The notes beneath the pieces are model-generated. The model saw only the letters and a list, made by a program, of their open reading frames with translations, did no database searches and had not been told where the DNA came from. A program made the position numbers and the translations under genes. A DNA stretch of 64,000 nt from Variovorax sp. ZS18.2.2 (lineage in GTDB: Bacteria; Pseudomonadota; Gammaproteobacteria; Burkholderiales; Burkholderiaceae_C), in the NCBI RefSeq assembly GCF_024701975.1, contig NZ_JANLNM010000001.1, positions 1,116,001-1,180,000 of the forward strand. The letters are read 5' to 3'. Numbering within the stretch: the first letter of the stretch is position 1; the number at the start of each line of letters is the position of its first letter. Shown here in pieces: positions 1-64,000 of this stretch.

Positions 1-381
1 AAGCACAACCAGGTGCTGCACGACCAGGTGATCGTGCTGCGCGTGCTGGCCTGCGACACGCCGCGCGTCGATGCCCGCATCCGCATCGAGGCGGAGCAGT
101 TGATGGAAGGCATCTGGGTGGTCACCGCGCGCCACGGCTTCATGGAACAGCCCGACGTGCCCGAGTTCATCCGCATCCTGGCCTACCAGAAGACCCTGGC
201 GATCGATTCGATGAAGACCTCGTATTTCGTCTCGCGCGCCTCGGTGGGCGAGGAGAACCTGCCGGGCATGAACCCGGTGCGGCGCGTGCTGTTCGGCTGG
301 CTGCAGCGCAATGCGGGGCGGGCGTCGGATTACTTCGAACTGCCCGACAACCGGCTCGTGGAGATGGGCCAGCGGACCTGA
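1..381 (+). CDS. kup: Kup-type potassium transporter, C-terminal fragment
   Basis: The reading frame is open from the first base, so the gene starts before the window; 126 residues remain. The text reads like the cytoplasmic C-terminal domain of KUP/HAK proton-coupled K+ symporters: 'VVTARHGFMEQPDVPEFI' and a final 'YFELPDNRLVEMG', which is the usual Kup end. No membrane segment is expected in this part. There is no gene between its stop and the RND operon, and the 116-bp gap carries that operon's control region. Identification is from memory of the family; the upstream transmembrane portion cannot be seen. Confidence 0.85.
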   Translation, partial: KHNQVLHDQVIVLRVLACDTPRVDARIRIEAEQLMEGIWVVTARHGFMEQPDVPEFIRILAYQKTLAIDSMKTSYFVSRASVGEENLPGMNPVRRVLFGWLQRNAGRASDYFELPDNRLVEMGQRT

Positions 382-403
382 GAGGCTGAAAGTACCTGTC
401 AAC

Positions 404-417
404 TGACCCGCGGGTCA
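404..417. promoter_or_regulatory. Operator-like palindrome 1 of the RND efflux promoter
   Basis: TGACCCGCGGGTCA is a perfect 14-bp palindrome. It is nested in longer arms, TGTCAA at 397-402 and TTGACA at 418-423, which are also reverse complements. The right arm is itself the -35 hexamer of the predicted promoter, so a bound protein would block RNA polymerase. TetR-family repressors commonly bind such sites at RND pumps; the regulator is not encoded nearby. Confidence 0.6.
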
Positions 418-446
418 TTGACAGTATTTAACGTTTACCCTAGATT
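418..446 (+). promoter_or_regulatory. Predicted sigma70 promoter of the RND efflux operon
   Basis: TTGACA (418-423), a 17-bp spacer, then TAGATT (441-446). The -35 is a perfect match and the -10 matches 4 of 6. The start of transcription would fall near 453, inside the second operator-like site, about 45 bases before the adaptor start codon. Confidence 0.6.
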
Positions 447-448
447 AC

Positions 449-462
449 TAACCAGTGGGTCA
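449..462. promoter_or_regulatory. Operator-like palindrome 2 of the RND efflux promoter
   Basis: TAACCAGTGGGTCA is an imperfect palindrome that shares the half-site GGGTCATT (457-464) with the first site (412-419). The two site centres are 45 bp apart and bracket the -10 region, which suggests two dimers repressing one promoter. Confidence 0.45.
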
Positions 463-497
463 TTAAAGGCCCGGGTTTGTCCTTTCTTGGGTGTCTC

Positions 498-1688
498 ATG
501 ACCGCCTCCACCGCTTTTCCCCGTGTGCGCAGCGCCTTGTGGCTGCTGATTCCGTCCCTCATCCTGGCCGGCTGTTCGCCCAAGCCGGCCGCCGAGGAGC
601 CCGTGCGAGCGGTGAAACTGGTGACCGTCGGCACCAGCGACTTCGACGCCCAGCCCGAGTTCTCGGCCGAGGTCCGGGCCCGCGTCGAATCGCGCCTGGG
701 GTTCCGCGTGGCGGGCAAGATCACCAAGCGCCAGGCCGATCTTGGCCAGCATGTGCAGGCCGGCCAGGTGCTCGCCCAGCTCGATCCGCAGGACTACAGG
801 TTGGCCGCCGAAGCCGCCCGCGCCCAGCAGGCCGCCGCGCTCACCAACCGCGACCTGGCCGCCGCCGACCTGAAGCGCTACCGCGAACTGCGCGAGCAGA
901 ACTTCATCAGCGGCGCCGAACTGGAGCGCCGCGAAACCACCTGGAAAGCCGCCCAGGCGCAGCTCGAACAAGCGCAGGCCCAGCTCTCTTCGCAAGGCAA
1001 CCAGGCCAACTACACGACGCTCGTCGCCGACGTGGCGGGCGTCATCACCGCCATCGAGGCCGAACCCGGCCAGGTGGTGCAGGCCGGCACGCCGGTCGTG
1101 CGCATCGCGCAGGACGGCGCGCGTGACGTGGTGTTCGCGGTGCCCGAGGACCGCGCGCAATCGATCAAGCCCGGCTCGCCGGTCACGGTGCGCGGCTGGT
1201 CCGGCGGCAATGAATTGCAGGGGCAGGTGCGCGAAGTGGCGGCCAGTGCCGACGTCGTCACGCGCACGTATTCGGTCAAGGTCGCCATCGATGCGGCCAC
1301 CTCGCCTCCGCTCGGTGCCACGGTCTACGCGCGCCCGCAGGCGCTGGCCCACAACGCCGCCGCCGTGATCAAGCTGCCGACCAGCGCGCTGCGCCAGGAA
1401 GGCAAGGGCTCGGCGGTCTGGGTGCTCGACAAGTCGACGATGACAGTGCGCTCGCAGGCGGTGCAGGTCGCCACCGCCGACGGCAACGAAGCCGTGATCG
1501 GTGGTGGGCTTTCACCGGGAATGATGGTCGTGGCCGCCGGCGTGCACGTGCTCTCGCCCGGCCAGAAGGTCACCATCTACCAGTCCAAGGAGGCGGCCGC
1601 GGCCGCCGCCAATGCGAAGGATGTCGTGCAGGCCGTCGAGCCCGTCGCCGCAACCAAGAAGGAGATCGCTGCAGGTGCCGCCAAATGA
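498..1688 (+). CDS. RND efflux periplasmic adaptor (membrane fusion lipoprotein)
   Basis: This 396-residue protein belongs to the HlyD/AcrA-type adaptor family that links an inner-membrane RND pump to an outer-membrane channel. The N-terminus has a hydrophobic stretch and a lipobox, LAGC, so it is probably a lipoprotein. Next come the first half of the lipoyl/barrel-sandwich domain ('RVESRLGFRVAGKITKR'), an Ala/Gln-rich coiled-coil hairpin, the second lipoyl half ('DVAGVITAIEAEPGQVV') and a C-terminal beta-barrel region. I chose ATG 498 because it gives a normal lipoprotein signal; an in-frame TTG at 477 would add seven residues. The stop overlaps the permease start (ATGA), so the two are translationally coupled. 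Substrate cannot be predicted. Confidence 0.85.
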   Translation: MTASTAFPRVRSALWLLIPSLILAGCSPKPAAEEPVRAVKLVTVGTSDFDAQPEFSAEVRARVESRLGFRVAGKITKRQADLGQHVQAGQVLAQLDPQDYRLAAEAARAQQAAALTNRDLAAADLKRYRELREQNFISGAELERRETTWKAAQAQLEQAQAQLSSQGNQANYTTLVADVAGVITAIEAEPGQVVQAGTPVVRIAQDGARDVVFAVPEDRAQSIKPGSPVTVRGWSGGNELQGQVREVAASADVVTRTYSVKVAIDAATSPPLGATVYARPQALAHNAAAVIKLPTSALRQEGKGSAVWVLDKSTMTVRSQAVQVATADGNEAVIGGGLSPGMMVVAAGVHVLSPGQKVTIYQSKEAAAAAANAKDVVQAVEPVAATKKEIAAGAAK

Positions 1689-4600
1689 CGGAAGGCGCAG
1701 CGAACACCCCTGCCAAGTCCACCGGCTTCAATCTCTCCAAATGGGCGCTGGACCACGCGCCGCTCACGCGCTACCTGATGGTGGTGCTGATGGTGCTGGG
1801 CGCCTTCGCGTACTTCCAGCTCGGGCAGGACGAAGACCCGCCGTTCACCTTTCGTGCGATGGTGGTGCGCACCTACTGGCCCGGCGCCACTGCGCAGCAG
1901 GTGGCCGAGCAGGTGACCGACAAGCTCGAGCGCACGCTGCAGGAGGCGCCTTACGCCGACAAGATCCGCAGCTATTCGAAGCCGGGCGAGTCGCAGATCA
2001 TTTTCCAGATCAAGGATTCCTCGAAAGCCGCGGACGTGGCCAACGTCTGGTACACGGTGCGCAAGAAGATCGGCGACATGCGAAATACGCTGCCGCCCGG
2101 CGTGCAGGGGCCGTTCTTCAATGACGATTTCGGCGATGTCTATGGCGTGATCTACGCGCTGGAGAGCGAAGGCTTCAGCTACGCCGAGCTCAAGACGCTG
2201 GCCGACGAAACCCGCCAGCAACTGCTGCGCGTGAAGGACGTGGCCAAGGTCGACCAGTTCGGCGTGCAGGACGAGAAGGTCTACGTCGAGATTTCGCAGA
2301 AGCGCCTGGCGCAGCTGGGGCTCGATTTCAATGCGGTGCTCGCGCAGCTCGGCTCGCAGAACGCGGTGGAGAGCGCCGGCACCATCCAGTCGCCGCTCGA
2401 TGTGGTGCAGGTGCGCGTGGCGGGCCAGTTCACCAGCGTCGACCAACTGCGCGACATGCCGATCCGCGGCACCTCGGGCAACCAGCTGAAGCTGGGCGAC
2501 ATCGCCGAAATCCATCGCGGGTACATCGATCCGCCGGCCGTCAAGGTGCATCACCAAGGCAAGGAAGTGATCGCGCTGGGTGTTTCCATGGCCAAGGGCG
2601 GCGACATCATCGCGCTGGGCAAGGCGCTGAAGGCGGCGACCGTGCAGATTGACCAGCGCCTGCCCATTGGCGTGAAGCTCGCGCAGGTGCAGGACCAGCC
2701 GGTGTCGGTGGCCAGTTCGGTCAATGAATTCGTCGGCGTGCTGATCGAGGCCGTGGCCATCGTGCTGGCCGTGAGCATCATCGCGCTCGGCCTGCACAAG
2801 GGCGGGCGCTTCGGCTGGTACATCGACATGCGCCCGGGGCTGGTGGTGGCGATCACCATTCCGCTGGTGCTGGCGGTGACTTTCCTCGCGATGAACTACT
2901 TCGGCATCGGGCTGCACAAGATATCGCTGGGGTCGCTGATCATCGCGCTCGGTCTCCTGGTGGACGACGCGATCATCGCGGTCGAGATGATGGTGCGGAA
3001 GATGGAAGAGGGCTACGACAAGGCCCGCGCCGCCACCTATGCCTACGACGTCACGGCCAAGCCGATGCTCACGGGCACGCTCATCACCGCCGCCGGCTTC
3101 CTGCCGATCGGCCTGGCGAAGTCGGTGACGGGCGAATACACCTTCGCGATCTTCGCGGTGACGGTGATCGCGCTGGTGCTGTCCTGGATCGTGTCGGTGT
3201 ATTTCGTGCCTTACCTCGGCACGCTGCTGCTCAAGGTGAAGCCGCACGCGGCTCCGCAGGAGTCGCCTGACCAGTCGACTCCCGACGCACCGCCGCACGA
3301 ACTCTTCGACACACCGTTCTACAACGGCTTTCGCCATGCAGTGGACTGGTGCGTGCAGCACCGGTGGCTGACCATCGGTGCGACGGTGCTGGTGTTCGCG
3401 CTCGGCATCTTCGGCATGGGCAAGGTGCAGCAGCAGTTCTTCCCCGATTCGAGCCGGCCCGAGATCATGGTGGACATCTGGTTCCCCGAGGGCACCTCGT
3501 TCGCGGCCAACGAAGAGGTGGCCAGGCGCGTCGAGCAGCGCGTGATGAAGGAAGAGGGCGTCAAGACCGTGAGCACCTGGGTCGGCTCGGGCGTGCCGCG
3601 CTTCTATCTGCCGCTGGACCAGGTGTTCCCGCAGACCAACGTGTCGCAGCTCATCGTTCTCGCCAAGGACCTGAAGGTGCGCGAGCGCCTGCGCCTGCGC
3701 TTGCCCGCGCTGCTGGCCGAGGAATTCCCCGAGGTGCGCGGCCGCGTCAAGCTGCTGCCGAACGGGCCGCCGGTGCCCTACCCGGTGCAGTTCCGCGTGA
3801 TCGGCACCGAGCCCGCGCAACTGCGCGCGCACGCCGACGAGGTGAAGGCGGTGCTGCGCGAGAACGCCAACATGCGCGGCGTGAACGACAACTGGAACGA
3901 GTCGGTGAAGGTGATCCGCCTGGAGATCGACCAGGCCAAGGCGCGCGCGCTGGGCGTGACGAGCCAGGCCATCGCGCAGGCTTCGCGCACGATGTTCAGC
4001 GGCACCAACGTGGGCCAGTACCGCGAGAACGACCTCCTGATCGACATCGTGCTGCGTCAGTCGCCCGATGAGCGGGAGGCCATCTCGGACATCGGCAACG
4101 CCTACATCCCGACAACCTCGGGCCGCTCGATCCCGCTCACGCAGATCGCAAAGCCGGTGTTCACCTGGGAGCCCGGCGTGATGTGGCGCGAGAACCGCGA
4201 CTACGCCATCACCGTGCAGGGCGACGTGTCCGAAGGCCTGCAAGGGGCGACCGTGACGGCCGAGCTGCTGCCCAAGCTGCGCCAGCTTGAAGCCGGCTGG
4301 CTCGCGGCCGGGCAGGGCGCCTACCGCATCGAAGTGGCGGGCGCGGTCGAGGAAAGCAGCAAGGGCTCGGCCTCCATCGTGGCGGGCGTGCCGATCATGC
4401 TGTTCCTGGTGTTCACGCTGCTGATGCTGCAGCTGCACAGCTTCAGCCGCTCGCTGCTGGTGTTCATCACCGGGCCGATGGGCATTGCCGGCGTGGCCGC
4501 TGCGCTGCTCCTGCTGAACCGGCCTTTCGGCTTCGTGGCGCTGCTGGGGGTGATCGCGCTGATGGGCATGATCCAGCGCAACGCGGTGATCCTGATCGAC

Positions 4601-4873
4601 CAGATCGAGAGCGACCGCGCGGCCGGCGTGCCGGCCTGGGATGCGATCGTCGAGTCGGCGGTGCGGCGTTTGCGTCCCATCGTGCTGACGGCGGCGGCGG
4701 CGGTGCTGGCGATGATTCCGCTCTCGCGCAGCGTGTTCTGGGGGCCGATGGCCGTGGCCATCATGGGCGGGCTGATCGTGGCGACGGTATTGACCCTGCT
4801 GGCATTGCCGGCAATGTACGCCGCCGCATTCCGTGTCAAGCGGGAGCCAAAAGCGGGTCCAATTAGCGTTTAA
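1685..4873 (+). CDS. RND efflux transporter permease
   Basis: 1062 residues, the usual size of the inner-membrane proton-driven RND pump. Membrane segment 1 is near residues 25-45, followed by a large periplasmic loop, a central cluster of membrane segments, a second periplasmic loop and a C-terminal cluster. The proton-relay pair is present as LVDDAIIAVE with Asp427-Asp428. In the C-terminal half, the position of the AcrB Lys940 appears to be Arg in 'GMIQRNAVILIDQI', which I believe is normal for this branch. There is no outer-membrane factor gene next to it, so it must borrow a TolC-like channel encoded elsewhere, and no local regulator gene is visible. Confidence 0.9.
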   Translation: MTEGAANTPAKSTGFNLSKWALDHAPLTRYLMVVLMVLGAFAYFQLGQDEDPPFTFRAMVVRTYWPGATAQQVAEQVTDKLERTLQEAPYADKIRSYSKPGESQIIFQIKDSSKAADVANVWYTVRKKIGDMRNTLPPGVQGPFFNDDFGDVYGVIYALESEGFSYAELKTLADETRQQLLRVKDVAKVDQFGVQDEKVYVEISQKRLAQLGLDFNAVLAQLGSQNAVESAGTIQSPLDVVQVRVAGQFTSVDQLRDMPIRGTSGNQLKLGDIAEIHRGYIDPPAVKVHHQGKEVIALGVSMAKGGDIIALGKALKAATVQIDQRLPIGVKLAQVQDQPVSVASSVNEFVGVLIEAVAIVLAVSIIALGLHKGGRFGWYIDMRPGLVVAITIPLVLAVTFLAMNYFGIGLHKISLGSLIIALGLLVDDAIIAVEMMVRKMEEGYDKARAATYAYDVTAKPMLTGTLITAAGFLPIGLAKSVTGEYTFAIFAVTVIALVLSWIVSVYFVPYLGTLLLKVKPHAAPQESPDQSTPDAPPHELFDTPFYNGFRHAVDWCVQHRWLTIGATVLVFALGIFGMGKVQQQFFPDSSRPEIMVDIWFPEGTSFAANEEVARRVEQRVMKEEGVKTVSTWVGSGVPRFYLPLDQVFPQTNVSQLIVLAKDLKVRERLRLRLPALLAEEFPEVRGRVKLLPNGPPVPYPVQFRVIGTEPAQLRAHADEVKAVLRENANMRGVNDNWNESVKVIRLEIDQAKARALGVTSQAIAQASRTMFSGTNVGQYRENDLLIDIVLRQSPDEREAISDIGNAYIPTTSGRSIPLTQIAKPVFTWEPGVMWRENRDYAITVQGDVSEGLQGATVTAELLPKLRQLEAGWLAAGQGAYRIEVAGAVEESSKGSASIVAGVPIMLFLVFTLLMLQLHSFSRSLLVFITGPMGIAGVAAALLLLNRPFGFVALLGVIALMGMIQRNAVILIDQIESDRAAGVPAWDAIVESAVRRLRPIVLTAAAAVLAMIPLSRSVFWGPMAVAIMGGLIVATVLTLLALPAMYAAAFRVKREPKAGPISV

Positions 4874-4895
4874 AATGCGCGGTTGACCGATTTCA

Positions 4896-4957
4896 GGCGG
4901 ACGGTCTTTGGGCAAGCGGGTACCCCGGTATCCGATGCACCAGGGCCGTCCGCTTTT
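4896..4957 (+). terminator. Probable terminator after the RND operon
   Basis: GCGGACGG (4897-4904) pairs with CCGTCCGC (4946-4953), and the stem is followed by TTTT. The 41-nt loop can form its own inner hairpin. It lies between the permease stop and tRNA-Leu. The long loop makes it weaker than a textbook terminator. Confidence 0.45.
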
Positions 4958-4981
4958 GCATTCACCTGAAAAATGGCAATA

Positions 4982-5068
4982 GCGCGGGTGGCGAAATTGG
5001 TAGACGCACCAGGTTTAGGTCCTGACGTTCGCAAGAACGTGCCGGTTCGAGTCCGGCCCCGCGCACCA
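4982..5068 (+). tRNA. tRNA-Leu (anticodon TAG)
   Basis: A cloverleaf can be drawn: acceptor arms GCGCGGG and CCCGCGC, discriminator A, encoded CCA (5066-5068), D-arm with AAATTGGTAGA, anticodon loop TTTAGGT giving TAG, a long class II variable arm and T-loop GGTTCGAGTCC. The trigger factor gene starts 26 bases after the CCA with no terminator between, so the two are probably on one transcript. Confidence 0.95.
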
Positions 5069-5094
5069 GCCACACCCCTCACAAGGAAGACACC

Positions 5095-6414
5095 ATGACC
5101 GTGACCGTTGAAACTCTCGAGAAGCTCGAACGCAAGATCACGCTGACCCTGCCGGTCGGCACCATCCAGAACGAAGTCGATTCGCGCCTCAAGAAGCTCG
5201 CGCGCACCGTCAAGATGGATGGCTTTCGCCCCGGCAAGGTGCCGATGAATGTCGTGGCCCAGCGCTATGGCTATTCGGTGCACTACGAAGTCATGAACGA
5301 CAAGGTCGGCGAAGCCTTCTCGCAAGCCGCCAACGAAGCCAAGCTGCGCGTGGCCGGCCAGCCCCGCATCACCGAGAAGGAAGAGTCGCCCGAGGGCGAA
5401 CTGGCCTTCGACGCGGTGTTCGAAGTGTTCCCCGAAGTCAAGATCAACGACCTGTCCGGCGCTGAAGTCGAGAAGCTCTCGGCCGAAGTGGGCGACGACG
5501 CGATCGACAAGACGCTCGACATCCTGCGCAAGCAACGCCGCACCTTCGCCCAGCGCGCGCAAGACGCCGTCGCGCAAGACGACGACCGCGTGACCGTCGA
5601 CTTCGAAGGCAAGATCGACGGCGAGCCCTTCCAGGGCGGCAAGGCCGAAGACTTCCAGTTCGTGGTCGGCGAAGGCCAGATGCTCAAGGAATTCGAAGAC
5701 GCCGTGCGCGGCATGAAGTCCGGCGACAGCCGCACCTTCCCGCTGTCGTTCCCGGCCGACTATCACGGCAAGGACGTGGCCGGCAAGCAAGCCGACTTCA
5801 TGGTCACCGTGAAGAAGATCGAAGCCTCGCACCTGCCTGAAGTCAACGAGCAACTCGCCAAGTCGCTCGGCATTGCTGAAGCCACCGTCGAAGGCCTGCG
5901 CGCCGACATCAAGCGCAACCTCGAGCGCGAAGTGAAGTTTCGCCTCTTGGCCCGCAACAAGAACGCCGTGATGGACGCGCTGGTTGCCAACGCCGAACTC
6001 GACCTGCCCAACGCCAGCGTGCAGTCCGAAGTCAGCCGCATGATCGAAGGCGCCCGCGCCGAGCTCAAGCAGCGCGGCATCAAGGACGCCGACAAGGCAC
6101 CGATTCCCGATGAAGTGTTCCGTCCGCAAGCCGAGCGCCGCGTGCGCCTGGGCCTCGTGGTCGCCGAGCTGGTGCGTGCCAACAACCTGCAGGCTAAGCC
6201 CGAGCAGATCAAGGCCCACATCGACGAACTGGCCGCCAGCTACGAAAAGCCGGCCGACGTGGTGCGCTGGTACTTCAGCGACAACAACCGCCTGGCCGAA
6301 GTCGAAGCCGTCGTCATCGAGAACAACGTGACCGATTTCGTGCTCGCCAAGGCCAAGGTCGCCGAGAAGTCGGTGTCGTTCGACGAACTGATGGCGCAGC
6401 AGCAGCAAGGTTGA
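5095..6414 (+). CDS. tig: Trigger factor, ribosome-associated chaperone and prolyl isomerase
   Basis: 439 residues, the normal length. The ribosome-docking signature GFRPGKVP sits at about residues 43-50 in the N-terminal tail domain. The FKBP-like isomerase domain follows at roughly 155-245 ('RVTVDFEGKIDGEPFQGG', 'GMKSGDSRTFPLSFP'), and the remainder forms the helical C-terminal substrate-holding arms, ending in the Gln-rich AQQQQG. A ribosome site AAGGAAG precedes the ATG. It binds at the ribosomal exit tunnel and hands nascent chains onward. The order tig-clpP-clpX-lon is the classic bacterial protein quality-control cluster. Confidence 0.97.
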   Translation: MTVTVETLEKLERKITLTLPVGTIQNEVDSRLKKLARTVKMDGFRPGKVPMNVVAQRYGYSVHYEVMNDKVGEAFSQAANEAKLRVAGQPRITEKEESPEGELAFDAVFEVFPEVKINDLSGAEVEKLSAEVGDDAIDKTLDILRKQRRTFAQRAQDAVAQDDDRVTVDFEGKIDGEPFQGGKAEDFQFVVGEGQMLKEFEDAVRGMKSGDSRTFPLSFPADYHGKDVAGKQADFMVTVKKIEASHLPEVNEQLAKSLGIAEATVEGLRADIKRNLEREVKFRLLARNKNAVMDALVANAELDLPNASVQSEVSRMIEGARAELKQRGIKDADKAPIPDEVFRPQAERRVRLGLVVAELVRANNLQAKPEQIKAHIDELAASYEKPADVVRWYFSDNNRLAEVEAVVIENNVTDFVLAKAKVAEKSVSFDELMAQQQQG

Positions 6415-6435
6415 TCCGCTGCTGCCCGCAACGCC

Positions 6436-6471
6436 AATGGGGCTTGTGCTTTGCGGCACGAGCCCCATTTC
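6436..6471 (+). terminator. Strong hairpin terminator between tig and clpP
   Basis: AATGGGGCTTGTGC (6436-6449) pairs with GCACGAGCCCCATT (6456-6469) over 14 positions with one G-T pair, loop TTTGCG, then TTT. This would end the tRNA-Leu/tig transcript and leave clpP dependent on its own promoter or read-through. Confidence 0.7.
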
Positions 6472-6527
6472 ACTCAGGCGTACAGTTCATACACAGCGAA
6501 CGATTTCATCTTCCGGAGAGCTAATTC

Positions 6528-7136
6528 ATGATCGCAAACGAAATTCAAGGCCTCGGCATGGTCCCGATGGTCGTCGAGCAATCGGGCCGTGGCGAGCGGT
6601 CCTATGACATCTATTCGCGCCTCCTGAAGGAGCGCATCGTGTTCCTAGTGGGCGAGGTCAACGACCAGACCGCCAACCTCGTGGTGGCCCAGCTGCTGTT
6701 CCTGGAGAGCGAGAACCCGGAGAAGGACATTTCCTTCTACATCAACTCCCCGGGAGGCAGCGTGAGCGCCGGCATGTCGATCTACGACACCATGCAGTTC
6801 ATCAAGCCCGACGTGTCGACCATGTGCCTCGGCTTCGCGGCCAGCATGGGCGCCTTCCTGCTGGCGGCCGGCGAAAAGGGCAAGCGGTTCTCGCTGCCCA
6901 ACTCGAAGATCATGATCCACCAGGTGCTCGGCGGCGCACGCGGCCAGGCGACTGACATCGAGATCCATGCGCGCGACATCCTGCGCACCAAGGACCAGAT
7001 GAACCGCATCCTGGCCGAGCGCACCGGCCAGCCGCTGGAAAAGGTCAAGACCGATACCGAGCGCGACTACTTCCTCACGGCCGACGAGGCCAAGGACTAC
7101 GGTCTGGTCGACCAGGTCGTTGCCAAGCGCGGTTGA
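6528..7136 (+). CDS. clpP: ATP-dependent Clp protease proteolytic subunit ClpP
   Basis: 202 residues, typical of ClpP including a short N-terminal propeptide. The serine protease triad is visible: Ser in '[14 protein letters not shown]', His in '[13 protein letters not shown]', and Asp in the C-terminal part ('[22 protein letters not shown]'). It forms the tetradecameric chamber that degrades substrates unfolded by ClpX. Ribosome site GGAGAG lies about 7 bases before ATG. A terminator hairpin separates it from clpX, so the two partners are only partly co-transcribed. Confidence 0.97.
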
Positions 7137-7164
7137 AGCTGCCGGCGCCTGTGGCGCAAAAGGC

Positions 7165-7203
7165 AAAAAACGGCGTTTTCCACACGGGAAACGCCGTTTT
7201 TGT
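7165..7203 (+). terminator. Rho-independent terminator between clpP and clpX
   Basis: CGGCGTTT (7171-7178) pairs with AAACGCCG (7189-7196), extended by three inner pairs around loop ACAC and flanked by A6 on the left and T5 on the right, so it can act in both directions. It ends about 40 bases before the clpX start codon. Confidence 0.8.
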
Positions 7204-7244
7204 TTAGTTATCATTGTCCATACCCTGTCACGAGGCACCTGTCC

Positions 7245-8510
7245 ATGGCCGAAAAAAAAGGCTCTTCCAGCGAAAAAACGCTTTATTGCTCGTTCTGCGG
7301 CAAGAGCCAGCATGAGGTCAAGAAGCTGATCGCGGGCCCTTCGGTCTTCATCTGCGACGAGTGCATCGATCTCTGCAACGAAATCATCCGCGACGAACTG
7401 CCGGCCGGTGAAGAAGCGCGCGAAGCACGCAGCGACCTGCCCACGCCGCTGGAGATCAAGACCAACCTCGACAACTACGTGATCGGCCAGGAGCCGGCCA
7501 AGCGCATGCTGTCGGTGGCGGTCTACAACCACTACAAGCGCCTGCGTCACAAGGAAAAGGCCAAGGGCGACGACGTCGAGCTCAGCAAGAGCAACATCCT
7601 CTTGATCGGCCCCACGGGTTCGGGCAAGACGCTGCTCGCGCAAACGCTCGCGCGCATGCTCGACGTGCCCTTCGTGATGGCCGACGCCACCACGCTGACC
7701 GAAGCCGGCTATGTGGGCGAAGACGTCGAGAACATCATCCAGAAGCTGCTGCAGAGCTGCAACTACGAAGTCGAGCGCGCCCAGCGCGGCATCGTCTACA
7801 TCGACGAAATCGACAAGATCTCGCGCAAGTCCGACAACCCCTCGATCACGCGCGACGTGTCGGGCGAGGGCGTGCAGCAGGCCTTGCTCAAGCTCATCGA
7901 AGGCACCATGGCCAGCGTGCCGCCGCAGGGCGGGCGCAAGCACCCAAATCAAGACTTTTTGCAGATCGACACGACCAACATCCTGTTCATCTGCGGCGGC
8001 GCATTCGCCGGCCTCGAGAAGGTCATCGAAAACCGCACCGAGGCCTCGGGCATCGGCTTCGGCGCCACGGTCAAGAGCAAGGCCCAGCGCAGCATCACCG
8101 AGGTGTTCCGCGAAGTCGAACCCGAAGACCTGATCAAGTTCGGCCTGATCCCCGAACTCGTGGGCCGCATGCCCGTGGTCGCATCGCTCGCGGAACTCTC
8201 CGAGGACGCACTGGTCCAGATCCTGACCGAGCCGAAGAATGCGGTGGTCAAGCAATTCACCAAGCTCCTTCAGATGGAGGGCGTGGACCTCGAGATTCGC
8301 CCGGCGGCGCTCAAGGCGATCGCACGCAAGGCCCTGGCACGCAAGACCGGTGCACGCGGTCTGCGTTCGATCCTTGAACAGTCGTTGATCGACACCATGT
8401 TCGAATTGCCGAACGCGACCAATGTCGACAAGGTGGTGGTCGAGGAATCGACCATCGACGAAAACAAGCCACCGCTGCTCGTGTACCGCGAAGCGGCGAA
8501 GAAGGCGTAA
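7245..8510 (+). CDS. clpX: ATP-dependent Clp protease ATP-binding subunit ClpX
   Basis: 421 residues when started at ATG 7245 (MAEKKGSSS); an in-frame TTG at 7200 lies inside the terminator and is rejected. The N-terminal zinc-binding domain has Cys15, Cys18, Cys37 and Cys40. The AAA+ module has Walker A GPTGSGKT near residue 120, Walker [10 protein letters not shown], and the ClpP-docking loop IGF in '[11 protein letters not shown]'. It unfolds substrates and feeds them to ClpP. The next gene, lon, follows after 10 bases. Confidence 0.97.
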
Positions 8511-8520
8511 AGGATTTCGC

Positions 8521-10962
<2,442 letters not shown>

Positions 10963-10972
10963 TCGTGTGAAC

Positions 10973-11002
10973 TTGCCGGGTCTCGAAAAACTGGTATATA
11001 AT
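10973..11002 (+). promoter_or_regulatory. Predicted promoter of the tRNA-Gly/Cys/Leu group
   Basis: TTGCCG (10973-10978), 18-bp spacer, and a perfect TATAAT (10997-11002). Transcription would begin about 8 bases before the mature tRNA-Gly end. It is the only clear promoter seen ahead of the three tRNA genes. Confidence 0.7.
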
Positions 11003-11016
11003 TAGAGGCTCGAAAC

Positions 11017-11092
11017 GCGGGAATAGCTCAGTTGGTAGAGCGCAACCTTGCCAAGGTTGAGGTCGAGAGTTCGAGACTCTTTTCCCGCTCCA
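11017..11092 (+). tRNA. tRNA-Gly (anticodon GCC)
   Basis: 76 nt. Acceptor arms GCGGGAA and TTCCCGC, discriminator T, encoded CCA at 11090-11092, D-arm AGCTCAGTTGGTAGAGC, anticodon loop giving GCC, and T-loop AGTTCGAGACT. A perfect -10 hexamer lies just upstream. Confidence 0.97.
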
Positions 11093-11098
11093 GTTTTG

Positions 11099-11128
11099 AA
11101 AAAGGGAAGCAAATGCTTCCCTTTTTTT
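11099..11128 (+). terminator. Hairpin with T-tract after tRNA-Gly
   Basis: GGGAAGCA (11104-11111) pairs with TGCTTCCC (11114-11121), flanked by A5 and followed by T7. This is a textbook intrinsic terminator, yet tRNA-Cys begins 27 bases later without an obvious promoter of its own. Confidence 0.75.
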
Positions 11129-11155
11129 CGCAAGTTCGTTTTCGTTTTTCTGCGT

Positions 11156-11229
11156 GGCGCGATAGCAAAGCGGTTATGCAACGGATTGCAAATCCGTCTA
11201 GCCCGGTTCGACTCCGGGTCGCGCCTCCA
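11156..11229 (+). tRNA. tRNA-Cys (anticodon GCA)
   Basis: 74 nt with acceptor arms GGCGCGA and TCGCGCC, discriminator T and encoded CCA (11227-11229). The anticodon stem-loop CGGATTGCAAATCCG gives GCA, and the T-arm is CCCGGTTCGACTCCGGG. It sits between two terminator-like hairpins. Confidence 0.97.
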
Positions 11230-11258
11230 CCTTCTCGTTAGACACGATTCGATCCGAC

Positions 11259-11299
11259 AAACAGGCCCCGCCAACCACCGTTGCCGGGGCTTGTTTCGT
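11259..11299 (+). terminator. Hairpin terminator after tRNA-Cys
   Basis: AAACAGGCCCCG (11259-11270) pairs with CGGGGCTTGTTT (11285-11296), 12 pairs including one G-T, then CGTTTGGG. The stem is strong but the T-tract is part of the stem, so termination strength is uncertain. Confidence 0.5.
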
Positions 11300-11327
11300 T
11301 TGGGTTATCGTCGATGCTCAACCTGAC

Positions 11328-11419
11328 GCCCGGATGGTGAAATTGGTAGACACATCGGACTTAAAATCCGCCGCTTCCTTGATCGGGGCATACGGGTTCG
11401 ACCCCCGTTCCGGGTACCA
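11328..11419 (+). tRNA. tRNA-Leu (anticodon TAA)
   Basis: 92 nt with class II long variable arm. Acceptor arms GCCCGGA and TCCGGGT (first pair G-T), discriminator A, encoded CCA at 11417-11419. Anticodon stem-loop around GGACTTAAAATCC gives TAA. A protein gene begins only 21 bases after the CCA, with its ribosome site AAAAGGAG in the gap. Confidence 0.95.
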
Positions 11420-11440
11420 AACTTAAAAAAGGAGCATTCG

Positions 11441-12082
11441 ATGCCTCGCTACAACGCTCCATTTGAGATCCATGTGCATGGCGACGTGCCATTGCGTTCG
11501 GACGTGAGCTTCGAGCAGATCCAGGAAGCGCTCAAGCCGCTCTGGAAATATGCAGGCGCCAAGTCGCTCGCCGACGGCGCCACCAGCACCTACGAAGAAG
11601 AGCCCGGCATCCGCTTCGAGCAGAAAGACCACACGCTGCAGATCTGCTGGACCGTGCCCGGCGACGAAGACTTCCGTCAGGCCCTGGACGAGATGTGCAT
11701 GGCCCTGAACGAACTGTCGGACCGCGGCGCCGCGATCGAAGTCACCTTCTACGACACCGACTTCGACGAGGAAGAAGGCGACCCCGACGAAGAATCGCGC
11801 GACGATTTCCTGATGCTGTTCGTCGGCCCCAACCCGGCCGCGATCATGCAGGTGCAGCGCGATCTGCTGGTGGAAGACGTAGTCAACCTCATGGAACGTC
11901 ATTTCGATGGTGCCGAACTGGGTGGCGTGGTCTCCGAGATCGATCGCCTCTTCAGCGACCGTTTCGATGCGCTCGTGAACTCGCTCGAAATCGGCAAGCG
12001 TCCGCGCGGCACGGGTGGTCCCGGTAGCGGCGGAAGCGGCGGTGGCCACGGCGGCGGTCGCCGTCCGCGGCACCTGCACTAA
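11441..12082 (+). CDS. Hypothetical acidic protein with glycine-rich tail (possibly DUF6806)
   Basis: 213 residues, no signal peptide or membrane segment. Residues 1-190 form an acidic domain starting 'MPRYNAPFEIHVHGDVPLR' with an Asp/Glu-dense stretch near 105-120 ('DFDEEEGDPDEESRDD'). The last 25 or so residues are a Gly/Ser/His/Arg tail, as in some RNA-binding or flexible linker tails. From memory it resembles an uncharacterised betaproteobacterial family (DUF6806), but I cannot confirm this. The AAAAGGAG ribosome site is ideal. It directly follows tRNA-Leu(TAA) and is probably released from the same primary transcript. No function is assigned. Confidence 0.8.
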   Translation: MPRYNAPFEIHVHGDVPLRSDVSFEQIQEALKPLWKYAGAKSLADGATSTYEEEPGIRFEQKDHTLQICWTVPGDEDFRQALDEMCMALNELSDRGAAIEVTFYDTDFDEEEGDPDEESRDDFLMLFVGPNPAAIMQVQRDLLVEDVVNLMERHFDGAELGGVVSEIDRLFSDRFDALVNSLEIGKRPRGTGGPGSGGSGGGHGGGRRPRHLH

Positions 12083-12115
12083 CTAACCCGCAACCACTCG
12101 CCCGATCAAGGCCGC

Positions 12116-13420
12116 ATGGCCCTGTTTCCCGCCTCCGCGCTGCGCCCCGGCGTGCGCAAGCGCGAGGTCTTCGGCTGGGCGATGTACGACTTCGCCAACT
12201 CGGGCTACACGACAGTCGTCATCACGGCCGTGTTCGCCGCCTACTTCGTGGGCGGCATCGCGAAAGGCGCGCCCTGGGCCGCTTTTGCGTGGACCGCGGC
12301 ACTCAGCATCTCCTACGCCATCGTGATGCTCACGATGCCCGCGATCGGCGCCTGGGCCGACCTGCGCGGTGCCAAGAAGCGGGTGCTGGTCATCGCCACC
12401 AGCGGCTGCGTGCTGGCCACGGCCGCACTGGCGCTCACGCCGCGCTTTGCGGGCGTATCGGGCGGTGTTGCGATGGCCATGTTGCTGGTGATTGTCTCCA
12501 ACGCCTTCTATTCCTACGGCGAGTCGCTCACGGGCGCCTTCCTGCCCGAGCTTGCAACGCCCGAAGGCATGGGCAAGGTGAGCGGATGGGGCTGGAGCTT
12601 CGGCTACGTCGGCGGCATGCTGACGCTCGGCATCTGCCTGGCCTACGTGCTGTGGTCGCAGGCGAAGGGGCTGCCGGCTTCGCATTTCGTGCCGGTCACG
12701 ATGCTGATCACGGCCGCGATCTACGGCGCCGCAGCCTGCGCCACCTTCGCGCTGCTGCCCGAACGGGCGCAGCCGAAAACCACCGGCGGTGAACTTGGCG
12801 CATGGCAGCAATTGCGCGCCACCTACAGGCAAGCGCGTGCCTACCGCGACTTCATGTGGCTGCTGGTCTGCACCGTCTGCTACCAGGGCGGCGTGGCGGT
12901 CGCCATCACGCTCGCGGCCATCTACGCCGAGCAGGTGATCGGCTTCGTGGCGAGCGAGACCATGGTGCTGATCTTCGTGCTCAACGTCGCCGCCGCCATC
13001 GGTGCTTTCTCGTTCGGCTACATCCAGGACCGCATCGGCCACAAGGTCTCGCTGGCGGTCACGCTGGTGGCGTGGATCGCGGTCTGTGTGATCGCCGCCG
13101 TGGTGACAACAAAGGGCGGCTTCTGGTGGGCCGCCGCCATCGCGGGGCTTGCGATGGGCTCGAGCCAGTCCGCCGGCCGCGCGATGACGGGGTATCTCGC
13201 GCCGCCGCAGCAACTGGCGGAGTTCTTCGGGCTCTGGACCTTCGCGACCCGGCTGGCCAGCATCATCGGCCCGCTGAGCTTCGGCGCGATCACCTGGGCC
13301 ACGGGCGGCAACCAGCGCATCGCGATCCTCTCGACCGCGGTGCTGTTCGTGGCGGGGTTGTTGCTGCTGCTGCCGATCGACATGCGGCGCGGCCGCGAGG
13401 CCGCACTGCGCAGTTCGTAG
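12116..13420 (+). CDS. UMF1-family MFS transporter
   Basis: 434 residues with about twelve hydrophobic segments. The N-terminal 'REVFGWAMYDFANSGYTTVVITAVFAAYF' is the hallmark of the UMF1/Atg22-like branch of the major facilitator superfamily, and 'WADLRGAKKRVL' is the loop 2-3 motif. Related eukaryotic Atg22 proteins export amino acids from vacuoles; bacterial substrates are unknown. The gene lies 33 bases after the preceding hypothetical gene and converges with the lipoprotein gene one base after its stop. Confidence 0.85.
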   Translation: MALFPASALRPGVRKREVFGWAMYDFANSGYTTVVITAVFAAYFVGGIAKGAPWAAFAWTAALSISYAIVMLTMPAIGAWADLRGAKKRVLVIATSGCVLATAALALTPRFAGVSGGVAMAMLLVIVSNAFYSYGESLTGAFLPELATPEGMGKVSGWGWSFGYVGGMLTLGICLAYVLWSQAKGLPASHFVPVTMLITAAIYGAAACATFALLPERAQPKTTGGELGAWQQLRATYRQARAYRDFMWLLVCTVCYQGGVAVAITLAAIYAEQVIGFVASETMVLIFVLNVAAAIGAFSFGYIQDRIGHKVSLAVTLVAWIAVCVIAAVVTTKGGFWWAAAIAGLAMGSSQSAGRAMTGYLAPPQQLAEFFGLWTFATRLASIIGPLSFGAITWATGGNQRIAILSTAVLFVAGLLLLLPIDMRRGREAALRSS

Positions 13421-13421
13421 A

Positions 13422-15620
13422 TCAGGGCAGCTTGTCGCCGAACAGGCTGTTGTTGGTCAGCGGCCAGCCCACTGCCGGCGCATAGCGCACGGTCCAGTTG
13501 GCCGGGTTCTTCACGCGAGCTGCGAACGCACCCAGGTCCGAGCGGTCCAGCGATCCGGTGTAGATCGCGTTGGTCTGGTTGGCCGGCAACACCGTGAACG
13601 AGAAGCCCGTGCCTGCCGTCGTGATCGCATCGGGAATGGTGCCCGCGGCGCCACCCAGTGTGAGGCTCGCGAGGTAGCTGCCGACCGAGGTGATCTTGCC
13701 CGCCGTTCCGACGCCCAATCCATCGATGGTGCCGCCCGTGAACGCGTAGACCGTCTCGGATTTGCCGATGCCGCCCGGCGAGCCCAGCGTGGTGCCCTTG
13801 TCCGCGATCGGATTGCCGGTGACGTCGGTCTGGATGGTCACGATGGTGCCGGCGGGCAGGTTCTGGTCCGCGGTCCAGACGAAGGCTGTCTCGTTGGTGA
13901 TGTCGGTGAACTCCAGCGCGCCCGCCTTGCGGTCGCGGTCGGTGAAGGTCACCTGCGTGCCGCCGTTGACTGCCTTCAGCAGCACGAAGGCATAGGCGTC
14001 GGGCGCCTCGGCGTTGCCGGCCATGAACAGCAGGTCGCCGGCCACCAGTTGCGTCGGCGCGCCGGCCGTCATGAAGTTCAGCTTCGTTGCATCGGCGATG
14101 CCGGCAAAGGCGTTGCCGACGGGGTCGGTGATGGCGTTGGCATCCACCGTCACGTAGTAGCCCGTGTCGGCCGTGAGCTTGGTGGTCGGCACGATCGTCA
14201 GCACGTTGAACGCCAGCTTCACGCGCGCGGCCGGACTGGCGGCGTTGAAGGTCTCGACCACGCTGCCGTCGGCCTTGTGCAGCACGATGCTGCCCGCGCC
14301 CAGGCGGATCGCTTCGTTGAAGGACAGCACGATCGACGTGTCGAAGTTGACGCCCACGCGGCCCGCGGTGGGCGAGGCGGTCTTCAGCACCGGGCCGGCC
14401 GTGTCCACCCACGGCTGACCCAGGCGAACGACGTAGCCGTCGAACTTTTGGTCGGCCGCGTCGAGGTCCTTCGATACCTCGGTCTGGCCCGGCCAGACGG
14501 TGTCGCCGTTGTCGAGCAGCAACTGCACCTGCGTGCCGGCCTTCACCGGCCCTGGCACCTCGACGGTCGATTCAAAGCTGCCGCCCGTCTCCTTGCGCAG
14601 CTTGTCGAGGTCGTTCGACAGCTCGACCGGTGCCGTGGCCGGATTGCCGTTCCACGAGAAGAGCGCGAAGTTGCGGTCCACGTCCGCGCTGGCCGCGCCT
14701 GCGGGGCCGGCCACGATCAGGTAGTTGCCATCGGTGCCCTTGTCGATCGAGCGGATGCCGCGCCCGCCGAGTTCCAGCTCGATGGGCGCACCGAACGCGG
14801 CCTGCGTGGCCGTGCCGCCCACCAGCGCGGCGTAGTTCTGCACCGGCACGATCAGCGCCTTGGCGCGCGTCGATGCACCGGTCTGCGGTGCGCGGAAGCC
14901 GAGCCACAGTGCGCTGTCGCCCGGTGCGCTGGTCATGCCTTCGATGGAGAAGCCGTCGACGCGCTCGGGCACGATGCCCGCCGCAGCGGACACGGCAAAG
15001 CCGAAGTGATTGGCGCCCAGCCCGTGGGTGTTGTCCTTGTCCCAGGCGATCAATTGCGCTTCGAGCAGCGAGAACTGCCCCACATAGCTGAACGTGGTGG
15101 CCGCGCCCGTGCCTGTGACCTTCACCGCGAAGAGGTGCGAGCGGTCCGCGGCCGCATCGCCGCCGTCCTTCTTGTTGCTGTTGGAGCCGGTGAGGTACAG
15201 CGTGTCGCCGATGCGCGTGCCGGCTTCGAGGTCGAGCTCTTTGCCGAGCTTCGGGCCTTCGAGCTCGTAGCTCCATTCCTTCACCGCGGCGCCGCCGGCG
15301 CGCGGGTAGACGCGCAACACGTTGGCTTCGTCGTCGGCCACGAGCATGAAGTTGTCGGGCAGGGCGAAGGCGGTCGATGCGTCCGACGAGCCTTCGGTCG
15401 TGCCCGCATTGGGCGTGAACCGTGCTTTGGAAACCAGCTGGTCCGGCTCCGCGGCTGGCGGCTGCGTTGCCGGGGGCGCGACCGCCGCGGGCGGCACGAT
15501 CGGCAGGAAGCTGCCACCCCCGTCGCTACCGCCGCCGCACGCAGCCAGCAGGACAGCAGACAAGGCACTGGCGAGCAGCATGGGCTTGAAGGGAATGCGG
15601 GAGGCGGAGAGAGTGGTCAT
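13422..15620 (-). CDS. Large modular lipoprotein with SbsA-type Ig-like domain
   Basis: 732 residues. The N-terminus is a lipoprotein signal (LLAACGGGSDGGG), followed by a Pro/Ala linker. About residues 60-400 look like a beta-propeller-type region of the DUF3616/esterase-like sort ('MLVADDEANVLRVYPR', 'IRSIDKGTDGNYLIVAGPAG'). About 405-515 is a bacterial SbsA Ig-like domain ('TAGPVLKTASPTAGRVGVNF', 'IVLSFNEAIRLGAGSIVL'). The final 200 residues start 'AGDLLFMAGNAEAPDAYAFV' and are Gly/Thr-rich beta structure of the kind seen in surface proteins. Domain names are from memory. It is likely anchored in the outer membrane. It stands as a single leftward gene. Confidence 0.75.
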   Translation of the reverse strand: MTTLSASRIPFKPMLLASALSAVLLAACGGGSDGGGSFLPIVPPAAVAPPATQPPAAEPDQLVSKARFTPNAGTTEGSSDASTAFALPDNFMLVADDEANVLRVYPRAGGAAVKEWSYELEGPKLGKELDLEAGTRIGDTLYLTGSNSNKKDGGDAAADRSHLFAVKVTGTGAATTFSYVGQFSLLEAQLIAWDKDNTHGLGANHFGFAVSAAAGIVPERVDGFSIEGMTSAPGDSALWLGFRAPQTGASTRAKALIVPVQNYAALVGGTATQAAFGAPIELELGGRGIRSIDKGTDGNYLIVAGPAGAASADVDRNFALFSWNGNPATAPVELSNDLDKLRKETGGSFESTVEVPGPVKAGTQVQLLLDNGDTVWPGQTEVSKDLDAADQKFDGYVVRLGQPWVDTAGPVLKTASPTAGRVGVNFDTSIVLSFNEAIRLGAGSIVLHKADGSVVETFNAASPAARVKLAFNVLTIVPTTKLTADTGYYVTVDANAITDPVGNAFAGIADATKLNFMTAGAPTQLVAGDLLFMAGNAEAPDAYAFVLLKAVNGGTQVTFTDRDRKAGALEFTDITNETAFVWTADQNLPAGTIVTIQTDVTGNPIADKGTTLGSPGGIGKSETVYAFTGGTIDGLGVGTAGKITSVGSYLASLTLGGAAGTIPDAITTAGTGFSFTVLPANQTNAIYTGSLDRSDLGAFAARVKNPANWTVRYAPAVGWPLTNNSLFGDKLP

Positions 15621-15708
15621 GGTGCGCGGTTGTTGTTCTGGACAAACCGCGCATGCTGGTACTTTCGTGTGACGATGCCGTGAAAAGCGGCACGAATTCA
15701 GCTGCCCG

Positions 15709-16491
15709 TCAGGGCGATTGCTGCAGCAGCGACTTCGGCACCTTGAACCGCTCGCCGTCGTAGCGCAGCGTCACGGTGCTGAACTTCGCGGGCAGCGCCT
15801 TCTCGATGCAGCCCTGGTCCTCCTGCTCCTGCGCGTGGCTCTGCACGAGGGTGCGCGAGAGCTGCAGGTCGGCAAAGCCGTTGCTGGTCGCCTTGCCCAC
15901 CGACAGCATGGTGCGCAGCTTCTCGAAGTGGCCGGTGCAGGTCGAATCCCATCCGCCGTTGTCGTGGTCGAGCTCGATCTCCTGCAACACCTCGCGCAGC
16001 TTGCTGCCGTGCTGCACGTAGAGGCGCACCGTCTCGCTGGCCAGCGGGCTTCCCGGCGCGCTGCTGCCGCGGTAGCGCACGCGCAGGCCGAAGGCGCGGG
16101 CGTCGGAGGCGAGCACGTAGCGCGAGGTGTCGATGCGGATGTCCTGGATCGCCGTGGTCGCGTCCTCGTCGAGCGCCTCGGGCTGCAAGAGGCGACCGAT
16201 GACGGTGTCGCGCTCGGTGTTGCCGTTGTCGGGCCGTTGGATCAGCAACACCTCGAGGTCGAAGACCTTGGCGCCCTTGTCGGTGGTTTCGCGCGGCATG
16301 GGCAGCACCACGATGCTGCGGCCGGGGAAGGCCGGCCACACCTTGCAGGCCGCGAGCCGCTCGTCGAGCGGGCGCTTGGGGTAGAGCTTGGCGTGCATGC
16401 GCTCGGCGAGGCCGCTTTCGCAGGCGGCATGGCTCAGGCCGGCGGCTGAGAGGCACAGCAAGAGCAGGGCGTGGCGCAAAAGAGGGCGCAT
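15709..16491 (-). CDS. Hypothetical exported protein
   Basis: 260 residues with a clear Sec signal peptide (cleavage likely after 'GLSHA', residue 22). The mature part starts 'ACESGLAERMHAKLYPKRPL' and has few Cys, suggesting one or two disulfides (ACESG, STCTGHF, DQGCIEK). No catalytic motif is recognised. It begins 13 bases after the murI stop and so is likely the last gene of the fumarase-murI unit. I do not recognise the family. Confidence 0.75.
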   Translation of the reverse strand: MRPLLRHALLLLCLSAAGLSHAACESGLAERMHAKLYPKRPLDERLAACKVWPAFPGRSIVVLPMPRETTDKGAKVFDLEVLLIQRPDNGNTERDTVIGRLLQPEALDEDATTAIQDIRIDTSRYVLASDARAFGLRVRYRGSSAPGSPLASETVRLYVQHGSKLREVLQEIELDHDNGGWDSTCTGHFEKLRTMLSVGKATSNGFADLQLSRTLVQSHAQEQEDQGCIEKALPAKFSTVTLRYDGERFKVPKSLLQQSP

Positions 16492-16504
16492 GACGGCGGT
16501 AATT

Positions 16505-17302
16505 TCAGGCGGAAGTTGCCGTTGTACCTTGCGGCGAGGTTTGCAGCCAGCGCGCGGCGGCCGCTTCGAGCACGGACTGGTCGCCGCTGCTCTGTAGGAT
16601 CAGCCCGCCTTCGCCGTCCGAGAGGCCGCCGGCAGCAGCCAGCACGCGCCGTGTCTGCTGCGCGACCGGCGCACCGGTGTCGATGAAGCGCAGCGTGGGC
16701 GGTGCATGCCGCTGGAGCTCGTTCTTCACGAGCGGGTAGTGCGTGCAGCCGAGCACGACGGTGTCGACTTCGCCGGGCGCATCGCCGAAGGGACCGGCCT
16801 CCGCCATGTAACGGGCACACAGCGTCGCGATGGCCTCGGTGTCGAAGCCTTCGATGGCCTTGACGAGCCCGTCGCACGGCACCGAGCGAACATGGGCGGA
16901 CCCGGCAAACGAATCGCGCAGGGCCGCGTACTTGACGCTGGCCAGCGTCCCGCGCGTGGCCATCACCGAGATGTGGCCCGTGCGGCTAGTTGCCACAGCG
17001 GGCTTGAGCGCCGGCTCCAGGCCCACGATGGGCAGTGCCGGATGCTCGGCACGCAGCAGGTGGATCGCCGCTGTCGTGGCCGTGTTGCAGGCCACCACCA
17101 GCGCCTTGATGCCGTGCTCGGCGATCAACTGCTCCGTCACCTTGCGCGAGCGCTCGATCACATAGTCATCGCCACGCTCGCCATAGGGCGCGTAGGCCGC
17201 GTCCGAGAAATACACGAAGCGCTCGCGCGGCAACTCGGCGCGCAGCGCGGCGAGCACGCTGAGGCCTCCCACGCCGCTATCGAAAACGCCTACAAGGCTC
17301 AA
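16505..17302 (-). CDS. murI: Glutamate racemase
   Basis: 265 residues when started at TTG 17302, whose TTGA overlaps the stop of the class I fumarase. The enzyme makes D-glutamate for peptidoglycan. Motifs: 'VGVFDSGVGGLSV' with catalytic Asp8, 'VVACNTATTAA' with the first catalytic Cys, and 'VVLGCTHYPL' with the second. GGAAGA lies a few bases before the TTG. The next in-frame ATG is at 17356, well inside the fumarase gene, so the rare TTG start is preferred; N-terminal sequencing would decide it. Confidence 0.9.
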   Translation of the reverse strand: MSLVGVFDSGVGGLSVLAALRAELPRERFVYFSDAAYAPYGERGDDYVIERSRKVTEQLIAEHGIKALVVACNTATTAAIHLLRAEHPALPIVGLEPALKPAVATSRTGHISVMATRGTLASVKYAALRDSFAGSAHVRSVPCDGLVKAIEGFDTEAIATLCARYMAEAGPFGDAPGEVDTVVLGCTHYPLVKNELQRHAPPTLRFIDTGAPVAQQTRRVLAAAGGLSDGEGGLILQSSGDQSVLEAAAARWLQTSPQGTTATSA

Positions 17303-18852
17303 GCTTCTTCCATCATGATGGTCTTGAACTCGCCGCTGGCGATGCGCTTCTGCCACTCGGCCGGGCCGGTGATGTGCGCGCTGGTACCGCCCGCATCGAC
17401 TGCCACCGTCACTGGCATGTCGACCACGTCGAATTCATAGATCGCTTCCATGCCCAGGTCCTCGAAGCCCACCACCTTGGCGGTCTTGATGGCCTTGCTC
17501 ACCAGGTAGGCGGCGCCGCCCACGGCCATGAGGTAGGCGCTCTTGTGCTTCTTGATCGCCTCGATGGCCACCGGGCCGCGCTCGGCCTTGCCGATCATCG
17601 CGATCAGGCCGGTCTCGGCCAGCATCATCTCGGTGAAGCCGTCCATGCGCGTGGCGGTGGTCGGGCCGGCCGGGCCTACTGCTTCGTCACCCACCGGATC
17701 GACCGGGCCGACGTAGTAGATGACGCGGTTCGTGAAGTCCACCGGCAGCTTCTCGCCCTTGGCCAGCATGTCCTGGATGCGCTTGTGCGCGGCGTCGCGG
17801 CCGGTGAGCATCTTGCCGTTCAGGAGCAGCGTGTCGCCGGGCTTCCAGCTCGCCACTTCGGCGGGCGTGAGCTTGTCGAGATTCACGCGCTTGCTCTTCT
17901 TTTCGTCGGGCGCCCAGTTCACGTCGGGCCACAGGTCCAGCGAGGGCGGATCGAGGTACACCGCGCCGCTGCCGTCCATCACGAAATGCGCATGGCGCGT
18001 GGCCGCGCAGTTGGGGATCATCGCGACCGGCTTGCTGGCCGCGTGCGTCGGGTACATCTTGATCTTGATGTCCAGCACGGTGGCCAGGCCGCCCAGGCCC
18101 TGCGCGCCGATGCCCAGCGCATTGACCTTCTCGTACAGCTCGATGCGCAGCGCCTCGACCTTGCTCAGCTCCGCGCCCGAGGCCTTCTTGGCCTGCAGCT
18201 CGTGCATGTCCAGGTCGTCCATCAGGCTTTCCTTGGCCATGAGCGCGGCCTTCTCGGCGGTGCCGCCGATGCCGATGCCCAGCATGCCCGGCGGGCACCA
18301 GCCGGCGCCCATGGTGGGCACGGTCTTCAGAACCCAGTCGACCACGCTGTCGCCGGGGTTCAGCATCACCAGCTTGCTCTTGTTCTCGCTGCCGCCGCCC
18401 TTGGCTGCGACCGTCACTTCGACGGTGTTGCCCGGAACGATCTCGGTGAAGATCACCGCGGGCGTGTTGTCCTTGGTGTTCTTGCGGTCGAACTGCGGAT
18501 CGGCCACAACCGAGGCGCGCAGCGTGTTGTCGGGGTGGTTGTAGCCGCGGCGCACGCCTTCGTTGATGGCGTCGTCCAGCGAGCCGGTGAAGCCGCCCCA
18601 GCGCACGTCCATGCCCACCTTGAGGAACACATTGACGATGCCGGTGTCCTGGCAGATGGGGCGGTGGCCCGTGGCGCTCATCTTGCTGTTGGTGAGGATC
18701 TGCGCGATGGCGTCCTTGGCGGCGGGGCTCTGTTCGCGCTCGTAGGCCTTGGCCAGATGGGCGATGTAGTCGCTGGGGTGGTAGTAGCTGATGTATTGCA
18801 GCGCGGCGCTGATCGATTCGATCAGGTCGGCCTGCTGGATCGTGGTCGTCAT
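17299..18852 (-). CDS. fumA: Fumarate hydratase class I (iron-sulfur)
   Basis: 517 residues, the fused alpha-plus-beta form of class I fumarase, which interconverts fumarate and malate in the TCA cycle using an oxygen-sensitive [4Fe-4S] cluster. Three likely cluster cysteines are in 'HRPICQDTGIV', 'GAGWCPPGMLGIG' and 'MIPNCAATRHAHF'. The C-terminal beta domain has 'VGPAGPTTATRMD'. A second, unrelated class II fumarase is 4 kb away on the other strand. The gene heads a leftward unit with murI translationally overlapped. The symbol follows common usage for this class. Confidence 0.92.
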   Translation of the reverse strand: MTTTIQQADLIESISAALQYISYYHPSDYIAHLAKAYEREQSPAAKDAIAQILTNSKMSATGHRPICQDTGIVNVFLKVGMDVRWGGFTGSLDDAINEGVRRGYNHPDNTLRASVVADPQFDRKNTKDNTPAVIFTEIVPGNTVEVTVAAKGGGSENKSKLVMLNPGDSVVDWVLKTVPTMGAGWCPPGMLGIGIGGTAEKAALMAKESLMDDLDMHELQAKKASGAELSKVEALRIELYEKVNALGIGAQGLGGLATVLDIKIKMYPTHAASKPVAMIPNCAATRHAHFVMDGSGAVYLDPPSLDLWPDVNWAPDEKKSKRVNLDKLTPAEVASWKPGDTLLLNGKMLTGRDAAHKRIQDMLAKGEKLPVDFTNRVIYYVGPVDPVGDEAVGPAGPTTATRMDGFTEMMLAETGLIAMIGKAERGPVAIEAIKKHKSAYLMAVGGAAYLVSKAIKTAKVVGFEDLGMEAIYEFDVVDMPVTVAVDAGGTSAHITGPAEWQKRIASGEFKTIMMEEA

Positions 18853-18855
18853 GGT

Positions 18856-18896
18856 GGGGGGCTTTTTGTAATGGGAAACACGGGAAAACGCCCCCC
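18856..18896 (-). other. Hairpin just upstream of the fumA start
   Basis: GGGGGGC (18856-18862) and GCCCCCC (18890-18896) can pair across a 27-nt loop. On the fumA transcript the stem ends three bases before the ATG, where a ribosome site would be; no Shine-Dalgarno sequence is visible. It could also help end the proX transcript. Confidence 0.3.
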
Positions 18897-18928
18897 GATT
18901 ATCTCAGCCGCCGCCCAGGGCTGCTGTG

Positions 18929-19939
18929 CTACCTCGCAGCAGCCCGCGCCTCGGCAATCCAGCCGTCGAAGAGCTGCTGGTGCACCCGGATCCACCCATC
19001 CGCATGCCGTTCCACGTCCCGCTGCGTATTGGCGCCCTGGCTCATGCGTAGGTTCTGCGCGTTGATGTCGCCGATCGGCAGTTTCATCACCTCGAACAGC
19101 TTGCCGGCAGCGGGGTTCTTCTCGACGAAGGCCTTGTTCGCGACGATCTGCTCCCGGTTGGCTTGGAATCCATAGTTCTTGCCATTGGGCAACTGCGTGT
19201 CGGCTTGGGCCTGGCCTTCCTGCGACGACGAGGAGGGCACCTGCAGCCACACCACGTCCGCACCGGGCCGCAGCACGGCGCTCACCCAATACGGCGTCCA
19301 CGTGTAGTACAGCACCGGCTTGTCCTGCTTGAAGCGGGCAATCGTGTCGGCCATCAGCGCGGCGTAGCTGCCTTGCTTGTGGGTAACGGTGTCGCGCAGT
19401 TGGTAGGCGCTCAGGTGGTTCTCGATGGCCAGTTCGCACCCCCAGCCGGGGTTGCAACCCGTGAGGTCGGCCTTGCCGTCGCCGTCCGCGTCGAAGAGCT
19501 TGGCAATCGCCGGATCCTTCAGCTGCGCGATGTTCGTGATGTTGTATTGCTCGGCCGTCTTGCGGTCGATCAAGTAGCCCTGCACGGCGCCGTCCGAGTA
19601 CACGCCGGTGCGCGAGAGCTTGGCGTCGCCGCCGCTGTTCTTGTAGAAGTCGGCGTGCAGCAGGCTCCAGTGGTTGGCCATGAAGGTGGCATCGCCATTG
19701 GCAATGGCCAGGTGCTCGGTGGCGGGCTCCAGGTCCTTCATGGGCTCGACTGTGTAGCCGAGCTTTTCGAGGGCGCGCATCACGAGCAGCGTCTGGAACG
19801 CTTCTTCGGCGAGCGAGCTCTTGAGCGGCTGCACGGTCACGCCCTTGCCGGGCAGGTCGTTGGCCGCCTGCGCGGCCATGCCGAAGGCGACGAAGCCGAG
19901 CGCAAGGAGGCTGCGGGCGATGAGACTGGTTTTCTTCAT
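18929..19939 (-). CDS. proX: Glycine betaine/proline ABC transporter substrate-binding protein (ProX type)
   Basis: 336 residues with a Sec signal peptide ([10 protein letters not shown]... cleavage near 'AAQAA'). It is the periplasmic receptor of a ProU-like osmoprotectant importer: '[14 protein letters not shown]', '[16 protein letters not shown]' and '[13 protein letters not shown]' carry the aromatic residues expected for the quaternary-amine cage. A strong ribosome site GGAGGAAAT precedes the ATG. It is the last gene of proV-proW-proX. The reading frame is open far upstream, but that is a high-GC artefact overlapping proW. Confidence 0.9.
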
Positions 19940-19962
19940 GCGTTGATTTCCTCCGAGACGTG

Positions 19963-21132
19963 TCATTGCGTGGAGAGTGCGGGAACGGGCGCGCCCGTTT
20001 CGCGCGACGGCGTGCCCACAAGGCGCTGCAGCACACGCAGTGCCAGCCCGGCCGGCCCGGTGTGCCACCAGCGCCGCCCCGCGCTGCGGCGCGACTTGCC
20101 CATCGCCTGCGTCAGCCGGTCGAGTGAAATCGCCAGCAGCACGATGCCCAGCCCGCCCACGGTCGCCAGGCCCATGTCGAGCCGCCCGATCCCGCGCAGC
20201 ACCATCTGGCCGAGGCCGCCGACCGCGATCATCGAAGCGATCACCACCATCGACAGCGACAGCATCAGCGCCTGGTTGATGCCCGCCATGATCGACGGCA
20301 TGGCCAGCGGCAGCTGCACCTTCACCAGCATCTGCCAGGGCGAAGCGCCGTAGGCGCGCGCGGCCTCGATCAGGTCGGGGCGCACCTGGCGCAGGCCCAG
20401 GTTGGTCAGGCGCACGAGTGGCGCCAGCGCGAAGATGATCGTCACGATCACGCCCGGCACGTTGCCGATGCCGAACAGCATCACCACCGGCACGAGGTAC
20501 ACGAAGGCCGGCGTGGTCTGCATCGCGTCGAGTACAGGCCGCATGAGGCGCTGGGCCCGGTCGCTGCTGGCCAGCAGCACACCGAGCGGCAGGCCGATGA
20601 CCATGCAGAAGACGAGCGAGGTCAGCACCAGCGACAGCGTGACCATGGCCTCGGGCCAGATGCCCAGCATCGCCACGAGCAACAGCGCGACCGTGGTGCC
20701 GATGGCGAGCGCGCGGCCGGCGAACTGCCAGGCGAAGAGGCCGATCAACGCGATCATCGCGAGCGTCGGCAGACCGGTGAGGAGGCCCTGCACCCAGTTC
20801 AGCGTGCTGTCGATGGGCAGGCGCACCGTCTGGAAGAAGGGGCGGAAATGTTCGACCACCCAGCCGAGGCCCTGGTTGATCCAGGACTCGACGGGGAGGG
20901 AGCCGTCCCAGAGGCGGTGCAGTTGGAAGCCGCCGGTGGCGGTGTCGGCCTGTCCAGCGAGCTGGTGCGCGGCGTTCATCGGTGCATCGAGCCAGGCGCT
21001 GGTGGCCGAGGTGTCGGGTGCGGCCGAGAGCGCCTCCCACGGATCGACGAAGGCGGCGGGCTCCGGGGCCGTGTTCAATGCGGCGCCCAGGTCTTGCATG
21101 TTCGGGTCGGAAGGCAATGTGGTGTCGGTCAT
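19963..21132 (-). CDS. proW: Glycine betaine/proline ABC transporter permease (ProW type)
   Basis: 389 residues. A soluble N-terminal part of roughly 120 residues, rich in Ala/Asp and low in predicted structure, precedes the membrane domain, which begins near '[19 protein letters not shown]'. The permease signature for coupling to the ATPase is around '[24 protein letters not shown]'. It is a little longer than the E. coli protein. It lies 21 bases downstream of proV and 23 bases upstream of proX, so the three genes form one operon. Confidence 0.9.
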
Positions 21133-21153
21133 CGTTCAGGTTCCTTCGTGAAT

Positions 21154-22407
21154 TCAGTGCGGCTCGGCGGCGAGCGCAGGCGCGGCGTGCGGGGACACGG
21201 GCTCGATCGGCGGCGTCTCGCGGTCCAGGAACTTGAGCAGCGTCGTCTTGCTGATCGCGCCGCAGAAGCGGCCGTCGGCAGCCACCACCGGCAGCGCGCA
21301 CGGCGCCTGCGCGAGCTGGCCGATGAGGCCGGCCACCGGCGCTTCGGCGTCGATGCGCGGCAGGTCGGCCAGGAACGCGTGCTGCAACCCCAGCGGACCC
21401 GAATGCCCGTCGAGCGCGCCACGCAGCGTGTCGGCCGACACCACGCCAAGGAACCGCTTGTTCGGGCTGGTCACGTAGGCGAAGTCGCGGTCCTGGTCTT
21501 CGAGCAGCTTGAGCGCCGCGCGCGCACCGCGCTCGGGGTGCTCGCACACCACGGTGAGCGACTTGCGTGCGATGTCCGCCGCCTTGAACACGGCCGCCGC
21601 GTCCACGCCGCGCACGAAGCTGCGCACATAGTCGTCGGCGGGGCTGCGCAGGATCTCGTCGGGCGTGCCGACCTGGATCACCTGGCCGTCTTTCATGATC
21701 GCGATGCGGTCGCCGATGCGCATGGCTTCATCGAGGTCGTGCGAGATGAAGACGATGGTGCGGCGCTGCTCCTGCTGCAGCCGCAGCAGCTCCGACTGCA
21801 TCTCGGTGCGGATGATCGGGTCGAGCGCCGAGAAGGCCTCGTCCATCAGCAGGATCGACGGGTCGGAGGCCAGCGCGCGCGCCAGGCCCACGCGCTGCTG
21901 CATGCCGCCGGAAAGCTCGTCGGGGTAGCTGTCGCCCCAGCCCGCGAGGCCCACCTGCGCGAGCGCCTTGTCGGCCTGCGCGAGGCGTTCCTTCTTGCTC
22001 GTGCCCGAGAGCTCCAGGCCGAACGCGGTGTTCTCGCGCACCGTCATGTGCGGCATCAGCGCGAACGACTGGAACACCATGCTGATGTCCTTGCGGCGCA
22101 GCGCGCGCAGCTTGGCGTCGGAGTGCTCGTTGATGTCGGCGCCGTCGATCACGATGCGCCCGGCGGTCGGCTCGATCAGCCGGTTCAACAGGCGCACCAG
22201 CGTCGACTTGCCCGAGCCCGACAGGCCCATGATCACGAAGATCTCGCCGGCCTGGATCTCGAAGGTGGCATCGAACACGCCGATCGACTGGCCCGTTTGC
22301 GCGAGGATTTCCTTCTTCGAAAAACCTTGGCGGACCAGTTCGAGGGCTTGCTCGGGCGAATCGCCGAACACCTTGAAGACATGGTCGATGAGAATTCCTT
22401 TGGCCAT
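21154..22407 (-). CDS. proV: Glycine betaine/proline ABC transporter ATPase (ProV type)
   Basis: 417 residues with start ATG 22407 after AAGGAG; an upstream extension to 22470 is open but unlikely. Walker [10 protein letters not shown], signature motif [15 protein letters not shown], Walker [14 protein letters not shown], and the His switch FISHDLDEA are all present. The C-terminal 150 residues form two CBS domains, which in OpuA/ProV-type importers sense ionic strength. It is first in the operon and is preceded by a leader of about 340 bases. Confidence 0.93.
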
Positions 22408-22711
22408 ATGCCGGGGCTCCTTGTTGAAAGGTTGGACACAGCACCGCCCCGGCAAAGCACAGGACGGCAACGGTCACGCCATCAGCCGATGGGCCGTCCG
22501 AACAGAGAGCGCGAGAAGACGCGTGCAATGGCCCGGCGAGCCTTGGGGCTGCCGACAGGCACTGAAGACGACGTGGCGACGAAACCAGTGCCCGCCGAAG
22601 GGTGGCGTGGCAGTGGGGCCGGAAAGATCCGGCCGGTTTGCCGGGCAGGGCCCGGCGGGGGAGAACCTTGCACCGCGACGGGATTCGAGATCCGCGAGTA
22701 GTGCAGGGCCA

Positions 22712-22739
22712 ACCAACAGGACTTACATGACTTGTTGGT
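22712..22739. promoter_or_regulatory. Inverted repeat just downstream of the proV transcription start
   Basis: ACCAACAGG (22712-22720) pairs with CTTGTTGGT (22731-22739), with one G-T, around a 10-nt centre. It covers about +9 to +36 of the predicted proVWX transcript. The segment CTTGTTGGTCG (22731-22741) recurs exactly at 22845-22855, nearer fumC. This could be an operator or an RNA hairpin. Confidence 0.4.
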
Positions 22740-22754
22740 CGTCTGAAGCCAATG

Positions 22755-22784
22755 ATTATAACTTTTTGACATGACGCGAGTCAA
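22755..22784 (-). promoter_or_regulatory. Predicted sigma70 promoter of proVWX
   Basis: Read leftward: TTGACT (22784-22779), 18-bp spacer, then a perfect TATAAT (22760-22755). Transcription would start near 22748, leaving a 340-base leader before proV. The rest of the 22408-22914 gap holds no gene I can support; the fumC side has no clear promoter hexamers. Confidence 0.65.
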
Positions 22785-22914
22785 CCCAACGGGCGTACCG
22801 TGATGTCGGCGGCGGCCCAATGGCCCCGTCAGATGCGAGCTATTCTTGTTGGTCGATACTCGGGCCGCGCCCGACCAGGCGGCGCAACCATCCAAGACTG
22901 CGGAGCTTTTTCTC

Positions 22915-24312
22915 ATGACGACTTCCCCCAAGACCCGTGCCGAGCGCGATACCTTCGGTCCGATCGACGTGCCGGCCGACAAGCTGTGGGGTGCGCAAAC
23001 GCAGCGCTCGCTGCAGAATTTCGACATCTCCGGCGAACAGCAGCCGCGCGAAATCATCAAGGCGCTGGCGCAAGTCAAGCGCGCATCGGCCGTGGTCAAC
23101 CACGCGCTGGGCCTGCAGGACGAGAAGAAGACCCAGGCCATCGTGGCCGCGGCCGACGAAGTCGTCGCCGGCAAGCACCCGGGCGAGTTCCCGCTGGTGG
23201 TCTGGCAGACCGGCTCGGGCACGCAGAGCAACATGAACGTCAATGAGGTGCTGGCCAACCGCGCGAGCGAAATCCTCGGCGGCGAGCGCGGGGAAGGGCG
23301 CCTTGTGCACCCGAACGACGACGTGAACCGCAGCCAGTCGAGCAACGACGTGTTCCCGACCGCGATGCACGTGGCCGCCGTCGAGGCCATCACCCACAAG
23401 CTGCTGCCCGCCATCGCCAAGCTGCGCGGCACGCTGGAGAAAAAGTCCAAGGACTTCGCCGACATCGTGAAGATCGGCCGCACCCACCTGCAGGACGCCA
23501 CGCCCCTCACGCTGGGCCAGGAGTTCTCGGGCTACGTCGCGCAGTTGGCGCACGGCGAAGCGCATGTGCGCGCCGCGCTGCCGCACCTGTGCGAACTGGC
23601 GCTGGGCGGCACGGCTGTGGGCACCGGGCTCAATGCGCCCAAGGGCTACGCGGAGCAGGTGGCGGCCGAGCTGGCAAAGCTCACCGGCCTGCCGTTCATC
23701 ACCGCGCCGAACAAGTTCGAGGCGATGGCCAGCGTCGATGCGCTGGTGCACGCCCACGGCGCGCTCAAGACGCTCGCCGCCAGCATGAACAAGATCGCCA
23801 ACGACGTGCGTTGGCTCGCGAGCGGCCCGCGCAGCGGCATCGGCGAGTTGAGCATTCCCGAGAACGAACCCGGCTCGTCGATCATGCCGGGCAAGGTCAA
23901 TCCGACCCAGAGCGAAGCCGTCACGATGCTGGCCGCGCAGGTGTTCGGCAATGACGTGGCCATCAACATCGGCGGCGCCTCGGGCAACTTCGAGCTGAAC
24001 GTGTTCCGCCCGATGGTGGCCCACAACTTCCTGCAGAGCGTGCGCCTGCTGGCCGACGGCATGGTGAGCTTCAACGACCACTGCGCCGTGGGCATCGAGC
24101 CGAACCGCGAACGCATCACGGAGCTGGTGCAGCGTTCGCTGATGCTGGTGACGGCGCTGAACACGCACATCGGCTACGACAAGTCGGCCTACATCGCGAA
24201 GAAGGCGCACAAGGAAGGCACGAGCCTGCGCGAGGCCGCGATCGCTTCGGGGCACCTCACGGCCGAGCAGTTCGACCAGTGGGTGGTGCCGGAGAACATG
24301 ACAGGGCGTTGA
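22915..24312 (+). CDS. fumC: Fumarate hydratase class II
   Basis: 465 residues, the iron-independent, heat-stable fumarase of the aspartase/fumarase superfamily. The superfamily signature [15 protein letters not shown] is present, as are '[14 protein letters not shown]' and '[16 protein letters not shown]' from the active site. Start ATG 22915 is preceded by GGAG; the frame is open further upstream but without support. A terminator follows. With the class I enzyme on the other side of proVWX, the strain has both an iron-sulfur and an iron-free fumarase, which in other bacteria is a fallback under iron shortage or oxidative stress. Confidence 0.95.
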
Positions 24313-24328
24313 TCCGCGCCGCGCCATG

Positions 24329-24358
24329 AAAAAAGGACCCGCGAGAGGGTCCTTTTTT
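24329..24358. terminator. Bidirectional terminator between fumC and the convergent oxidoreductase
   Basis: AAAAGGACCC (24331-24340) pairs perfectly with GGGTCCTTTT (24347-24356) around loop GCGAGA, with A-tract and T-tract on either side. It can serve fumC and, on the other strand, the gene that ends at 24372. Confidence 0.85.
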
Positions 24359-24371
24359 CGTTGCCGGCCGG

Positions 24372-24989
24372 TCAGTAGCCGATCGTATAGCGCTGGCGCG
24401 AATGCGCAGGCTTCTCGAGTTCGTCGATGAACGCGATCGCGTAGTCCTCGAAGCTGATCCAGCTGCGGCCTTCGGCGCTCACGAGCAGGTCGTCCTTGCC
24501 GAGGCGGAACTTGCCGGTGCGCTCGCCGTCGACGAATTCGGCGGAGGGCGACAGGAAGGTCCAGTCGAGGTCCTTTTCGCTGCGCAGTGCGTCGAGGAAC
24601 ACGCCGCCGGCCGTGGCTTCGGCACGGTAGGCATCGGGGAAGTTCGGCGTCTCGATCACCTTGAGGCCCGGTGCCGCGAACAGGCTTCCGGCACCGCCGA
24701 CCACCAGCAGGCGCTTCACGCCCGCGCGCTTGACCGGCTCGATGATGGCAGCGGGCGGCACGGTGGCGAAGTGCGCGGCGCTGAACACGGCGTCGTGGCC
24801 GGCCAGTGCCTTCTCCAGCGCGGGGGCGTCGAGCGCGTCGACGTCGACGGCATTCACGTTGGCGCGACCTGACAGCTTCTCGCTGGCCTTGCGCGCGATG
24901 GCGGTGACAGTGTGGCCGCGGCGCAGTGCTTCTTCGAGAAGGCGGCCGCCGGCGCGTCCGGTGGCGCCGATGATGGCGATGTGGCTCAT
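24372..24989 (-). CDS. NAD(P)-binding oxidoreductase, atypical SDR/NmrA-like
   Basis: 205 residues. N-terminal Rossmann motif IGATGRAGG (residues 6-14) binds NAD(P). The overall pattern ('GHTVTAIARKASEKL', 'DWTFLSPSAEF') matches the small NAD(P)H-binding family that includes YwnB- and NmrA-like proteins. No YxxxK active-site pair is evident, so it could be a reductase or a redox-sensing protein. It is divergent from a LysR-type regulator with a 102-bp shared region, the usual arrangement for regulator and target. Confidence 0.8.
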   Translation of the reverse strand: MSHIAIIGATGRAGGRLLEEALRRGHTVTAIARKASEKLSGRANVNAVDVDALDAPALEKALAGHDAVFSAAHFATVPPAAIIEPVKRAGVKRLLVVGGAGSLFAAPGLKVIETPNFPDAYRAEATAGGVFLDALRSEKDLDWTFLSPSAEFVDGERTGKFRLGKDDLLVSAEGRSWISFEDYAIAFIDELEKPAHSRQRYTIGY

Positions 24990-25038
24990 GAATGACTCCG
25001 GGATGGTGGATGGGATGAAGCTCATCTTAGGTTTCTGG

Positions 25039-25060
25039 TTTCGAAAGAAATACCTCGAAA
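25039..25060. promoter_or_regulatory. Possible LysR-type binding region
   Basis: The palindrome TTTCGAAA (25039-25046) and a further TCGAAA (25055-25060) lie in the 102-bp region between the divergent oxidoreductase and LysR genes. The region is AT-rich against its surroundings. Assignment rests on context. Confidence 0.3.
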
Positions 25061-25091
25061 TACGCGCTTCTTTATTCCTAGAATCGTTCGA

Positions 25092-26009
25092 ATGGATCGA
25101 TTGAATGCAATGCGGGTGTTCGTGAACGTGGTGGATTCGGGCAGCCTGTCGGCCGCAGCCGAGAAGCTGGACATGTCTCGCCCGGTGGTCACGCGCTATG
25201 TGGCCGAACTCGAACAATGGACCGGCGCACGGCTGCTGCATCGCACCACGCGCCGCCTGAGCCTCACCGCCGCCGGCGAGGAACTGCTGCCGCGCTGCCG
25301 CCAGGTGCTCGAACTCGCGGGCGACATGCAGGCCGCGGTGCGGCATCCGGCCGAAGCGCCGCAGGGCCAGTTGCGCATCACGACCGGCACCTCGTTCGCG
25401 CAGGCGCAGCTGGCCGACGCCATTGCGGACTACGTGCGGCTCTACCCGGGCGTGGCGGTCGACCTAGTGCTGCTGGACCGCACTGTCAACCTGGTGGACG
25501 AGCGCATCGACCTGGCGATCCGCACGGCGGCGGAGATCGATCCCAACCTCATCGCGCGCCGGCTCACCGACTGCCGTTCGGTCGTCTGCGCCTCGCCCGC
25601 GTACCTGAAGGAACACGGCAAGCCGCTGCGTGTGGACGAACTGGCCCAGCGCAACTGCCTCACGCATTCGTACTTCGGCCACAGCCTCTGGAATTTCACC
25701 CGCAAGGCGGATGGGGAGCCGCTCTCCGTGGCGGTGAACGGCAACGTGTCGGCCAACGATGCCGCGAGCCTGATGTGCCTCGCGCGGGCGGGGGCGGGCA
25801 TCGCGATGTTGCCGACCTACCTGACGGCGGCGCTGCTTCAGTCGGGCGAACTGGTATCGCTTTTTGAGGATTGCGAGCCGCAGGTCGTCGGCATGTACGC
25901 CGTGTACACCTCGCGCAAGCACATGCCGGCCACGCTGCGCACGATGCTCGACTTCCTGGCCGAGCGCTTCACCGAAGTGCCGTCGTGGGACTTGCCGCCG
26001 CCCCGCTGA
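25092..26009 (+). CDS. LysR-family transcriptional regulator
   Basis: 305 residues. The N-terminal winged helix is typical ('MDRLNAMRVFVNVVDSGSLS', 'AAEKLDMSRPVVTRYVAELE', 'RLLHRTTRRLSLT'), followed by a periplasmic-binding-protein-like sensor domain. It belongs to the branch with the 'HRTTRR' wing, which often controls adjacent reductases or drug-response genes. Divergent orientation suggests it controls the oxidoreductase ending at 24989. Confidence 0.9.
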   Translation: MDRLNAMRVFVNVVDSGSLSAAAEKLDMSRPVVTRYVAELEQWTGARLLHRTTRRLSLTAAGEELLPRCRQVLELAGDMQAAVRHPAEAPQGQLRITTGTSFAQAQLADAIADYVRLYPGVAVDLVLLDRTVNLVDERIDLAIRTAAEIDPNLIARRLTDCRSVVCASPAYLKEHGKPLRVDELAQRNCLTHSYFGHSLWNFTRKADGEPLSVAVNGNVSANDAASLMCLARAGAGIAMLPTYLTAALLQSGELVSLFEDCEPQVVGMYAVYTSRKHMPATLRTMLDFLAERFTEVPSWDLPPPR

Positions 26010-26030
26010 GGCAGGGCGGCGTGATCCCGC

Positions 26031-26666
26031 TCAATGACGGGAGGAGCCGGCAGCGGCCGCCTGGTTCATCAGCTTGTCGGTGTAGGCGATGGCCATGGCC
26101 GAGAACAGGAAGGCGATGTGGATCACCGTCTGCGCGATCAGCACGCGGTCGGTGTAGTTGTCAGCGTTGATGAAGGTCTTGAGCAGGTGGATCGAGCTGA
26201 TGCCGATGATGGCGGTGGCCAGCTTCACCTTGAGCACCGAGGCGTTCACATGGCTGAGCCACTCGGGCTGGTCGCGATGGCCTTCCAGGTTCATGCGGCT
26301 CACGAAGGTCTCGTAGCCGCCCACGATCACCATGATGAGCAGGTTGGAGATCATCACCACGTCGATCAGCGCCAGCACCACCAGCATGATCACCGTCTCG
26401 TTGAGCGTGCCCACCGGCGCGGTGGTCTTGTAGCCGATGCTGGTGATCAGCGCCTGCAGCGCGGTCTGGCTGCCGAATGCGGCCTCGACCAGGTGCAGCA
26501 ACTCGACCAGGAAGTGCACCACGTACACCGCCTGCGCCACGATCAGGCCCAGGTACAGCGGCAGTTGCAGCCAGCGGCTCGCAAAGATCAGCCGGGGCAG
26601 CGGCCCCATCGGATAGGTACGGGTGGCGGGCGGGTTCAGGGGGTCGAAAGGATCGGGAGCGGACAT
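26031..26666 (-). CDS. YqhA-like (UPF0114) inner-membrane protein
   Basis: 211 residues with four hydrophobic segments: about 30-52, 90-118, 145-165 and 178-197. The texts '[18 protein letters not shown]' and '[18 protein letters not shown]' are characteristic of the UPF0114/TIGR00645 family, whose E. coli member is YqhA. No biochemical role is established. It stands alone between a LysR gene and acs, with a Pro-rich N-terminal leader of about 20 residues. Confidence 0.85.
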
Positions 26667-26812
26667 CGGGTGGGGGTTCGTTGGGGACCGGCGATTTTAG
26701 GGGGGGGCCGTGACGCACTCGTGATAACCCTGCGAACTAACATCGGACGCGTCAGTGACCCGTAAGTGCGCGCGCCGACATTACGGCCGCATCCACCCAG
26801 GAGACAAAGAGA

Positions 26813-28810
<1,998 letters not shown>

Positions 28811-28825
28811 GACGTGGCCGCCTGT

Positions 28826-28846
28826 CCGTCCGGCAGCGCCGGACGG
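28826..28846 (+). terminator. Hairpin after acs
   Basis: CCGTCCGGC (28826-28834) pairs perfectly with GCCGGACGG (28838-28846), loop AGC, followed by GCCCTTTGCC. The stem is very stable but the T-tract is short. Confidence 0.45.
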
Positions 28847-28933
28847 GCCCTTTGCCTGAGGTAAAACCCGACAGTTGCTGCGTGCCTCGACGCGCGCGGC
28901 CGTTGTGTTCTATCTTTTCAGAGGAGGCCCCCA

Positions 28934-29440
28934 ATGGGCGTGAGATCCGCTTTCCTGTTCGTCATCGTGCTGCTGATTGCAGCGCTCGCCGCATTGAACT
29001 GGGGGACGCTGTCGGCCCCCACCGATGTCTGGCTGGGCTTCATGACCGTCTCGGCGCCGCTGGGGCTGATCATGCTGGGCCTCACGGTTGTGCTGGCCGC
29101 CTTCTTCCTGGTCTACGTGCTGTACCTGCACAGCTCCGTCCTCATCGACACCAAGCGCCACACGAAGGAAATGCAGGTCCAGCGCGACCTCGCCGACAAG
29201 GCCGAAGCCTCGCGCTTCACCGAATTGCGCAACTTCCTCGAGGCGCAGGAGAACAAGCACATGGCGCACAACGCCGACCGCCATACGGCGCTGGTGGCGC
29301 GCATCGATCAGCTCGAGAACGCGGTGCGGCTGCGCTCCGAGCAGACCGACAACACCTTGGCTGCGCACATCGGCCAACTCGAAGACCGCATCGAGCGCCG
29401 GCCGGTGGCGGTGCCGGCCGATATCAACCCTCAGGGTTGA
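28934..29440 (+). CDS. LapA-like small membrane protein with coiled coil
   Basis: 168 residues. Two N-terminal membrane segments (about 5-22 and 37-65) are followed by a charged helical region of about 75 residues with heptad-like spacing ('MQVQRDLADKAEASRFTELR', 'ARIDQLENAVRLRSEQ'). This matches LapA/DUF1049-type proteins; E. coli LapA takes part in controlling lipopolysaccharide assembly with LapB. No lapB is adjacent here. Ribosome site AGAGGAGG is very strong. Confidence 0.7.
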   Translation: MGVRSAFLFVIVLLIAALAALNWGTLSAPTDVWLGFMTVSAPLGLIMLGLTVVLAAFFLVYVLYLHSSVLIDTKRHTKEMQVQRDLADKAEASRFTELRNFLEAQENKHMAHNADRHTALVARIDQLENAVRLRSEQTDNTLAAHIGQLEDRIERRPVAVPADINPQG

Positions 29441-29446
29441 GCTGGC

Positions 29447-29755
29447 TCAGCGCGGCGTTGCAAGAATCCAGGCCGCCAGCTTCTTCGCATCGGCTTCGCT
29501 GACCTGGTTGTTCGCCGGCATCGGCACCGGGCCCCAAACGCCGGAGCCGCCCTTCACGATCTTGGTGGCGAGGGAGTCGACGGCACCCTTGTCGTCCTTG
29601 TATTTCGTGGCCACGTCCTTGAAGGACGGGCCGAGCACCTTGCGGTCGACCGCGTGGCAGCTCATGCAGTTCTTCGACGTGGCCAGGGCCAGGTCTGCGA
29701 AGGCGGGGGCTGCGAGGCCAAGGCCCAGGGCAGCGGCGAACAGAACTCTTTTCAT
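29447..29755 (-). CDS. Class I c-type cytochrome (c551/c552-like)
   Basis: 102 residues. Sec signal peptide to about residue 20 (AFA), heme motif CMSCH with Cys30, Cys33 and His34, and the axial methionine in 'GPVPMPANN' (Met79). Size and the 'VLGPSFKDVATKY' text fit periplasmic monoheme cytochrome c551/c552 electron carriers. It converges with the LapA-like gene, seven bases apart, and is monocistronic. The partner oxidase or reductase is not in view. Confidence 0.92.
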   Translation of the reverse strand: MKRVLFAAALGLGLAAPAFADLALATSKNCMSCHAVDRKVLGPSFKDVATKYKDDKGAVDSLATKIVKGGSGVWGPVPMPANNQVSEADAKKLAAWILATPR

Positions 29756-29863
29756 GGGGGATTTATTTCGTAAGGGCTGGGTTACATTCGATGCCAACGC
29801 GATTGTAGGTAGCGCCGCCCGCCGGCGTCCGGATGCGTTGACAACAACCCGGAGGGATTCGCG

Positions 29864-30118
29864 ATGTGGTTTCTGCTGTTGGGCCTCTTGAGCCTCGCCC
29901 TCAAGTATTTCGAAGTCGGCATGGTCGCCGGCTGGAGCTGGTGGATCGTGCTGTCGCCGTTCGCACTGGCCGTCGCGTGGTGGGCCTGGGCCGATTCGTC
30001 GGGCTACACCAAGCGCAAGGTGATCGAGCGCGAAGACCGCCGCAAGCAAGCGCGCATCAGTCGCCAGAAGTCCAACATGGGCGTGCCGACCAGCAACGGC
30101 CAGCGCCCGCGCCGCTGA
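29864..30118 (+). CDS. Small Trp-rich membrane protein (TIGR04438-like)
   Basis: 84 residues with two hydrophobic segments (2-18 and 22-43), six Trp in the first half ('GWSWWIVL', 'WWAWADSSGYTKRKV') and a basic C-terminal tail. From memory this fits the 'small Trp-rich protein' family of betaproteobacteria; function unknown. The start follows GGAGGGATT. Confidence 0.8.
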   Translation: MWFLLLGLLSLALKYFEVGMVAGWSWWIVLSPFALAVAWWAWADSSGYTKRKVIEREDRRKQARISRQKSNMGVPTSNGQRPRR

Positions 30119-30172
30119 GCGCGTAGCCGCTCCCCGGCAATCATCCCCGCGCCGAATGAACGAAAGCGCGCC

Positions 30173-30997
30173 ATGGATGACGAAGCCGCCACCCACGCAC
30201 TGCTCGTCTTCGGGCTCTCCCTCTTTGTCGGGCCGGCCATCGGTGCGCTCGTGGGCTGGCGCAAGAAGCTCTTCTGGGGTGTCGGCGTCGGGGCGCTGCT
30301 GATCGGCTGCGCAGGCCTTTACGGCGCGGCCACGGTCGGCTGGCAGCGTTACCAATCGATTGCCGACACGGTGCTTGTGGAAGGCAGCCTCGTCGAATTC
30401 GTGGAGGAGCGCAGCAAGGACGACAAGGGCCGCACCACCACCACGCGCGCGCCGGTCGTCGAATACACCGCCGCCGACGGCGTGGCGCGGCGAGTCAAGG
30501 GGCTGGGCGGCGGGCTCTCCGACAAGGAACCGGGCGATGCGGTCGACGTGCGCTACAAACCGGCCGATCCTTCTCAAGCGCTGGTGGCCGATTTCCAGAA
30601 CATGTGGGGCATCGTCTGGGGTCTCGGCCTCTTCGGCGGGTTCCCGGCGATGTTCGGCCTGTTCTTCACCGGCATGGCGATCAAGGAAGGGCGCCCGTCG
30701 TCCAACGCCTGGGAGAAGGAACCCGAGGCCACACCCGCGCAAAAGCGATGGCGCACGCGCGGCACGGTGCTGGCCAACGTGGTGTTCCTCGCCGGCTTTG
30801 CCGTGTGCTTCGTCTATCCGGACGAGGACTTCGGCAAGGGGCTCGGCGCCGGGTTCATGACCATCGGCACCGGCGCCTTGCTGCACCTCGTGGTGCAGAG
30901 CTTTCCGCCGGCGATGGCGTTCGAGTCACGCAGCATCCTCGGCATCGTGGGCCTGGGCTTCATCGCCTTCGGCTACGGTGCCTGGATGATGATGTGA
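30173..30997 (+). CDS. DUF3592-type membrane protein
   Basis: 274 residues with hydrophobic segments at about 7-25, 33-55, 142-168, 195-215 and 250-272. Between them is a soluble beta-rich region ('VEGSLVEFVEERSKDDKGRT', 'VDVRYKPADPSQA') that matches the DUF3592 pattern of a short periplasmic or cytoplasmic domain with the 'YkPxdP' end. Function unknown. It converges with ilvD, four bases between stops. Confidence 0.75.
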   Translation: MDDEAATHALLVFGLSLFVGPAIGALVGWRKKLFWGVGVGALLIGCAGLYGAATVGWQRYQSIADTVLVEGSLVEFVEERSKDDKGRTTTTRAPVVEYTAADGVARRVKGLGGGLSDKEPGDAVDVRYKPADPSQALVADFQNMWGIVWGLGLFGGFPAMFGLFFTGMAIKEGRPSSNAWEKEPEATPAQKRWRTRGTVLANVVFLAGFAVCFVYPDEDFGKGLGAGFMTIGTGALLHLVVQSFPPAMAFESRSILGIVGLGFIAFGYGAWMMM

Positions 30998-31001
30998 TCG
31001 A

Positions 31002-32696
31002 TCAGAACTTGTCGAGCACCGCGCCCGAGCTCGCGCTCGATGCGTTGAACGCGAACTTGGCCTGCACACCACGCGTGTAGCGCGGAGCCGGGGCCTTCCA
31101 GCCTTCGCGGCGCTTGGCCAGTTCGGCTTCTGGCACATTGAGTTCGAGCACCAGCTTGTGCGCGTCGATGGTGATCGAGTCGCCTTCGTTCACGAACGCG
31201 ATCGTGCCGCCGGCCGCCGCTTCGGGTGCGACGTGGCCGACCACCATGCCCCAGGTGCCGCCCGAGAAACGGCCGTCGGTGATCAGGCCCACGCTTTCGC
31301 CGAGGCCCGCGCCGATCAGCGCGCCCGTGGGGGCCAGCATTTCCGGCATGCCCGGGCCGCCCTTGGGGCCGAGGTAGCGCAGCACCATCACGTCGCCGGC
31401 GACGATCTTTCCGGCCAGGATGGCTTGCAGCGCCGACTGCTCGTCATCGAACACGCGCGCCGGGCCGGTGATGACCGGGTTCTTCAGGCCCGTGATCTTG
31501 GCGACCGCGCCTTCGGGCGAGAGATTGCCCTTCAGGATGGCGAGGTGGCCTTCGTCGTACATCGGCTTGTCGATAGTGCGGATCACGTCCTGGTCGGCGC
31601 GCGGCACATCGGGCACGTCCTTGAGCACTTCGGCAATCGTCTGGCCGCTGATGGTGATGCAGTCGCCGTGCAGCAGGCCTGCGTTCAGCAGCACCTTCAT
31701 CACTTGCGGAATGCCGCCGGCCTGGTGCAGGTCGACCGCGAGGTACTTGCCCGAGGGCTTCAGGTCGCACAGCACCGGCACCTTCTTGCGCATGCGCTCG
31801 AAGTCGTCGATGGTCCACTCCACTTCGGCCGCGTGCGCGATCGCCAGGAAGTGCAGCACCGCGTTGGTCGAGCCGCCGGTGGCCATGATCACGGCCACGG
31901 CGTTCTCGATGGCCTTCTTGGTCACGATGTCGCGCGGCTTCAGGTCTTTCTTGATGGCCTCGATCAGCACCTTGGCCGATTCCTTGGCCGAGTTGGCCTT
32001 TTCGTCGTGCGGGTTCGCCATGGTGGACGAGTAGGGCAGCGAGATGCCCAGCGCCTCGAATGCGCTGGACATGGTGTTGGCCGTGTACATGCCGCCGCAG
32101 GAGCCGGTGCCGGGAATGGCGCGCTTCTCGATCTCGTGCAGGTCCTCGTCGCTCATGTTGCCGGCGGCGTTCTGGCCCACGGCTTCGAACACGCTCACGA
32201 TGTTCAGGTCCTGGCCCTTGTAGCGGCCCGGCAGGATCGTGCCGCCGTAGACGTAGATGGCGGGGACGTTGGCGCGCAGCATGCCCATGAGGCCGCCGGG
32301 CATGTTCTTGTCGCAGCCGCCGACCACCAGCACGCCGTCCATCCACTGGCCGCCGACGCAGGTCTCGATGCAGTCGGAAATGACTTCGCGGCTCACCAGC
32401 GAGTACTTCATGCCTTCGGTGCCCATGGCCATGCCGTCGGAGATGGTGGGGGTGCCGAACACCTGCGCGTTGCCGCCGGCTTCCTCGATGCCCGCGATGG
32501 CCGCGTCGGCCAGCTTCTGCAGGCCCGAGTTGCAGGGGGTGATGGTGCTGTGGCCGTTGGCCACGCCGACCATCGGCTTCTTGAAGTCGCTCTCTTCGTA
32601 GCCCATGGCGTAGAACATCGAGCGGTTGGGGGCGCGGCTCTTGCCTTCGACGATGTTGGCGCTGCGGCGATTGATCTGGATTGGCTTGGTGTCCAT
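31002..32696 (-). CDS. ilvD: Dihydroxy-acid dehydratase
   Basis: 564 residues from ATG 32696 ([12 protein letters not shown]); the frame stays open far upstream but crosses a regulator gene on the other strand, so that extension is rejected. The enzyme makes 2-keto acids in valine, leucine and isoleucine synthesis and needs an iron-sulfur cluster. Cluster and family motifs: 'ITPCNSGLQ', '[15 protein letters not shown]', '[14 protein letters not shown]', and the C-terminal '[19 protein letters not shown]'. A divergent LysR gene starts 101 bases upstream. Confidence 0.95.
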
Positions 32697-32759
32697 GGTG
32701 TCTCTTCTATCGTGGGGAGATCGGGGGAGCCAAGTATCGGACTTCTGATTGATTCGTTC

Positions 32760-32783
32760 CAATCCAATTTTTTGCGTGGATTG
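32760..32783. promoter_or_regulatory. Inverted repeat between ilvD and the divergent LysR gene
   Basis: CAATCCA (32760-32766) and TGGATTG (32777-32783) are reverse complements separated by 10 bases, with a T-rich centre. The spacing fits a LysR-type site. It sits 14 bases before the regulator start, so it could serve autoregulation and ilvD control. Confidence 0.45.
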
Positions 32784-32796
32784 ATATGCTCGGCAT

Positions 32797-33729
32797 ATGA
32801 ATGAAGCATTGATCGACCTGCGCGCCTGGCGCCAGTTCGTCGCCGTGGCCGAGGAACTGCACTTCGGCCGCGCCGCACTGCGGCTGCACATGACGCAGCC
32901 GCCCGTGACCCAGGCCATCGCCCAGCTCGAGAAGACGCTGGGCGTGGTGCTGTTCGACCGCACCCGCAGGCGCGTGGCGCTCACGCCCGCCGGCGAGGCG
33001 CTGCTGCCCGATGTGCGCGAGCTGCTGGCACGGGCGCAAGCGCTGCCGGCAAGGGCGCGCGCCGCGGCGGCGGGGCAGGTGGGGCGGGTGCGCATCGCCT
33101 TCGTCTCGACGGTCGGCTTCGAGCAGTTGCCCGCCTGGGTGCGCGAGTTCCGCGTGCTGTGCCCCGAGGTGGCGCTCGAACTGGTCGAGGCCACCGGCGA
33201 CGTGCAGCTCGAAGCCTTCGCGCGCGGCGAGATCGATGCGGGGCTGATGCTGCATTCGCCCGGCGCCGCGCCGCCGGGGCTCACGCGCCTGGCCGTGTCC
33301 GAGGAGCCGCTGGTGCTCGCGCTGCCGGCCCGGCACGCGCTGGCCCGCACAGAGAAGCTGCTGCTGGCCGACGTGCTGGCCGAGCCCTTGGTGATCTTTC
33401 CGCGCCGCATCGTGCCTTCGCTGCATGACGCGATCTTCGGGCTCTATCACGCGGCGGGCCGCGTGCCGCAGCTCGCGCAGGAGGCCATCCAGATGCAGAC
33501 CATCGTCAACCTGGTTTCCGGAGGCATCGGCATGGCCTGGGTGCCGGAGAGCGTCACGCAGTTCCGGCGCGCGGGGGTGGTCTATCGTCGCGCCGCGGAA
33601 TTCGCACCGGCCGCGCGGCGCCGCAATTCGCCGGGGCTTCCCGTCTGCGAGACCAGCCTGGTGTGGCCCGAGGGGGCGAACAACCCGGCGCTCGCGCGCT
33701 TCGTGGCGTTCGTGCGCGAGCGCGGCTAA
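32797..33729 (+). CDS. LysR-family transcriptional regulator
   Basis: 310 residues. The DNA-binding domain includes '[20 protein letters not shown]' and '[20 protein letters not shown]'; this 'LHFGRAA' branch includes regulators of aromatic and amino-acid metabolism. The ligand domain follows. It is divergent from ilvD, so ilvD is the likely target. Its stop overlaps the stop of the next, convergent LysR gene by four bases. Confidence 0.9.
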
Positions 33730-34658
33730 CGGGGCCTGCGGGAGCGAGGGCCGGAAGGCTTGTCGAGCGAATCGGCAAGCAGCGTTTCGAGCCACCCCGC
33801 GAAGGCCTGCATCCGTCGCGATAGGTTGCGCCGGTGTGGATACACCAGCTGCACCGGCAACGGCTCGGCACGCGCCTCGGGCAGCACCTCGACCAGTTCT
33901 CCAGCCGTGAGGTGTCCGCGCACGTCGTAGGCCGGGATCTGGATCAGCCCCAGCCCCGCCAGCGCGCAGGCGATGTAGGTCTCGGCATTGTTCGCGGCCA
34001 CCTGGCTGCGCATCCGCAGCGTCGCGGTCTCGCCGTCGCGCTGCCATTCCCACGGCGCGGCGCGGCCGCTGGTCGGCGAGGCGTAGTTGACCGCGATGTG
34101 CGCTGGCAGGTCGGCCGGCGTTCGCGGCGTGCCGTGGCGCGCGAGGTAGGCGGGGCTCGCGCAGTTGATCAGCGTGAAGTGCCCGAGCGGCCGAGCCACC
34201 AGGCTGCTGCTGGCCAGCGGCCCGACGCGCAAGGCGCAATCGACGCCTTCGAGCACCAGGTCCACCGCGCGGTCGCTCGAGCCCAGCTCCAGCTCGATGG
34301 CCGGAAAGCGCGCGAAGAAATCCGGCAGCGCCGGCGCGATGAGCAGCCGCGCGATGCGGCTCGGCACATCGACCTTGAGCCGTCCGCTCACGTTGCTGTG
34401 CGCCGGCAGGAACTGCTGCTCGATGTCTTCCATGTCGGTGACGAGCGCACGTGCGCGTTCCAGCAGCGCTTCGCCGTCGGGCGTGAGGCCGACGCGCCGC
34501 GTGGTCCGGTGCAGGAGGCGCGAACCCAGCCGCGCTTCGAGCTGCTGCACCGCCGTCGAGATGGCGGCGCGCGGCAGCGCGAGGCGGTCGGCCGCGCGGG
34601 TGAAGCTGCCGGTTTCGGCAACGCTCAGGAAGACCTTGAGCAGGTCGATGCGGTCCAT
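33726..34658 (-). CDS. LysR-family transcriptional regulator
   Basis: 310 residues. N-terminal helix-turn-helix 'LLKVFLSVAETGSFTRAADR', 'PRAAISTAVQQLEARLGSRL', with the 'HRTTRRVGLT' wing. The C-terminal effector domain is complete ('RRNLSRRMQAFAGWLETLL'). It is divergent from an SDR gene with 132 bp between, and convergent with the neighbouring LysR gene. The SDR is the probable target. Confidence 0.9.
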   Translation of the reverse strand: MDRIDLLKVFLSVAETGSFTRAADRLALPRAAISTAVQQLEARLGSRLLHRTTRRVGLTPDGEALLERARALVTDMEDIEQQFLPAHSNVSGRLKVDVPSRIARLLIAPALPDFFARFPAIELELGSSDRAVDLVLEGVDCALRVGPLASSSLVARPLGHFTLINCASPAYLARHGTPRTPADLPAHIAVNYASPTSGRAAPWEWQRDGETATLRMRSQVAANNAETYIACALAGLGLIQIPAYDVRGHLTAGELVEVLPEARAEPLPVQLVYPHRRNLSRRMQAFAGWLETLLADSLDKPSGPRSRRPR

Positions 34659-34675
34659 GGAGGTACTGCCTCGAT

Positions 34676-34695
34676 TGTTCGTGATTTTTTGAACA
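34676..34695. promoter_or_regulatory. Inverted repeat between the LysR and SDR genes
   Basis: TGTTC (34676-34680) and GAACA (34691-34695) are separated by 10 bases, a common LysR half-site layout. It lies 18 bases from the LysR start codon. Confidence 0.35.
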
Positions 34696-34790
34696 GTCTA
34701 GCGAGGTCGGGTCGCTTTATCTCGATGCGTTCAATCAATAGACTGCGACGTCCAGTCACACATCACGCTTTTTCAACAGGAGATCCATCC

Positions 34791-35564
34791 ATGTCCGCAC
34801 GCACCCTCAAGAACAAGGTCGCCGTCATCGCCGGCGGTGGCAAGAACCTCGGCGCACTCATCGGCCACCAGCTGGTCGATGGCGGCGCCCGCGGCATCGC
34901 GATCCACTACAACAGCGACGCCTCGCGTGGCGACGCCGAAAAAACCGCCGCCGCGCTCAAGGCCAAGGGCGCCGACACGCTGCTGGTGCAGGGCGATCTT
35001 TCGGTGGTGGAGAACAGCGTCAAGCTGTTCGACCAGGCCGTCAAGCAATTCGGCCAGGTCGACATCGCGATCAACACCGCAGGCGTGGTCATCAAGAAGC
35101 CGATCCTCGACGTGACGGAGGCCGACTACGACAAGAGCTTCAACGCCAACGCCAAGGCCGCCTTCTTCTTCATCCAGCAGGCCGGCCGCACGATGGCCGA
35201 TGGCGGCAGCATCGTGACGATCGTGAGCTCGCTGCTGGCGGCCTACACGCCGTTCTATTCGATCTACCCGGGCTCCAAGGCCACTGTGGAGCACTACACG
35301 CGCGCGGCGTCCAAGGAGTTCGGCGATCGCGGCATCTCGGTCAATGGTATCGGCCCCGGCCCGATGGACACGCCGTTCTTCTACGGGCAGGAGAGCAAGG
35401 AAGCCGTCGAGTACCACAGCAGCGCCGCGGCGCTCAGCAAGTTCTCGAAGAAGGGCCTGACCGACATCGAGGACATCGCGCCGATCGTGCGCTTCCTGGT
35501 CACCGAAGGCTGGTGGATCACCGGCCAGACGATTTTTGCCAACGGTGGCTACACCACCCGCTGA
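34791..35564 (+). CDS. Short-chain dehydrogenase/reductase
   Basis: 257 residues from ATG 34791, preceded by AGGAGA. The cofactor loop is AGGGKNLGA, a slight departure from the usual TGxxxGxG. The active site is Ser in 'IVTIVSSLL' and 'YSIYPGSK' as YxxxK. The C-terminus 'WWITGQTIFANGGYTTR' is the normal SDR end. Substrate unknown. It is divergent from a LysR regulator. Confidence 0.88.
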   Translation: MSARTLKNKVAVIAGGGKNLGALIGHQLVDGGARGIAIHYNSDASRGDAEKTAAALKAKGADTLLVQGDLSVVENSVKLFDQAVKQFGQVDIAINTAGVVIKKPILDVTEADYDKSFNANAKAAFFFIQQAGRTMADGGSIVTIVSSLLAAYTPFYSIYPGSKATVEHYTRAASKEFGDRGISVNGIGPGPMDTPFFYGQESKEAVEYHSSAAALSKFSKKGLTDIEDIAPIVRFLVTEGWWITGQTIFANGGYTTR

Positions 35565-35596
35565 TCCGGCAAGATGGCCCCCGGAGGACAACGCAT

Positions 35597-35866
35597 ATGC
35601 ACACAGTCATGGTGATGGGCGGCGGCTTCGTGCTGCTGGTGGTGTTTCTTTTGGCCAGCCGCTTCATCGGCGATGGCTCTTCGCTGGCGCTGGCCACCGC
35701 CGCCAAGTGGTTCATTCCGGCGTGGTTCATCGGCGCCGGCATCAACATGGCGGTGGGCGTGATCAAGGCGGGGTACTCGGTGGCCGAGGAGCTGCCGATT
35801 TTTCTCCTGATCTTCGCGGTGCCGGCCGTGGTGGCGGGGCTCCTGTGGTGGAAGTTCGGGCGCTGA
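35597..35866 (+). CDS. Small hydrophobic membrane protein
   Basis: 89 residues with three hydrophobic segments (about 3-20, 30-52 and 66-84) and almost no soluble part. Start ATG 35597 follows CGGAGGA. No motif is recognised; the pattern 'LATAAKWFIPAWFIGAGINM' recurs, as far as I recall, in Comamonadaceae proteins of unknown role. It is 32 bases after the SDR and may be in the same transcript. Confidence 0.7.
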   Translation: MHTVMVMGGGFVLLVVFLLASRFIGDGSSLALATAAKWFIPAWFIGAGINMAVGVIKAGYSVAEELPIFLLIFAVPAVVAGLLWWKFGR

Positions 35867-35923
35867 GATTGGCCTGAATGTCCCCGTGCCGGCCGCGTCA
35901 TTCGCGCGCGGCACAATCGGCGG

Positions 35924-36748
35924 ATGCTCATGTATCCGCAGATCAACCCCATCGCCCTGCAGCTCGGGCCCGTTGCCATTCACTGGTACGGCCTGACCTA
36001 CCTGGCGGCCTTCGCGCTGTTCTACTTTCTCGGCACCCGCCGGCTGCGCCACGAGCCGTACCGCTCGCTGGTCGGGCAGGGCGCCTGGCAGCGCAAGGAC
36101 ATCGAGGACATCCTTTTCCTCGGCGTGATGGGCGTGATCGTCGGCGGGCGGCTCGGCTACTGCCTGTTCTACAAGCCCGAGTTCTACCTGACCCATCCGC
36201 TCGAAATCCTCTACGTATGGCAGGGCGGCATGAGCTTCCATGGCGGCATGCTGGGCGTGGTCGGTGCGATGGTCTGGTTCTCGCGTTCGCGCGCACGGCC
36301 GTTCTGGCAAGTGATGGACTTCGTCGCGCCCTGCGTGCCGACCGGGCTCGCCGCAGGCCGCGTGGGCAACTTCATCAACGGCGAACTCTGGGGCCGCTTC
36401 AGCAGTCCCGACCTGCCCTGGGGCATGGTGTTTCCGCAGAGCGGCTCGATGCTGCCGCGCCATCCTTCGCAGATCTACCAGTTCCTGCTCGAAGGTTTGC
36501 TGCTGTTCGTGATCATGTGGCTCTACGCGCGCAAGGAACGCAAGCCAGGGCAGGTGGCTTCGGTGTTTTTGATCGGCTACGGCGCGTTGCGCTTCTTTGC
36601 CGAGTACTTCCGCGAGCCCGACGACTTCCTCGGCCTCAGGGCGTTGAGCCTGAGCCAGGGGCAGTGGCTCAGCGTGCCGATGGTGATTGGCGGCATTGCG
36701 CTGTGGTTCTGGTTCGGTCGCACGAAGACGGTCGCCGCACGCGCCTGA
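35924..36748 (+). CDS. lgt: Prolipoprotein diacylglyceryl transferase
   Basis: 274 residues, seven membrane segments expected. It adds the diacylglyceryl group to the lipobox cysteine of prolipoproteins in the inner membrane. Motifs: '[11 protein letters not shown]' with the essential His, the Lgt signature '[14 protein letters not shown]', and '[13 protein letters not shown]'. An alternative start is the ATG at 35930. It is the enzyme that would process the two lipoproteins seen in this window. Confidence 0.95.
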
Positions 36749-36857
36749 GCTGAGCGCTCCGGGGCAGCCCGAGCGCTCCGGGCAATCTCAATCTCAGGGT
36801 AATCACGGGCCGCGCGGGGTGCCCGTGACACTTGCGCAACATTGTTTGCGCGCTCAC

Positions 36858-36884
36858 AATTACGCGTAATTACAGGAAATTACG
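36858..36884. promoter_or_regulatory. Probable GntR operator of the malonate operon
   Basis: AATTACGCGTAATT (36858-36871) is a perfect 14-bp palindrome, and a third half-site AATTACG lies at 36878-36884, 20 bases from the first. It is an AT-rich island 34 bases before the regulator start. Short palindromes of this kind are normal for FadR-type GntR regulators. Confidence 0.6.
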
Positions 36885-36917
36885 CCGAGACACCCGAGGT
36901 CAAAAGCCCCAATCCCC

Positions 36918-37586
36918 ATGCGCCTGGTCCCCAACTCCCTGCACGACGAAGTCGCCGCCACGCTGCGCGAGCAGATCTTCGAGGGCGCGCTGGCGCCGGG
37001 CAGTTTCCTGGACGAAGTGGCCTTGTGCGAGCGGCTTTCCATCTCCCGCACGCCGCTGCGCGAGGCGCTCAAGGTGCTCACCGCCGAAGGCCTGCTTCGG
37101 CACGAACCGCGGCGCGGCTGCTTCGTCAACGAAGTCACCGAGCGCGACCTCGACGAGATCTTCCCGGTCATCGCGCTGCTCGAAGGCCGCTGCGCCTACG
37201 AGGCCGCCCGCAACGCGAGCGATGCCGAGCTGCACGAGCTCGACGGGCTGCACGAACGCCTGGAGTGCCACGCCAAGGCGCGCCGCATCAACGACTACTA
37301 CGCCACCAACCACATCATTCACGAGGCGATCATCAAGCTCGCCGACAACCGGTGGCTCGCGCAGGTGATCGGCGACCTGCGCAAGATATTGAAGCTCGCG
37401 CGCCTGCAGCAGCTGCATGCGCCAGGCCGGCTCGACCAGAGCCTGTCAGAGCACCTGGCCGTGTTCGCGGCGCTCAAGGCGCGCGACAGCGAAGGCGCCG
37501 ATGCCGCCATGCGCACGCACCTGACACGCCAGCGCGAGGCGCTGCGCGAGGTCGCGCGGCAACAGAAATCCAGGGTGATGCCGTGA
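36918..37586 (+). CDS. matR: GntR/FadR-subfamily regulator of malonate use
   Basis: 222 residues. N-terminal winged helix 'LHDEVAATLREQIFEGALAP', 'LSISRTPLREALKVLTAEGL', then an all-helical FCD effector domain with His/Asp metal-ligand candidates ('NHIIHEAIIKLADN', 'LSEHLAVFAAL'). In rhizobial matABC systems a GntR protein, MatR, senses malonate; position just ahead of malonyl-CoA decarboxylase supports the same role here. The symbol is by analogy. Confidence 0.8.
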   Translation: MRLVPNSLHDEVAATLREQIFEGALAPGSFLDEVALCERLSISRTPLREALKVLTAEGLLRHEPRRGCFVNEVTERDLDEIFPVIALLEGRCAYEAARNASDAELHELDGLHERLECHAKARRINDYYATNHIIHEAIIKLADNRWLAQVIGDLRKILKLARLQQLHAPGRLDQSLSEHLAVFAALKARDSEGADAAMRTHLTRQREALREVARQQKSRVMP

Positions 37587-37632
37587 CCATTTGCCGCGGC
37601 GCGCCCGAGCCCATCTACAGGGGAGTCCATCG

Positions 37633-39099
37633 ATGAGTGCGACCGAATGGTTCCAGGCGCGGCTGCGTTCTGGCGAAAAGTCCAAGGTGCCCGTGGCGCC
37701 CGAGAGCGTGGCAAAGAGCGTGACCAAGAACACGCTCAAGCCCAGCGAGCGCACAACCGCCGAGCGACTGCAGGTCACGCTGCGCAAGGCCGACGAGGCC
37801 CTGTCGCCGCGCGCACTGCGCCGCGTGCTCGCCGACCTGCAGGCGGTGATCGATCCGCGCGTGAGCGAGGTCGAAGGCGGCCGCCGGGCCCATTCCATCG
37901 CGCAGGCCTACGCTGCGGCCACGCCCGAAGAGCGCCGCGACTACTGGGCACTGATGAGCGAGCACTTCGCCGCCGATGCGCAAAAGCTCAAGACTGCGCG
38001 CGACCAGCACCAGGCCGCGGTCGGCACGCCCGACGAAGGGCAGGCCGAATTGAAGTTGCGCCGCGCGCTCGTCTCGCCGCGCATGCGCCTCTTGCAGCGC
38101 TTCGCGGTCGAGCCCACGGGCATGCGCTTTTTGGTCGACCTGCGCGCCGACCTGCTGCCATGCCTGAAGGCCGACAAGCGCCTGCTGTCGCTCGATGCCG
38201 AACTCGAGCAACTCTTCTCCACCTGGTTCGACGTCGCTTTTCTCGAGCTGCGCCGCATCGACTGGGATTCGCCGGCTTCGCTCATCGAGAAGCTCATCCG
38301 CTACGAGGCGGTGCACGACATCAAGAGCTGGTCCGATGTGAAGAACCGGCTGGACGACAGCGATCGCCGCTGCTACGGCTTCTTCCACCCGCGCCTGCCC
38401 AACGAGCCGCTGATCTTTGTCGAAGTGGCGCTGGTCGACCGCATCAGCGACGGCATCACGCCGCTGCTCGACGAGGCCGCCGTGCCGGTGCTGCCCGCCA
38501 AGGCGACCACCGCGATCTTCTATTCGATCAGCAACACCCAGAACGGCCTGCGCGGCGTGAGCTTCGGCGATTCGCTCATCAAGCGCGTGGTCGAGACGCT
38601 GCAGGACGAACTGCCGCGCCTGAAGACCTTCGCCACGCTTTCGCCGATTCCGGGCTTTCGCACCTGGCTCGCCAAGAACGCGGCCGATCTCATGCCTCGC
38701 CTGGACGAAAAGCGCGAGGCCGAGCTCGGCCGCCTCGTCGGCTCCGTACCGCCCACGGCCGAGCGCCTGCTCGCCGCTGTGGAAGCCGCCGCCACCTTCG
38801 ATGCCAAGTCGCCGCTGCGCCAATGGCTGCTGCAGGCCGCTGCCGAGTACCTGGGCCACGCATTGGTCGACGGCACGCCGGCCGACCCGGTCGCGCGCTT
38901 CCACCTGGGCAACGGTGCGCGGGTCGAGCGGCTGAACTGGGCCGGCGATCCGTCGCCCAAGGGGCAGAAGCAGTCGTACGGGCTCATGGTCAACTATCTC
39001 TATGACCTCAAGCGCCTGGACAAGCATCGGACCTGGCTGGGCGACGGCAAGGTCGCGGTATCGGGAGACATCGAAAGCCTGTTCTTCAAAAAAGGCTGA
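37633..39099 (+). CDS. matA: Malonyl-CoA decarboxylase
   Basis: 488 residues from ATG 37633, with GGGGAG upstream. The enzyme converts malonyl-CoA to acetyl-CoA and CO2. An N-terminal helical domain of about 190 residues is followed by the GNAT-like catalytic domain with the conserved block 'HPRLPNEPLIFVEVALVD' (His252) and 'FYSISNTQNGLRGVSFG'. A conserved C-terminal 'HLGNGARVERLNW' is also present. It is the first enzyme gene of the operon, 46 bases after the regulator. Confidence 0.93.
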   Translation: MSATEWFQARLRSGEKSKVPVAPESVAKSVTKNTLKPSERTTAERLQVTLRKADEALSPRALRRVLADLQAVIDPRVSEVEGGRRAHSIAQAYAAATPEERRDYWALMSEHFAADAQKLKTARDQHQAAVGTPDEGQAELKLRRALVSPRMRLLQRFAVEPTGMRFLVDLRADLLPCLKADKRLLSLDAELEQLFSTWFDVAFLELRRIDWDSPASLIEKLIRYEAVHDIKSWSDVKNRLDDSDRRCYGFFHPRLPNEPLIFVEVALVDRISDGITPLLDEAAVPVLPAKATTAIFYSISNTQNGLRGVSFGDSLIKRVVETLQDELPRLKTFATLSPIPGFRTWLAKNAADLMPRLDEKREAELGRLVGSVPPTAERLLAAVEAAATFDAKSPLRQWLLQAAAEYLGHALVDGTPADPVARFHLGNGARVERLNWAGDPSPKGQKQSYGLMVNYLYDLKRLDKHRTWLGDGKVAVSGDIESLFFKKG

Positions 39100-39177
39100 G
39101 TCCGAAAAACCGGGTACGAAAAGAGCACTCGCCGCCGCATCGGGCGGCAAAATCCACAATCACAGGAGAAGAGGCAA

Positions 39178-40161
39178 ATGAACCAGAGTTTTCAGCGACG
39201 TGACGTTCTGCGTGTGGCCGCCGCCGGTGCGGCCGTTCTTTGCGGCGCCGCGCGCGCGCAGAGCTGGCCAACCAAACCGGTGACGATGATCGTGCCGTTC
39301 CCCGCGGGCGGCGGCACCGACGCCTTCGCGCGGCCGCTCTCAGGCCAGTTCACCAAGGTGGCAGGGCAGACGCTGGTGATCGACAACCGGGGCGGCGCCG
39401 GCGGCACGCTGGGCGCGAGCATCGCGGCCAAGGCGCCGGCCGATGGATACACGCTCTTCATGGGCGCCGTGCACCACGCGATCGCACCCTCGGTGTACCC
39501 CAAGCTCGACTACGACATCGAGAAGGACTTCGTGCCGCTGATGCTGCTGGCCAACGTGCCGCAGGTGGTGGTCATCAACCCCAAGCGCGTGCAGGCCAAC
39601 ACCATCCAGGAATTCATCGCGCTGGTGAAGCGCAACCCGGGCAAGTTCAACTACGGCTCGGCCGGCTCGGGCACCTCGCACCATCTGGCGGGCGAGCTCT
39701 TCAAGATCCAGACCGGCACCTTCATCACCCACATCCCGTACCGCGGCGCGGGCCCGGCGCTGTCGGACCTGATCTCGGGCAACGTCGACCTGATGTTCGA
39801 CGGCCTGGGTTCTTCGGCCCAGCACATCAAGAGCGGCCGCATCAAGGCGCTGATGGTCGCCGGCACCAAGCGCAATCCGGCCTTCCCCGACGTGCCCTGC
39901 GCCGCCGAAGTGGGCCTGCCCGACTACACCGTGACCACCTGGTATGGCCTCTGGGCACCCAAGAACACGCCCGCCGACGCGCAGGCGCGCGCCATCGACG
40001 ACATGAAGAAGGCGCTCGCCACCGACGAGCTCAAGACCATCTGGGCGCAGAACGGCTCCGAGATTCCGACCCTCACCATGGCGGCCTACGGCAGCTTCGT
40101 CAGTTCCGAAATCAAGCGCTGGGCCACGGTCGTGAAGGCGTCGGGCACCAAGCTCGAATGA
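39178..40161 (+). CDS. Bug-family (TctC) tripartite transporter substrate-binding protein
   Basis: 327 residues. The N-terminus 'QRRDVLRVAAAGAAVLCGAARA' is a twin-arginine-like or Sec signal. The mature protein shows Bug text: 'WPTKPVTMIVPFPAGGGTDAFA', 'DNRGGAGGTLGASIAAKAPADG', 'NYGSAGSGTSHHLAGELF'. Bug proteins bind carboxylates in the periplasm; malonate is the natural guess from context. No TctA/TctB membrane genes are adjacent, so it depends on partners elsewhere. A good ribosome site (AGGAGAAGAGG) precedes it; its stop overlaps the next start. Confidence 0.9.
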   Translation: MNQSFQRRDVLRVAAAGAAVLCGAARAQSWPTKPVTMIVPFPAGGGTDAFARPLSGQFTKVAGQTLVIDNRGGAGGTLGASIAAKAPADGYTLFMGAVHHAIAPSVYPKLDYDIEKDFVPLMLLANVPQVVVINPKRVQANTIQEFIALVKRNPGKFNYGSAGSGTSHHLAGELFKIQTGTFITHIPYRGAGPALSDLISGNVDLMFDGLGSSAQHIKSGRIKALMVAGTKRNPAFPDVPCAAEVGLPDYTVTTWYGLWAPKNTPADAQARAIDDMKKALATDELKTIWAQNGSEIPTLTMAAYGSFVSSEIKRWATVVKASGTKLE

Positions 40162-40958
40162 CGGCTGCGGGCACTGCGTCGCCCAGGCGCGAACGCGCGT
40201 CCGTATCGGTGCAGCGCGAAGGCGCTGTGGCGGTCGTCACGCTGTCGAATGCGGGCCGCCTCAATGCGATGACGCGCGCGATGTGGCGCGCGCTGCTCGC
40301 CGTGTTCGCGGGCCTGGACGATGCGGGTCTTCGATGCATCGTGATTCGCGGGGAGGGCGGTGCCTTCTGCGCGGGCGGCGACATCTCCGAATACCCGTCG
40401 TTCCGCTTCGAAGAGCCGAGCCTGCGCGAATTCCACGAGAACGAAGTCTGGGCCGCGCTGCAGGCGCTGCTCGATTGCCCGGTGCCGCTGGTCGCGCAGA
40501 TCGAAGGCGCCTGCATGGGCGCCGGCATCGAGATCGCGAGCTGCTGCGACATCCGCATTGCCGGGGCCTCCGCAAAGTTCGGTGCGCCGATTGCCAAGCT
40601 GGGCTTTCCCATGGCGCCGCGCGAAGCGGCCCTTGTGCATGGCGCCATCGGCGACGTGCTCGCGCGCGACATGCTGCTGGCCGCTGGCGTGCATGGCGCC
40701 CAACGCCTGTACGACGCGGGCTTCCTGCTGCAGGTGCTGCCCGACAACGAGGTCGCGACGGCCGTGCAGGTGCATGCCGACCGCATCGCCGCGCTCGCGC
40801 CGCAGGCCGCACGCCTGCACAAGCACACCTTCGCCATGCTCAAGGCTGGCGGGCCATCCACTGAGAGCCTGCTCGCCACGGCCTACGACTACGCCGATTC
40901 CGCCGAGCACCGCGAAGGCATCGCTGCCTTCCTTGCCAAGCGCACCCCGAATTTCTGA
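40158..40958 (+). CDS. Enoyl-CoA hydratase/isomerase-family protein
   Basis: 266 residues, crotonase fold. Oxyanion-hole segments are 'GGAFCAGGDISEYP' and 'IEGACMGAGIEIASCCDIRI'. The canonical catalytic Glu in the 'FGxPE' motif is missing: the text reads FGAPIAKLGFPMAPREA. The protein may therefore not be a simple hydratase; it could be a thioesterase, isomerase or decarboxylase-like member acting on a malonate-derived CoA ester. Start ATG 40158 overlaps the Bug stop (ATGA), so it is coupled to malonate genes. Confidence 0.82.
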   Translation: MTAAGTASPRRERASVSVQREGAVAVVTLSNAGRLNAMTRAMWRALLAVFAGLDDAGLRCIVIRGEGGAFCAGGDISEYPSFRFEEPSLREFHENEVWAALQALLDCPVPLVAQIEGACMGAGIEIASCCDIRIAGASAKFGAPIAKLGFPMAPREAALVHGAIGDVLARDMLLAAGVHGAQRLYDAGFLLQVLPDNEVATAVQVHADRIAALAPQAARLHKHTFAMLKAGGPSTESLLATAYDYADSAEHREGIAAFLAKRTPNF

Positions 40959-40981
40959 AGTACCGGTTCAAAGACGAAGCG

Positions 40982-42517
40982 ATGAAGAAGCCAACCAACG
41001 CCAACCTGTTCGCCGCCTTGCGCGCGGCCTTTCCCGCCGACCTCGACGGCATCGCGGTCGAGACCGACAACGGCCTGTTCTATTCGTGGCGCGACCTCGA
41101 ACGCGCGAGCGCGATGATCGCCAACCTGCTCGATGCGCTGAAGCTCGAGAAGGGCGCGCGCATCGCGGTGCAGGTCGAGAAATCGGTCGAGGCGATGCTG
41201 CTGTACCTCGCCACGCTGCGCGCGGGCTATGTGTTCCTGCCGCTCAACACGGCCTACCAGAGCGCGGAGATCGAATACTTCATCGGCAACGCCGAGCCCG
41301 CAGTCGTGGTGTGCACCAGCCGCAATGCATCGTGGGTCGGGCCCATCGCCAACGCGGCGGGCACGCGACACGTGTTCACGCTGGACGACGACCGCACCGG
41401 CACGTTGCTCGAAGTGGCGGCGCAGTGCAGCGACAAGCACACGCCGGCCAAGAAGTCGGCGGACGACCTCGCCGCCATCCTCTACACCAGCGGCACCACC
41501 GGCCGCAGCAAGGGCGCGATGCTCACGCACGGCAACCTGCTGTCGAACGCCGAGGTGCTCAAGGACTGCTGGGGCTGGACGCCGGGCGACGTGCTCATCC
41601 ACACGCTGCCGATCTTCCACGTGCACGGCCTCTTCGTCGCATTGCACGGCGCGCTGCTCAACGGCAGCAAGATGCTGTGGTTCTCGAAGTTCGACCCCAA
41701 GCGCATCGTCGCCAAGCTGCCCGAGGCCACCGTGTTCATGGGCGTGCCCACGCTCTACGTGCGCCTCTTGGCCGAGCCCGGCCTCACGCGCAAGGCGGTG
41801 CGCAACATGCGGCTCTTCGTCGCGGGCTCGGCGCCGCTGCTCATCGAGACCTTCGACGAGTGGCAGGAGCGCACCGGCCACACCATCCTCGAGCGCTACG
41901 GCATGAGCGAGACGGTCATGCTCACCTCCAACCCCTACAAGCCCGAGCAGGGCGAGCGCCGTGGCGGCACGGTCGGTTTCGCGTTGCCGGGCGTGCAACT
42001 GCGTGTGCGCGACGAGAAGGGCAACGACTGCACCACCGACGAGATCGGCGGCATCGAGGTCGATGGCCCGAACGTGTTCGCCGGCTACTGGCGTATGCCC
42101 GAGAAGACGGCCGAGGAGTTCACCGCCGATGGCTTCTTCAAGACCGGCGACGTCGGCAAGATCGACGGCAGCGGCTACATCACCATCGTCGGCCGCAGCA
42201 AGGACCTGATCATCAGCGGCGGCTACAACGTCTACCCGGCCGAGATCGAGGGCTACATCAACGAGATGGCCGGCGTGGCCGAGAGCGCGGTCATCGGCGT
42301 GCCGCACCCCGACTTCGGCGAGGTGGGCGTGGCCATCGTGATCGCCAAGGCGGGCTCGGCCATCGAGGCCGATGCCATCGTGGCGGAGCTCAAGTCGAAG
42401 CTCGCGAACTTCAAGATTCCGAAGCGCTGCTTTGTCGTTCCGGAGCTGCCGCGCAACACGATGGGCAAGGTTCAAAAGGCGCTGCTGCGCGCCGAGCACA
42501 AGGGGCTGTTCGCCTAG
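40982..42517 (+). CDS. matB: Malonyl-CoA synthetase (MatB)
   Basis: 511 residues, ANL superfamily. It activates malonate to malonyl-CoA with ATP. The P-loop is 'ILYTSGTTGRSKGAML', the A5 region 'ILERYGMSETVMLTSNPY', the hinge 'TGDVGKIDGSGYITIVGRSK' and the C-terminal catalytic Lys is in 'NTMGKVQKALLR'. The sequence is of the MatB type rather than acetyl-CoA synthetase. Together with the decarboxylase it converts malonate to acetyl-CoA. It follows the crotonase gene by 23 bases. Confidence 0.93.
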   Translation: MKKPTNANLFAALRAAFPADLDGIAVETDNGLFYSWRDLERASAMIANLLDALKLEKGARIAVQVEKSVEAMLLYLATLRAGYVFLPLNTAYQSAEIEYFIGNAEPAVVVCTSRNASWVGPIANAAGTRHVFTLDDDRTGTLLEVAAQCSDKHTPAKKSADDLAAILYTSGTTGRSKGAMLTHGNLLSNAEVLKDCWGWTPGDVLIHTLPIFHVHGLFVALHGALLNGSKMLWFSKFDPKRIVAKLPEATVFMGVPTLYVRLLAEPGLTRKAVRNMRLFVAGSAPLLIETFDEWQERTGHTILERYGMSETVMLTSNPYKPEQGERRGGTVGFALPGVQLRVRDEKGNDCTTDEIGGIEVDGPNVFAGYWRMPEKTAEEFTADGFFKTGDVGKIDGSGYITIVGRSKDLIISGGYNVYPAEIEGYINEMAGVAESAVIGVPHPDFGEVGVAIVIAKAGSAIEADAIVAELKSKLANFKIPKRCFVVPELPRNTMGKVQKALLRAEHKGLFA

Positions 42518-42645
42518 GAAGGTACTGAGAAAGTTGCCACTGCCGGGTGCCTGTGCGTTACTTCCGGCACTGGTGCCTGCACGGCCCCGCTGCTAGCATT
42601 TCGAAGCGAGTTCCTCGCGTCGAAAAAGTCAGTGGAAGGCCCTCA

Positions 42646-43293
42646 ATGAATCTACGCGTCATGCACGCGATCGTCGCAGTCTGGATGCTCTGCATGGCCG
42701 GCTCGGCCGCTGCGCAATGCCAGGCCGGCATGCCCACCGTTCCGGGCGCGGGATGCGTCCCGCGCGACTACATCGAGAACAGCAACAGGGGTGGCGGATA
42801 CCAGCAGCCGCAGTACGCCCCCGAGGCGCCGCCGCCGCGCTACAGGGATCTCCCCCCACCGCCGATCCTGCCGGTCATCGAGTACGGCGCCCACGCGATG
42901 ACGACGGACAACGAGTCGCTGTTCGGCGGAACGGGCAGCCTCAGTTCAAACAGCGCGCAAAAGCTCGTGCTGGATTTCTGCCGTGAACGGAGCGGCAAGG
43001 AATGCAAGGTGCTCGGCGTCTTCAAGGACACCTGCCAGGGGTTCGCATTCGATCGGAAGAACACGCCTTACCGGGGCGTCGACAACGATCCTCGCAAGGC
43101 GGTGAGCGAGGCCATGGGCGCCTGCGTCCGCGCCAGCGGCAAGGCGGGGCAGTGCCGGCTGTGGAAGCTGCCGATCTGCGCCGGCAACGACTACGTGGGG
43201 TCCGATTTCAACGCCTCGAAGAAATGGGATCCCAGCGAGTACGAAGCCCAGGTGCGCTCATGGACGGCTACCGCGGAACGCGGGCTGCGGTGA
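42646..43293 (+). CDS. Exported DUF4189-like protein
   Basis: 215 residues. Sec signal peptide (cleavage near 'GSAAAQ', residue 24), a Pro/Gln/Tyr-rich linker ('GGGYQQPQYAPEAPPPRYR'), then a small Cys-containing domain from about 80 onwards that reads 'EYGAHAMTTDNESLFG', 'AQKLVLDFCRERSGKECKVL', 'AVSEAMGACVRASG'. This matches the DUF4189 pattern of paired Cys; function unknown. GGAAGG precedes the ATG at about 10 bases. A hairpin (42599-42625) forms just ahead of the ribosome site. Confidence 0.75.
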   Translation: MNLRVMHAIVAVWMLCMAGSAAAQCQAGMPTVPGAGCVPRDYIENSNRGGGYQQPQYAPEAPPPRYRDLPPPPILPVIEYGAHAMTTDNESLFGGTGSLSSNSAQKLVLDFCRERSGKECKVLGVFKDTCQGFAFDRKNTPYRGVDNDPRKAVSEAMGACVRASGKAGQCRLWKLPICAGNDYVGSDFNASKKWDPSEYEAQVRSWTATAERGLR

Positions 43294-43306
43294 GGCGACA
43301 GGTCAA

Positions 43307-45010
43307 CTAGACACTGCTCGTCCTCGGCGCGAGCGCGGTGACGCGCGGCTCGTGAAAGATGAGCGCATCCACCACCTCCGGTGAAGGCCGGCGGAACTCC
43401 ACGCCGAAGCCTTCGAGCGTCTCGACGTTGAAACGCCGCCCGCCGGCTGGCAGCAGCCGGTAGGTCGGCTGGCCCGGGATCGTCATGTTGAGCTGGTCGC
43501 CAGCATCGAGCCGGATCTCGATCACGCGGCCGCTGTGCAGGTAGTCGCCGGCGCAGAGACGACGGAATGCCGGGTCCAGTACGTCGCCAGCCGCGACGCG
43601 GCGGAACACGATGTCCTCCACCATCTGCTCGAATGGCACTTCGACGCGATCGATGCGGCCTTGCCGGTCGTAGCGGAAAGTGAGAGTCCGGTCGCTCGGA
43701 TGCATGATCGTCGGCCGGTCGGGCGTGATGAAGACGTCGTAGTGGCGGTGCTGGAGCAGGTCCTCCACGCCGCGCCAGTGCCACGCGAGCCCATCCCCTC
43801 GTTGCTCGATGCGGATGCGCCCATACGCCGGGTGCTCGTACTCGCCGGCATAGTCTTCGAGCGCATGGCTTGGCCGGGTTTCGCTGTGGCGAACTTCCGC
43901 GCTGGCTTTCTTGTCGAGCTTCTGCTGTGCCACGGCCTGCTTGCGCTTTGGTGCCAAACGGCCGAACCAGTCGATGGGTTCGCGGCCGCAGAGGCGGTCG
44001 AGCGCCGCGAAGGTGAGGATGGGCGTGGCGCCGCCCGGCGTGCGGTTCGTCAGCACCACGACGCCTGCGCGGCGTTCCGGCAGCAACGTCATGAGCGTGC
44101 TCCAGCCGGTCCACGAGCCCGAATGCGCCACGGTGCGCTCCCCGCGGTATTGCTCGCAGAAAAGGCCCAGGCCGTAGTGCGAGTCGCCGATCTCGGCGTA
44201 TTCGGAGCGGCCCATGTGCACGCGCGGCGTCGTCATTTCGCGCAACGATTGCGCAGAGAGCAAGGGGCGGCCGTCCACCTTGCCGTCGAGCAGGAAGCAC
44301 GCCCATTTCGCGAGGTCGGCCACCGAGGTGTTGATGCCGCCCGCAGGCGTGGCGCGGATGGGTGACAGCGGCGATCGGTGGCGTTCGTCGCCATCGATCG
44401 CATGCGGCCGGGCGCCGTCTTCCGCGGCACCGAGCGCCTCGATGGAAAAGCCGAAGTGCCTGAAGCCCAGCGGCTTCATCAGGCGCTCGCTGGTGAATTC
44501 CTCGTAGCTCTGGCCGCTGATCCGCTCGGTGATCATTCCCGCGACGAGGTAGCCGAGGTTCGAGTACTGGAAGGTGTCGCGCAGGTCCTTGTTCGGCGCG
44601 AGATGCCTGAGCGCCGCCAGCATCTGTGCGTTGCTCAGGTCGCCGGGCATGTGGATCCAGTCGTGGCGCGGCAACCCGCTGTGGTGGCACAAGAGGTCGC
44701 GCACCGTGAGCCGCTCGGTCGCCACCGGGTCTTGCAGGCGGAACTCGGGCAGCACCTCACGCACCGGCCGGTCCCAGTCGAGCTTGCGTTCGTCGACCAG
44801 GAGGCCGAGGCCCGCTGCGGTGAACGACTTGGTGATCGAGCACAGCAGGAACTGCGTGTCGGTGGTCACCGGCAGGCCGGCGTCGGTGTCGCGCACGCCG
44901 TAGCCCTTGAGCAGGGCCACTTCGCCGTCCTGTATCACGGCTAGTGCGAGGCCGGGCACTTTCCATTCCTGCATCGAGGCTTCGACGAGGTTTTCGAGAT
45001 CGCTCCACAT
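43307..45010 (-). CDS. Serine hydrolase, beta-lactamase-like family
   Basis: 567 residues. The N-terminal half has the class C beta-lactamase/DD-peptidase-like fold: SxxK as Ser58-Ile-Thr-Lys61, YxN as Tyr149-Ser-Asn151, and the third element HSGSWTGWST. The C-terminal 200 residues form a beta-rich extension (DUF3471-like). There is no signal peptide, so it is probably cytoplasmic and more likely an esterase or amidase than a lactamase. It lies 73 bases downstream of the aldoxime dehydratase and may be the third gene of that unit. Confidence 0.88.
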   Translation of the reverse strand: MWSDLENLVEASMQEWKVPGLALAVIQDGEVALLKGYGVRDTDAGLPVTTDTQFLLCSITKSFTAAGLGLLVDERKLDWDRPVREVLPEFRLQDPVATERLTVRDLLCHHSGLPRHDWIHMPGDLSNAQMLAALRHLAPNKDLRDTFQYSNLGYLVAGMITERISGQSYEEFTSERLMKPLGFRHFGFSIEALGAAEDGARPHAIDGDERHRSPLSPIRATPAGGINTSVADLAKWACFLLDGKVDGRPLLSAQSLREMTTPRVHMGRSEYAEIGDSHYGLGLFCEQYRGERTVAHSGSWTGWSTLMTLLPERRAGVVVLTNRTPGGATPILTFAALDRLCGREPIDWFGRLAPKRKQAVAQQKLDKKASAEVRHSETRPSHALEDYAGEYEHPAYGRIRIEQRGDGLAWHWRGVEDLLQHRHYDVFITPDRPTIMHPSDRTLTFRYDRQGRIDRVEVPFEQMVEDIVFRRVAAGDVLDPAFRRLCAGDYLHSGRVIEIRLDAGDQLNMTIPGQPTYRLLPAGGRRFNVETLEGFGVEFRRPSPEVVDALIFHEPRVTALAPRTSSV

Positions 45011-45083
45011 GGTCGGGGTCCTTGCCTTGCGGCCTTGAAAGAGGGCCGCGCATCCTAAAGCAATCCCCGCCGGGGCCTCTTTC

Positions 45084-46145
45084 CTAAGTTGCGGCGAGCC
45101 CGTTCATGAGCCCGCTGCGCGCGTGGCAGTTGATGTACTCGTAGCTCTGCTCGTCTGCCTTGAGCACCGACACCTCGTGGTACACGCGAAGCTGAAGCTG
45201 GAAGTTCAGCGCCTGCACATAGCGCATGAAGCTGCCGAAGATCGCGACATGCGTCGGGTGCGACTCCGCCCAGCGCTCCATGTCGGCGAGCGAGCGCCAG
45301 TAGCTCAGGCCGAAGGACTTCTGCAGCGGCGCGCCCTTCGCGTCGAGGTGGTGCATGTAGCGGTTGCTGTAGCAGCCGATGCCCAGGCCCTGGTCGCGCA
45401 AGAAATCCATGCCTTCGCGCAGCACCGGCTCCATGTCTTCCAGGTAGAGCGTGCGTTCCTGGCCGGTGGTGTCGGTCCACTCCTGGCCGGAGCGGATCAT
45501 CGCGATGTTCTCGTGGCCCGCGATGCGCACGCGCTGGCCAGATGCCGGCGTGCCTGCGATGACCGCGCGCGTGCCCGAGGGCGACAGCGCATCGGTCTGC
45601 GAGAGCGGAATGCGGTCGCGCATCGAACCCCAGTAGCCGTGCTCCTGCAGCTCGCCGCTGACCTCACCCATCACCACGCCGACGCCCTCGAAGCGGTCCG
45701 GCGTGTTGAACATCGTCTCGAAGTGCTCGACGCGCGGCGAGGCGATTTCGCGGAAGTAGCCGAGGCCTTCGTTCAATCGTTCGTTGGAGTGCCACCATGC
45801 GTCGATGGCAGGCGTGGCACTCCAGCGCGCGAAGGCTGCGGCGTCGTCCCAGTAGGCGATGGCGACCATGTTGTCGTAGCCATCGGCATCGACGTAGTGC
45901 GTGAGGTCGTGATGGCCCGGTCCGTCGGGCTCCGCGAAATCGCGCGCGATCTTCATCAGCGCGGCGCAGGCGCGGCCCTGCATCTCGGGGCCGCGCGACT
46001 GCACGCCGAAATAGCCCATCACCACCTGCGTCATCGAGGCCGGCGCGCGGGCCGACCAGACGGGGTAGGGCGGTGTGTAGTCGTCCTCGACGCGGCGGTG
46101 CCGCGTACGGGGGCATTTCAGGTGTTCGGCGATGGCGGATTCCAT
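45084..46145 (-). CDS. oxd: Aldoxime dehydratase (phenylacetaldoxime dehydratase family, heme enzyme)
   Basis: 353 residues, the length of characterised Oxd enzymes, which dehydrate aldoximes to nitriles with a ferrous heme. Candidate functional residues fall at or near the published family positions: His299 (SHPTHVAIF) as heme ligand, His323 (VYHEVSVL) as the distal catalytic His, Arg178 (MRDRIPL) and Ser219 (MIRSGQEW). The start is 'MESAIAEHLKCPRTR'. It is 16 bases after the nitrilase gene, giving an aldoxime-nitrile-acid pathway. The symbol is generic. Confidence 0.9.
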   Translation of the reverse strand: MESAIAEHLKCPRTRHRRVEDDYTPPYPVWSARAPASMTQVVMGYFGVQSRGPEMQGRACAALMKIARDFAEPDGPGHHDLTHYVDADGYDNMVAIAYWDDAAAFARWSATPAIDAWWHSNERLNEGLGYFREIASPRVEHFETMFNTPDRFEGVGVVMGEVSGELQEHGYWGSMRDRIPLSQTDALSPSGTRAVIAGTPASGQRVRIAGHENIAMIRSGQEWTDTTGQERTLYLEDMEPVLREGMDFLRDQGLGIGCYSNRYMHHLDAKGAPLQKSFGLSYWRSLADMERWAESHPTHVAIFGSFMRYVQALNFQLQLRVYHEVSVLKADEQSYEYINCHARSGLMNGLAAT

Positions 46146-46161
46146 GGCGGGGCTCCGGGCG

Positions 46162-47196
46162 TCAGGCAGCGAGCTGCAGGCGCGGCTCGGTGCCCGCGGC
46201 CACCGCTTCCGGCACGCTGCTCTCGGGCTCGGGCGAGCGCTGCAGCACCACAGGCTCGCGGCGCGTCTTGTTGAGCAGCAGCTGCGTGACGTCGGGTCGC
46301 GAGTAGTGGCCGCTCGGATCGGCCGCCGCCTTGGCGAGCGAGATCATGCCGAGGTCGATGTCGGCGATCACCAGGCCTTCCTGGTCTTCGGCCAGTGGCG
46401 TGCCGAGCGGCGAGCCGTCCGGCGCATAGATGCGTGCGTAGCCGCCGCCGGTGCGCAGCATCTGTTGCTTGCCGGCATCGGTGCACATCAGCTCGCTCAT
46501 CGCAGGCGAGACCGTGGCGCACGGCGCGACCACGAAGCACTGGCCCTCGGCTGCGTAGACCTGGCTCGCGGCGTTGTTGACCTCCGGCCCGAGCGCATAG
46601 GCCGCGCCGCGGTAGAGCGAGAAGCTGGGCCATGCGCCGCAGTGGATCTGCTCGTTCTGCGCATACATCGCGTATTTGCTGAGCGGCTGCAGGTGCTCCC
46701 AGCACGAGAGCGATCCGACATTGCCGATGGCCGTCTCGGCCACGGCGAGGTCGGAGCCGTCGCCTTCGCCGAACACAGTGCGCTCCACGTGCGTGGGCTT
46801 GAGCTTGCGGCGCGTCTGCACGGTGTTGCCCTGGTCGTCGATCAGCGCTTGCGCGATGTAGAGGCTGCCCGCGGCCTTCTCGCTGTAGCCGAGCGACACC
46901 CAGATGCGGTGCTTGCGCGCCGCGTCCTTGATGCGGTCGAACTCGGCCGAGCCGACCACCAGCGCGTTGTCGTGGTAGCGCTGCACGAACTGCATGCCCC
47001 AGGCGGGCGAATCGAGCCAGATCCACCACGGGTAGCCGGGCACCCAGGTCTCGGGAAAGGCGATGAGCTTCACGCCCTGGCCCGCGGCCTGGGCCATGAG
47101 GTCGATGGTCTTGTCGATGGTGCCGTCGAGGTCGAGGAACACGGGCGCGGCCTGCACGGCGGCGACGCGGAGCTGGGGGTGAACGGTGGTGGGCAT
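46162..47196 (-). CDS. Nitrilase
   Basis: 344 residues from ATG 47196. Nitrilases hydrolyse nitriles to the acid and ammonia. The Glu-Lys-Cys triad is clear: Glu49 in 'LIAFPETWVPGYPWW', Lys131 in 'RRKLKPTHVERTVFG', and Cys165 in 'GSLSCWEHLQPL'. The 'GYPWW' and 'CWEH' texts are typical of true nitrilases rather than amidases. With the neighbouring aldoxime dehydratase it should take aldoximes to carboxylates. It is the first gene of a leftward unit, divergent from an AraC-type regulator. Confidence 0.95.
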   Translation of the reverse strand: MPTTVHPQLRVAAVQAAPVFLDLDGTIDKTIDLMAQAAGQGVKLIAFPETWVPGYPWWIWLDSPAWGMQFVQRYHDNALVVGSAEFDRIKDAARKHRIWVSLGYSEKAAGSLYIAQALIDDQGNTVQTRRKLKPTHVERTVFGEGDGSDLAVAETAIGNVGSLSCWEHLQPLSKYAMYAQNEQIHCGAWPSFSLYRGAAYALGPEVNNAASQVYAAEGQCFVVAPCATVSPAMSELMCTDAGKQQMLRTGGGYARIYAPDGSPLGTPLAEDQEGLVIADIDLGMISLAKAAADPSGHYSRPDVTQLLLNKTRREPVVLQRSPEPESSVPEAVAAGTEPRLQLAA

Positions 47197-47245
47197 GGCG
47201 GGCTTCCGGAGGTGGTGGATGAAACAACTTCGCACACCCCCAAAC

Positions 47246-47274
47246 GCGGGTTTGCGCGGTGGCATGCGGGTTGC
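47246..47274. repeat. Direct repeats in the nitrilase/AraC intergenic region
   Basis: GCGGGTTTGC (47246-47255) and GCGGGTTGC (47266-47274) start 20 bases apart, close to two turns of the helix. That is the standard layout of AraC/XylS binding half-sites. They lie about 50 to 80 bases from the nitrilase start. Confidence 0.45.
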
Positions 47275-47363
47275 TTGAAGCGTAGATTCGCCGCCGCGGA
47301 ACGCCTTGATCCGAACTGGCGGCGTTCTTGTTCCAGCGTTGCACGCGCTTTCCGGGGACCCCC

Positions 47364-48326
47364 ATGAACCAGTTGCTCAGCACCGATGCCGTGGCGCGCG
47401 ACCAGCGCCTGGCCTACTGGACCGACATGATCTGCAACGTCTACGTGCAGCTCGGGTGCGACCCGGTGCGGCCGGACGACATCGGCCGCTTCGAAGGCAG
47501 CATCCGACAGCACTCGCTGCCGAGCCTCGATGTGTCGGTGGTCAAGTCAGGCGCGCAGAAGGTCATGCGCACAAGCGGGCACATCGCGCGCTCGGGCGAC
47601 GACTACTTCCTCGTGAGCATCCAGGCGCAGGGGCGTGGCGTGGTGCGCCAGGACGGGCGCGATGCGGTGCTCTCGGCCGGCGACTTCGCGCTGTACGACA
47701 GCACGCGGCCCTACCAGCTGCTCTTCGACGACAAGTTCGAGCAGATCGTGCTCAAGCTGCCCGGCGAGCGCCTGCGCAGCGAACTGCGCGACACCGAGGC
47801 GCTGACGGCGACCACGGTGTCGGGCAAGGAGGGCGCGGGGCATCTCTTGCTCGGCATGATCCGCACGCTGCGCGAAGACATCGACACGCTGCAGCCCGCA
47901 TCGGCGCTGGCCGTCGCCAACGGCGTGCAGAGCATCCTCGTGGCAGGCCTGCAGACGCTGCCGGCGGCGCGTGCGCCCTCGCTGAGCAACCTCACGGCGT
48001 ACCACCTCGCGCGCGTGAAGCGGTGCATCGACGAGCAACTGGCCGATCCTTCGCTGTCAGTCGGCAGCATCGCGGCTTCGCTCGGGGTGTCGGCGAGCCA
48101 CGTCCATCGCGTGTTCAAGAGCGAGCCGCTGACGCCCTCGCAGTACATCTGGGAACGCAGGCTCGATGCCTGCAGCCGCGACCTGCTGGAGCCGCGGCTT
48201 GCGGGCAAGCCGGTAGGGGAGATCGCGTATGGGCGCGGTTTCAACGATGCGGCGCATTTCAGCCGCGCATTCCGCGAGAGATTCGGCTGCTCGCCGCGCG
48301 AGTGGCGGCAGCAGCGGGTGCAGTAG
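47364..48326 (+). CDS. AraC/XylS-family transcriptional activator
   Basis: 320 residues. The N-terminal domain ('VSVVKSGAQKVMRTSGHIAR', 'SAGDFALYDSTRPYQLLFDD') is the ligand-binding type seen in FeaR- and XylS-like activators. The C-terminal double helix-turn-helix has 'SVGSIAASLGVSASHVHRVF' and 'IAYGRGFNDAAHFSRAFRER'. It is divergent from the nitrilase-aldoxime dehydratase genes, which it probably activates in response to an aldoxime, nitrile or related aromatic acid. Confidence 0.92.
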   Translation: MNQLLSTDAVARDQRLAYWTDMICNVYVQLGCDPVRPDDIGRFEGSIRQHSLPSLDVSVVKSGAQKVMRTSGHIARSGDDYFLVSIQAQGRGVVRQDGRDAVLSAGDFALYDSTRPYQLLFDDKFEQIVLKLPGERLRSELRDTEALTATTVSGKEGAGHLLLGMIRTLREDIDTLQPASALAVANGVQSILVAGLQTLPAARAPSLSNLTAYHLARVKRCIDEQLADPSLSVGSIAASLGVSASHVHRVFKSEPLTPSQYIWERRLDACSRDLLEPRLAGKPVGEIAYGRGFNDAAHFSRAFRERFGCSPREWRQQRVQ

Positions 48327-48329
48327 CGC

Positions 48330-48755
48330 TTACTGGACGAGAAGGACCGAGATGTCGGTCTCGCCGATCACCTTGGTGGCCACCGAGCCCATCAGCGCGC
48401 GTCCGAAGAGGCCATGGCCGTGGGTGCCGAGCACGATCAGCTCGGCTTGCGCGGCGGCGGCCGACTTGAGGATTTCCTCGGCCGCATGCCCGTGGCGCTT
48501 GTCGATCGTGTAGTTGCCGATGCCCTTTTCGGAGAGGAGCGCCTTCACCGGATCGAGCACCTTGGCGCTCTCCTCGGCGTAGTACTCCGCCACGATCTCC
48601 TTGGTGAGGTGCCGCGTCACATGGCCCGAGATGCCGGTGCACACGTTGACAACCACGAGTTCGTGTCCGTCCACGAACATCGTGCGATTGGCGACCAGGT
48701 AGTCCAGCGCCTTGCGGGTGTAGGCGCTGCCGTCGACGGCGATGAGGATTTTCAT
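48330..48755 (-). CDS. Universal stress protein, UspA family
   Basis: 141 residues. The ATP-binding pattern is G-2x-G-9x-G-S/T: 'VLGTHGHGLFGRALMGSVAT', with the N-terminal 'ILIAVDGSAYTRKALDYL'. Single-domain Usp. Start ATG 48755; the frame is open a little further. It converges with the AraC gene, with three bases between stops. Confidence 0.92.
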   Translation of the reverse strand: MKILIAVDGSAYTRKALDYLVANRTMFVDGHELVVVNVCTGISGHVTRHLTKEIVAEYYAEESAKVLDPVKALLSEKGIGNYTIDKRHGHAAEEILKSAAAAQAELIVLGTHGHGLFGRALMGSVATKVIGETDISVLLVQ

Positions 48756-48822
48756 GAAACCGTTATACGGCTGCGCCTGGCGCATCGCAACGGGTCACAC
48801 CCCAGACCATGGGGCCTTTACT

Positions 48823-49644
48823 TCAGCCTTGAAGGCCCTTCCAGAGCATGTAGGCGGCCAGCAGGTACAGGATGCTCGCGAACACGCGCTTGAGCTTCTT
48901 CACGGGCAGCGTGTGCGCGGCCTTGGCGCCCAGCGGCGCGGTGAACACACTGCAGACGGCAATCACCACCAGCGCCGGCAGCCAGATGTAGCCGAAGGAG
49001 CCCGCGGGCAGGCCCTGCACCGACTGTCCGCTGATCGCATAGCCCATCACGTTGGCCACCGCGATGGGAAAGCCCAGCGCAGCGCTGGTGGCCACCGCGT
49101 TGTGGATCGAGATGTTGCACCACGTCATGAACGGCACGCTGATGAAGCCGCCGCCCGCGCCCACCAGGCCCGAGATGAAGCCGATCACCCCGCCGGCCGC
49201 AAGCTGGCCGCCGGTGCCCGGCATCTGGCGCGTGGGCTTGGGCTTCCTGTCGAGGAACATCTGCGTGGCCGAGAAGCCCACGAAGAGCGCGAAGAAGATG
49301 GCCAGGGCCGTGCCCTTGAGCAGCGCGAACACGCCCAGGCTCCCGGCCAGGCTGCCGATCACGATGCCGGGCGCGAGGCGCTTGACGATGTCCCAGCGCA
49401 CCGCGCCGCGCTTGTGGTGCGCGCGCACGCTGGAGACCGAGGTGAAGATGATCGTGGCCATCGAGGTGGCGATCGCCATCTTCACCGCGAGGTCGGACGA
49501 CACGCCGCGGTGACCCATGATGATCGTGATGAACGGCACCATCAGCATGCCGCCGCCGATGCCCAGGAGGCCTGCGAGAAAGCCGGTGCCCAGGCCGAGC
49601 GCGGCCAGTTCAAGAATCAGGAGGGGGTCGAGGAATTCGGTCAC
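48823..49644 (-). CDS. TauE/SafE-family sulfite/sulfonate exporter-like permease
   Basis: 273 residues from GTG 49644 (VTEFLDPLLILEL); an ATG at 49722 would add 26 residues that run through the hairpin and into the end of the 6S RNA gene, so it is less likely. Eight hydrophobic segments, with the twin family motifs 'GFLAGLLGIGGGMLMVPF' and 'GFISGLVGAGGGFISVPF'. Family members move sulfite, sulfoacetate or other organosulfur anions; the exact substrate is unknown. Confidence 0.88.
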   Translation of the reverse strand: MTEFLDPLLILELAALGLGTGFLAGLLGIGGGMLMVPFITIIMGHRGVSSDLAVKMAIATSMATIIFTSVSSVRAHHKRGAVRWDIVKRLAPGIVIGSLAGSLGVFALLKGTALAIFFALFVGFSATQMFLDRKPKPTRQMPGTGGQLAAGGVIGFISGLVGAGGGFISVPFMTWCNISIHNAVATSAALGFPIAVANVMGYAISGQSVQGLPAGSFGYIWLPALVVIAVCSVFTAPLGAKAAHTLPVKKLKRVFASILYLLAAYMLWKGLQG

Positions 49645-49667
49645 GCTGCGGGTCTTCGGACAAAGCA

Positions 49668-49698
49668 ACGGCCCCGAGCAGTGTGTGCTGGGGGCCGT
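49668..49698 (-). terminator. Hairpin downstream of 6S RNA
   Basis: ACGGCCCC (49668-49675) pairs with GGGGCCGT (49691-49698) and an inner AGCA/TGCT pair extends it. On the leftward strand it follows 6S RNA by 13 bases and is followed by TTGCTTTG. The T-tract is interrupted, so it may be a processing or termination structure. Confidence 0.4.
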
Positions 49699-49711
49699 GC
49701 CGATGGAAAAA

Positions 49712-49887
49712 GGTGTCTGCAAGTGGGCGCCGAACCCGCATCCTGAACCAGGGTTCAGGTGGGCGAGGGCAGCAAGACTTCGGGTTCATCTGACGCGAGA
49801 TGATCACGCCCGTCAAGCGATGTACCAAGCCCGGCTCCGGAGAGCATTGGAACAAGGAAATATTAAGCCCGACGCGCACCGCAGACA
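49712..49887 (-). ncRNA. ssrS: 6S RNA
   Basis: About 176 nt. Two features identify it. First, the 3' part carries the hallmark hairpin CCTGAACC-CT-GGTTCAGG inside 'CACCTGAACCCTGGTTCAGG', matching the equivalent region of E. coli 6S RNA. Second, the ends pair to form the long closing stem: GTCTGC at the 5' end (49886-49881) with GCAGAC at the 3' end (49720-49715), then GTG/CAC and GCG/CGC. It lies directly downstream of zapA, as in many proteobacteria. 6S RNA mimics an open promoter and holds sigma70 polymerase in stationary phase. Exact ends are inferred from pairing. Confidence 0.85.
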
Positions 49888-49893
49888 GTTCGG

Positions 49894-49899
49894 ATTTTA
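49894..49899 (-). promoter_or_regulatory. -10 element of the 6S RNA promoter
   Basis: Read leftward, TAAAAT (49899-49894) lies seven bases before the predicted 5' end of 6S RNA. No convincing -35 hexamer is seen; that position falls close to the zapA stop. Confidence 0.5.
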
Positions 49900-49926
49900 C
49901 GCTCCGTATGAGTCCATGGTGTTCAT

Positions 49927-50259
49927 TCAGAGCAAATGACCATCGCCGGCCAGCGCCTGATCGAGCTTTTGAATGAGCTGGGCCGCCTTGGCATCGACTT
50001 CTCCGGGCTCAGCCGTGGTAGGCGCGGGCGCCGCGGCAGGCGCCGCAACTGCAGCCGCCTGCTGCGCCGCGAGGTCGAAGGCCAGGTTCAATGAAGCCAG
50101 CACCGCGATGCGATCGCGCGCCTTGACTTTTCCCGCATCGCGGATCTTGCACATGGCGGCATCCACGCGTTCGACCGCGTCGCGCAACTGCGGCTCGCCG
50201 CCGTCGGGACAGCCGAGCAAATAGCTCTGGCCCATGATCTGTACTTCTATCTGCTTCAT
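49927..50259 (-). CDS. zapA: Cell division protein ZapA
   Basis: 110 residues. ZapA tetramers crosslink FtsZ filaments at the division ring. The N-terminal text 'EVQIMGQSYLLGCPDGGEPQ' and 'RDAVERVDAAMCKIRDAGKV' is family-typical, followed by a helix 'RDRIAVLASLNLAFDLAAQQ'. An Ala/Pro-rich linker and a C-terminal helix make it a bit longer at the end. The start overlaps the upstream coiled-coil gene stop (ATGA). 6S RNA follows. Confidence 0.92.
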   Translation of the reverse strand: MKQIEVQIMGQSYLLGCPDGGEPQLRDAVERVDAAMCKIRDAGKVKARDRIAVLASLNLAFDLAAQQAAAVAAPAAAPAPTTAEPGEVDAKAAQLIQKLDQALAGDGHLL

Positions 50260-50480
50260 GCGGTGGAGTCTTCGGGAGGTGGTTCAGCCGGCAGCCGCTC
50301 GAGCAGTGCATCCAGGCGCGTGCGTGCCGCGGCGAGTCGCGACTTGAGCCCGTCGCGTTCGCGCACGAGCGCATCGACCTGTTCCTGGAGCAGCGCATTG
50401 GTGCGCTGTACCTCTTCGTGACGCACGAGCAAGCGTTCCACACGCTCGGCGATCTGATCGATGGGGCTGGAGGCGGGCAT
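50256..50480 (-). CDS. Short coiled-coil protein upstream of zapA (ZapB-like)
   Basis: 74 residues from ATG 50480 (MPASSPIDQIAERVERLL). Nearly the whole chain is a predicted coiled coil, with 'NALLQEQVDALVRERDGLKS' and a Pro-rich end. In E. coli the ZapA partner ZapB is a similar short coiled coil encoded elsewhere. The four-base overlap with zapA supports a joint role in division. A homologous relation to ZapB is inference. Confidence 0.75.
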   Translation of the reverse strand: MPASSPIDQIAERVERLLVRHEEVQRTNALLQEQVDALVRERDGLKSRLAAARTRLDALLERLPAEPPPEDSTA

Positions 50481-50595
50481 GGTTGGCGATTGTAGTTTCC
50501 CGGGGAATGGGGCCCGCCGGCAGGGCGCGCGGTGCCTTGTCTGGCATGGATTCTGCTGCCTTCGCAGTGGCCTTTCAAACATTTATAGCCACCTC

Positions 50596-52194
50596 ATGAC
50601 CACGAAGAACAACACTCTATTCAGTCGGCGTGATCTGCTCACGCTCATCGGCAAGACCGCCGGCGGCGGCGCGATGTACCAGGCGATGACTTCTCTCGGT
50701 TTCGCTGCCGAGTCCAACTACAGCGGCCCTCCGAAACTCGATGGTGCAAAGAAGGGCGCTTCGGTGCTGGTTCTTGGTGCAGGTCTGGCCGGCATGGCCG
50801 CTGCACTCGAGCTGCGCGCCGCGGGCTACTCGGTGAAGGTGCTCGAGTTCAGCAACCGTGCAGGCGGCCGCTGCTGGACGCTGCGCGGCGGCGACACCTT
50901 CACCGAACTCGGTGGCGCGGTGCAGCAGTGCGGTTTCGCGAAGGGCGAGTACTTCAATCCCGGTCCGTGGCGCATACCTTTTCATCACCACGCGGTGCTC
51001 GGCTACTGCAAGCGGCTGGGCGTTGCGCTCGAGCCTTTCATTCAAGTCAACTACAACGCGCTCGTGCATTCGACCAAGGCCTATGGCGGCAAGCCGCAGC
51101 GCTATCGCCATGTGCAGGCCGACTACCAGGGCTATGTGGCCGAGTTGCTCGGCAAGGCGACGCAGCAGGGCAACCTCGATGCGGCCCTGACGAAAGAAGA
51201 CAAGGAAAAACTGCTCGAGGGCCTGCGCCGCTGGGGCGCGCTCGATACGCAGTTCCGCTACCGCGAAGGCACCATCAGCAGCGACCGCCGCGGCTACGAA
51301 GTCGATGCGGGCGGCGGCCTCATGCCGCTGGCCAAGCCCTCGAAGCCGCTCGACATGAGCGAGCTGCTGCAATCAAGCCTTTGGCGTTACATCGCAAGCG
51401 GACAAGACTACGAATTCCAGAGCGCGATCTTCCAGCCCGTGGGCGGCATGGACATGATCGCCAAGGCTTTCCAGAAAGAAGTCGGCAGCCTCATCCGCTA
51501 CGGTGCGAAGGTCACGAAGATCGAGCAGAACGACCGCGGCGTCACTGTCACTTACACCGACGAAGCCAAGGGCGGCGCGGTCACGCAGGCCAAGGCCGAC
51601 TGGTGTTTGTGCACCATTCCGCTGTCGGTGTTGAGCCAGATCGACATCCAGGTCGGCGCCCCGATGCAGGAGGCGATCAACGCCGTGCCCTATGGCGCAT
51701 CGGTGAAAGTGGGCCTGCAGTTCAAGCGCCGCTTCTGGGAAGAAGACGAGCACATCTACGGCGGCATCAGCTACACGGACCTCCCGATCTCGCGCATCTC
51801 GTACCCCTCGACACGCTACGGCGCCAAGGGCAAGGCCGTAGTGCTCGGCGCCTACGTGTTCGACGGCCCGAACTCCTACGAATTCACCGCGATGGCACCC
51901 GAGGAGCGCGTGCGCCGCGCGGTCGAGTTCGGCACGCAACTGCACCCGCAGTACGCACGCGAATTCGACAACGGCATCTCGGTCGGCTGGCACCGCGTGC
52001 CGGGCTCGCACGGCTGCTACGGCATGTGGACCGACGAGACGCGCCAGAAGCACTACAAGAACCTGTGCCAGGTCGACGGGCGCATCGCGCTCGCGGGCGA
52101 ACACGCTTCCTACATTCCGGCCTGGCAGGAGGGCGCGCTGCTCTCGTCGCTCGACGCCATCCAGCGGCTGCACGCCCGCGCCGTCGCCGCGTAA
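50596..52194 (+). CDS. Tat-exported flavin amine oxidase
   Basis: 532 residues. N-terminal twin-arginine signal SRRDLLTLIGKTAGG predicts folded export to the periplasm with FAD already bound. The dinucleotide fold is 'VLVLGAGLAGMAAALELRAAG', followed by the family 'NRAGGRCWTLRGG'; the C-terminal FAD motif is 'GRIALAGEHASYIPAWQEGA'. It belongs to the monoamine oxidase superfamily. The next two genes encode a cytochrome c and an exported RidA protein, which suggests it hands electrons to the cytochrome rather than to oxygen, as known for nicotine oxidoreductase NicA2. Amine substrate unknown. Start ATG 50596 has no strong ribosome site. Confidence 0.92.
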   Translation: MTTKNNTLFSRRDLLTLIGKTAGGGAMYQAMTSLGFAAESNYSGPPKLDGAKKGASVLVLGAGLAGMAAALELRAAGYSVKVLEFSNRAGGRCWTLRGGDTFTELGGAVQQCGFAKGEYFNPGPWRIPFHHHAVLGYCKRLGVALEPFIQVNYNALVHSTKAYGGKPQRYRHVQADYQGYVAELLGKATQQGNLDAALTKEDKEKLLEGLRRWGALDTQFRYREGTISSDRRGYEVDAGGGLMPLAKPSKPLDMSELLQSSLWRYIASGQDYEFQSAIFQPVGGMDMIAKAFQKEVGSLIRYGAKVTKIEQNDRGVTVTYTDEAKGGAVTQAKADWCLCTIPLSVLSQIDIQVGAPMQEAINAVPYGASVKVGLQFKRRFWEEDEHIYGGISYTDLPISRISYPSTRYGAKGKAVVLGAYVFDGPNSYEFTAMAPEERVRRAVEFGTQLHPQYAREFDNGISVGWHRVPGSHGCYGMWTDETRQKHYKNLCQVDGRIALAGEHASYIPAWQEGALLSSLDAIQRLHARAVAA

Positions 52195-52219
52195 CGGCCG
52201 AGTGAAGGACACACCCACC

Positions 52220-52642
52220 ATGAACAACAGCAACCCCACGACCTTCCAGCGCGCACTGCTCGGCCTTTCGTTCGGCGCCATCGCCGCGATGAGCGGCCAA
52301 GCTTTTGCGCAATCGCCCGAGCCCACGTTCTCCGTCGGCCCCCGGTTCCAGGAGAGCTCGGGCGAGTCGATCTACCGCGCCACCTGCCAGGGCTGCCACA
52401 TGGCGCAGGGGCAGGGCGCGAAGGGCGCGGGCGCCTACCCGCCGCTCGCATCGAATCCGCGGCTCGCGAGCGCGGAGTACCCGCTCTACGTGGTCATCAA
52501 CGGCCAGAAGGGCATGCCCGCCTTCGGCAAGATGCTGAGCGACGAGCAGATCGCCGCGGTGGTCGGCTATACGCGCACGCATTTCGGCAACCAGTACGCG
52601 GATGCCATTCCCGCGGAGAGCGTCAAGAAGCTGCGGCCTTGA
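52220..52642 (+). CDS. Exported class I cytochrome c
   Basis: 140 residues. Signal peptide to about residue 31 (cleavage near AFAQ), heme motif CQGCH (Cys56, Cys59, His60) and likely axial Met99 in 'GQKGMPAFGKM'. Mature size near 11 kDa. It is 25 bases after the amine oxidase gene and 62 bases before the RidA gene, the position expected for an electron acceptor in a dehydrogenase module. Confidence 0.93.
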   Translation: MNNSNPTTFQRALLGLSFGAIAAMSGQAFAQSPEPTFSVGPRFQESSGESIYRATCQGCHMAQGQGAKGAGAYPPLASNPRLASAEYPLYVVINGQKGMPAFGKMLSDEQIAAVVGYTRTHFGNQYADAIPAESVKKLRP

Positions 52643-52704
52643 CTTCATCGCGACATCCGGCAGATCCTTCCTTGATTCATCCACCCAGCAGAGAGACAAC
52701 ACGC

Positions 52705-53238
52705 ATGACCATGACCCTTATCACCCAGACGAAGAAACTGGCGCTCGCCGCCGCCCTGTTCGCAGCCGCTTGCGGTGCTGCACATGCGGCCGACGAAATC
52801 ATTCGCCACCGCATTCCGAACTCCACCTTCCCGATCGCGGCGGCAGTGGAAGTTCCTTCTTCGTTCACCAATGTCTACCTCTCGGGCCAGGTGCCGCCGC
52901 TGCAGGATCCGGCCGCGCCCAAGAACACCGTCGCTGCGTATGGCGGCGATACCAAGGGCCAGACCGTCGGCGTGCTCAAGGCCATCGAGAAGAGCCTCAC
53001 GGGCCTTGGTCTCACGATGGGCGACGTGGTGAAGATGCAGGTGTTCCTGGTGGGCGACCCGGCCAAGGACAACAAGATGGACTTCGCCGGCTTCATGGAG
53101 GGCTACACCCAGTTCTTCGGCACCACCGCGCAGCCCAAGCTGCCGGTGCGCTCGACGATGCAGGTGGCCGCACTGGCCAACCCGGCCTACCTGGTCGAGA
53201 TCGAGGTGATGGCGGTCCGTCCGGCCAAATCGAAGTAG
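52705..53238 (+). CDS. Exported RidA/YjgF-family imine deaminase
   Basis: 177 residues: Sec signal peptide (cleavage near residue 29, HAAD) followed by a complete RidA domain. The substrate-binding Arg is kept (Arg149 in 'LPVRSTMQV') and the C-terminal acidic residues are Glu165 and Glu167 in 'YLVEIEVMAV'. RidA proteins hydrolyse reactive imines and enamines to ketones or aldehydes plus ammonia. Export is uncommon for the family. Here it follows an amine oxidase that makes imines, so a periplasmic imine-clearing role is reasonable. Confidence 0.9.
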   Translation: MTMTLITQTKKLALAAALFAAACGAAHAADEIIRHRIPNSTFPIAAAVEVPSSFTNVYLSGQVPPLQDPAAPKNTVAAYGGDTKGQTVGVLKAIEKSLTGLGLTMGDVVKMQVFLVGDPAKDNKMDFAGFMEGYTQFFGTTAQPKLPVRSTMQVAALANPAYLVEIEVMAVRPAKSK

Positions 53239-53317
53239 CCCCGCCAACGACCAGAGTGGCACAGCAGCCACAACTTTCGACTTAGCCGAACCGCCCCAGG
53301 GCCTAAAATCCCGCCCG

Positions 53318-53552
53318 TTGGTGCTCGCGCCGTGGTTCACACGGCGCAGTTCAACGGGAAGCAGGAGTGAACGCCCCGAGAGATCCGGAAACCCGGACAT
53401 CGGACCAAGGCCGAAGCCGCCTGCGCTGCCCCCGCAACGGTCAAGCAGACGGCGCCGCAAGGCGCCACCCCTTTCCATCCAGCCACTGGGCGCCCTGAAA
53501 CAGGCGCCTGGGAAGGCGACAGGGGCCGTTCTGCCAGCCCGGATACCGGCCA
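53318..53552 (+). promoter_or_regulatory. Cobalamin riboswitch
   Basis: About 235 nt upstream of btuB. Conserved blocks appear in order: 'GGGAAGCAGGAGTGA' near 53356, the B12 box region 'GCTGCCCCCGCAACGGT' (53426-53442), 'AGCCACTGG' (53481-53489), 'GGGAAGGCG' (53510-53518) and 'AGCCCGGATACC' (53536-53547). It binds adenosylcobalamin and should shut off the eleven genes that follow. A -10 hexamer TAAAAT at 53304-53309 precedes it. The 118 bases after it hold GC-rich hairpins, presumably the expression platform, but no clear T-tract terminator. Confidence 0.93.
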
Positions 53553-53670
53553 ACAAGGCGGCTGCCGCATGCATGAACGAATAGAACCGGTTCATGCCCG
53601 CGGCGGTCATTGCGCCCAGGGCGCCGGCGGGGAGGCCGGCCAGGGGCATTGACGTTCGTTCGGCTCACTC

Positions 53671-55632
53671 ATGATTTCCTGCGTTATTCATTCCCGCGCT
53701 GCTCGCGGTCGCGCGCCTGCGCCCATCCGCCATCGCGGCCTTGCCTGCCTGCCGCTCGCGCTGGCCTCGGCCTTCGGCGGCCTTGCACTGTTCCAACTGC
53801 CCACCCTGGCGAATGCGCAGGAAAAAGCAGCAGCCACGCTGGGCGAAACGGTGGTCACGGCCAACCGCACGCCGCAGCCGCTGTCGGACCTGGTGGGCGA
53901 CGTGTCCATCATCGATCGCCAAACCATCGAGCGCAGCGGCGCGACCGGCGTGGCCGACGTGCTGGCGCGCCAGCCCGGCATCGAGATCACGCGCAACGGC
54001 GGCGTGGGCAACACCACCAGCCTGTACATCCGCGGGGCCGAGACGCGCTTCACGGCCGTCTACCTCGACGGCGTGCGCATCGACTCGCAATCGACCGGCG
54101 GTGCCGGCTGGGAAGGCATTCCGCTCGCGCAGATCGACCGCATCGAAGTGCTGCGCGGCCCGGCCGCCGCGGTGTATGGCTCGGACGCCATCGGCGGCGT
54201 GATCCAGCTCTTCACCAAGCGCGGCGAAGAGGGCGTGTCGCCTTATGCGGGCATCGGCTTCGGCAGCCATGGCCTGCGCAAGATCGAAGGCGGCGTGAGC
54301 GGCAAGTCGGGCCTGTTCGACTATTCGTTTGGCGTCGCGCATGAAGAGAGCAAGGGCTTCAATGTGCAGCCTGCCGACAAGCGCACGCCCTCGAAGGACG
54401 GCTTCACCAGCCCCGACCGCGATGGCTACCGCAGCACTTCGGGCAACCTGAAGCTGGGCTTCCAGATCACGCCCGACCAGCGCATCGACGCCACCTTGCT
54501 CCAGAGCAACATCGAAGCCGGCTACGACAACGCGGTCAGCTTCAGGACCAGGCCGCCGATCCTCTTCAGGAACGACGTCTCGAACAACACGCTGCGCACC
54601 GCCGGCCTCACCTGGTCGGCCAAGTGGAACGACATCTACAGCACCCGCGTGCAGGTGACCGACTCGCAATCGGTCTACAAGACGCAGCCTTCGTTCTACC
54701 GCACCGAAACCAACCTGCGCGGCTACCTGTTCCAGAACGAATTCCGCTTCGGCCCGCACCTGGTGACGGCCACGCTGGAACGCCGTGAAGACGCGCTGGA
54801 AAACGCACCTACCACCTCGGCCAAGCTGCTCTCGCAAGACCGCTCGCAGAACGCGCTGGCGCTCGGCTACGGCTTCGTGCAGGGCCCCCATTCGCTGCAA
54901 CTGCATGTGCGCCGCGACAAGGACAGCGAGTTCGGCGGCAAGACCACCGGCAGCGCCGCCTACGGCTTCGCCATCCTGCCGTCGCTGCGCTTCACCGCAT
55001 CGGCCGGCACAGCCTTCCGCGTGCCGACGCTGTATCAGCGCTTCAGCGAATACGGCGTGGCGACGCTCCGGCCCGAAGACAGCCGCAACGTCGAACTGGG
55101 CCTGAACTACGCCAAGGACGGCACCACCGCCGGCATCGTGGTCTACCGCAACCGTGTGCGCAACATGATCGACTTCGTGGGCACCGCCACCGGCTGCGCC
55201 TCGTCGTTCGGCTGCTACACCAACGTGAAGCGCGCCACCCTGCAGGGCGCCACGCTGTCGGCCAGCCAGCGCATTGGCGACGTCACGCTGCGCGCCTCGT
55301 TCGACGTGCAGGACCCCAAGGACGCCGAAACCGGCAACCTGCTCGCACGCCGCGCCAAGCGCCACGGCACGCTGGGCGCCGACTGGCGCGTGGCAGGCTG
55401 GACGCTGGGCGCCGAAGTGCAGGCCTCGAGCCAGCGCTACGACGACTCGGCCAACAAGGTCAAGCTCGGCGGCTACACGCTGCTGAACCTGTCGGCCAGT
55501 ACGCAGATCACACGGGACCTGAACCTCGTGGCCCGCATCGACAATGTGGGCGACAAGGACTACCAGTACGCACGCCTCTACGCCAACGGGGGCCGCAGCG
55601 CCTACCTCGGCCTCAAGTGGACACCGCAGTAA
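53671..55632 (+). CDS. btuB: TonB-dependent outer-membrane receptor for cobalamin (BtuB)
   Basis: 653 residues. An N-terminal extension and signal peptide of about 49 residues are followed by the TonB box ETVVTANR and a plug domain ('IERSGATGVADVLARQPGIE', 'VLRGPAAAVYGSDAIGGVIQ'), then a 22-strand barrel ending in the expected aromatic 'SAYLGLKWTPQ'. B12 riboswitch control and the downstream B12 genes support corrinoid specificity. It shares 16 bases with cobB. Confidence 0.93.
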   Translation: MISCVIHSRAARGRAPAPIRHRGLACLPLALASAFGGLALFQLPTLANAQEKAAATLGETVVTANRTPQPLSDLVGDVSIIDRQTIERSGATGVADVLARQPGIEITRNGGVGNTTSLYIRGAETRFTAVYLDGVRIDSQSTGGAGWEGIPLAQIDRIEVLRGPAAAVYGSDAIGGVIQLFTKRGEEGVSPYAGIGFGSHGLRKIEGGVSGKSGLFDYSFGVAHEESKGFNVQPADKRTPSKDGFTSPDRDGYRSTSGNLKLGFQITPDQRIDATLLQSNIEAGYDNAVSFRTRPPILFRNDVSNNTLRTAGLTWSAKWNDIYSTRVQVTDSQSVYKTQPSFYRTETNLRGYLFQNEFRFGPHLVTATLERREDALENAPTTSAKLLSQDRSQNALALGYGFVQGPHSLQLHVRRDKDSEFGGKTTGSAAYGFAILPSLRFTASAGTAFRVPTLYQRFSEYGVATLRPEDSRNVELGLNYAKDGTTAGIVVYRNRVRNMIDFVGTATGCASSFGCYTNVKRATLQGATLSASQRIGDVTLRASFDVQDPKDAETGNLLARRAKRHGTLGADWRVAGWTLGAEVQASSQRYDDSANKVKLGGYTLLNLSASTQITRDLNLVARIDNVGDKDYQYARLYANGGRSAYLGLKWTPQ

Positions 55633-57044
55633 ACGACCTCTCGCCACGACACGACGGCACCGCAGCCACCTGTGCCGCGGTGCTGATCGCCGCGCCCGCC
55701 TCCGGGCAGGGCAAGACCACGGTGGCCGCCGCGCTCGCGCGGCTGCATGCGCGCGAGGGCCGGCGGGTGCGGGCCTTCAAGTGCGGGCCGGACTTTCTCG
55801 ATCCGCACTGGCTGGCGCTCGCCACCGGCGCGCCGGTGCATTCGCTCGACCTGTGGATGACGGGCGAAGCCGATTGCCGGGCGCGCTTGCATGCCGCGGC
55901 GGCCGAGGCCGATCTGGTGATCGTCGAAGGCGTGATGGGTTTGTTCGACGGCACGCCGAGCGCGGCCGATCTGGCCGAGCGCTTCGGCCTGCCGGTGCTG
56001 GCCGTGATCGACGCGCGTGCGATGGCGGGCACCTTCGGGGCGCTGGCCTATGGATTGCAGAACTTCAAGCCCGGCCTGCCGTGGGCCGGCGTGCTGGCCA
56101 ATCGCGTGGCGAGCGAGCGGCACGCGGGCATGCTGAAGGACGCGCTGCGCGAACCCTCGCAATGGATGGGCGCCTTGCCGCGCGATGCGAGGTTCGCGTT
56201 GCCCGAGCGGCACCTGGGACTCGTCGGCGTGAGTGAACTCGACGACGCGATGGCGCGGCTCGATGCAGCCGCCGATGTGCTGACTGAAACGCCGCTGGGC
56301 CAATTGCCGGTCTCGCAGTTGCCGCAGGTGCGCTTCGATGCGGCCACGGCGCAAGGCGCGCCCACGACGCAACTGCTGGCGGGCCGCACGATCGCCATTG
56401 CGCGCGACGCAGCCTTCTCCTTCATTTATCCCGCCAACCTCGATGTGCTCGCGGCACTCGGTGCGCGGCTTTCATTTTTCTCGCCGCTGGCGGGCGATGC
56501 ACTGCCGGTCTGCGATGCCGTCTGGCTCCCGGGCGGCTATCCCGAGCTGTATGCCGAAGCCCTGTCGGCGAACGAATCGATGCGTGCCTCCCTGACTGCG
56601 CATGCCGCCGCAGGCAAGCCCGTGTGGGCCGAGTGCGGCGGCATGATGGCGCTGTTCGATGAACTGGCCGTGCACACCGATGCGGAGCCGCAGCAGGTCC
56701 ATCGCGTGTGGGGTTTGCTCCCCGGCCGCGTGACCATGCAGAAGCGCCTCGCGGGCCTCGGACCGCAACAGCTTCGACTTGGAAGCCACACCCTGCGCGG
56801 CCACACGTTCCACTATTCGAGCTGCGAAACGCCGCTCGTTCCTTCCGCCCATACCGCCCGGCCCGGCGCCACGCAGGCCGTCGGTGCGCGCGGCGGCGAG
56901 GCTTTCTATGTGCATGGCCCGGTGCGGGCCAGCTATTTCCACGCATGGTTCGCTTCCAGCCCGGAGGCCACGGCGCGGCTCTTCGGCGCCATGCCGATCG
57001 AGCTGGGCAACGACGCAGCAAAGGAAGAGGTCGATGACCGTTGA
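55617..57044 (+). CDS. cobB: Cobyrinate a,c-diamide synthase
   Basis: 475 residues from GTG 55617, which overlaps btuB. The enzyme amidates the a and c side chains of (hydrogeno)cobyrinate using glutamine and ATP. N-terminal P-loop 'APASGQGKTTVAAALARLHA', then a C-terminal class I glutamine amidotransferase domain with nucleophile Cys in 'VWAECGGMMALFDEL'. It belongs to the CbiA/CobB family. Its presence means either late-stage corrin synthesis or use of cobyrinate-like intermediates. Confidence 0.92.
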   Translation: MDTAVNDLSPRHDGTAATCAAVLIAAPASGQGKTTVAAALARLHAREGRRVRAFKCGPDFLDPHWLALATGAPVHSLDLWMTGEADCRARLHAAAAEADLVIVEGVMGLFDGTPSAADLAERFGLPVLAVIDARAMAGTFGALAYGLQNFKPGLPWAGVLANRVASERHAGMLKDALREPSQWMGALPRDARFALPERHLGLVGVSELDDAMARLDAAADVLTETPLGQLPVSQLPQVRFDAATAQGAPTTQLLAGRTIAIARDAAFSFIYPANLDVLAALGARLSFFSPLAGDALPVCDAVWLPGGYPELYAEALSANESMRASLTAHAAAGKPVWAECGGMMALFDELAVHTDAEPQQVHRVWGLLPGRVTMQKRLAGLGPQQLRLGSHTLRGHTFHYSSCETPLVPSAHTARPGATQAVGARGGEAFYVHGPVRASYFHAWFASSPEATARLFGAMPIELGNDAAKEEVDDR

Positions 57045-57609
57045 GCACGAATTCATCCTCGGTGGGCAAAAGAGCGGCAAGTCGCGCCGCGCCGAGCAGC
57101 GCGCCATCGACTGGCTGGCCGCCGCGCCCGGCACCCACCGCGCCGTGCTGATCGCCACCGCCCAGGCCTACGACGACGAGATGCAGGAGCGCATCGTCCG
57201 CCACCAGGCCGACCGCGCCGAGCGCGTGCCCGGCATGCGAACCATCGAGGAGCCGGTCGAGCTCGCGCGCGCCATCGTCACGCAGAGCGCGCCCGAGACG
57301 CTGGTGGTGGTCGACTGCCTCACGCTCTGGCTCACCAACCTGCTGATGCCGATGCGCTCCGAAGCCGCGCGGCCGGTGACGCGCACCCCTGCGGCGCACG
57401 CCACCATGCTGAAGATCGCGCTGCGCGAGGCGCGCGGACCGGTGGTGCTGGTCGGCAACGAGATCGGCCTGGGCGTGATTCCGCTCGGCCGCGAGACGCG
57501 CGCCTTCGTCGATGCGCTGGGCCGCCTGAACCAGGACGTGGCCGCCGCCTGCAGCCGCGTGACGCTGATGGCGGCCGGCCTGCCGCTGAGCCTGAAGGCG
57601 CCCGCCTGA
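57034..57609 (+). CDS. cobU: Adenosylcobinamide kinase / adenosylcobinamide-phosphate guanylyltransferase
   Basis: 191 residues. P-loop GGQKSGKS (10-17), and the guanylated His region 'RIVRHQADRAERVP' with His57. The family 'DCLTLWLTNLL' and 'GNEIGLGVIPLGRETR' texts are present. It phosphorylates adenosylcobinamide and adds GMP in nucleotide-loop assembly. Start ATG 57034 overlaps the cobB end by 11 bases; ribosome site AAAGGAAGAGG. Confidence 0.95.
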   Translation: MTVEHEFILGGQKSGKSRRAEQRAIDWLAAAPGTHRAVLIATAQAYDDEMQERIVRHQADRAERVPGMRTIEEPVELARAIVTQSAPETLVVVDCLTLWLTNLLMPMRSEAARPVTRTPAAHATMLKIALREARGPVVLVGNEIGLGVIPLGRETRAFVDALGRLNQDVAAACSRVTLMAAGLPLSLKAPA

Positions 57610-58478
57610 TGAAGATGAACCGGATTCCCTCGCTATTGGCCGCCATCGGCCTGTCTCTGTGCGCGCTCGCCGCGCACGCCTTCGATGTGGTCGACGAACG
57701 CGGCACCACCGTGAGCCTGCCGCAGCCGCCGCAGCGCATCGTCTCGCTCCTGCCATCGCTCACCGAATCCGTCTGCGCGCTCGGCGCCTGCGAGCGGTTA
57801 GTGGGTGTCGACAACTATTCCAACTCGCCCGCCGCGGTGCGCGCCTTGCCGCAGATGGGCGGCGGCATCGACCCCAACGTGGAAGCCATCGTCGCGCTCA
57901 GGCCCGATGCGGTGCTGCTGGCCAAATCGTCGCGCGTCACGCAGCGGCTCGAGGCGCTGGGCCTCAAGGTGCTGGTGCTCGAACCCAAGAGCCATGCCGA
58001 TGTGCAGCGCGTGCTCGACAAGCTCGACCAGGTGCTCGGCACGCACGAGGCGCCGCGCGTCTGGCGCGTGATCGATGCCAGCGTGTCGGCGGCGGCGCAG
58101 TCGGTGCCTGCGAGCGCGAAGGGCAAGCGCGTGTACTTCGAGGTCAACAGCACGCCCTATGCGGCGGGCGAGTCGTCGTTCATCGGCGAGACGCTCACGC
58201 GGCTGGGCATGAAGAACATCGTGCCCGCGAAGCTCGGGCCGTTTCCCAAGCTCAACCCCGAGTACGTGGTGCGTGCGAATCCCGACCTCATCATGGTCAG
58301 CGTGCGCAGCGCGCAGGGGCTGGAGCAACGGCCCGGCTGGGGCGGCATCCGCGCGGTGCGCGAAGGCCGCATCTGCCGTTTCGATGCGCTGCAATCCGAC
58401 GTGCTCGTGCGCCCCGGCCCACGCATGGACGAAGCGGCACGCTTGATGGCGCAATGCCTGGTGGACAAGGGCAAGTGA
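57609..58478 (+). CDS. btuF: Cobalamin ABC transporter substrate-binding protein (BtuF-like)
   Basis: 289 residues with a Sec signal peptide (cleavage near AHAF). Class III periplasmic binding protein with 'PQRIVSLLPSLTESVCALGA' and 'DPNVEAIVALRPDAVLLAKS', typical of BtuF. Start ATG 57609 shares its A with the cobU stop. Context with btuC and btuD gives the assignment over iron-siderophore homologues. Confidence 0.9.
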   Translation: MKMNRIPSLLAAIGLSLCALAAHAFDVVDERGTTVSLPQPPQRIVSLLPSLTESVCALGACERLVGVDNYSNSPAAVRALPQMGGGIDPNVEAIVALRPDAVLLAKSSRVTQRLEALGLKVLVLEPKSHADVQRVLDKLDQVLGTHEAPRVWRVIDASVSAAAQSVPASAKGKRVYFEVNSTPYAAGESSFIGETLTRLGMKNIVPAKLGPFPKLNPEYVVRANPDLIMVSVRSAQGLEQRPGWGGIRAVREGRICRFDALQSDVLVRPGPRMDEAARLMAQCLVDKGK

Positions 58479-59500
58479 ACGCCGCGCGCATGCATACCGC
58501 GCACCTGCGCCGCATCGTGCTGCTCGGTGCGGCCTTGCTGGTGCTGGGCGTCGCGCTGCTGCTGTTCGGCCTCGGCATCGGCAGCACCGGCTTCGAGAGC
58601 CTGCTGGCCGCGCGGCACGACCCGATCGCGCTGCAGATCGTCTGGGACATCCGCCTGCCGCGCACGCTCGGTGCATGGCTCGCGGGCGCACTGCTCGGGC
58701 TCGCGGGCGCGGTGGCGCAGGGGCTGTTCCGCAATCCGCTGGCCGATCCCTATCTGCTCGGCAGCGCCTCGGGCGCGTCGCTGGGCGTGGCGGTGGCGCT
58801 GATGCTTTTTGGGGGCTCGGCCGCGAGCACGCAGTGGGTGATGCGCCTCGGGCTCACCGGCGCGGCCTTCATCGGCGCGGTGCTCGCGGTGCTGCTCACG
58901 CTGACGCTGGCGCGCGGTGTGCAGCAGACGCTGCGGCTGCTGCTCGCGGGCGTGATCGTCGGCGTGGTGCTCGGCGCCGCGAAAGACCTGATCACCATCG
59001 CCTCGGCGGACATCCTCCAGGCCATCCAGGGCTTCATCCTCGGCAGCACCGGCCTGGTCGGCTGGAGCGCCTGTGCAGTGATGGGCGCGGTCTGCGCGGT
59101 GTGCCTGCTGGCCGCATGGGCGCTCGCGCCAGTGCTCGATGGATTGGCGCTCGGCGAGGCGACGGCCCGGAGCCTGGGCTTGCCGCTCGGCGCCATGCGC
59201 GCGGCGCTGGTCGTGGTGCTCGCGCTGGCCACCGGCGCGGCTGTGGCGCAGACCGGCCTGATCGCCTTCGTCGGCCTGGCCGCGCCGCACCTCGTGCGCT
59301 CGGTCGTCAAGACCACGCATGCACGGCTGATCGTGCTCGCGGCGCTGATGGGCGGCCTGCTGCTGATGGCGGCCGACCTGCTGGCGCGCTGGCTCATCGC
59401 GCCGCAGGAATTGCCGGTGGGCGTGCTCACCGCGGTGCTCGGCGGCAGCTACCTGCTGTGGCTCATGCATCGTCGCGGTGCGCGCGGAGGTTTGTCGTGA
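58475..59500 (+). CDS. btuC: Cobalamin ABC transporter permease (BtuC-like, FecCD family)
   Basis: 341 residues, about ten membrane segments. Family motifs: 'DIRLPRTLGAWLAGALLGLAG', 'QGLFRNPLADPYLLGSASGA', 'ADLLARWLIAPQELPVG'. Start is GTG 58475, which overlaps the btuF stop (GTGA); an alternative is the in-frame ATG at 58490. It forms the pore of the inner-membrane cobalamin importer with btuD. Confidence 0.92.
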   Translation: MNAARMHTAHLRRIVLLGAALLVLGVALLLFGLGIGSTGFESLLAARHDPIALQIVWDIRLPRTLGAWLAGALLGLAGAVAQGLFRNPLADPYLLGSASGASLGVAVALMLFGGSAASTQWVMRLGLTGAAFIGAVLAVLLTLTLARGVQQTLRLLLAGVIVGVVLGAAKDLITIASADILQAIQGFILGSTGLVGWSACAVMGAVCAVCLLAAWALAPVLDGLALGEATARSLGLPLGAMRAALVVVLALATGAAVAQTGLIAFVGLAAPHLVRSVVKTTHARLIVLAALMGGLLLMAADLLARWLIAPQELPVGVLTAVLGGSYLLWLMHRRGARGGLS

Positions 59501-60273
59501 GCGGCACACCAGCCATCGAAGCGCGCAGTGTCAGCGCCACGCTCGGCACGACCGAGGTGCTGCACGGCATCGACCTTGCGCTTTCGTCCGCCCGCTGGAC
59601 CAGCATCGTCGGCCCGAACGGTGCGGGCAAGTCGACACTGCTGAAAGCGCTTGCGGGCCTTCTCGCGCATCGGGGTGAAGTGCATTTGCTCGGCGAGGCG
59701 CAGGGAAAAATCCCGGCCCGCATCCGCGCACAGCGGCTCTCCTGGCTCGGCCAGAGCGGCACGGGCGAGGCGAGTGCAGATGACCTGATGGTCTACGACG
59801 TCGCCATGCTCGGCCGCCTGCCGCACCAGCGTTGGCTTGCTGCCCCGAGCGCGGCCGACCGCGAGGCCGTGGAGCGTGCCCTTCGCAGCACCCAGGCCTG
59901 GGACTGGCGCGACCGCCCGCTCGGCCAGCTCTCGGGCGGCGAGCGCCAGCGCGTGCTGCTCGCCCGCGCGCTCGCGGTCGAGGCCCAGGTGCTGCTGATG
60001 GACGAGCCGCTTGCCAACCTCGACCCGCCGCACCAGGCCGACTGGATGCAGACCGCCCGCGCCCTCGTGGCCGGGGGCCGCACCGTGGTCAGCGTGCTGC
60101 ACGAATTACCGATGGCGCTGGCGGCCGATGAAATGGTCGTGATGGACAAGGGCCGCGTGGTGCACCACGGCGGCTGCGACGACCCGGCCACCCACACCGC
60201 GCTCGAACAGGTGTTCGACCACCGCATCCGCGTGCACCGCGTGGCAGACCAGTGGATCGCACTGCCGAAATAA
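59497..60273 (+). CDS. btuD: Cobalamin ABC transporter ATPase (BtuD-like)
   Basis: 258 residues. Walker [10 protein letters not shown], signature [14 protein letters not shown], Walker [15 protein letters not shown] and His switch SVLHELPMA. It starts with GTG 59497 in a GTGA overlap with the btuC stop, the same coupling pattern as the preceding pair. Confidence 0.93.
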
Positions 60274-60284
60274 GGAACACACAC

Positions 60285-60854
60285 ATGCAGATCGAAACTC
60301 CCCCCAGCGAAAAGCCCTACGAGAAGCCCGAGGGCGAACGCCGCGGCATCGTCATCGTCAACACCGGCGATGGCAAGGGCAAGAGCACGGCCGCCTTCGG
60401 CCTCGCGCTGCGCGCCCATGGCCGCGGCAAGGCCGTGAAGATCTACCAGTTCATGAAGGTGCCGTCGGCGCGCTTCGGCGAACACCGCATGTTCGAGCAG
60501 ATCGGCATTCCGATCGAAGGGCTCGGCGACGGCTTCAGCTGGAAGAGCCAGGACCTTGAACGCTCGGGGCAGCTTGCGCGCGACGGGTGGGAGAAGGCGA
60601 AGGCGGCGATCCTGTCGGGCGAGTTCTTCCTGGTGGTGCTCGACGAGATCACCTATCCGCTGATCTACGGCTGGCTGCCGCTCGAAGGCGTGCTCGAAAC
60701 GCTGCGCGCGCGGCCCAAGCACGTGCACGTGGCGCTCACGGGCCGCCGCTGTCCGCCCGAAATCATCGAGTTGGCCGATACCGTGACGGAGATGACGATG
60801 GTCAAGCACGCGTTCAAGGCCGGCATCCCGGCCCAGCGCGGCATCGAGGATTGA
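60285..60854 (+). CDS. cobO: Cob(I)yrinic acid a,c-diamide adenosyltransferase
   Basis: 189 residues from ATG 60285 ([10 protein letters not shown]), after TAAGGAA. CobA/CobO family P-loop GDGKGKST (28-35) and the conserved '[12 protein letters not shown]' and '[12 protein letters not shown]' texts. It adds the 5'-deoxyadenosyl group to the corrinoid cobalt; this supports salvage of imported corrinoids. Confidence 0.95.
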
Positions 60855-60859
60855 GCGCG

Positions 60860-61552
60860 ATGGCGCAGCAGCACGCATTCGCGGCCGATGAGGCGAAGGC
60901 GGTGTACCGCGCCATCCGCGAGCGGCGCGACATGCGGCACTTCGCGGGTGGCGAGGTCGCGCCCGAGGTGTTGTGCCGGCTGCTCGAAGCGGCGCACCAG
61001 GCGCCCAGCGTCGGTTTCATGCAGCCGTGGCGCTTCATCCGCATCCGCGACACCGCATTGCGCCGGCGCCTGCACGACGCGGTCGAGCGCGAACGTGTGC
61101 TCACGGCGCGTGCCCTCGGCGAGCGCGAAGACGAGTTCATGCGCCTGAAGGTACAGGGCCTGCTCGATGCGGCCGAGCTGCTGGCCGTGTCGCTCGCCGA
61201 CGATCGCGACAAGCATGTGTTCGGCCGCCGCACCCTGCCGCAGATGGACTTGGCCTCGGCCTCCTGCGCGATCCAGAACCTCTGGCTCGCGGCGCGCGCC
61301 GAAGGGCTGGGCATGGGCTGGGTGTCGCTGTTCGATCCGGTCGAGTTGAGCGCCTTGCTCGGCCTGCCCGAAGGCGCCGAGCCCATCGCCTTGCTGTGTC
61401 TCGGCCCGGTGCACGATTTCTACGAAGAGCCGATGCTGCAGCGGGAACGCTGGGCGAAGCGCGAGCCGCTCTCGGCGCTGGTGTTCGATGAATGCTGGGG
61501 CCGGCCGTCGGACCTGTTTTCTCTCACCCCATCCGCCGTGGAACCCGCCTGA
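60860..61552 (+). CDS. bluB: 5,6-dimethylbenzimidazole synthase
   Basis: 230 residues, nitroreductase-like fold. BluB fragments FMNH2 to make the lower ligand of B12. Family texts: 'RRDMRHFAGGEVAPEVLCRL', 'APSVGFMQPWRFIRI', 'LASASCAIQNLWLAARAEGLG'. The start is five bases after the cobO stop. With the other genes it completes lower-ligand supply for salvaged corrinoids. Confidence 0.93.
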   Translation: MAQQHAFAADEAKAVYRAIRERRDMRHFAGGEVAPEVLCRLLEAAHQAPSVGFMQPWRFIRIRDTALRRRLHDAVERERVLTARALGEREDEFMRLKVQGLLDAAELLAVSLADDRDKHVFGRRTLPQMDLASASCAIQNLWLAARAEGLGMGWVSLFDPVELSALLGLPEGAEPIALLCLGPVHDFYEEPMLQRERWAKREPLSALVFDECWGRPSDLFSLTPSAVEPA

Positions 61553-62025
61553 TGCCGGCCTTCGATACCGTTCTCTTCGAACTCGCGCGCCTGTTCCTCT
61601 GGCCGGTGACGCTCGGCGTGCTGCTGTCTTTTGTCTATGCGGTGTATTGCCTCGGCGCCTTCGGCATCGAGTACCTGCAGCGCCGCCGCGATCCGTCGCG
61701 GGTGCTCGCGTTGCAGCGCCACGCCGATGCGAGTCAGGAGCAGATGGAGCTGGTGGTGCTCAAGCAACTCGAAGGCGTGCGCCTGTGCAGCCGCGTGGCG
61801 CCGATGCTCGGGCTGATCGCCACGATGATCCCGATGGGGCCGGCGCTGGTGGCCGTTGCGTCGGGCGAATCGCAAGGCGTGGCGCAGAGCCTTGCGCCGG
61901 CGTTCGCCGCGGTGATCGTGGCGCTGGCTTCGGCCTCGATCACCTTCGTGGTCTACACGGTGCGCCGGCGCTGGCTGATGCGTGAGCTGGTGACGGTGCT
62001 CGATGCGCGGGATCGCTTGTCATGA
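61552..62025 (+). CDS. ExbB/TolQ/MotA-like proton-channel protein
   Basis: 157 residues, shorter than ExbB. Three predicted membrane segments: about 14-38, 82-104 and 115-137. The 'RVAPMLGLIATMIPMGPAL' and 'AFAAVIVALASASITFVVYT' texts match the two core segments of the MotA/TolQ/ExbB channel family. Start ATG shares its first base with the bluB stop (TGATG). It is followed by a single-span protein that looks like ExbD, so the pair may form a proton-driven motor. Confidence 0.85.
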   Translation: MPAFDTVLFELARLFLWPVTLGVLLSFVYAVYCLGAFGIEYLQRRRDPSRVLALQRHADASQEQMELVVLKQLEGVRLCSRVAPMLGLIATMIPMGPALVAVASGESQGVAQSLAPAFAAVIVALASASITFVVYTVRRRWLMRELVTVLDARDRLS

Positions 62026-62378
62026 CCCGAAGGCAGTTCTCGATCCTGAGCAGCCTGGACGCCGATGACGACGACCCGGTGCTCTCGACCATCAACCTCA
62101 TCGACGTGTTCATGGTGGTGATCGGCATGCTGATGATCGCGGTCATCAACAACCCGATGAACCCGTTCGCGCAGGACAAGGTCACGATCATCCGCAACGA
62201 GGGCAAGCCGGACATGGAGATCATCACGCGCGAGGGGCAGAAGGTCACGCGCTTCAAGGCCAGCGGTGCGACGGGGCAGGGCGACGGCGAGAAGGCCGGC
62301 ACGGCCTGGCGGCTGAAGGACGGAACGATGGTTTATGTGCCGGCCGATGCGGTTCCGGCTGCCCAGGGCGGGAAGTGA
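62022..62378 (+). CDS. DUF2149 single-span protein resembling ExbD/TolR
   Basis: 118 residues: short cytoplasmic N-terminus, one membrane segment at about 25-43, and a soluble C-terminal part. The segment 'NLIDVFMVVIGMLMIAV' lines up with the ExbD 'FIDVMLVLLIIFM' region, placing Asp28 at the proton-carrying Asp. I recall the family as DUF2149. Its start overlaps the ExbB-like stop and its stop overlaps the CobN-like start (GTGA), so the three are made together. Confidence 0.8.
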   Translation: MTRRQFSILSSLDADDDDPVLSTINLIDVFMVVIGMLMIAVINNPMNPFAQDKVTIIRNEGKPDMEIITREGQKVTRFKASGATGQGDGEKAGTAWRLKDGTMVYVPADAVPAAQGGK

Positions 62379-64000
62379 CACGGTTCTTCGCTTGGATTTT
62401 GCTGATGGCGTTGGCGGTCTGTGCGCACGCCGAGCCGGACGAGCCTTCGCGCATTGTGGTGCTGAGCACATCGCTGGTGTCCCCGGCGCGCGTGGTGCGG
62501 CTGCAGGAGGCGGCGCACGAGGTGGGCTTGCCGCTGCAGGTGGTGTCGGCCGCGAAGGATTCGCCTGAGGCGCTGGCTTCGGCACTCAGTGGTGCGCGGC
62601 TGCTGGTGATCGACGCGCCGCACATCAGCGTGGCGCAGGCCGCGGCGGCGCGGTTCGGCGATGTGATTTCTCGCAGTGCCGCGCCGTATGTGCTGATCGG
62701 CGAGTTCGCGCTTGTCGCCAAGGGGCAAAGCGCCAGCGCGGCGCCGCTCGCCGCCGAGCGCGGCGTCGATGCGGTCTGGGCACAGCGATTGCGGGAGTAC
62801 TGGCGGTTCGCGGGCACGGCCAACTTGAAGTCGGCGATGAAGGCGCTGGCGCAGATCGACGACGTGAACGGCCTGCCACCGCCCGTGCCGACGCCGCTGT
62901 CGGGCTTCTATCACCCGCGTTGGCCTCGCATCGAAACGGACATCGCGGCGGTGGACAAGCTGCCCGGCACCGCAGGAACCGTCGCCATCGCCGTCAACAG
63001 CGCCACCGTGACGGGCGACGACACCGGCTGGCTCGACACGCTGATCGGCGCGCTCGAACAGCGCGGCCTGCGTGCCTATGCCTTCTATGGCCCGCGCCAG
63101 CAGAAGGACCTGTTCTTTCGCATGACGCATGCGGCCGGTGAAGAAGGGCGCCGCGTGGCCGACCTGATCGTCAACGCCTCGCTGGTCTTCACGCCGAACG
63201 AGCGCAAGGCCGATCTCGAACGCATCGGCGTGCCGGTGCTGCAGACGCTGCCGTCGCTTGCCATGGATGCCACGCAGTGGGCCGGGAGCAAGGACGGCCT
63301 CGCGCAGACCGACATCGCCGCCTACTACAGCCCCAGCGAGTTGGCCGGCATGACCGACCCGATGCTCGTGAGCGCGCGCGACGCCGCCATCGGCACGCTG
63401 CAGCCGCTGCCCGCGCAGATCGACGCCGTGGCTGGCAAGGCGGCTGCGCTGCTGCGGCTGCAACGCACGCCGGCCGCGGACCGGCGCGTCGCGATGCTGG
63501 TCTACAACTATCCGCCGGGCGAGACGAACTTCGGCGCTTCGTTTCTCAACGTGCCGCGCAGCGTGAACAACATGCTGGCGGCGATGCAGTCGGCCGGCTA
63601 CCGCACCGAGATACCCGGTGCGGACGCGCTCATCGCGCAGGTGCAGGCGACGATGAAGGCGTACTACCCGGTCGATGGCGGCGATGTGTTGCAGCCGCTG
63701 CTCGACAAGGGGTTGGCTGATTCGCTGCCGCTGTCGCGCTATGTCGCGTGGTTTCGTGCACTGCCCGCGGAGACGCAGCGCCGCATCGAGACCTACTGGG
63801 GGCCGCCCGAAAAGTCGACCATGCTGCGGCCCGTCGCAGGCGAGCCGGCCTTCGTCATCCCGCGCGTGCAGTTCGGCAATGTCGTCGTGCTGCGCCAGCC
63901 GCCGCGCTTCGAGCCCGGCACGCAGGTGGCGGGCAAGGCCGAGCAGGTCTTTCACCGCTCGGCGATTCCGCTGAGCCACAGCTATCTCGCGACCTACTTC
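62375..64000 (+). CDS. cobN: CobN-like chelatase subunit with signal peptide (partial)
   Basis: GTG 62375 overlaps the DUF2149 stop; 542 residues are visible and the frame runs off the window. CobN is the large subunit of aerobic cobaltochelatase, related to magnesium chelatase BchH. The family block 'LVYNYPPGETNFGASFLNVP' is present near residue 375. Unlike cytoplasmic CobN, it begins with a Sec-type signal peptide (MTRFFAWILLMALAVCAHA, cleavage near 19), so it is predicted to be exported. It may not be a true biosynthetic chelatase. The ATPase partners CobS/CobT are not in view. Confidence 0.88.
   Translation, partial: MTRFFAWILLMALAVCAHAEPDEPSRIVVLSTSLVSPARVVRLQEAAHEVGLPLQVVSAAKDSPEALASALSGARLLVIDAPHISVAQAAAARFGDVISRSAAPYVLIGEFALVAKGQSASAAPLAAERGVDAVWAQRLREYWRFAGTANLKSAMKALAQIDDVNGLPPPVPTPLSGFYHPRWPRIETDIAAVDKLPGTAGTVAIAVNSATVTGDDTGWLDTLIGALEQRGLRAYAFYGPRQQKDLFFRMTHAAGEEGRRVADLIVNASLVFTPNERKADLERIGVPVLQTLPSLAMDATQWAGSKDGLAQTDIAAYYSPSELAGMTDPMLVSARDAAIGTLQPLPAQIDAVAGKAAALLRLQRTPAADRRVAMLVYNYPPGETNFGASFLNVPRSVNNMLAAMQSAGYRTEIPGADALIAQVQATMKAYYPVDGGDVLQPLLDKGLADSLPLSRYVAWFRALPAETQRRIETYWGPPEKSTMLRPVAGEPAFVIPRVQFGNVVVLRQPPRFEPGTQVAGKAEQVFHRSAIPLSHSYLATYF

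Follow-up and report, generated by a model that had tools for sequence, protein, structure and literature searches.

Three adjacent genes of the soil bacterium Variovorax sp. ZS18.2.2 probably encode, at roughly three chances in four, a periplasmic cytochrome-c-linked L-amino acid dehydrogenase module with an accessory imine hydrolase. The genes lie in a window of 64,000 nt (NZ_JANLNM010000001.1, positions 1,116,001–1,180,000, forward strand). We prefer the dehydrogenase reading because the oxidase gene is linked almost constantly to a cytochrome c gene in relatives, and because, within the flavoprotein amine oxidoreductase superfamily, Akram et al. 2025 (PMC12224317) found a twin-arginine (Tat) signal combined with a neighbouring cytochrome c to be a mark of dehydrogenases.

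Gene organisation

The trio occupies positions 50596–53238 of the window in the order oxidase, cytochrome c, Rid, as the first-pass annotation had placed it. The lao-like gene (50596..52194, + strand) encodes a predicted FAD L-amino acid oxidase or dehydrogenase of 532 residues with a Tat-type signal. Its N-terminus reads MTTKNNTLFSRRDLL; the signal region (residues 1–38; 50596..50709, +) contains the motif SRRxLL, with the arginine pair at residues 11–12, and residues 64–521 match Amino_oxidase (PF01593, 193.2 bits). After a gap of 25 bp follows a cccA-like gene (52220..52642, +) for a 140-residue cytochrome c, which has a Sec-like leader (residues 1–30) ending AFA-Q and a Cytochrome_CBB3 domain (PF13442, 58.4 bits). 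A single haem-binding motif, CQGCH (52385..52399, +), confirms that the second protein is a monoheme cytochrome, as first proposed. The rid gene begins 62 bp downstream (52705..53238, +) and encodes a putative Rid3-like imine deaminase of 177 residues, with a Sec-like leader (residues 1–28) ending AHA-A and a Ribonuc_L-PSP domain (PF01042, 64.5 bits). All three Pfam scores exceed the gathering scores. The oxidase is present as a single copy in its own genome (E 1e-5).

The flavoenzyme resembles L-amino acid oxidases

The enzyme had been annotated as an FAD amine oxidase. The amine-oxidase fold stands; by sequence and modelled structure, however, the protein is assigned to the L-amino acid oxidase (LAAO) type and not to generic amine oxidases. 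Its best sequence match among solved structures was 2jae, the LAAO of Rhodococcus opacus (312 bits, 37–39% identity), and the next distinct match was an ancestral animal LAAO (153.9 bits). The structure model aligned to 2jae_A with Z 50.1 and an rmsd of 2.3 over 473 residues (VIA-align), and the next different protein by fold, among the best 50 entries listed, had Z 37.5.

Arg126 (codon 50971..50973, +) aligned to chain residue 83 of 2jae as listed, the counterpart of an active-site arginine (Arg84 in literature numbering) which we take to bind the substrate carboxylate. In the alignment columns Arg126, Lys371 and Trp510 were found in 119/119 oxidases, and Tyr420 in 116/119; Tyr420 is matched once a gap is shifted manually, the gapped alignment as printed placing the literature tyrosine on Val421. 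Lys371 is presumably the flavin-N5 lysine of amine oxidases. The window enzyme and R. opacus LAAO (2jae, 2jb1) share the whole fold and the active-site arginine, tryptophan and flavin lysine, the roles of these residues being our assumption. R. opacus LAAO uses O2 well and bears the name oxidase, whereas we read the window enzyme as a dehydrogenase. Trp125, which adjoins the active-site arginine, is Trp in 107/107 members of the cytochrome-linked clade and Ala in 11/11 oxidases outside it.

Because the enzyme appears to be of the LAAO type, with 2jae closest and Arg126 invariant, its substrate is probably an L-amino acid. The first-pass annotation had drawn an analogy to NicA2, from which the enzyme would be an amine or alkaloid dehydrogenase acting on an amine other than an amino acid. 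We regard this as very improbable. Enzymes of one fold can differ in the substrates they accept, and the gene logic is that of nicA2-cycN, a Tat enzyme plus a Sec cytochrome (PMC12224317). Against such a substrate, 2jae was singled out by both sequence and fold, and Arg126, in 119/119 oxidases, is the counterpart of the arginine that we assume binds carboxylate in R. opacus LAAO. No chain named as a nicotine oxidoreductase occurred among the best 60 of 102 sequence matches, several of which are named just 'Amine oxidase'; NicA2 was likewise unnamed among the best 50 VIA-align entries, which rules nothing out.

Export leaders

Each of the three proteins carries an export-like leader, as had been claimed, judged by motif and hydropathy. 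The second arginine of the twin pair, Arg12, was found in 119/119 oxidases, and position 11 is Arg in 115 and Lys in 4, in agreement with the Tat signal first proposed for the flavin enzyme. For the other two families we set our own threshold, a hydrophobic 12-mer of mean hydropathy at least 1.6 within the 45 residues before the domain. This was passed by 69/73 Rid ORFs and 97/106 cytochrome ORFs. Seven of the nine cytochromes below it reach it once the N-terminal part is taken in full, and two come near (1.47 and 1.58). Of the four Rid ORFs below it, L031 fails barely, L067 is cut short, and L035 and L036 are without a leader. As a control, the 12 Rid loci of the window's own genome (15 matches) were scored in the same way. 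Only the window Rid passed, at 2.44; the remaining 11 were below 1.6, the highest reaching 1.59 when measured from the implied domain start. All three proteins are thus predicted to be exported.

The cytochrome gene is a near-constant partner and the Rid gene comes and goes

We compared 119 oxidase loci, masking the oxidase when detecting neighbours and requiring CxxCH for cytochromes. The 80 named loci are the closest 80 of at least 576 and are therefore a biased sample. A tree of 118 oxidases, from which the fragment L010 was left out, was built with FastTree with local-type support; the long branches L011, L021 and L031 are placed less certainly.

A cytochrome relative was found at 106/119 oxidase loci, and a cytochrome gene adjoins the oxidase in 105/107 loci of the window's clade. 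All 106 cytochrome ORFs contain exactly one CxxCH; three relatives have a diheme cytochrome form. Cytochrome and Rid genes lay downstream on the same strand in 62/118 loci, and in that order in 62/62, so the neighbourhood is not a matter of chance. The oxidase–cytochrome pair stood without a downstream Rid gene in 43/118 loci, L041 among them; loci without an organism name span only about 1.5 kb, which bears on counts of Rid absence. On the tree (n=118) the cytochrome gene required 3 changes versus 22 for Rid, L041 being omitted from the Rid count as its contig ends 768 bp past the oxidase. L078 has neither partner, and past the oxidase of L037 no cytochrome gene lies on the same strand.

Of six genomes with Rid-less loci that were searched whole, three contain nothing that matches the window Rid at E 1e-15. 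A shared replacement for Rid was sought among the longest ORFs after the cytochrome gene in 41 Rid-less loci, and the starts of these ORFs vary between loci. The conserved neighbourhood that had been anticipated therefore holds for order and strand in the full trios, but Rid is not an obligatory part of the set. What is new here is that the cytochrome gene is a near-constant partner of the oxidase and that Rid comes and goes.

A related gene set in Gluconacetobacter diazotrophicus

The first-pass annotation knew of no description of such a three-gene set. One has been published: Rodrigues et al. 2016 described lao-cccA-ridA (GDI2456-2454) in Gluconacetobacter diazotrophicus, a sugarcane bacterium (PMC5053998). 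By description, that cluster and the window set agree in gene kinds, order and the Tat signal of the oxidase; in the window, genes for an LAAO-like enzyme with a Tat-type motif and PF01593, a cytochrome c and a Rid protein are adjacent on one strand in that order. Six very short primer-derived GDI peptides matched the window proteins at 2–4 of 6–7 positions near the expected places, in position-restricted comparisons, which lends weak support to orthology. PMC5053998 names Caulobacter and Xanthomonas as further genera that keep the set, and we found the full trio in 6/6 fetched Xanthomonas loci.

Insertions in lao left tryptophan unused and abolished formation of indole-acetic acid (IAA) in G. 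diazotrophicus (PMC5053998). Cytochrome c maturation (ccm) mutants made about 5% of wild-type IAA, in work known to us as cited in PMC5053998. The loss of IAA in lao mutants would also suit a trio whose main job in Variovorax is to convert tryptophan to indole-pyruvate for IAA, a role compatible with the dehydrogenase reading and one that we consider quite unlikely. An aldoxime dehydratase–nitrilase pair 3–6 kb from the trio could be taken in its favour; genes for an AraC-type regulator, usp, tauE and zapAB separate the two, and a functional link was set aside with these genes intervening. The spread of close relatives over 34 named genera also speaks against auxin as the main job. No indole-pyruvate decarboxylase scored above cut-off in the window's own genome (best 122.7 versus 946 bits), which is weak evidence because 14/14 control genomes also gave only matches below cut-off.

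Dehydrogenase or oxidase

If the enzyme were instead a true periplasmic L-amino acid oxidase, O2 would be the acceptor and H2O2 would be made, the cytochrome c serving in peroxide removal or with another partner; the peroxide may help to decarboxylate the 2-oxo acid. We judge this unlikely. The naming of the closest solved relative as an L-amino acid oxidase and the presence of Lys371 in 119/119 oxidases are both in its favour. So is Chlamydomonas LAO1, an extracellular LAAO that makes H2O2 and is neighboured by a putative RidA gene (LAO2/RIDA; PMC10805672). LAO1 converts tryptophan to indole-pyruvate and IAA; it differs from the window enzyme in being eukaryotic, and the available part of that source says nothing of a cytochrome c gene in its cluster. 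Three observations weigh against a true oxidase: the near-constancy of the cytochrome gene in the clade (105/107 loci, 3 tree changes), the loss of about 95% of IAA in ccm mutants (as cited in PMC5053998), and the Tat-plus-cytochrome marker of dehydrogenases (PMC12224317).

The tables of PMC12224317 list 12 newly assayed enzyme–cytochrome pairs from neighbouring genes, 8 of which strongly favoured cytochrome over O2. The O2 and cytochrome rates of the B. anthina pair are called comparable there, and three clade 1 pairs, whose cytochrome is c4-type, were slow with O2 and cytochrome alike.

Counted against the dehydrogenase reading were the name of the nearest solved relative, the retained Lys371 and the hand-adjusted Tyr420 match, together with the Rid-less loci, L078 and L037, the B. 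anthina and clade 1 pairs (PMC12224317), the leaderless Rid ORFs and the sparse distribution.

Like the window set, the NicA2/Pnao kind has a Tat signal on the flavoenzyme and an adjacent Sec-type monoheme cytochrome c, and the cytochromes of its relatives vary, diheme forms included, as they do among relatives of the window set (PMC12224317). In the window this arrangement is seen, by motif, as a Tat motif next to a cytochrome with an export-like leader. The window enzyme differs in its LAAO type and its Rid gene. In the main text of PMC12224317 none of the terms amino acid oxidase, L-amino acid, LAAO, RidA, imine, Variovorax and Xanthomonas is used. In the open-licence literature we found no kinetics or other biochemistry for this clade, and nothing on topic for an L-amino acid dehydrogenase with Rid.

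The Rid protein

The third protein had been annotated as a RidA with its own signal peptide. The Rid domain and the export-like leader were upheld, but the subtype was not: the closest solved relatives are PSPTO_3006 and PFL_1385 (9bka and 9bkc; 118 and 110 bits), which are placed in Rid3 by PMC5619798, and the protein scored 46.3 bits against the cut-off of 106.25 for TIGR00004 (NCBIfam Rid family detoxifying hydrolase). According to PMC5619798, Rid3 proteins such as these two are imine and iminoarginine deaminases, acting on imines from an amino acid oxidase and DauA. The window Rid thus combines a PF01042 domain, a conserved arginine and Rid3 members as nearest solved relatives. That arginine, Arg149 (codon 53149..53151, +), is Arg in 73/73 neighbour Rid ORFs, and from the alignments it probably corresponds to the arginine of imine-hydrolysing Rid proteins that is conserved and catalytically essential from RidA to Rid3 (PMC4433059). 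The same source reports that FAD amine oxidase genes cluster with Rid genes. We infer that the window Rid would clear the imine product.

Distribution

The enzyme was found in 10/101 Variovorax genomes. More widely, any match was found in 10/200 family genomes, and a match at E 1e-30 in 27/398 phylum genomes; the module is missing from most genomes. In 6/8 sampled Variovorax genomes without the enzyme, the block is missing between zapB and the btuB riboswitch. Its approximate extent in the window is 50508..53258, as flanking similarity ends at 50495–50507 and resumes at 53259–53313. In the genus the oxidase is 95–99% identical in protein and differs at 8–28% of 4-fold sites, a sign of selection on the protein. 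We considered and rejected the idea that the block spread recently between the genus members sampled, the 4-fold differences of the oxidase (0.08–0.27 in nine loci) being sized like those of tauE (0.04–0.32); those of zapA, with few sites, scatter from 0.05 to 0.47.

Discussion

The claim that the three proteins fit one chemistry, with NicA2-like electron transfer to cytochrome c and removal of an imine by Rid, is supported by these comparisons. In the proposed dehydrogenase pathway, the FAD enzyme would be exported folded by Tat and would hold an L-amino acid through Arg126, and probably also Tyr420, while the alpha-carbon is oxidised. FADH2 would give up its electrons singly to the monoheme cytochrome c of the same gene set, exported by Sec, and this acceptor would hand them to a terminal oxidase of the respiratory chain. 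With the exported Rid, the imino acid that the enzyme releases would be hydrolysed more quickly, yielding 2-oxo acid and ammonia. Candidate uses are gain of nitrogen or energy, supply of 2-oxo acids, or indole-pyruvate for auxin. We give even odds to a broader proposal, that separate from NicA2/Pnao there is a Proteobacteria-wide group of cytochrome-c-dependent dehydrogenases on the LAAO branch, which would make no H2O2, feed respiration and have an exported Rid accessory, with Trp125 marking the switch.

If the dehydrogenase reading is true, widespread bacterial genes of the L-amino acid oxidase type would encode respiratory dehydrogenases. Bacterial auxin formation through lao would in that case be respiratory and free of peroxide, and this would account for the loss of IAA in G. 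diazotrophicus ccm mutants. Relatives whose neighbouring cytochrome is monoheme, diheme or absent would serve as natural controls for switching O2 reactivity on and off within the superfamily, and the set would offer a test of Rid protein function outside the cytoplasm.

Organization of the three genes

The first-pass annotation had placed genes for an exported-looking oxidase, a cytochrome c and a Rid protein at 50596-53238, and the genes, their motifs and their predicted leaders were all present. All three genes lie on the + strand, with intergenic gaps of 25 and 62 bp. The first (50596-52194) encodes a flavin amine oxidase family protein of 532 amino acids with a twin-arginine motif, SRRDLL; the second (52220-52642) encodes a small, monoheme cytochrome c of 140 amino acids with a single CQGCH; and the third (52705-53238) encodes a Rid protein of 177 amino acids. 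The N-termini of all three proteins carry leaders that resemble export signals. On the 5′ side the genes are bordered by zapB- and zapA-like genes on the opposite strand. Downstream there is a cobalamin riboswitch (53303-53568; 50 bits against a gathering score of 31.5), followed by a gene that by inspection is TonB-dependent-receptor-like (53671-55632). Given these flanks, the three genes stand alone as a unit. When the organism's own genome was searched at E 1e-5, the oxidase matched only itself.

An aldoxime-to-nitrile-to-acid module at 45084-48326 ends 2.3 kb short of the trio. Its aldoxime dehydratase (45084-46145) and nitrilase (46162-47265) genes are on the - strand, and a FeaR-like AraC regulator gene (47328-48326, + strand) is divergent from them.

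Similarity of the oxidase to L-amino acid oxidases

The top solved relative of the oxidase by sequence was the Rhodococcus opacus L-amino acid oxidase (LAAO; 2jae, 312 bits), with 183 identities over 469 aligned residues. The second-best distinct sequence was that of an ancestral animal LAAO, at 153.9 bits. An AlphaFold2 model (mean pLDDT 80.6, with residues 1-38 below 50) matched 2jae with Z 50.1 and an rmsd of 2.3 across 473 residues, and the next different protein gave Z 37.5. Arg126, which aligns with the R. opacus active-site arginine, Lys371 and Trp510 were each invariant in 119/119 relatives. Tyr420 was Tyr in 116 and Phe in three, although its match to the R. opacus tyrosine hinges on the placing of one gap. 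We take these four residues to have active-site roles, by their counterparts in the R. opacus enzyme. The likeness in sequence and modelled fold and the retained active-site residues point to an L-amino acid as substrate.

Distribution and partner genes

The 119 oxidase loci compared comprised 39 from the own genome and from family and phylum genome searches, and 80 from named genomes; this second set, the best 80 out of 576 confirmed relatives, is hence weighted towards close ones. The best 80 came from 34 named genera (33 Alpha-, 31 Gamma-, 12 Beta- and two Epsilonproteobacteria, and two with no class assignment). The module is a minority trait: matches were found in 10/200 family genomes at E 1e-20 and in 27/398 phylum genomes at E 1e-30. 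Nine of the family matches, the own genome included, had the full trio, and one was a fragment without either partner.

A cytochrome relative with CxxCH was found in 106/119 loci and a Rid relative in 73/119. Among downstream, same-strand genes within 2 kb, the 118 loci of the tree had both partners in 62 cases, cytochrome only in 43, Rid only in eight and neither in five. On the FastTree tree the cytochrome changed state three times and Rid 22 times, the Rid count excluding L041, a locus whose contig ends 768 bp after the oxidase gene. Within the window's clade the cytochrome was present in 105 of 107 loci; the 11 loci outside it had no cytochrome of the window kind. Residue Trp125 was Trp in 107/107 of the clade and Ala in 11/11 outside. 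Co-occurrence with the oxidase across genomes holds for the cytochrome, but Rid is optional. What the comparison adds to earlier work is evidence that the oxidase keeps the cytochrome gene almost constantly beside it, and Rid not.

In three loci outside the clade (L028, L029 and L031) the oxidase and Rid genes are separated by a gene for a diheme cytochrome c, reminiscent of the c4 type in clade 1 of Akram et al. 2025 (PMC12224317). In one genome, two oxidase genes (L018 and L037, same contig) face each other ~1.4 kb apart, and the L018 cytochrome gene between them may serve both. Loci L035 and L036 combine a Tat-type oxidase with a Rid without leader and no cytochrome neighbour; enzyme and Rid may occupy different compartments here, or the oxidase may not be exported. 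Six genomes with an oxidase locus but no downstream Rid were searched whole at E 1e-15: three had a match to the window Rid elsewhere, and three gave none genome-wide.

The window Rid scored under the cut-off of NCBIfam TIGR00004 and was closest to PSPTO3006 and PFL1385, which have been placed in Rid3 with imine deamination demonstrated (PMC5619798). Its Arg149 was Arg in 73/73 neighbouring Rid proteins; an arginine conserved from RidA to Rid3 is critical for imine hydrolysis, and Rid genes cluster with FAD amine oxidase genes (PMC4433059). The organism's own genome gave 15 Rid hits, and of the 12 loci examined only that of the window had a hydrophobic leader.

The block within the genus

Of 101 genomes from the genus, 10 carried the oxidase, 95-99% identical to the window's, and in the other nine carriers the three genes always adjoin zapB. 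Among the best 80 of 576 loci, the nearest was that of Variovorax sp. EL159 (97%), which makes Variovorax the probable genus; there (L040, 8620-10818) ~2.2 kb separate rid and btuB, against ~0.4 kb in the window. Of the 91 genomes that lack the oxidase, eight were taken as a sample. Six of them run straight from zapB into riboswitch-like DNA and a btuB-like gene; the other two showed no btuB in the 1.5 kb examined. The block missing from these six genus-mates has its right-hand edge at the riboswitch/receptor-like gene junction (53303-55632), and it is gained or lost as one discrete unit. At silent sites the oxidase has diverged about as much as the adjoining tauE, which argues that the block was inherited in place in carriers.

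Proposed function and relation to published systems

The best-supported reading of the trio is that of a putative exported L-amino acid dehydrogenase with a cytochrome c acceptor and a Rid helper. The dehydrogenase would be exported by Tat and reduce the periplasmic cytochrome c encoded with it, and the imino acid would be hydrolysed with the aid of the exported Rid. Of the chemistry first proposed, the cytochrome as partner and the action of Rid on imines are supported by comparison, but for the amine substrate the LAAO-type evidence would substitute an L-amino acid. The main rival, a true periplasmic oxidase, is disfavoured by the constancy of the cytochrome and the inconstancy of Rid, which favour a dehydrogenase.

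A set of this kind, of which the first-pass annotation knew no description, has been described as lao-cccA-ridA in Gluconacetobacter diazotrophicus (Rodrigues et al. 2016; PMC5053998), where two Tn5 insertions in lao abolished IAA. The same paper cites earlier ccm mutants with IAA at ~5% and states that the organization is conserved in Caulobacter and Xanthomonas; all six Xanthomonas loci fetched had the trio. In hosts that live with plants, the module may also yield auxin. No indole-pyruvate decarboxylase scored above cut-off in the own genome, which counts weakly against it since 0/14 controls pass either. A eukaryotic parallel is Chlamydomonas LAO1, with its Rid-like neighbour (PMC10805672).

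According to Akram et al. 2025, a Tat signal and an adjacent cytochrome c gene predict cytochrome-using dehydrogenases. Their tables include 12 newly tested pairs: eight strongly preferred cytochrome, one used both acceptors and the three from clade 1 reacted slowly with either (PMC12224317). The main text of that paper makes no mention of amino acid oxidases or RidA. The prediction that the LAAO-type clade would consist of respiratory dehydrogenases is new.
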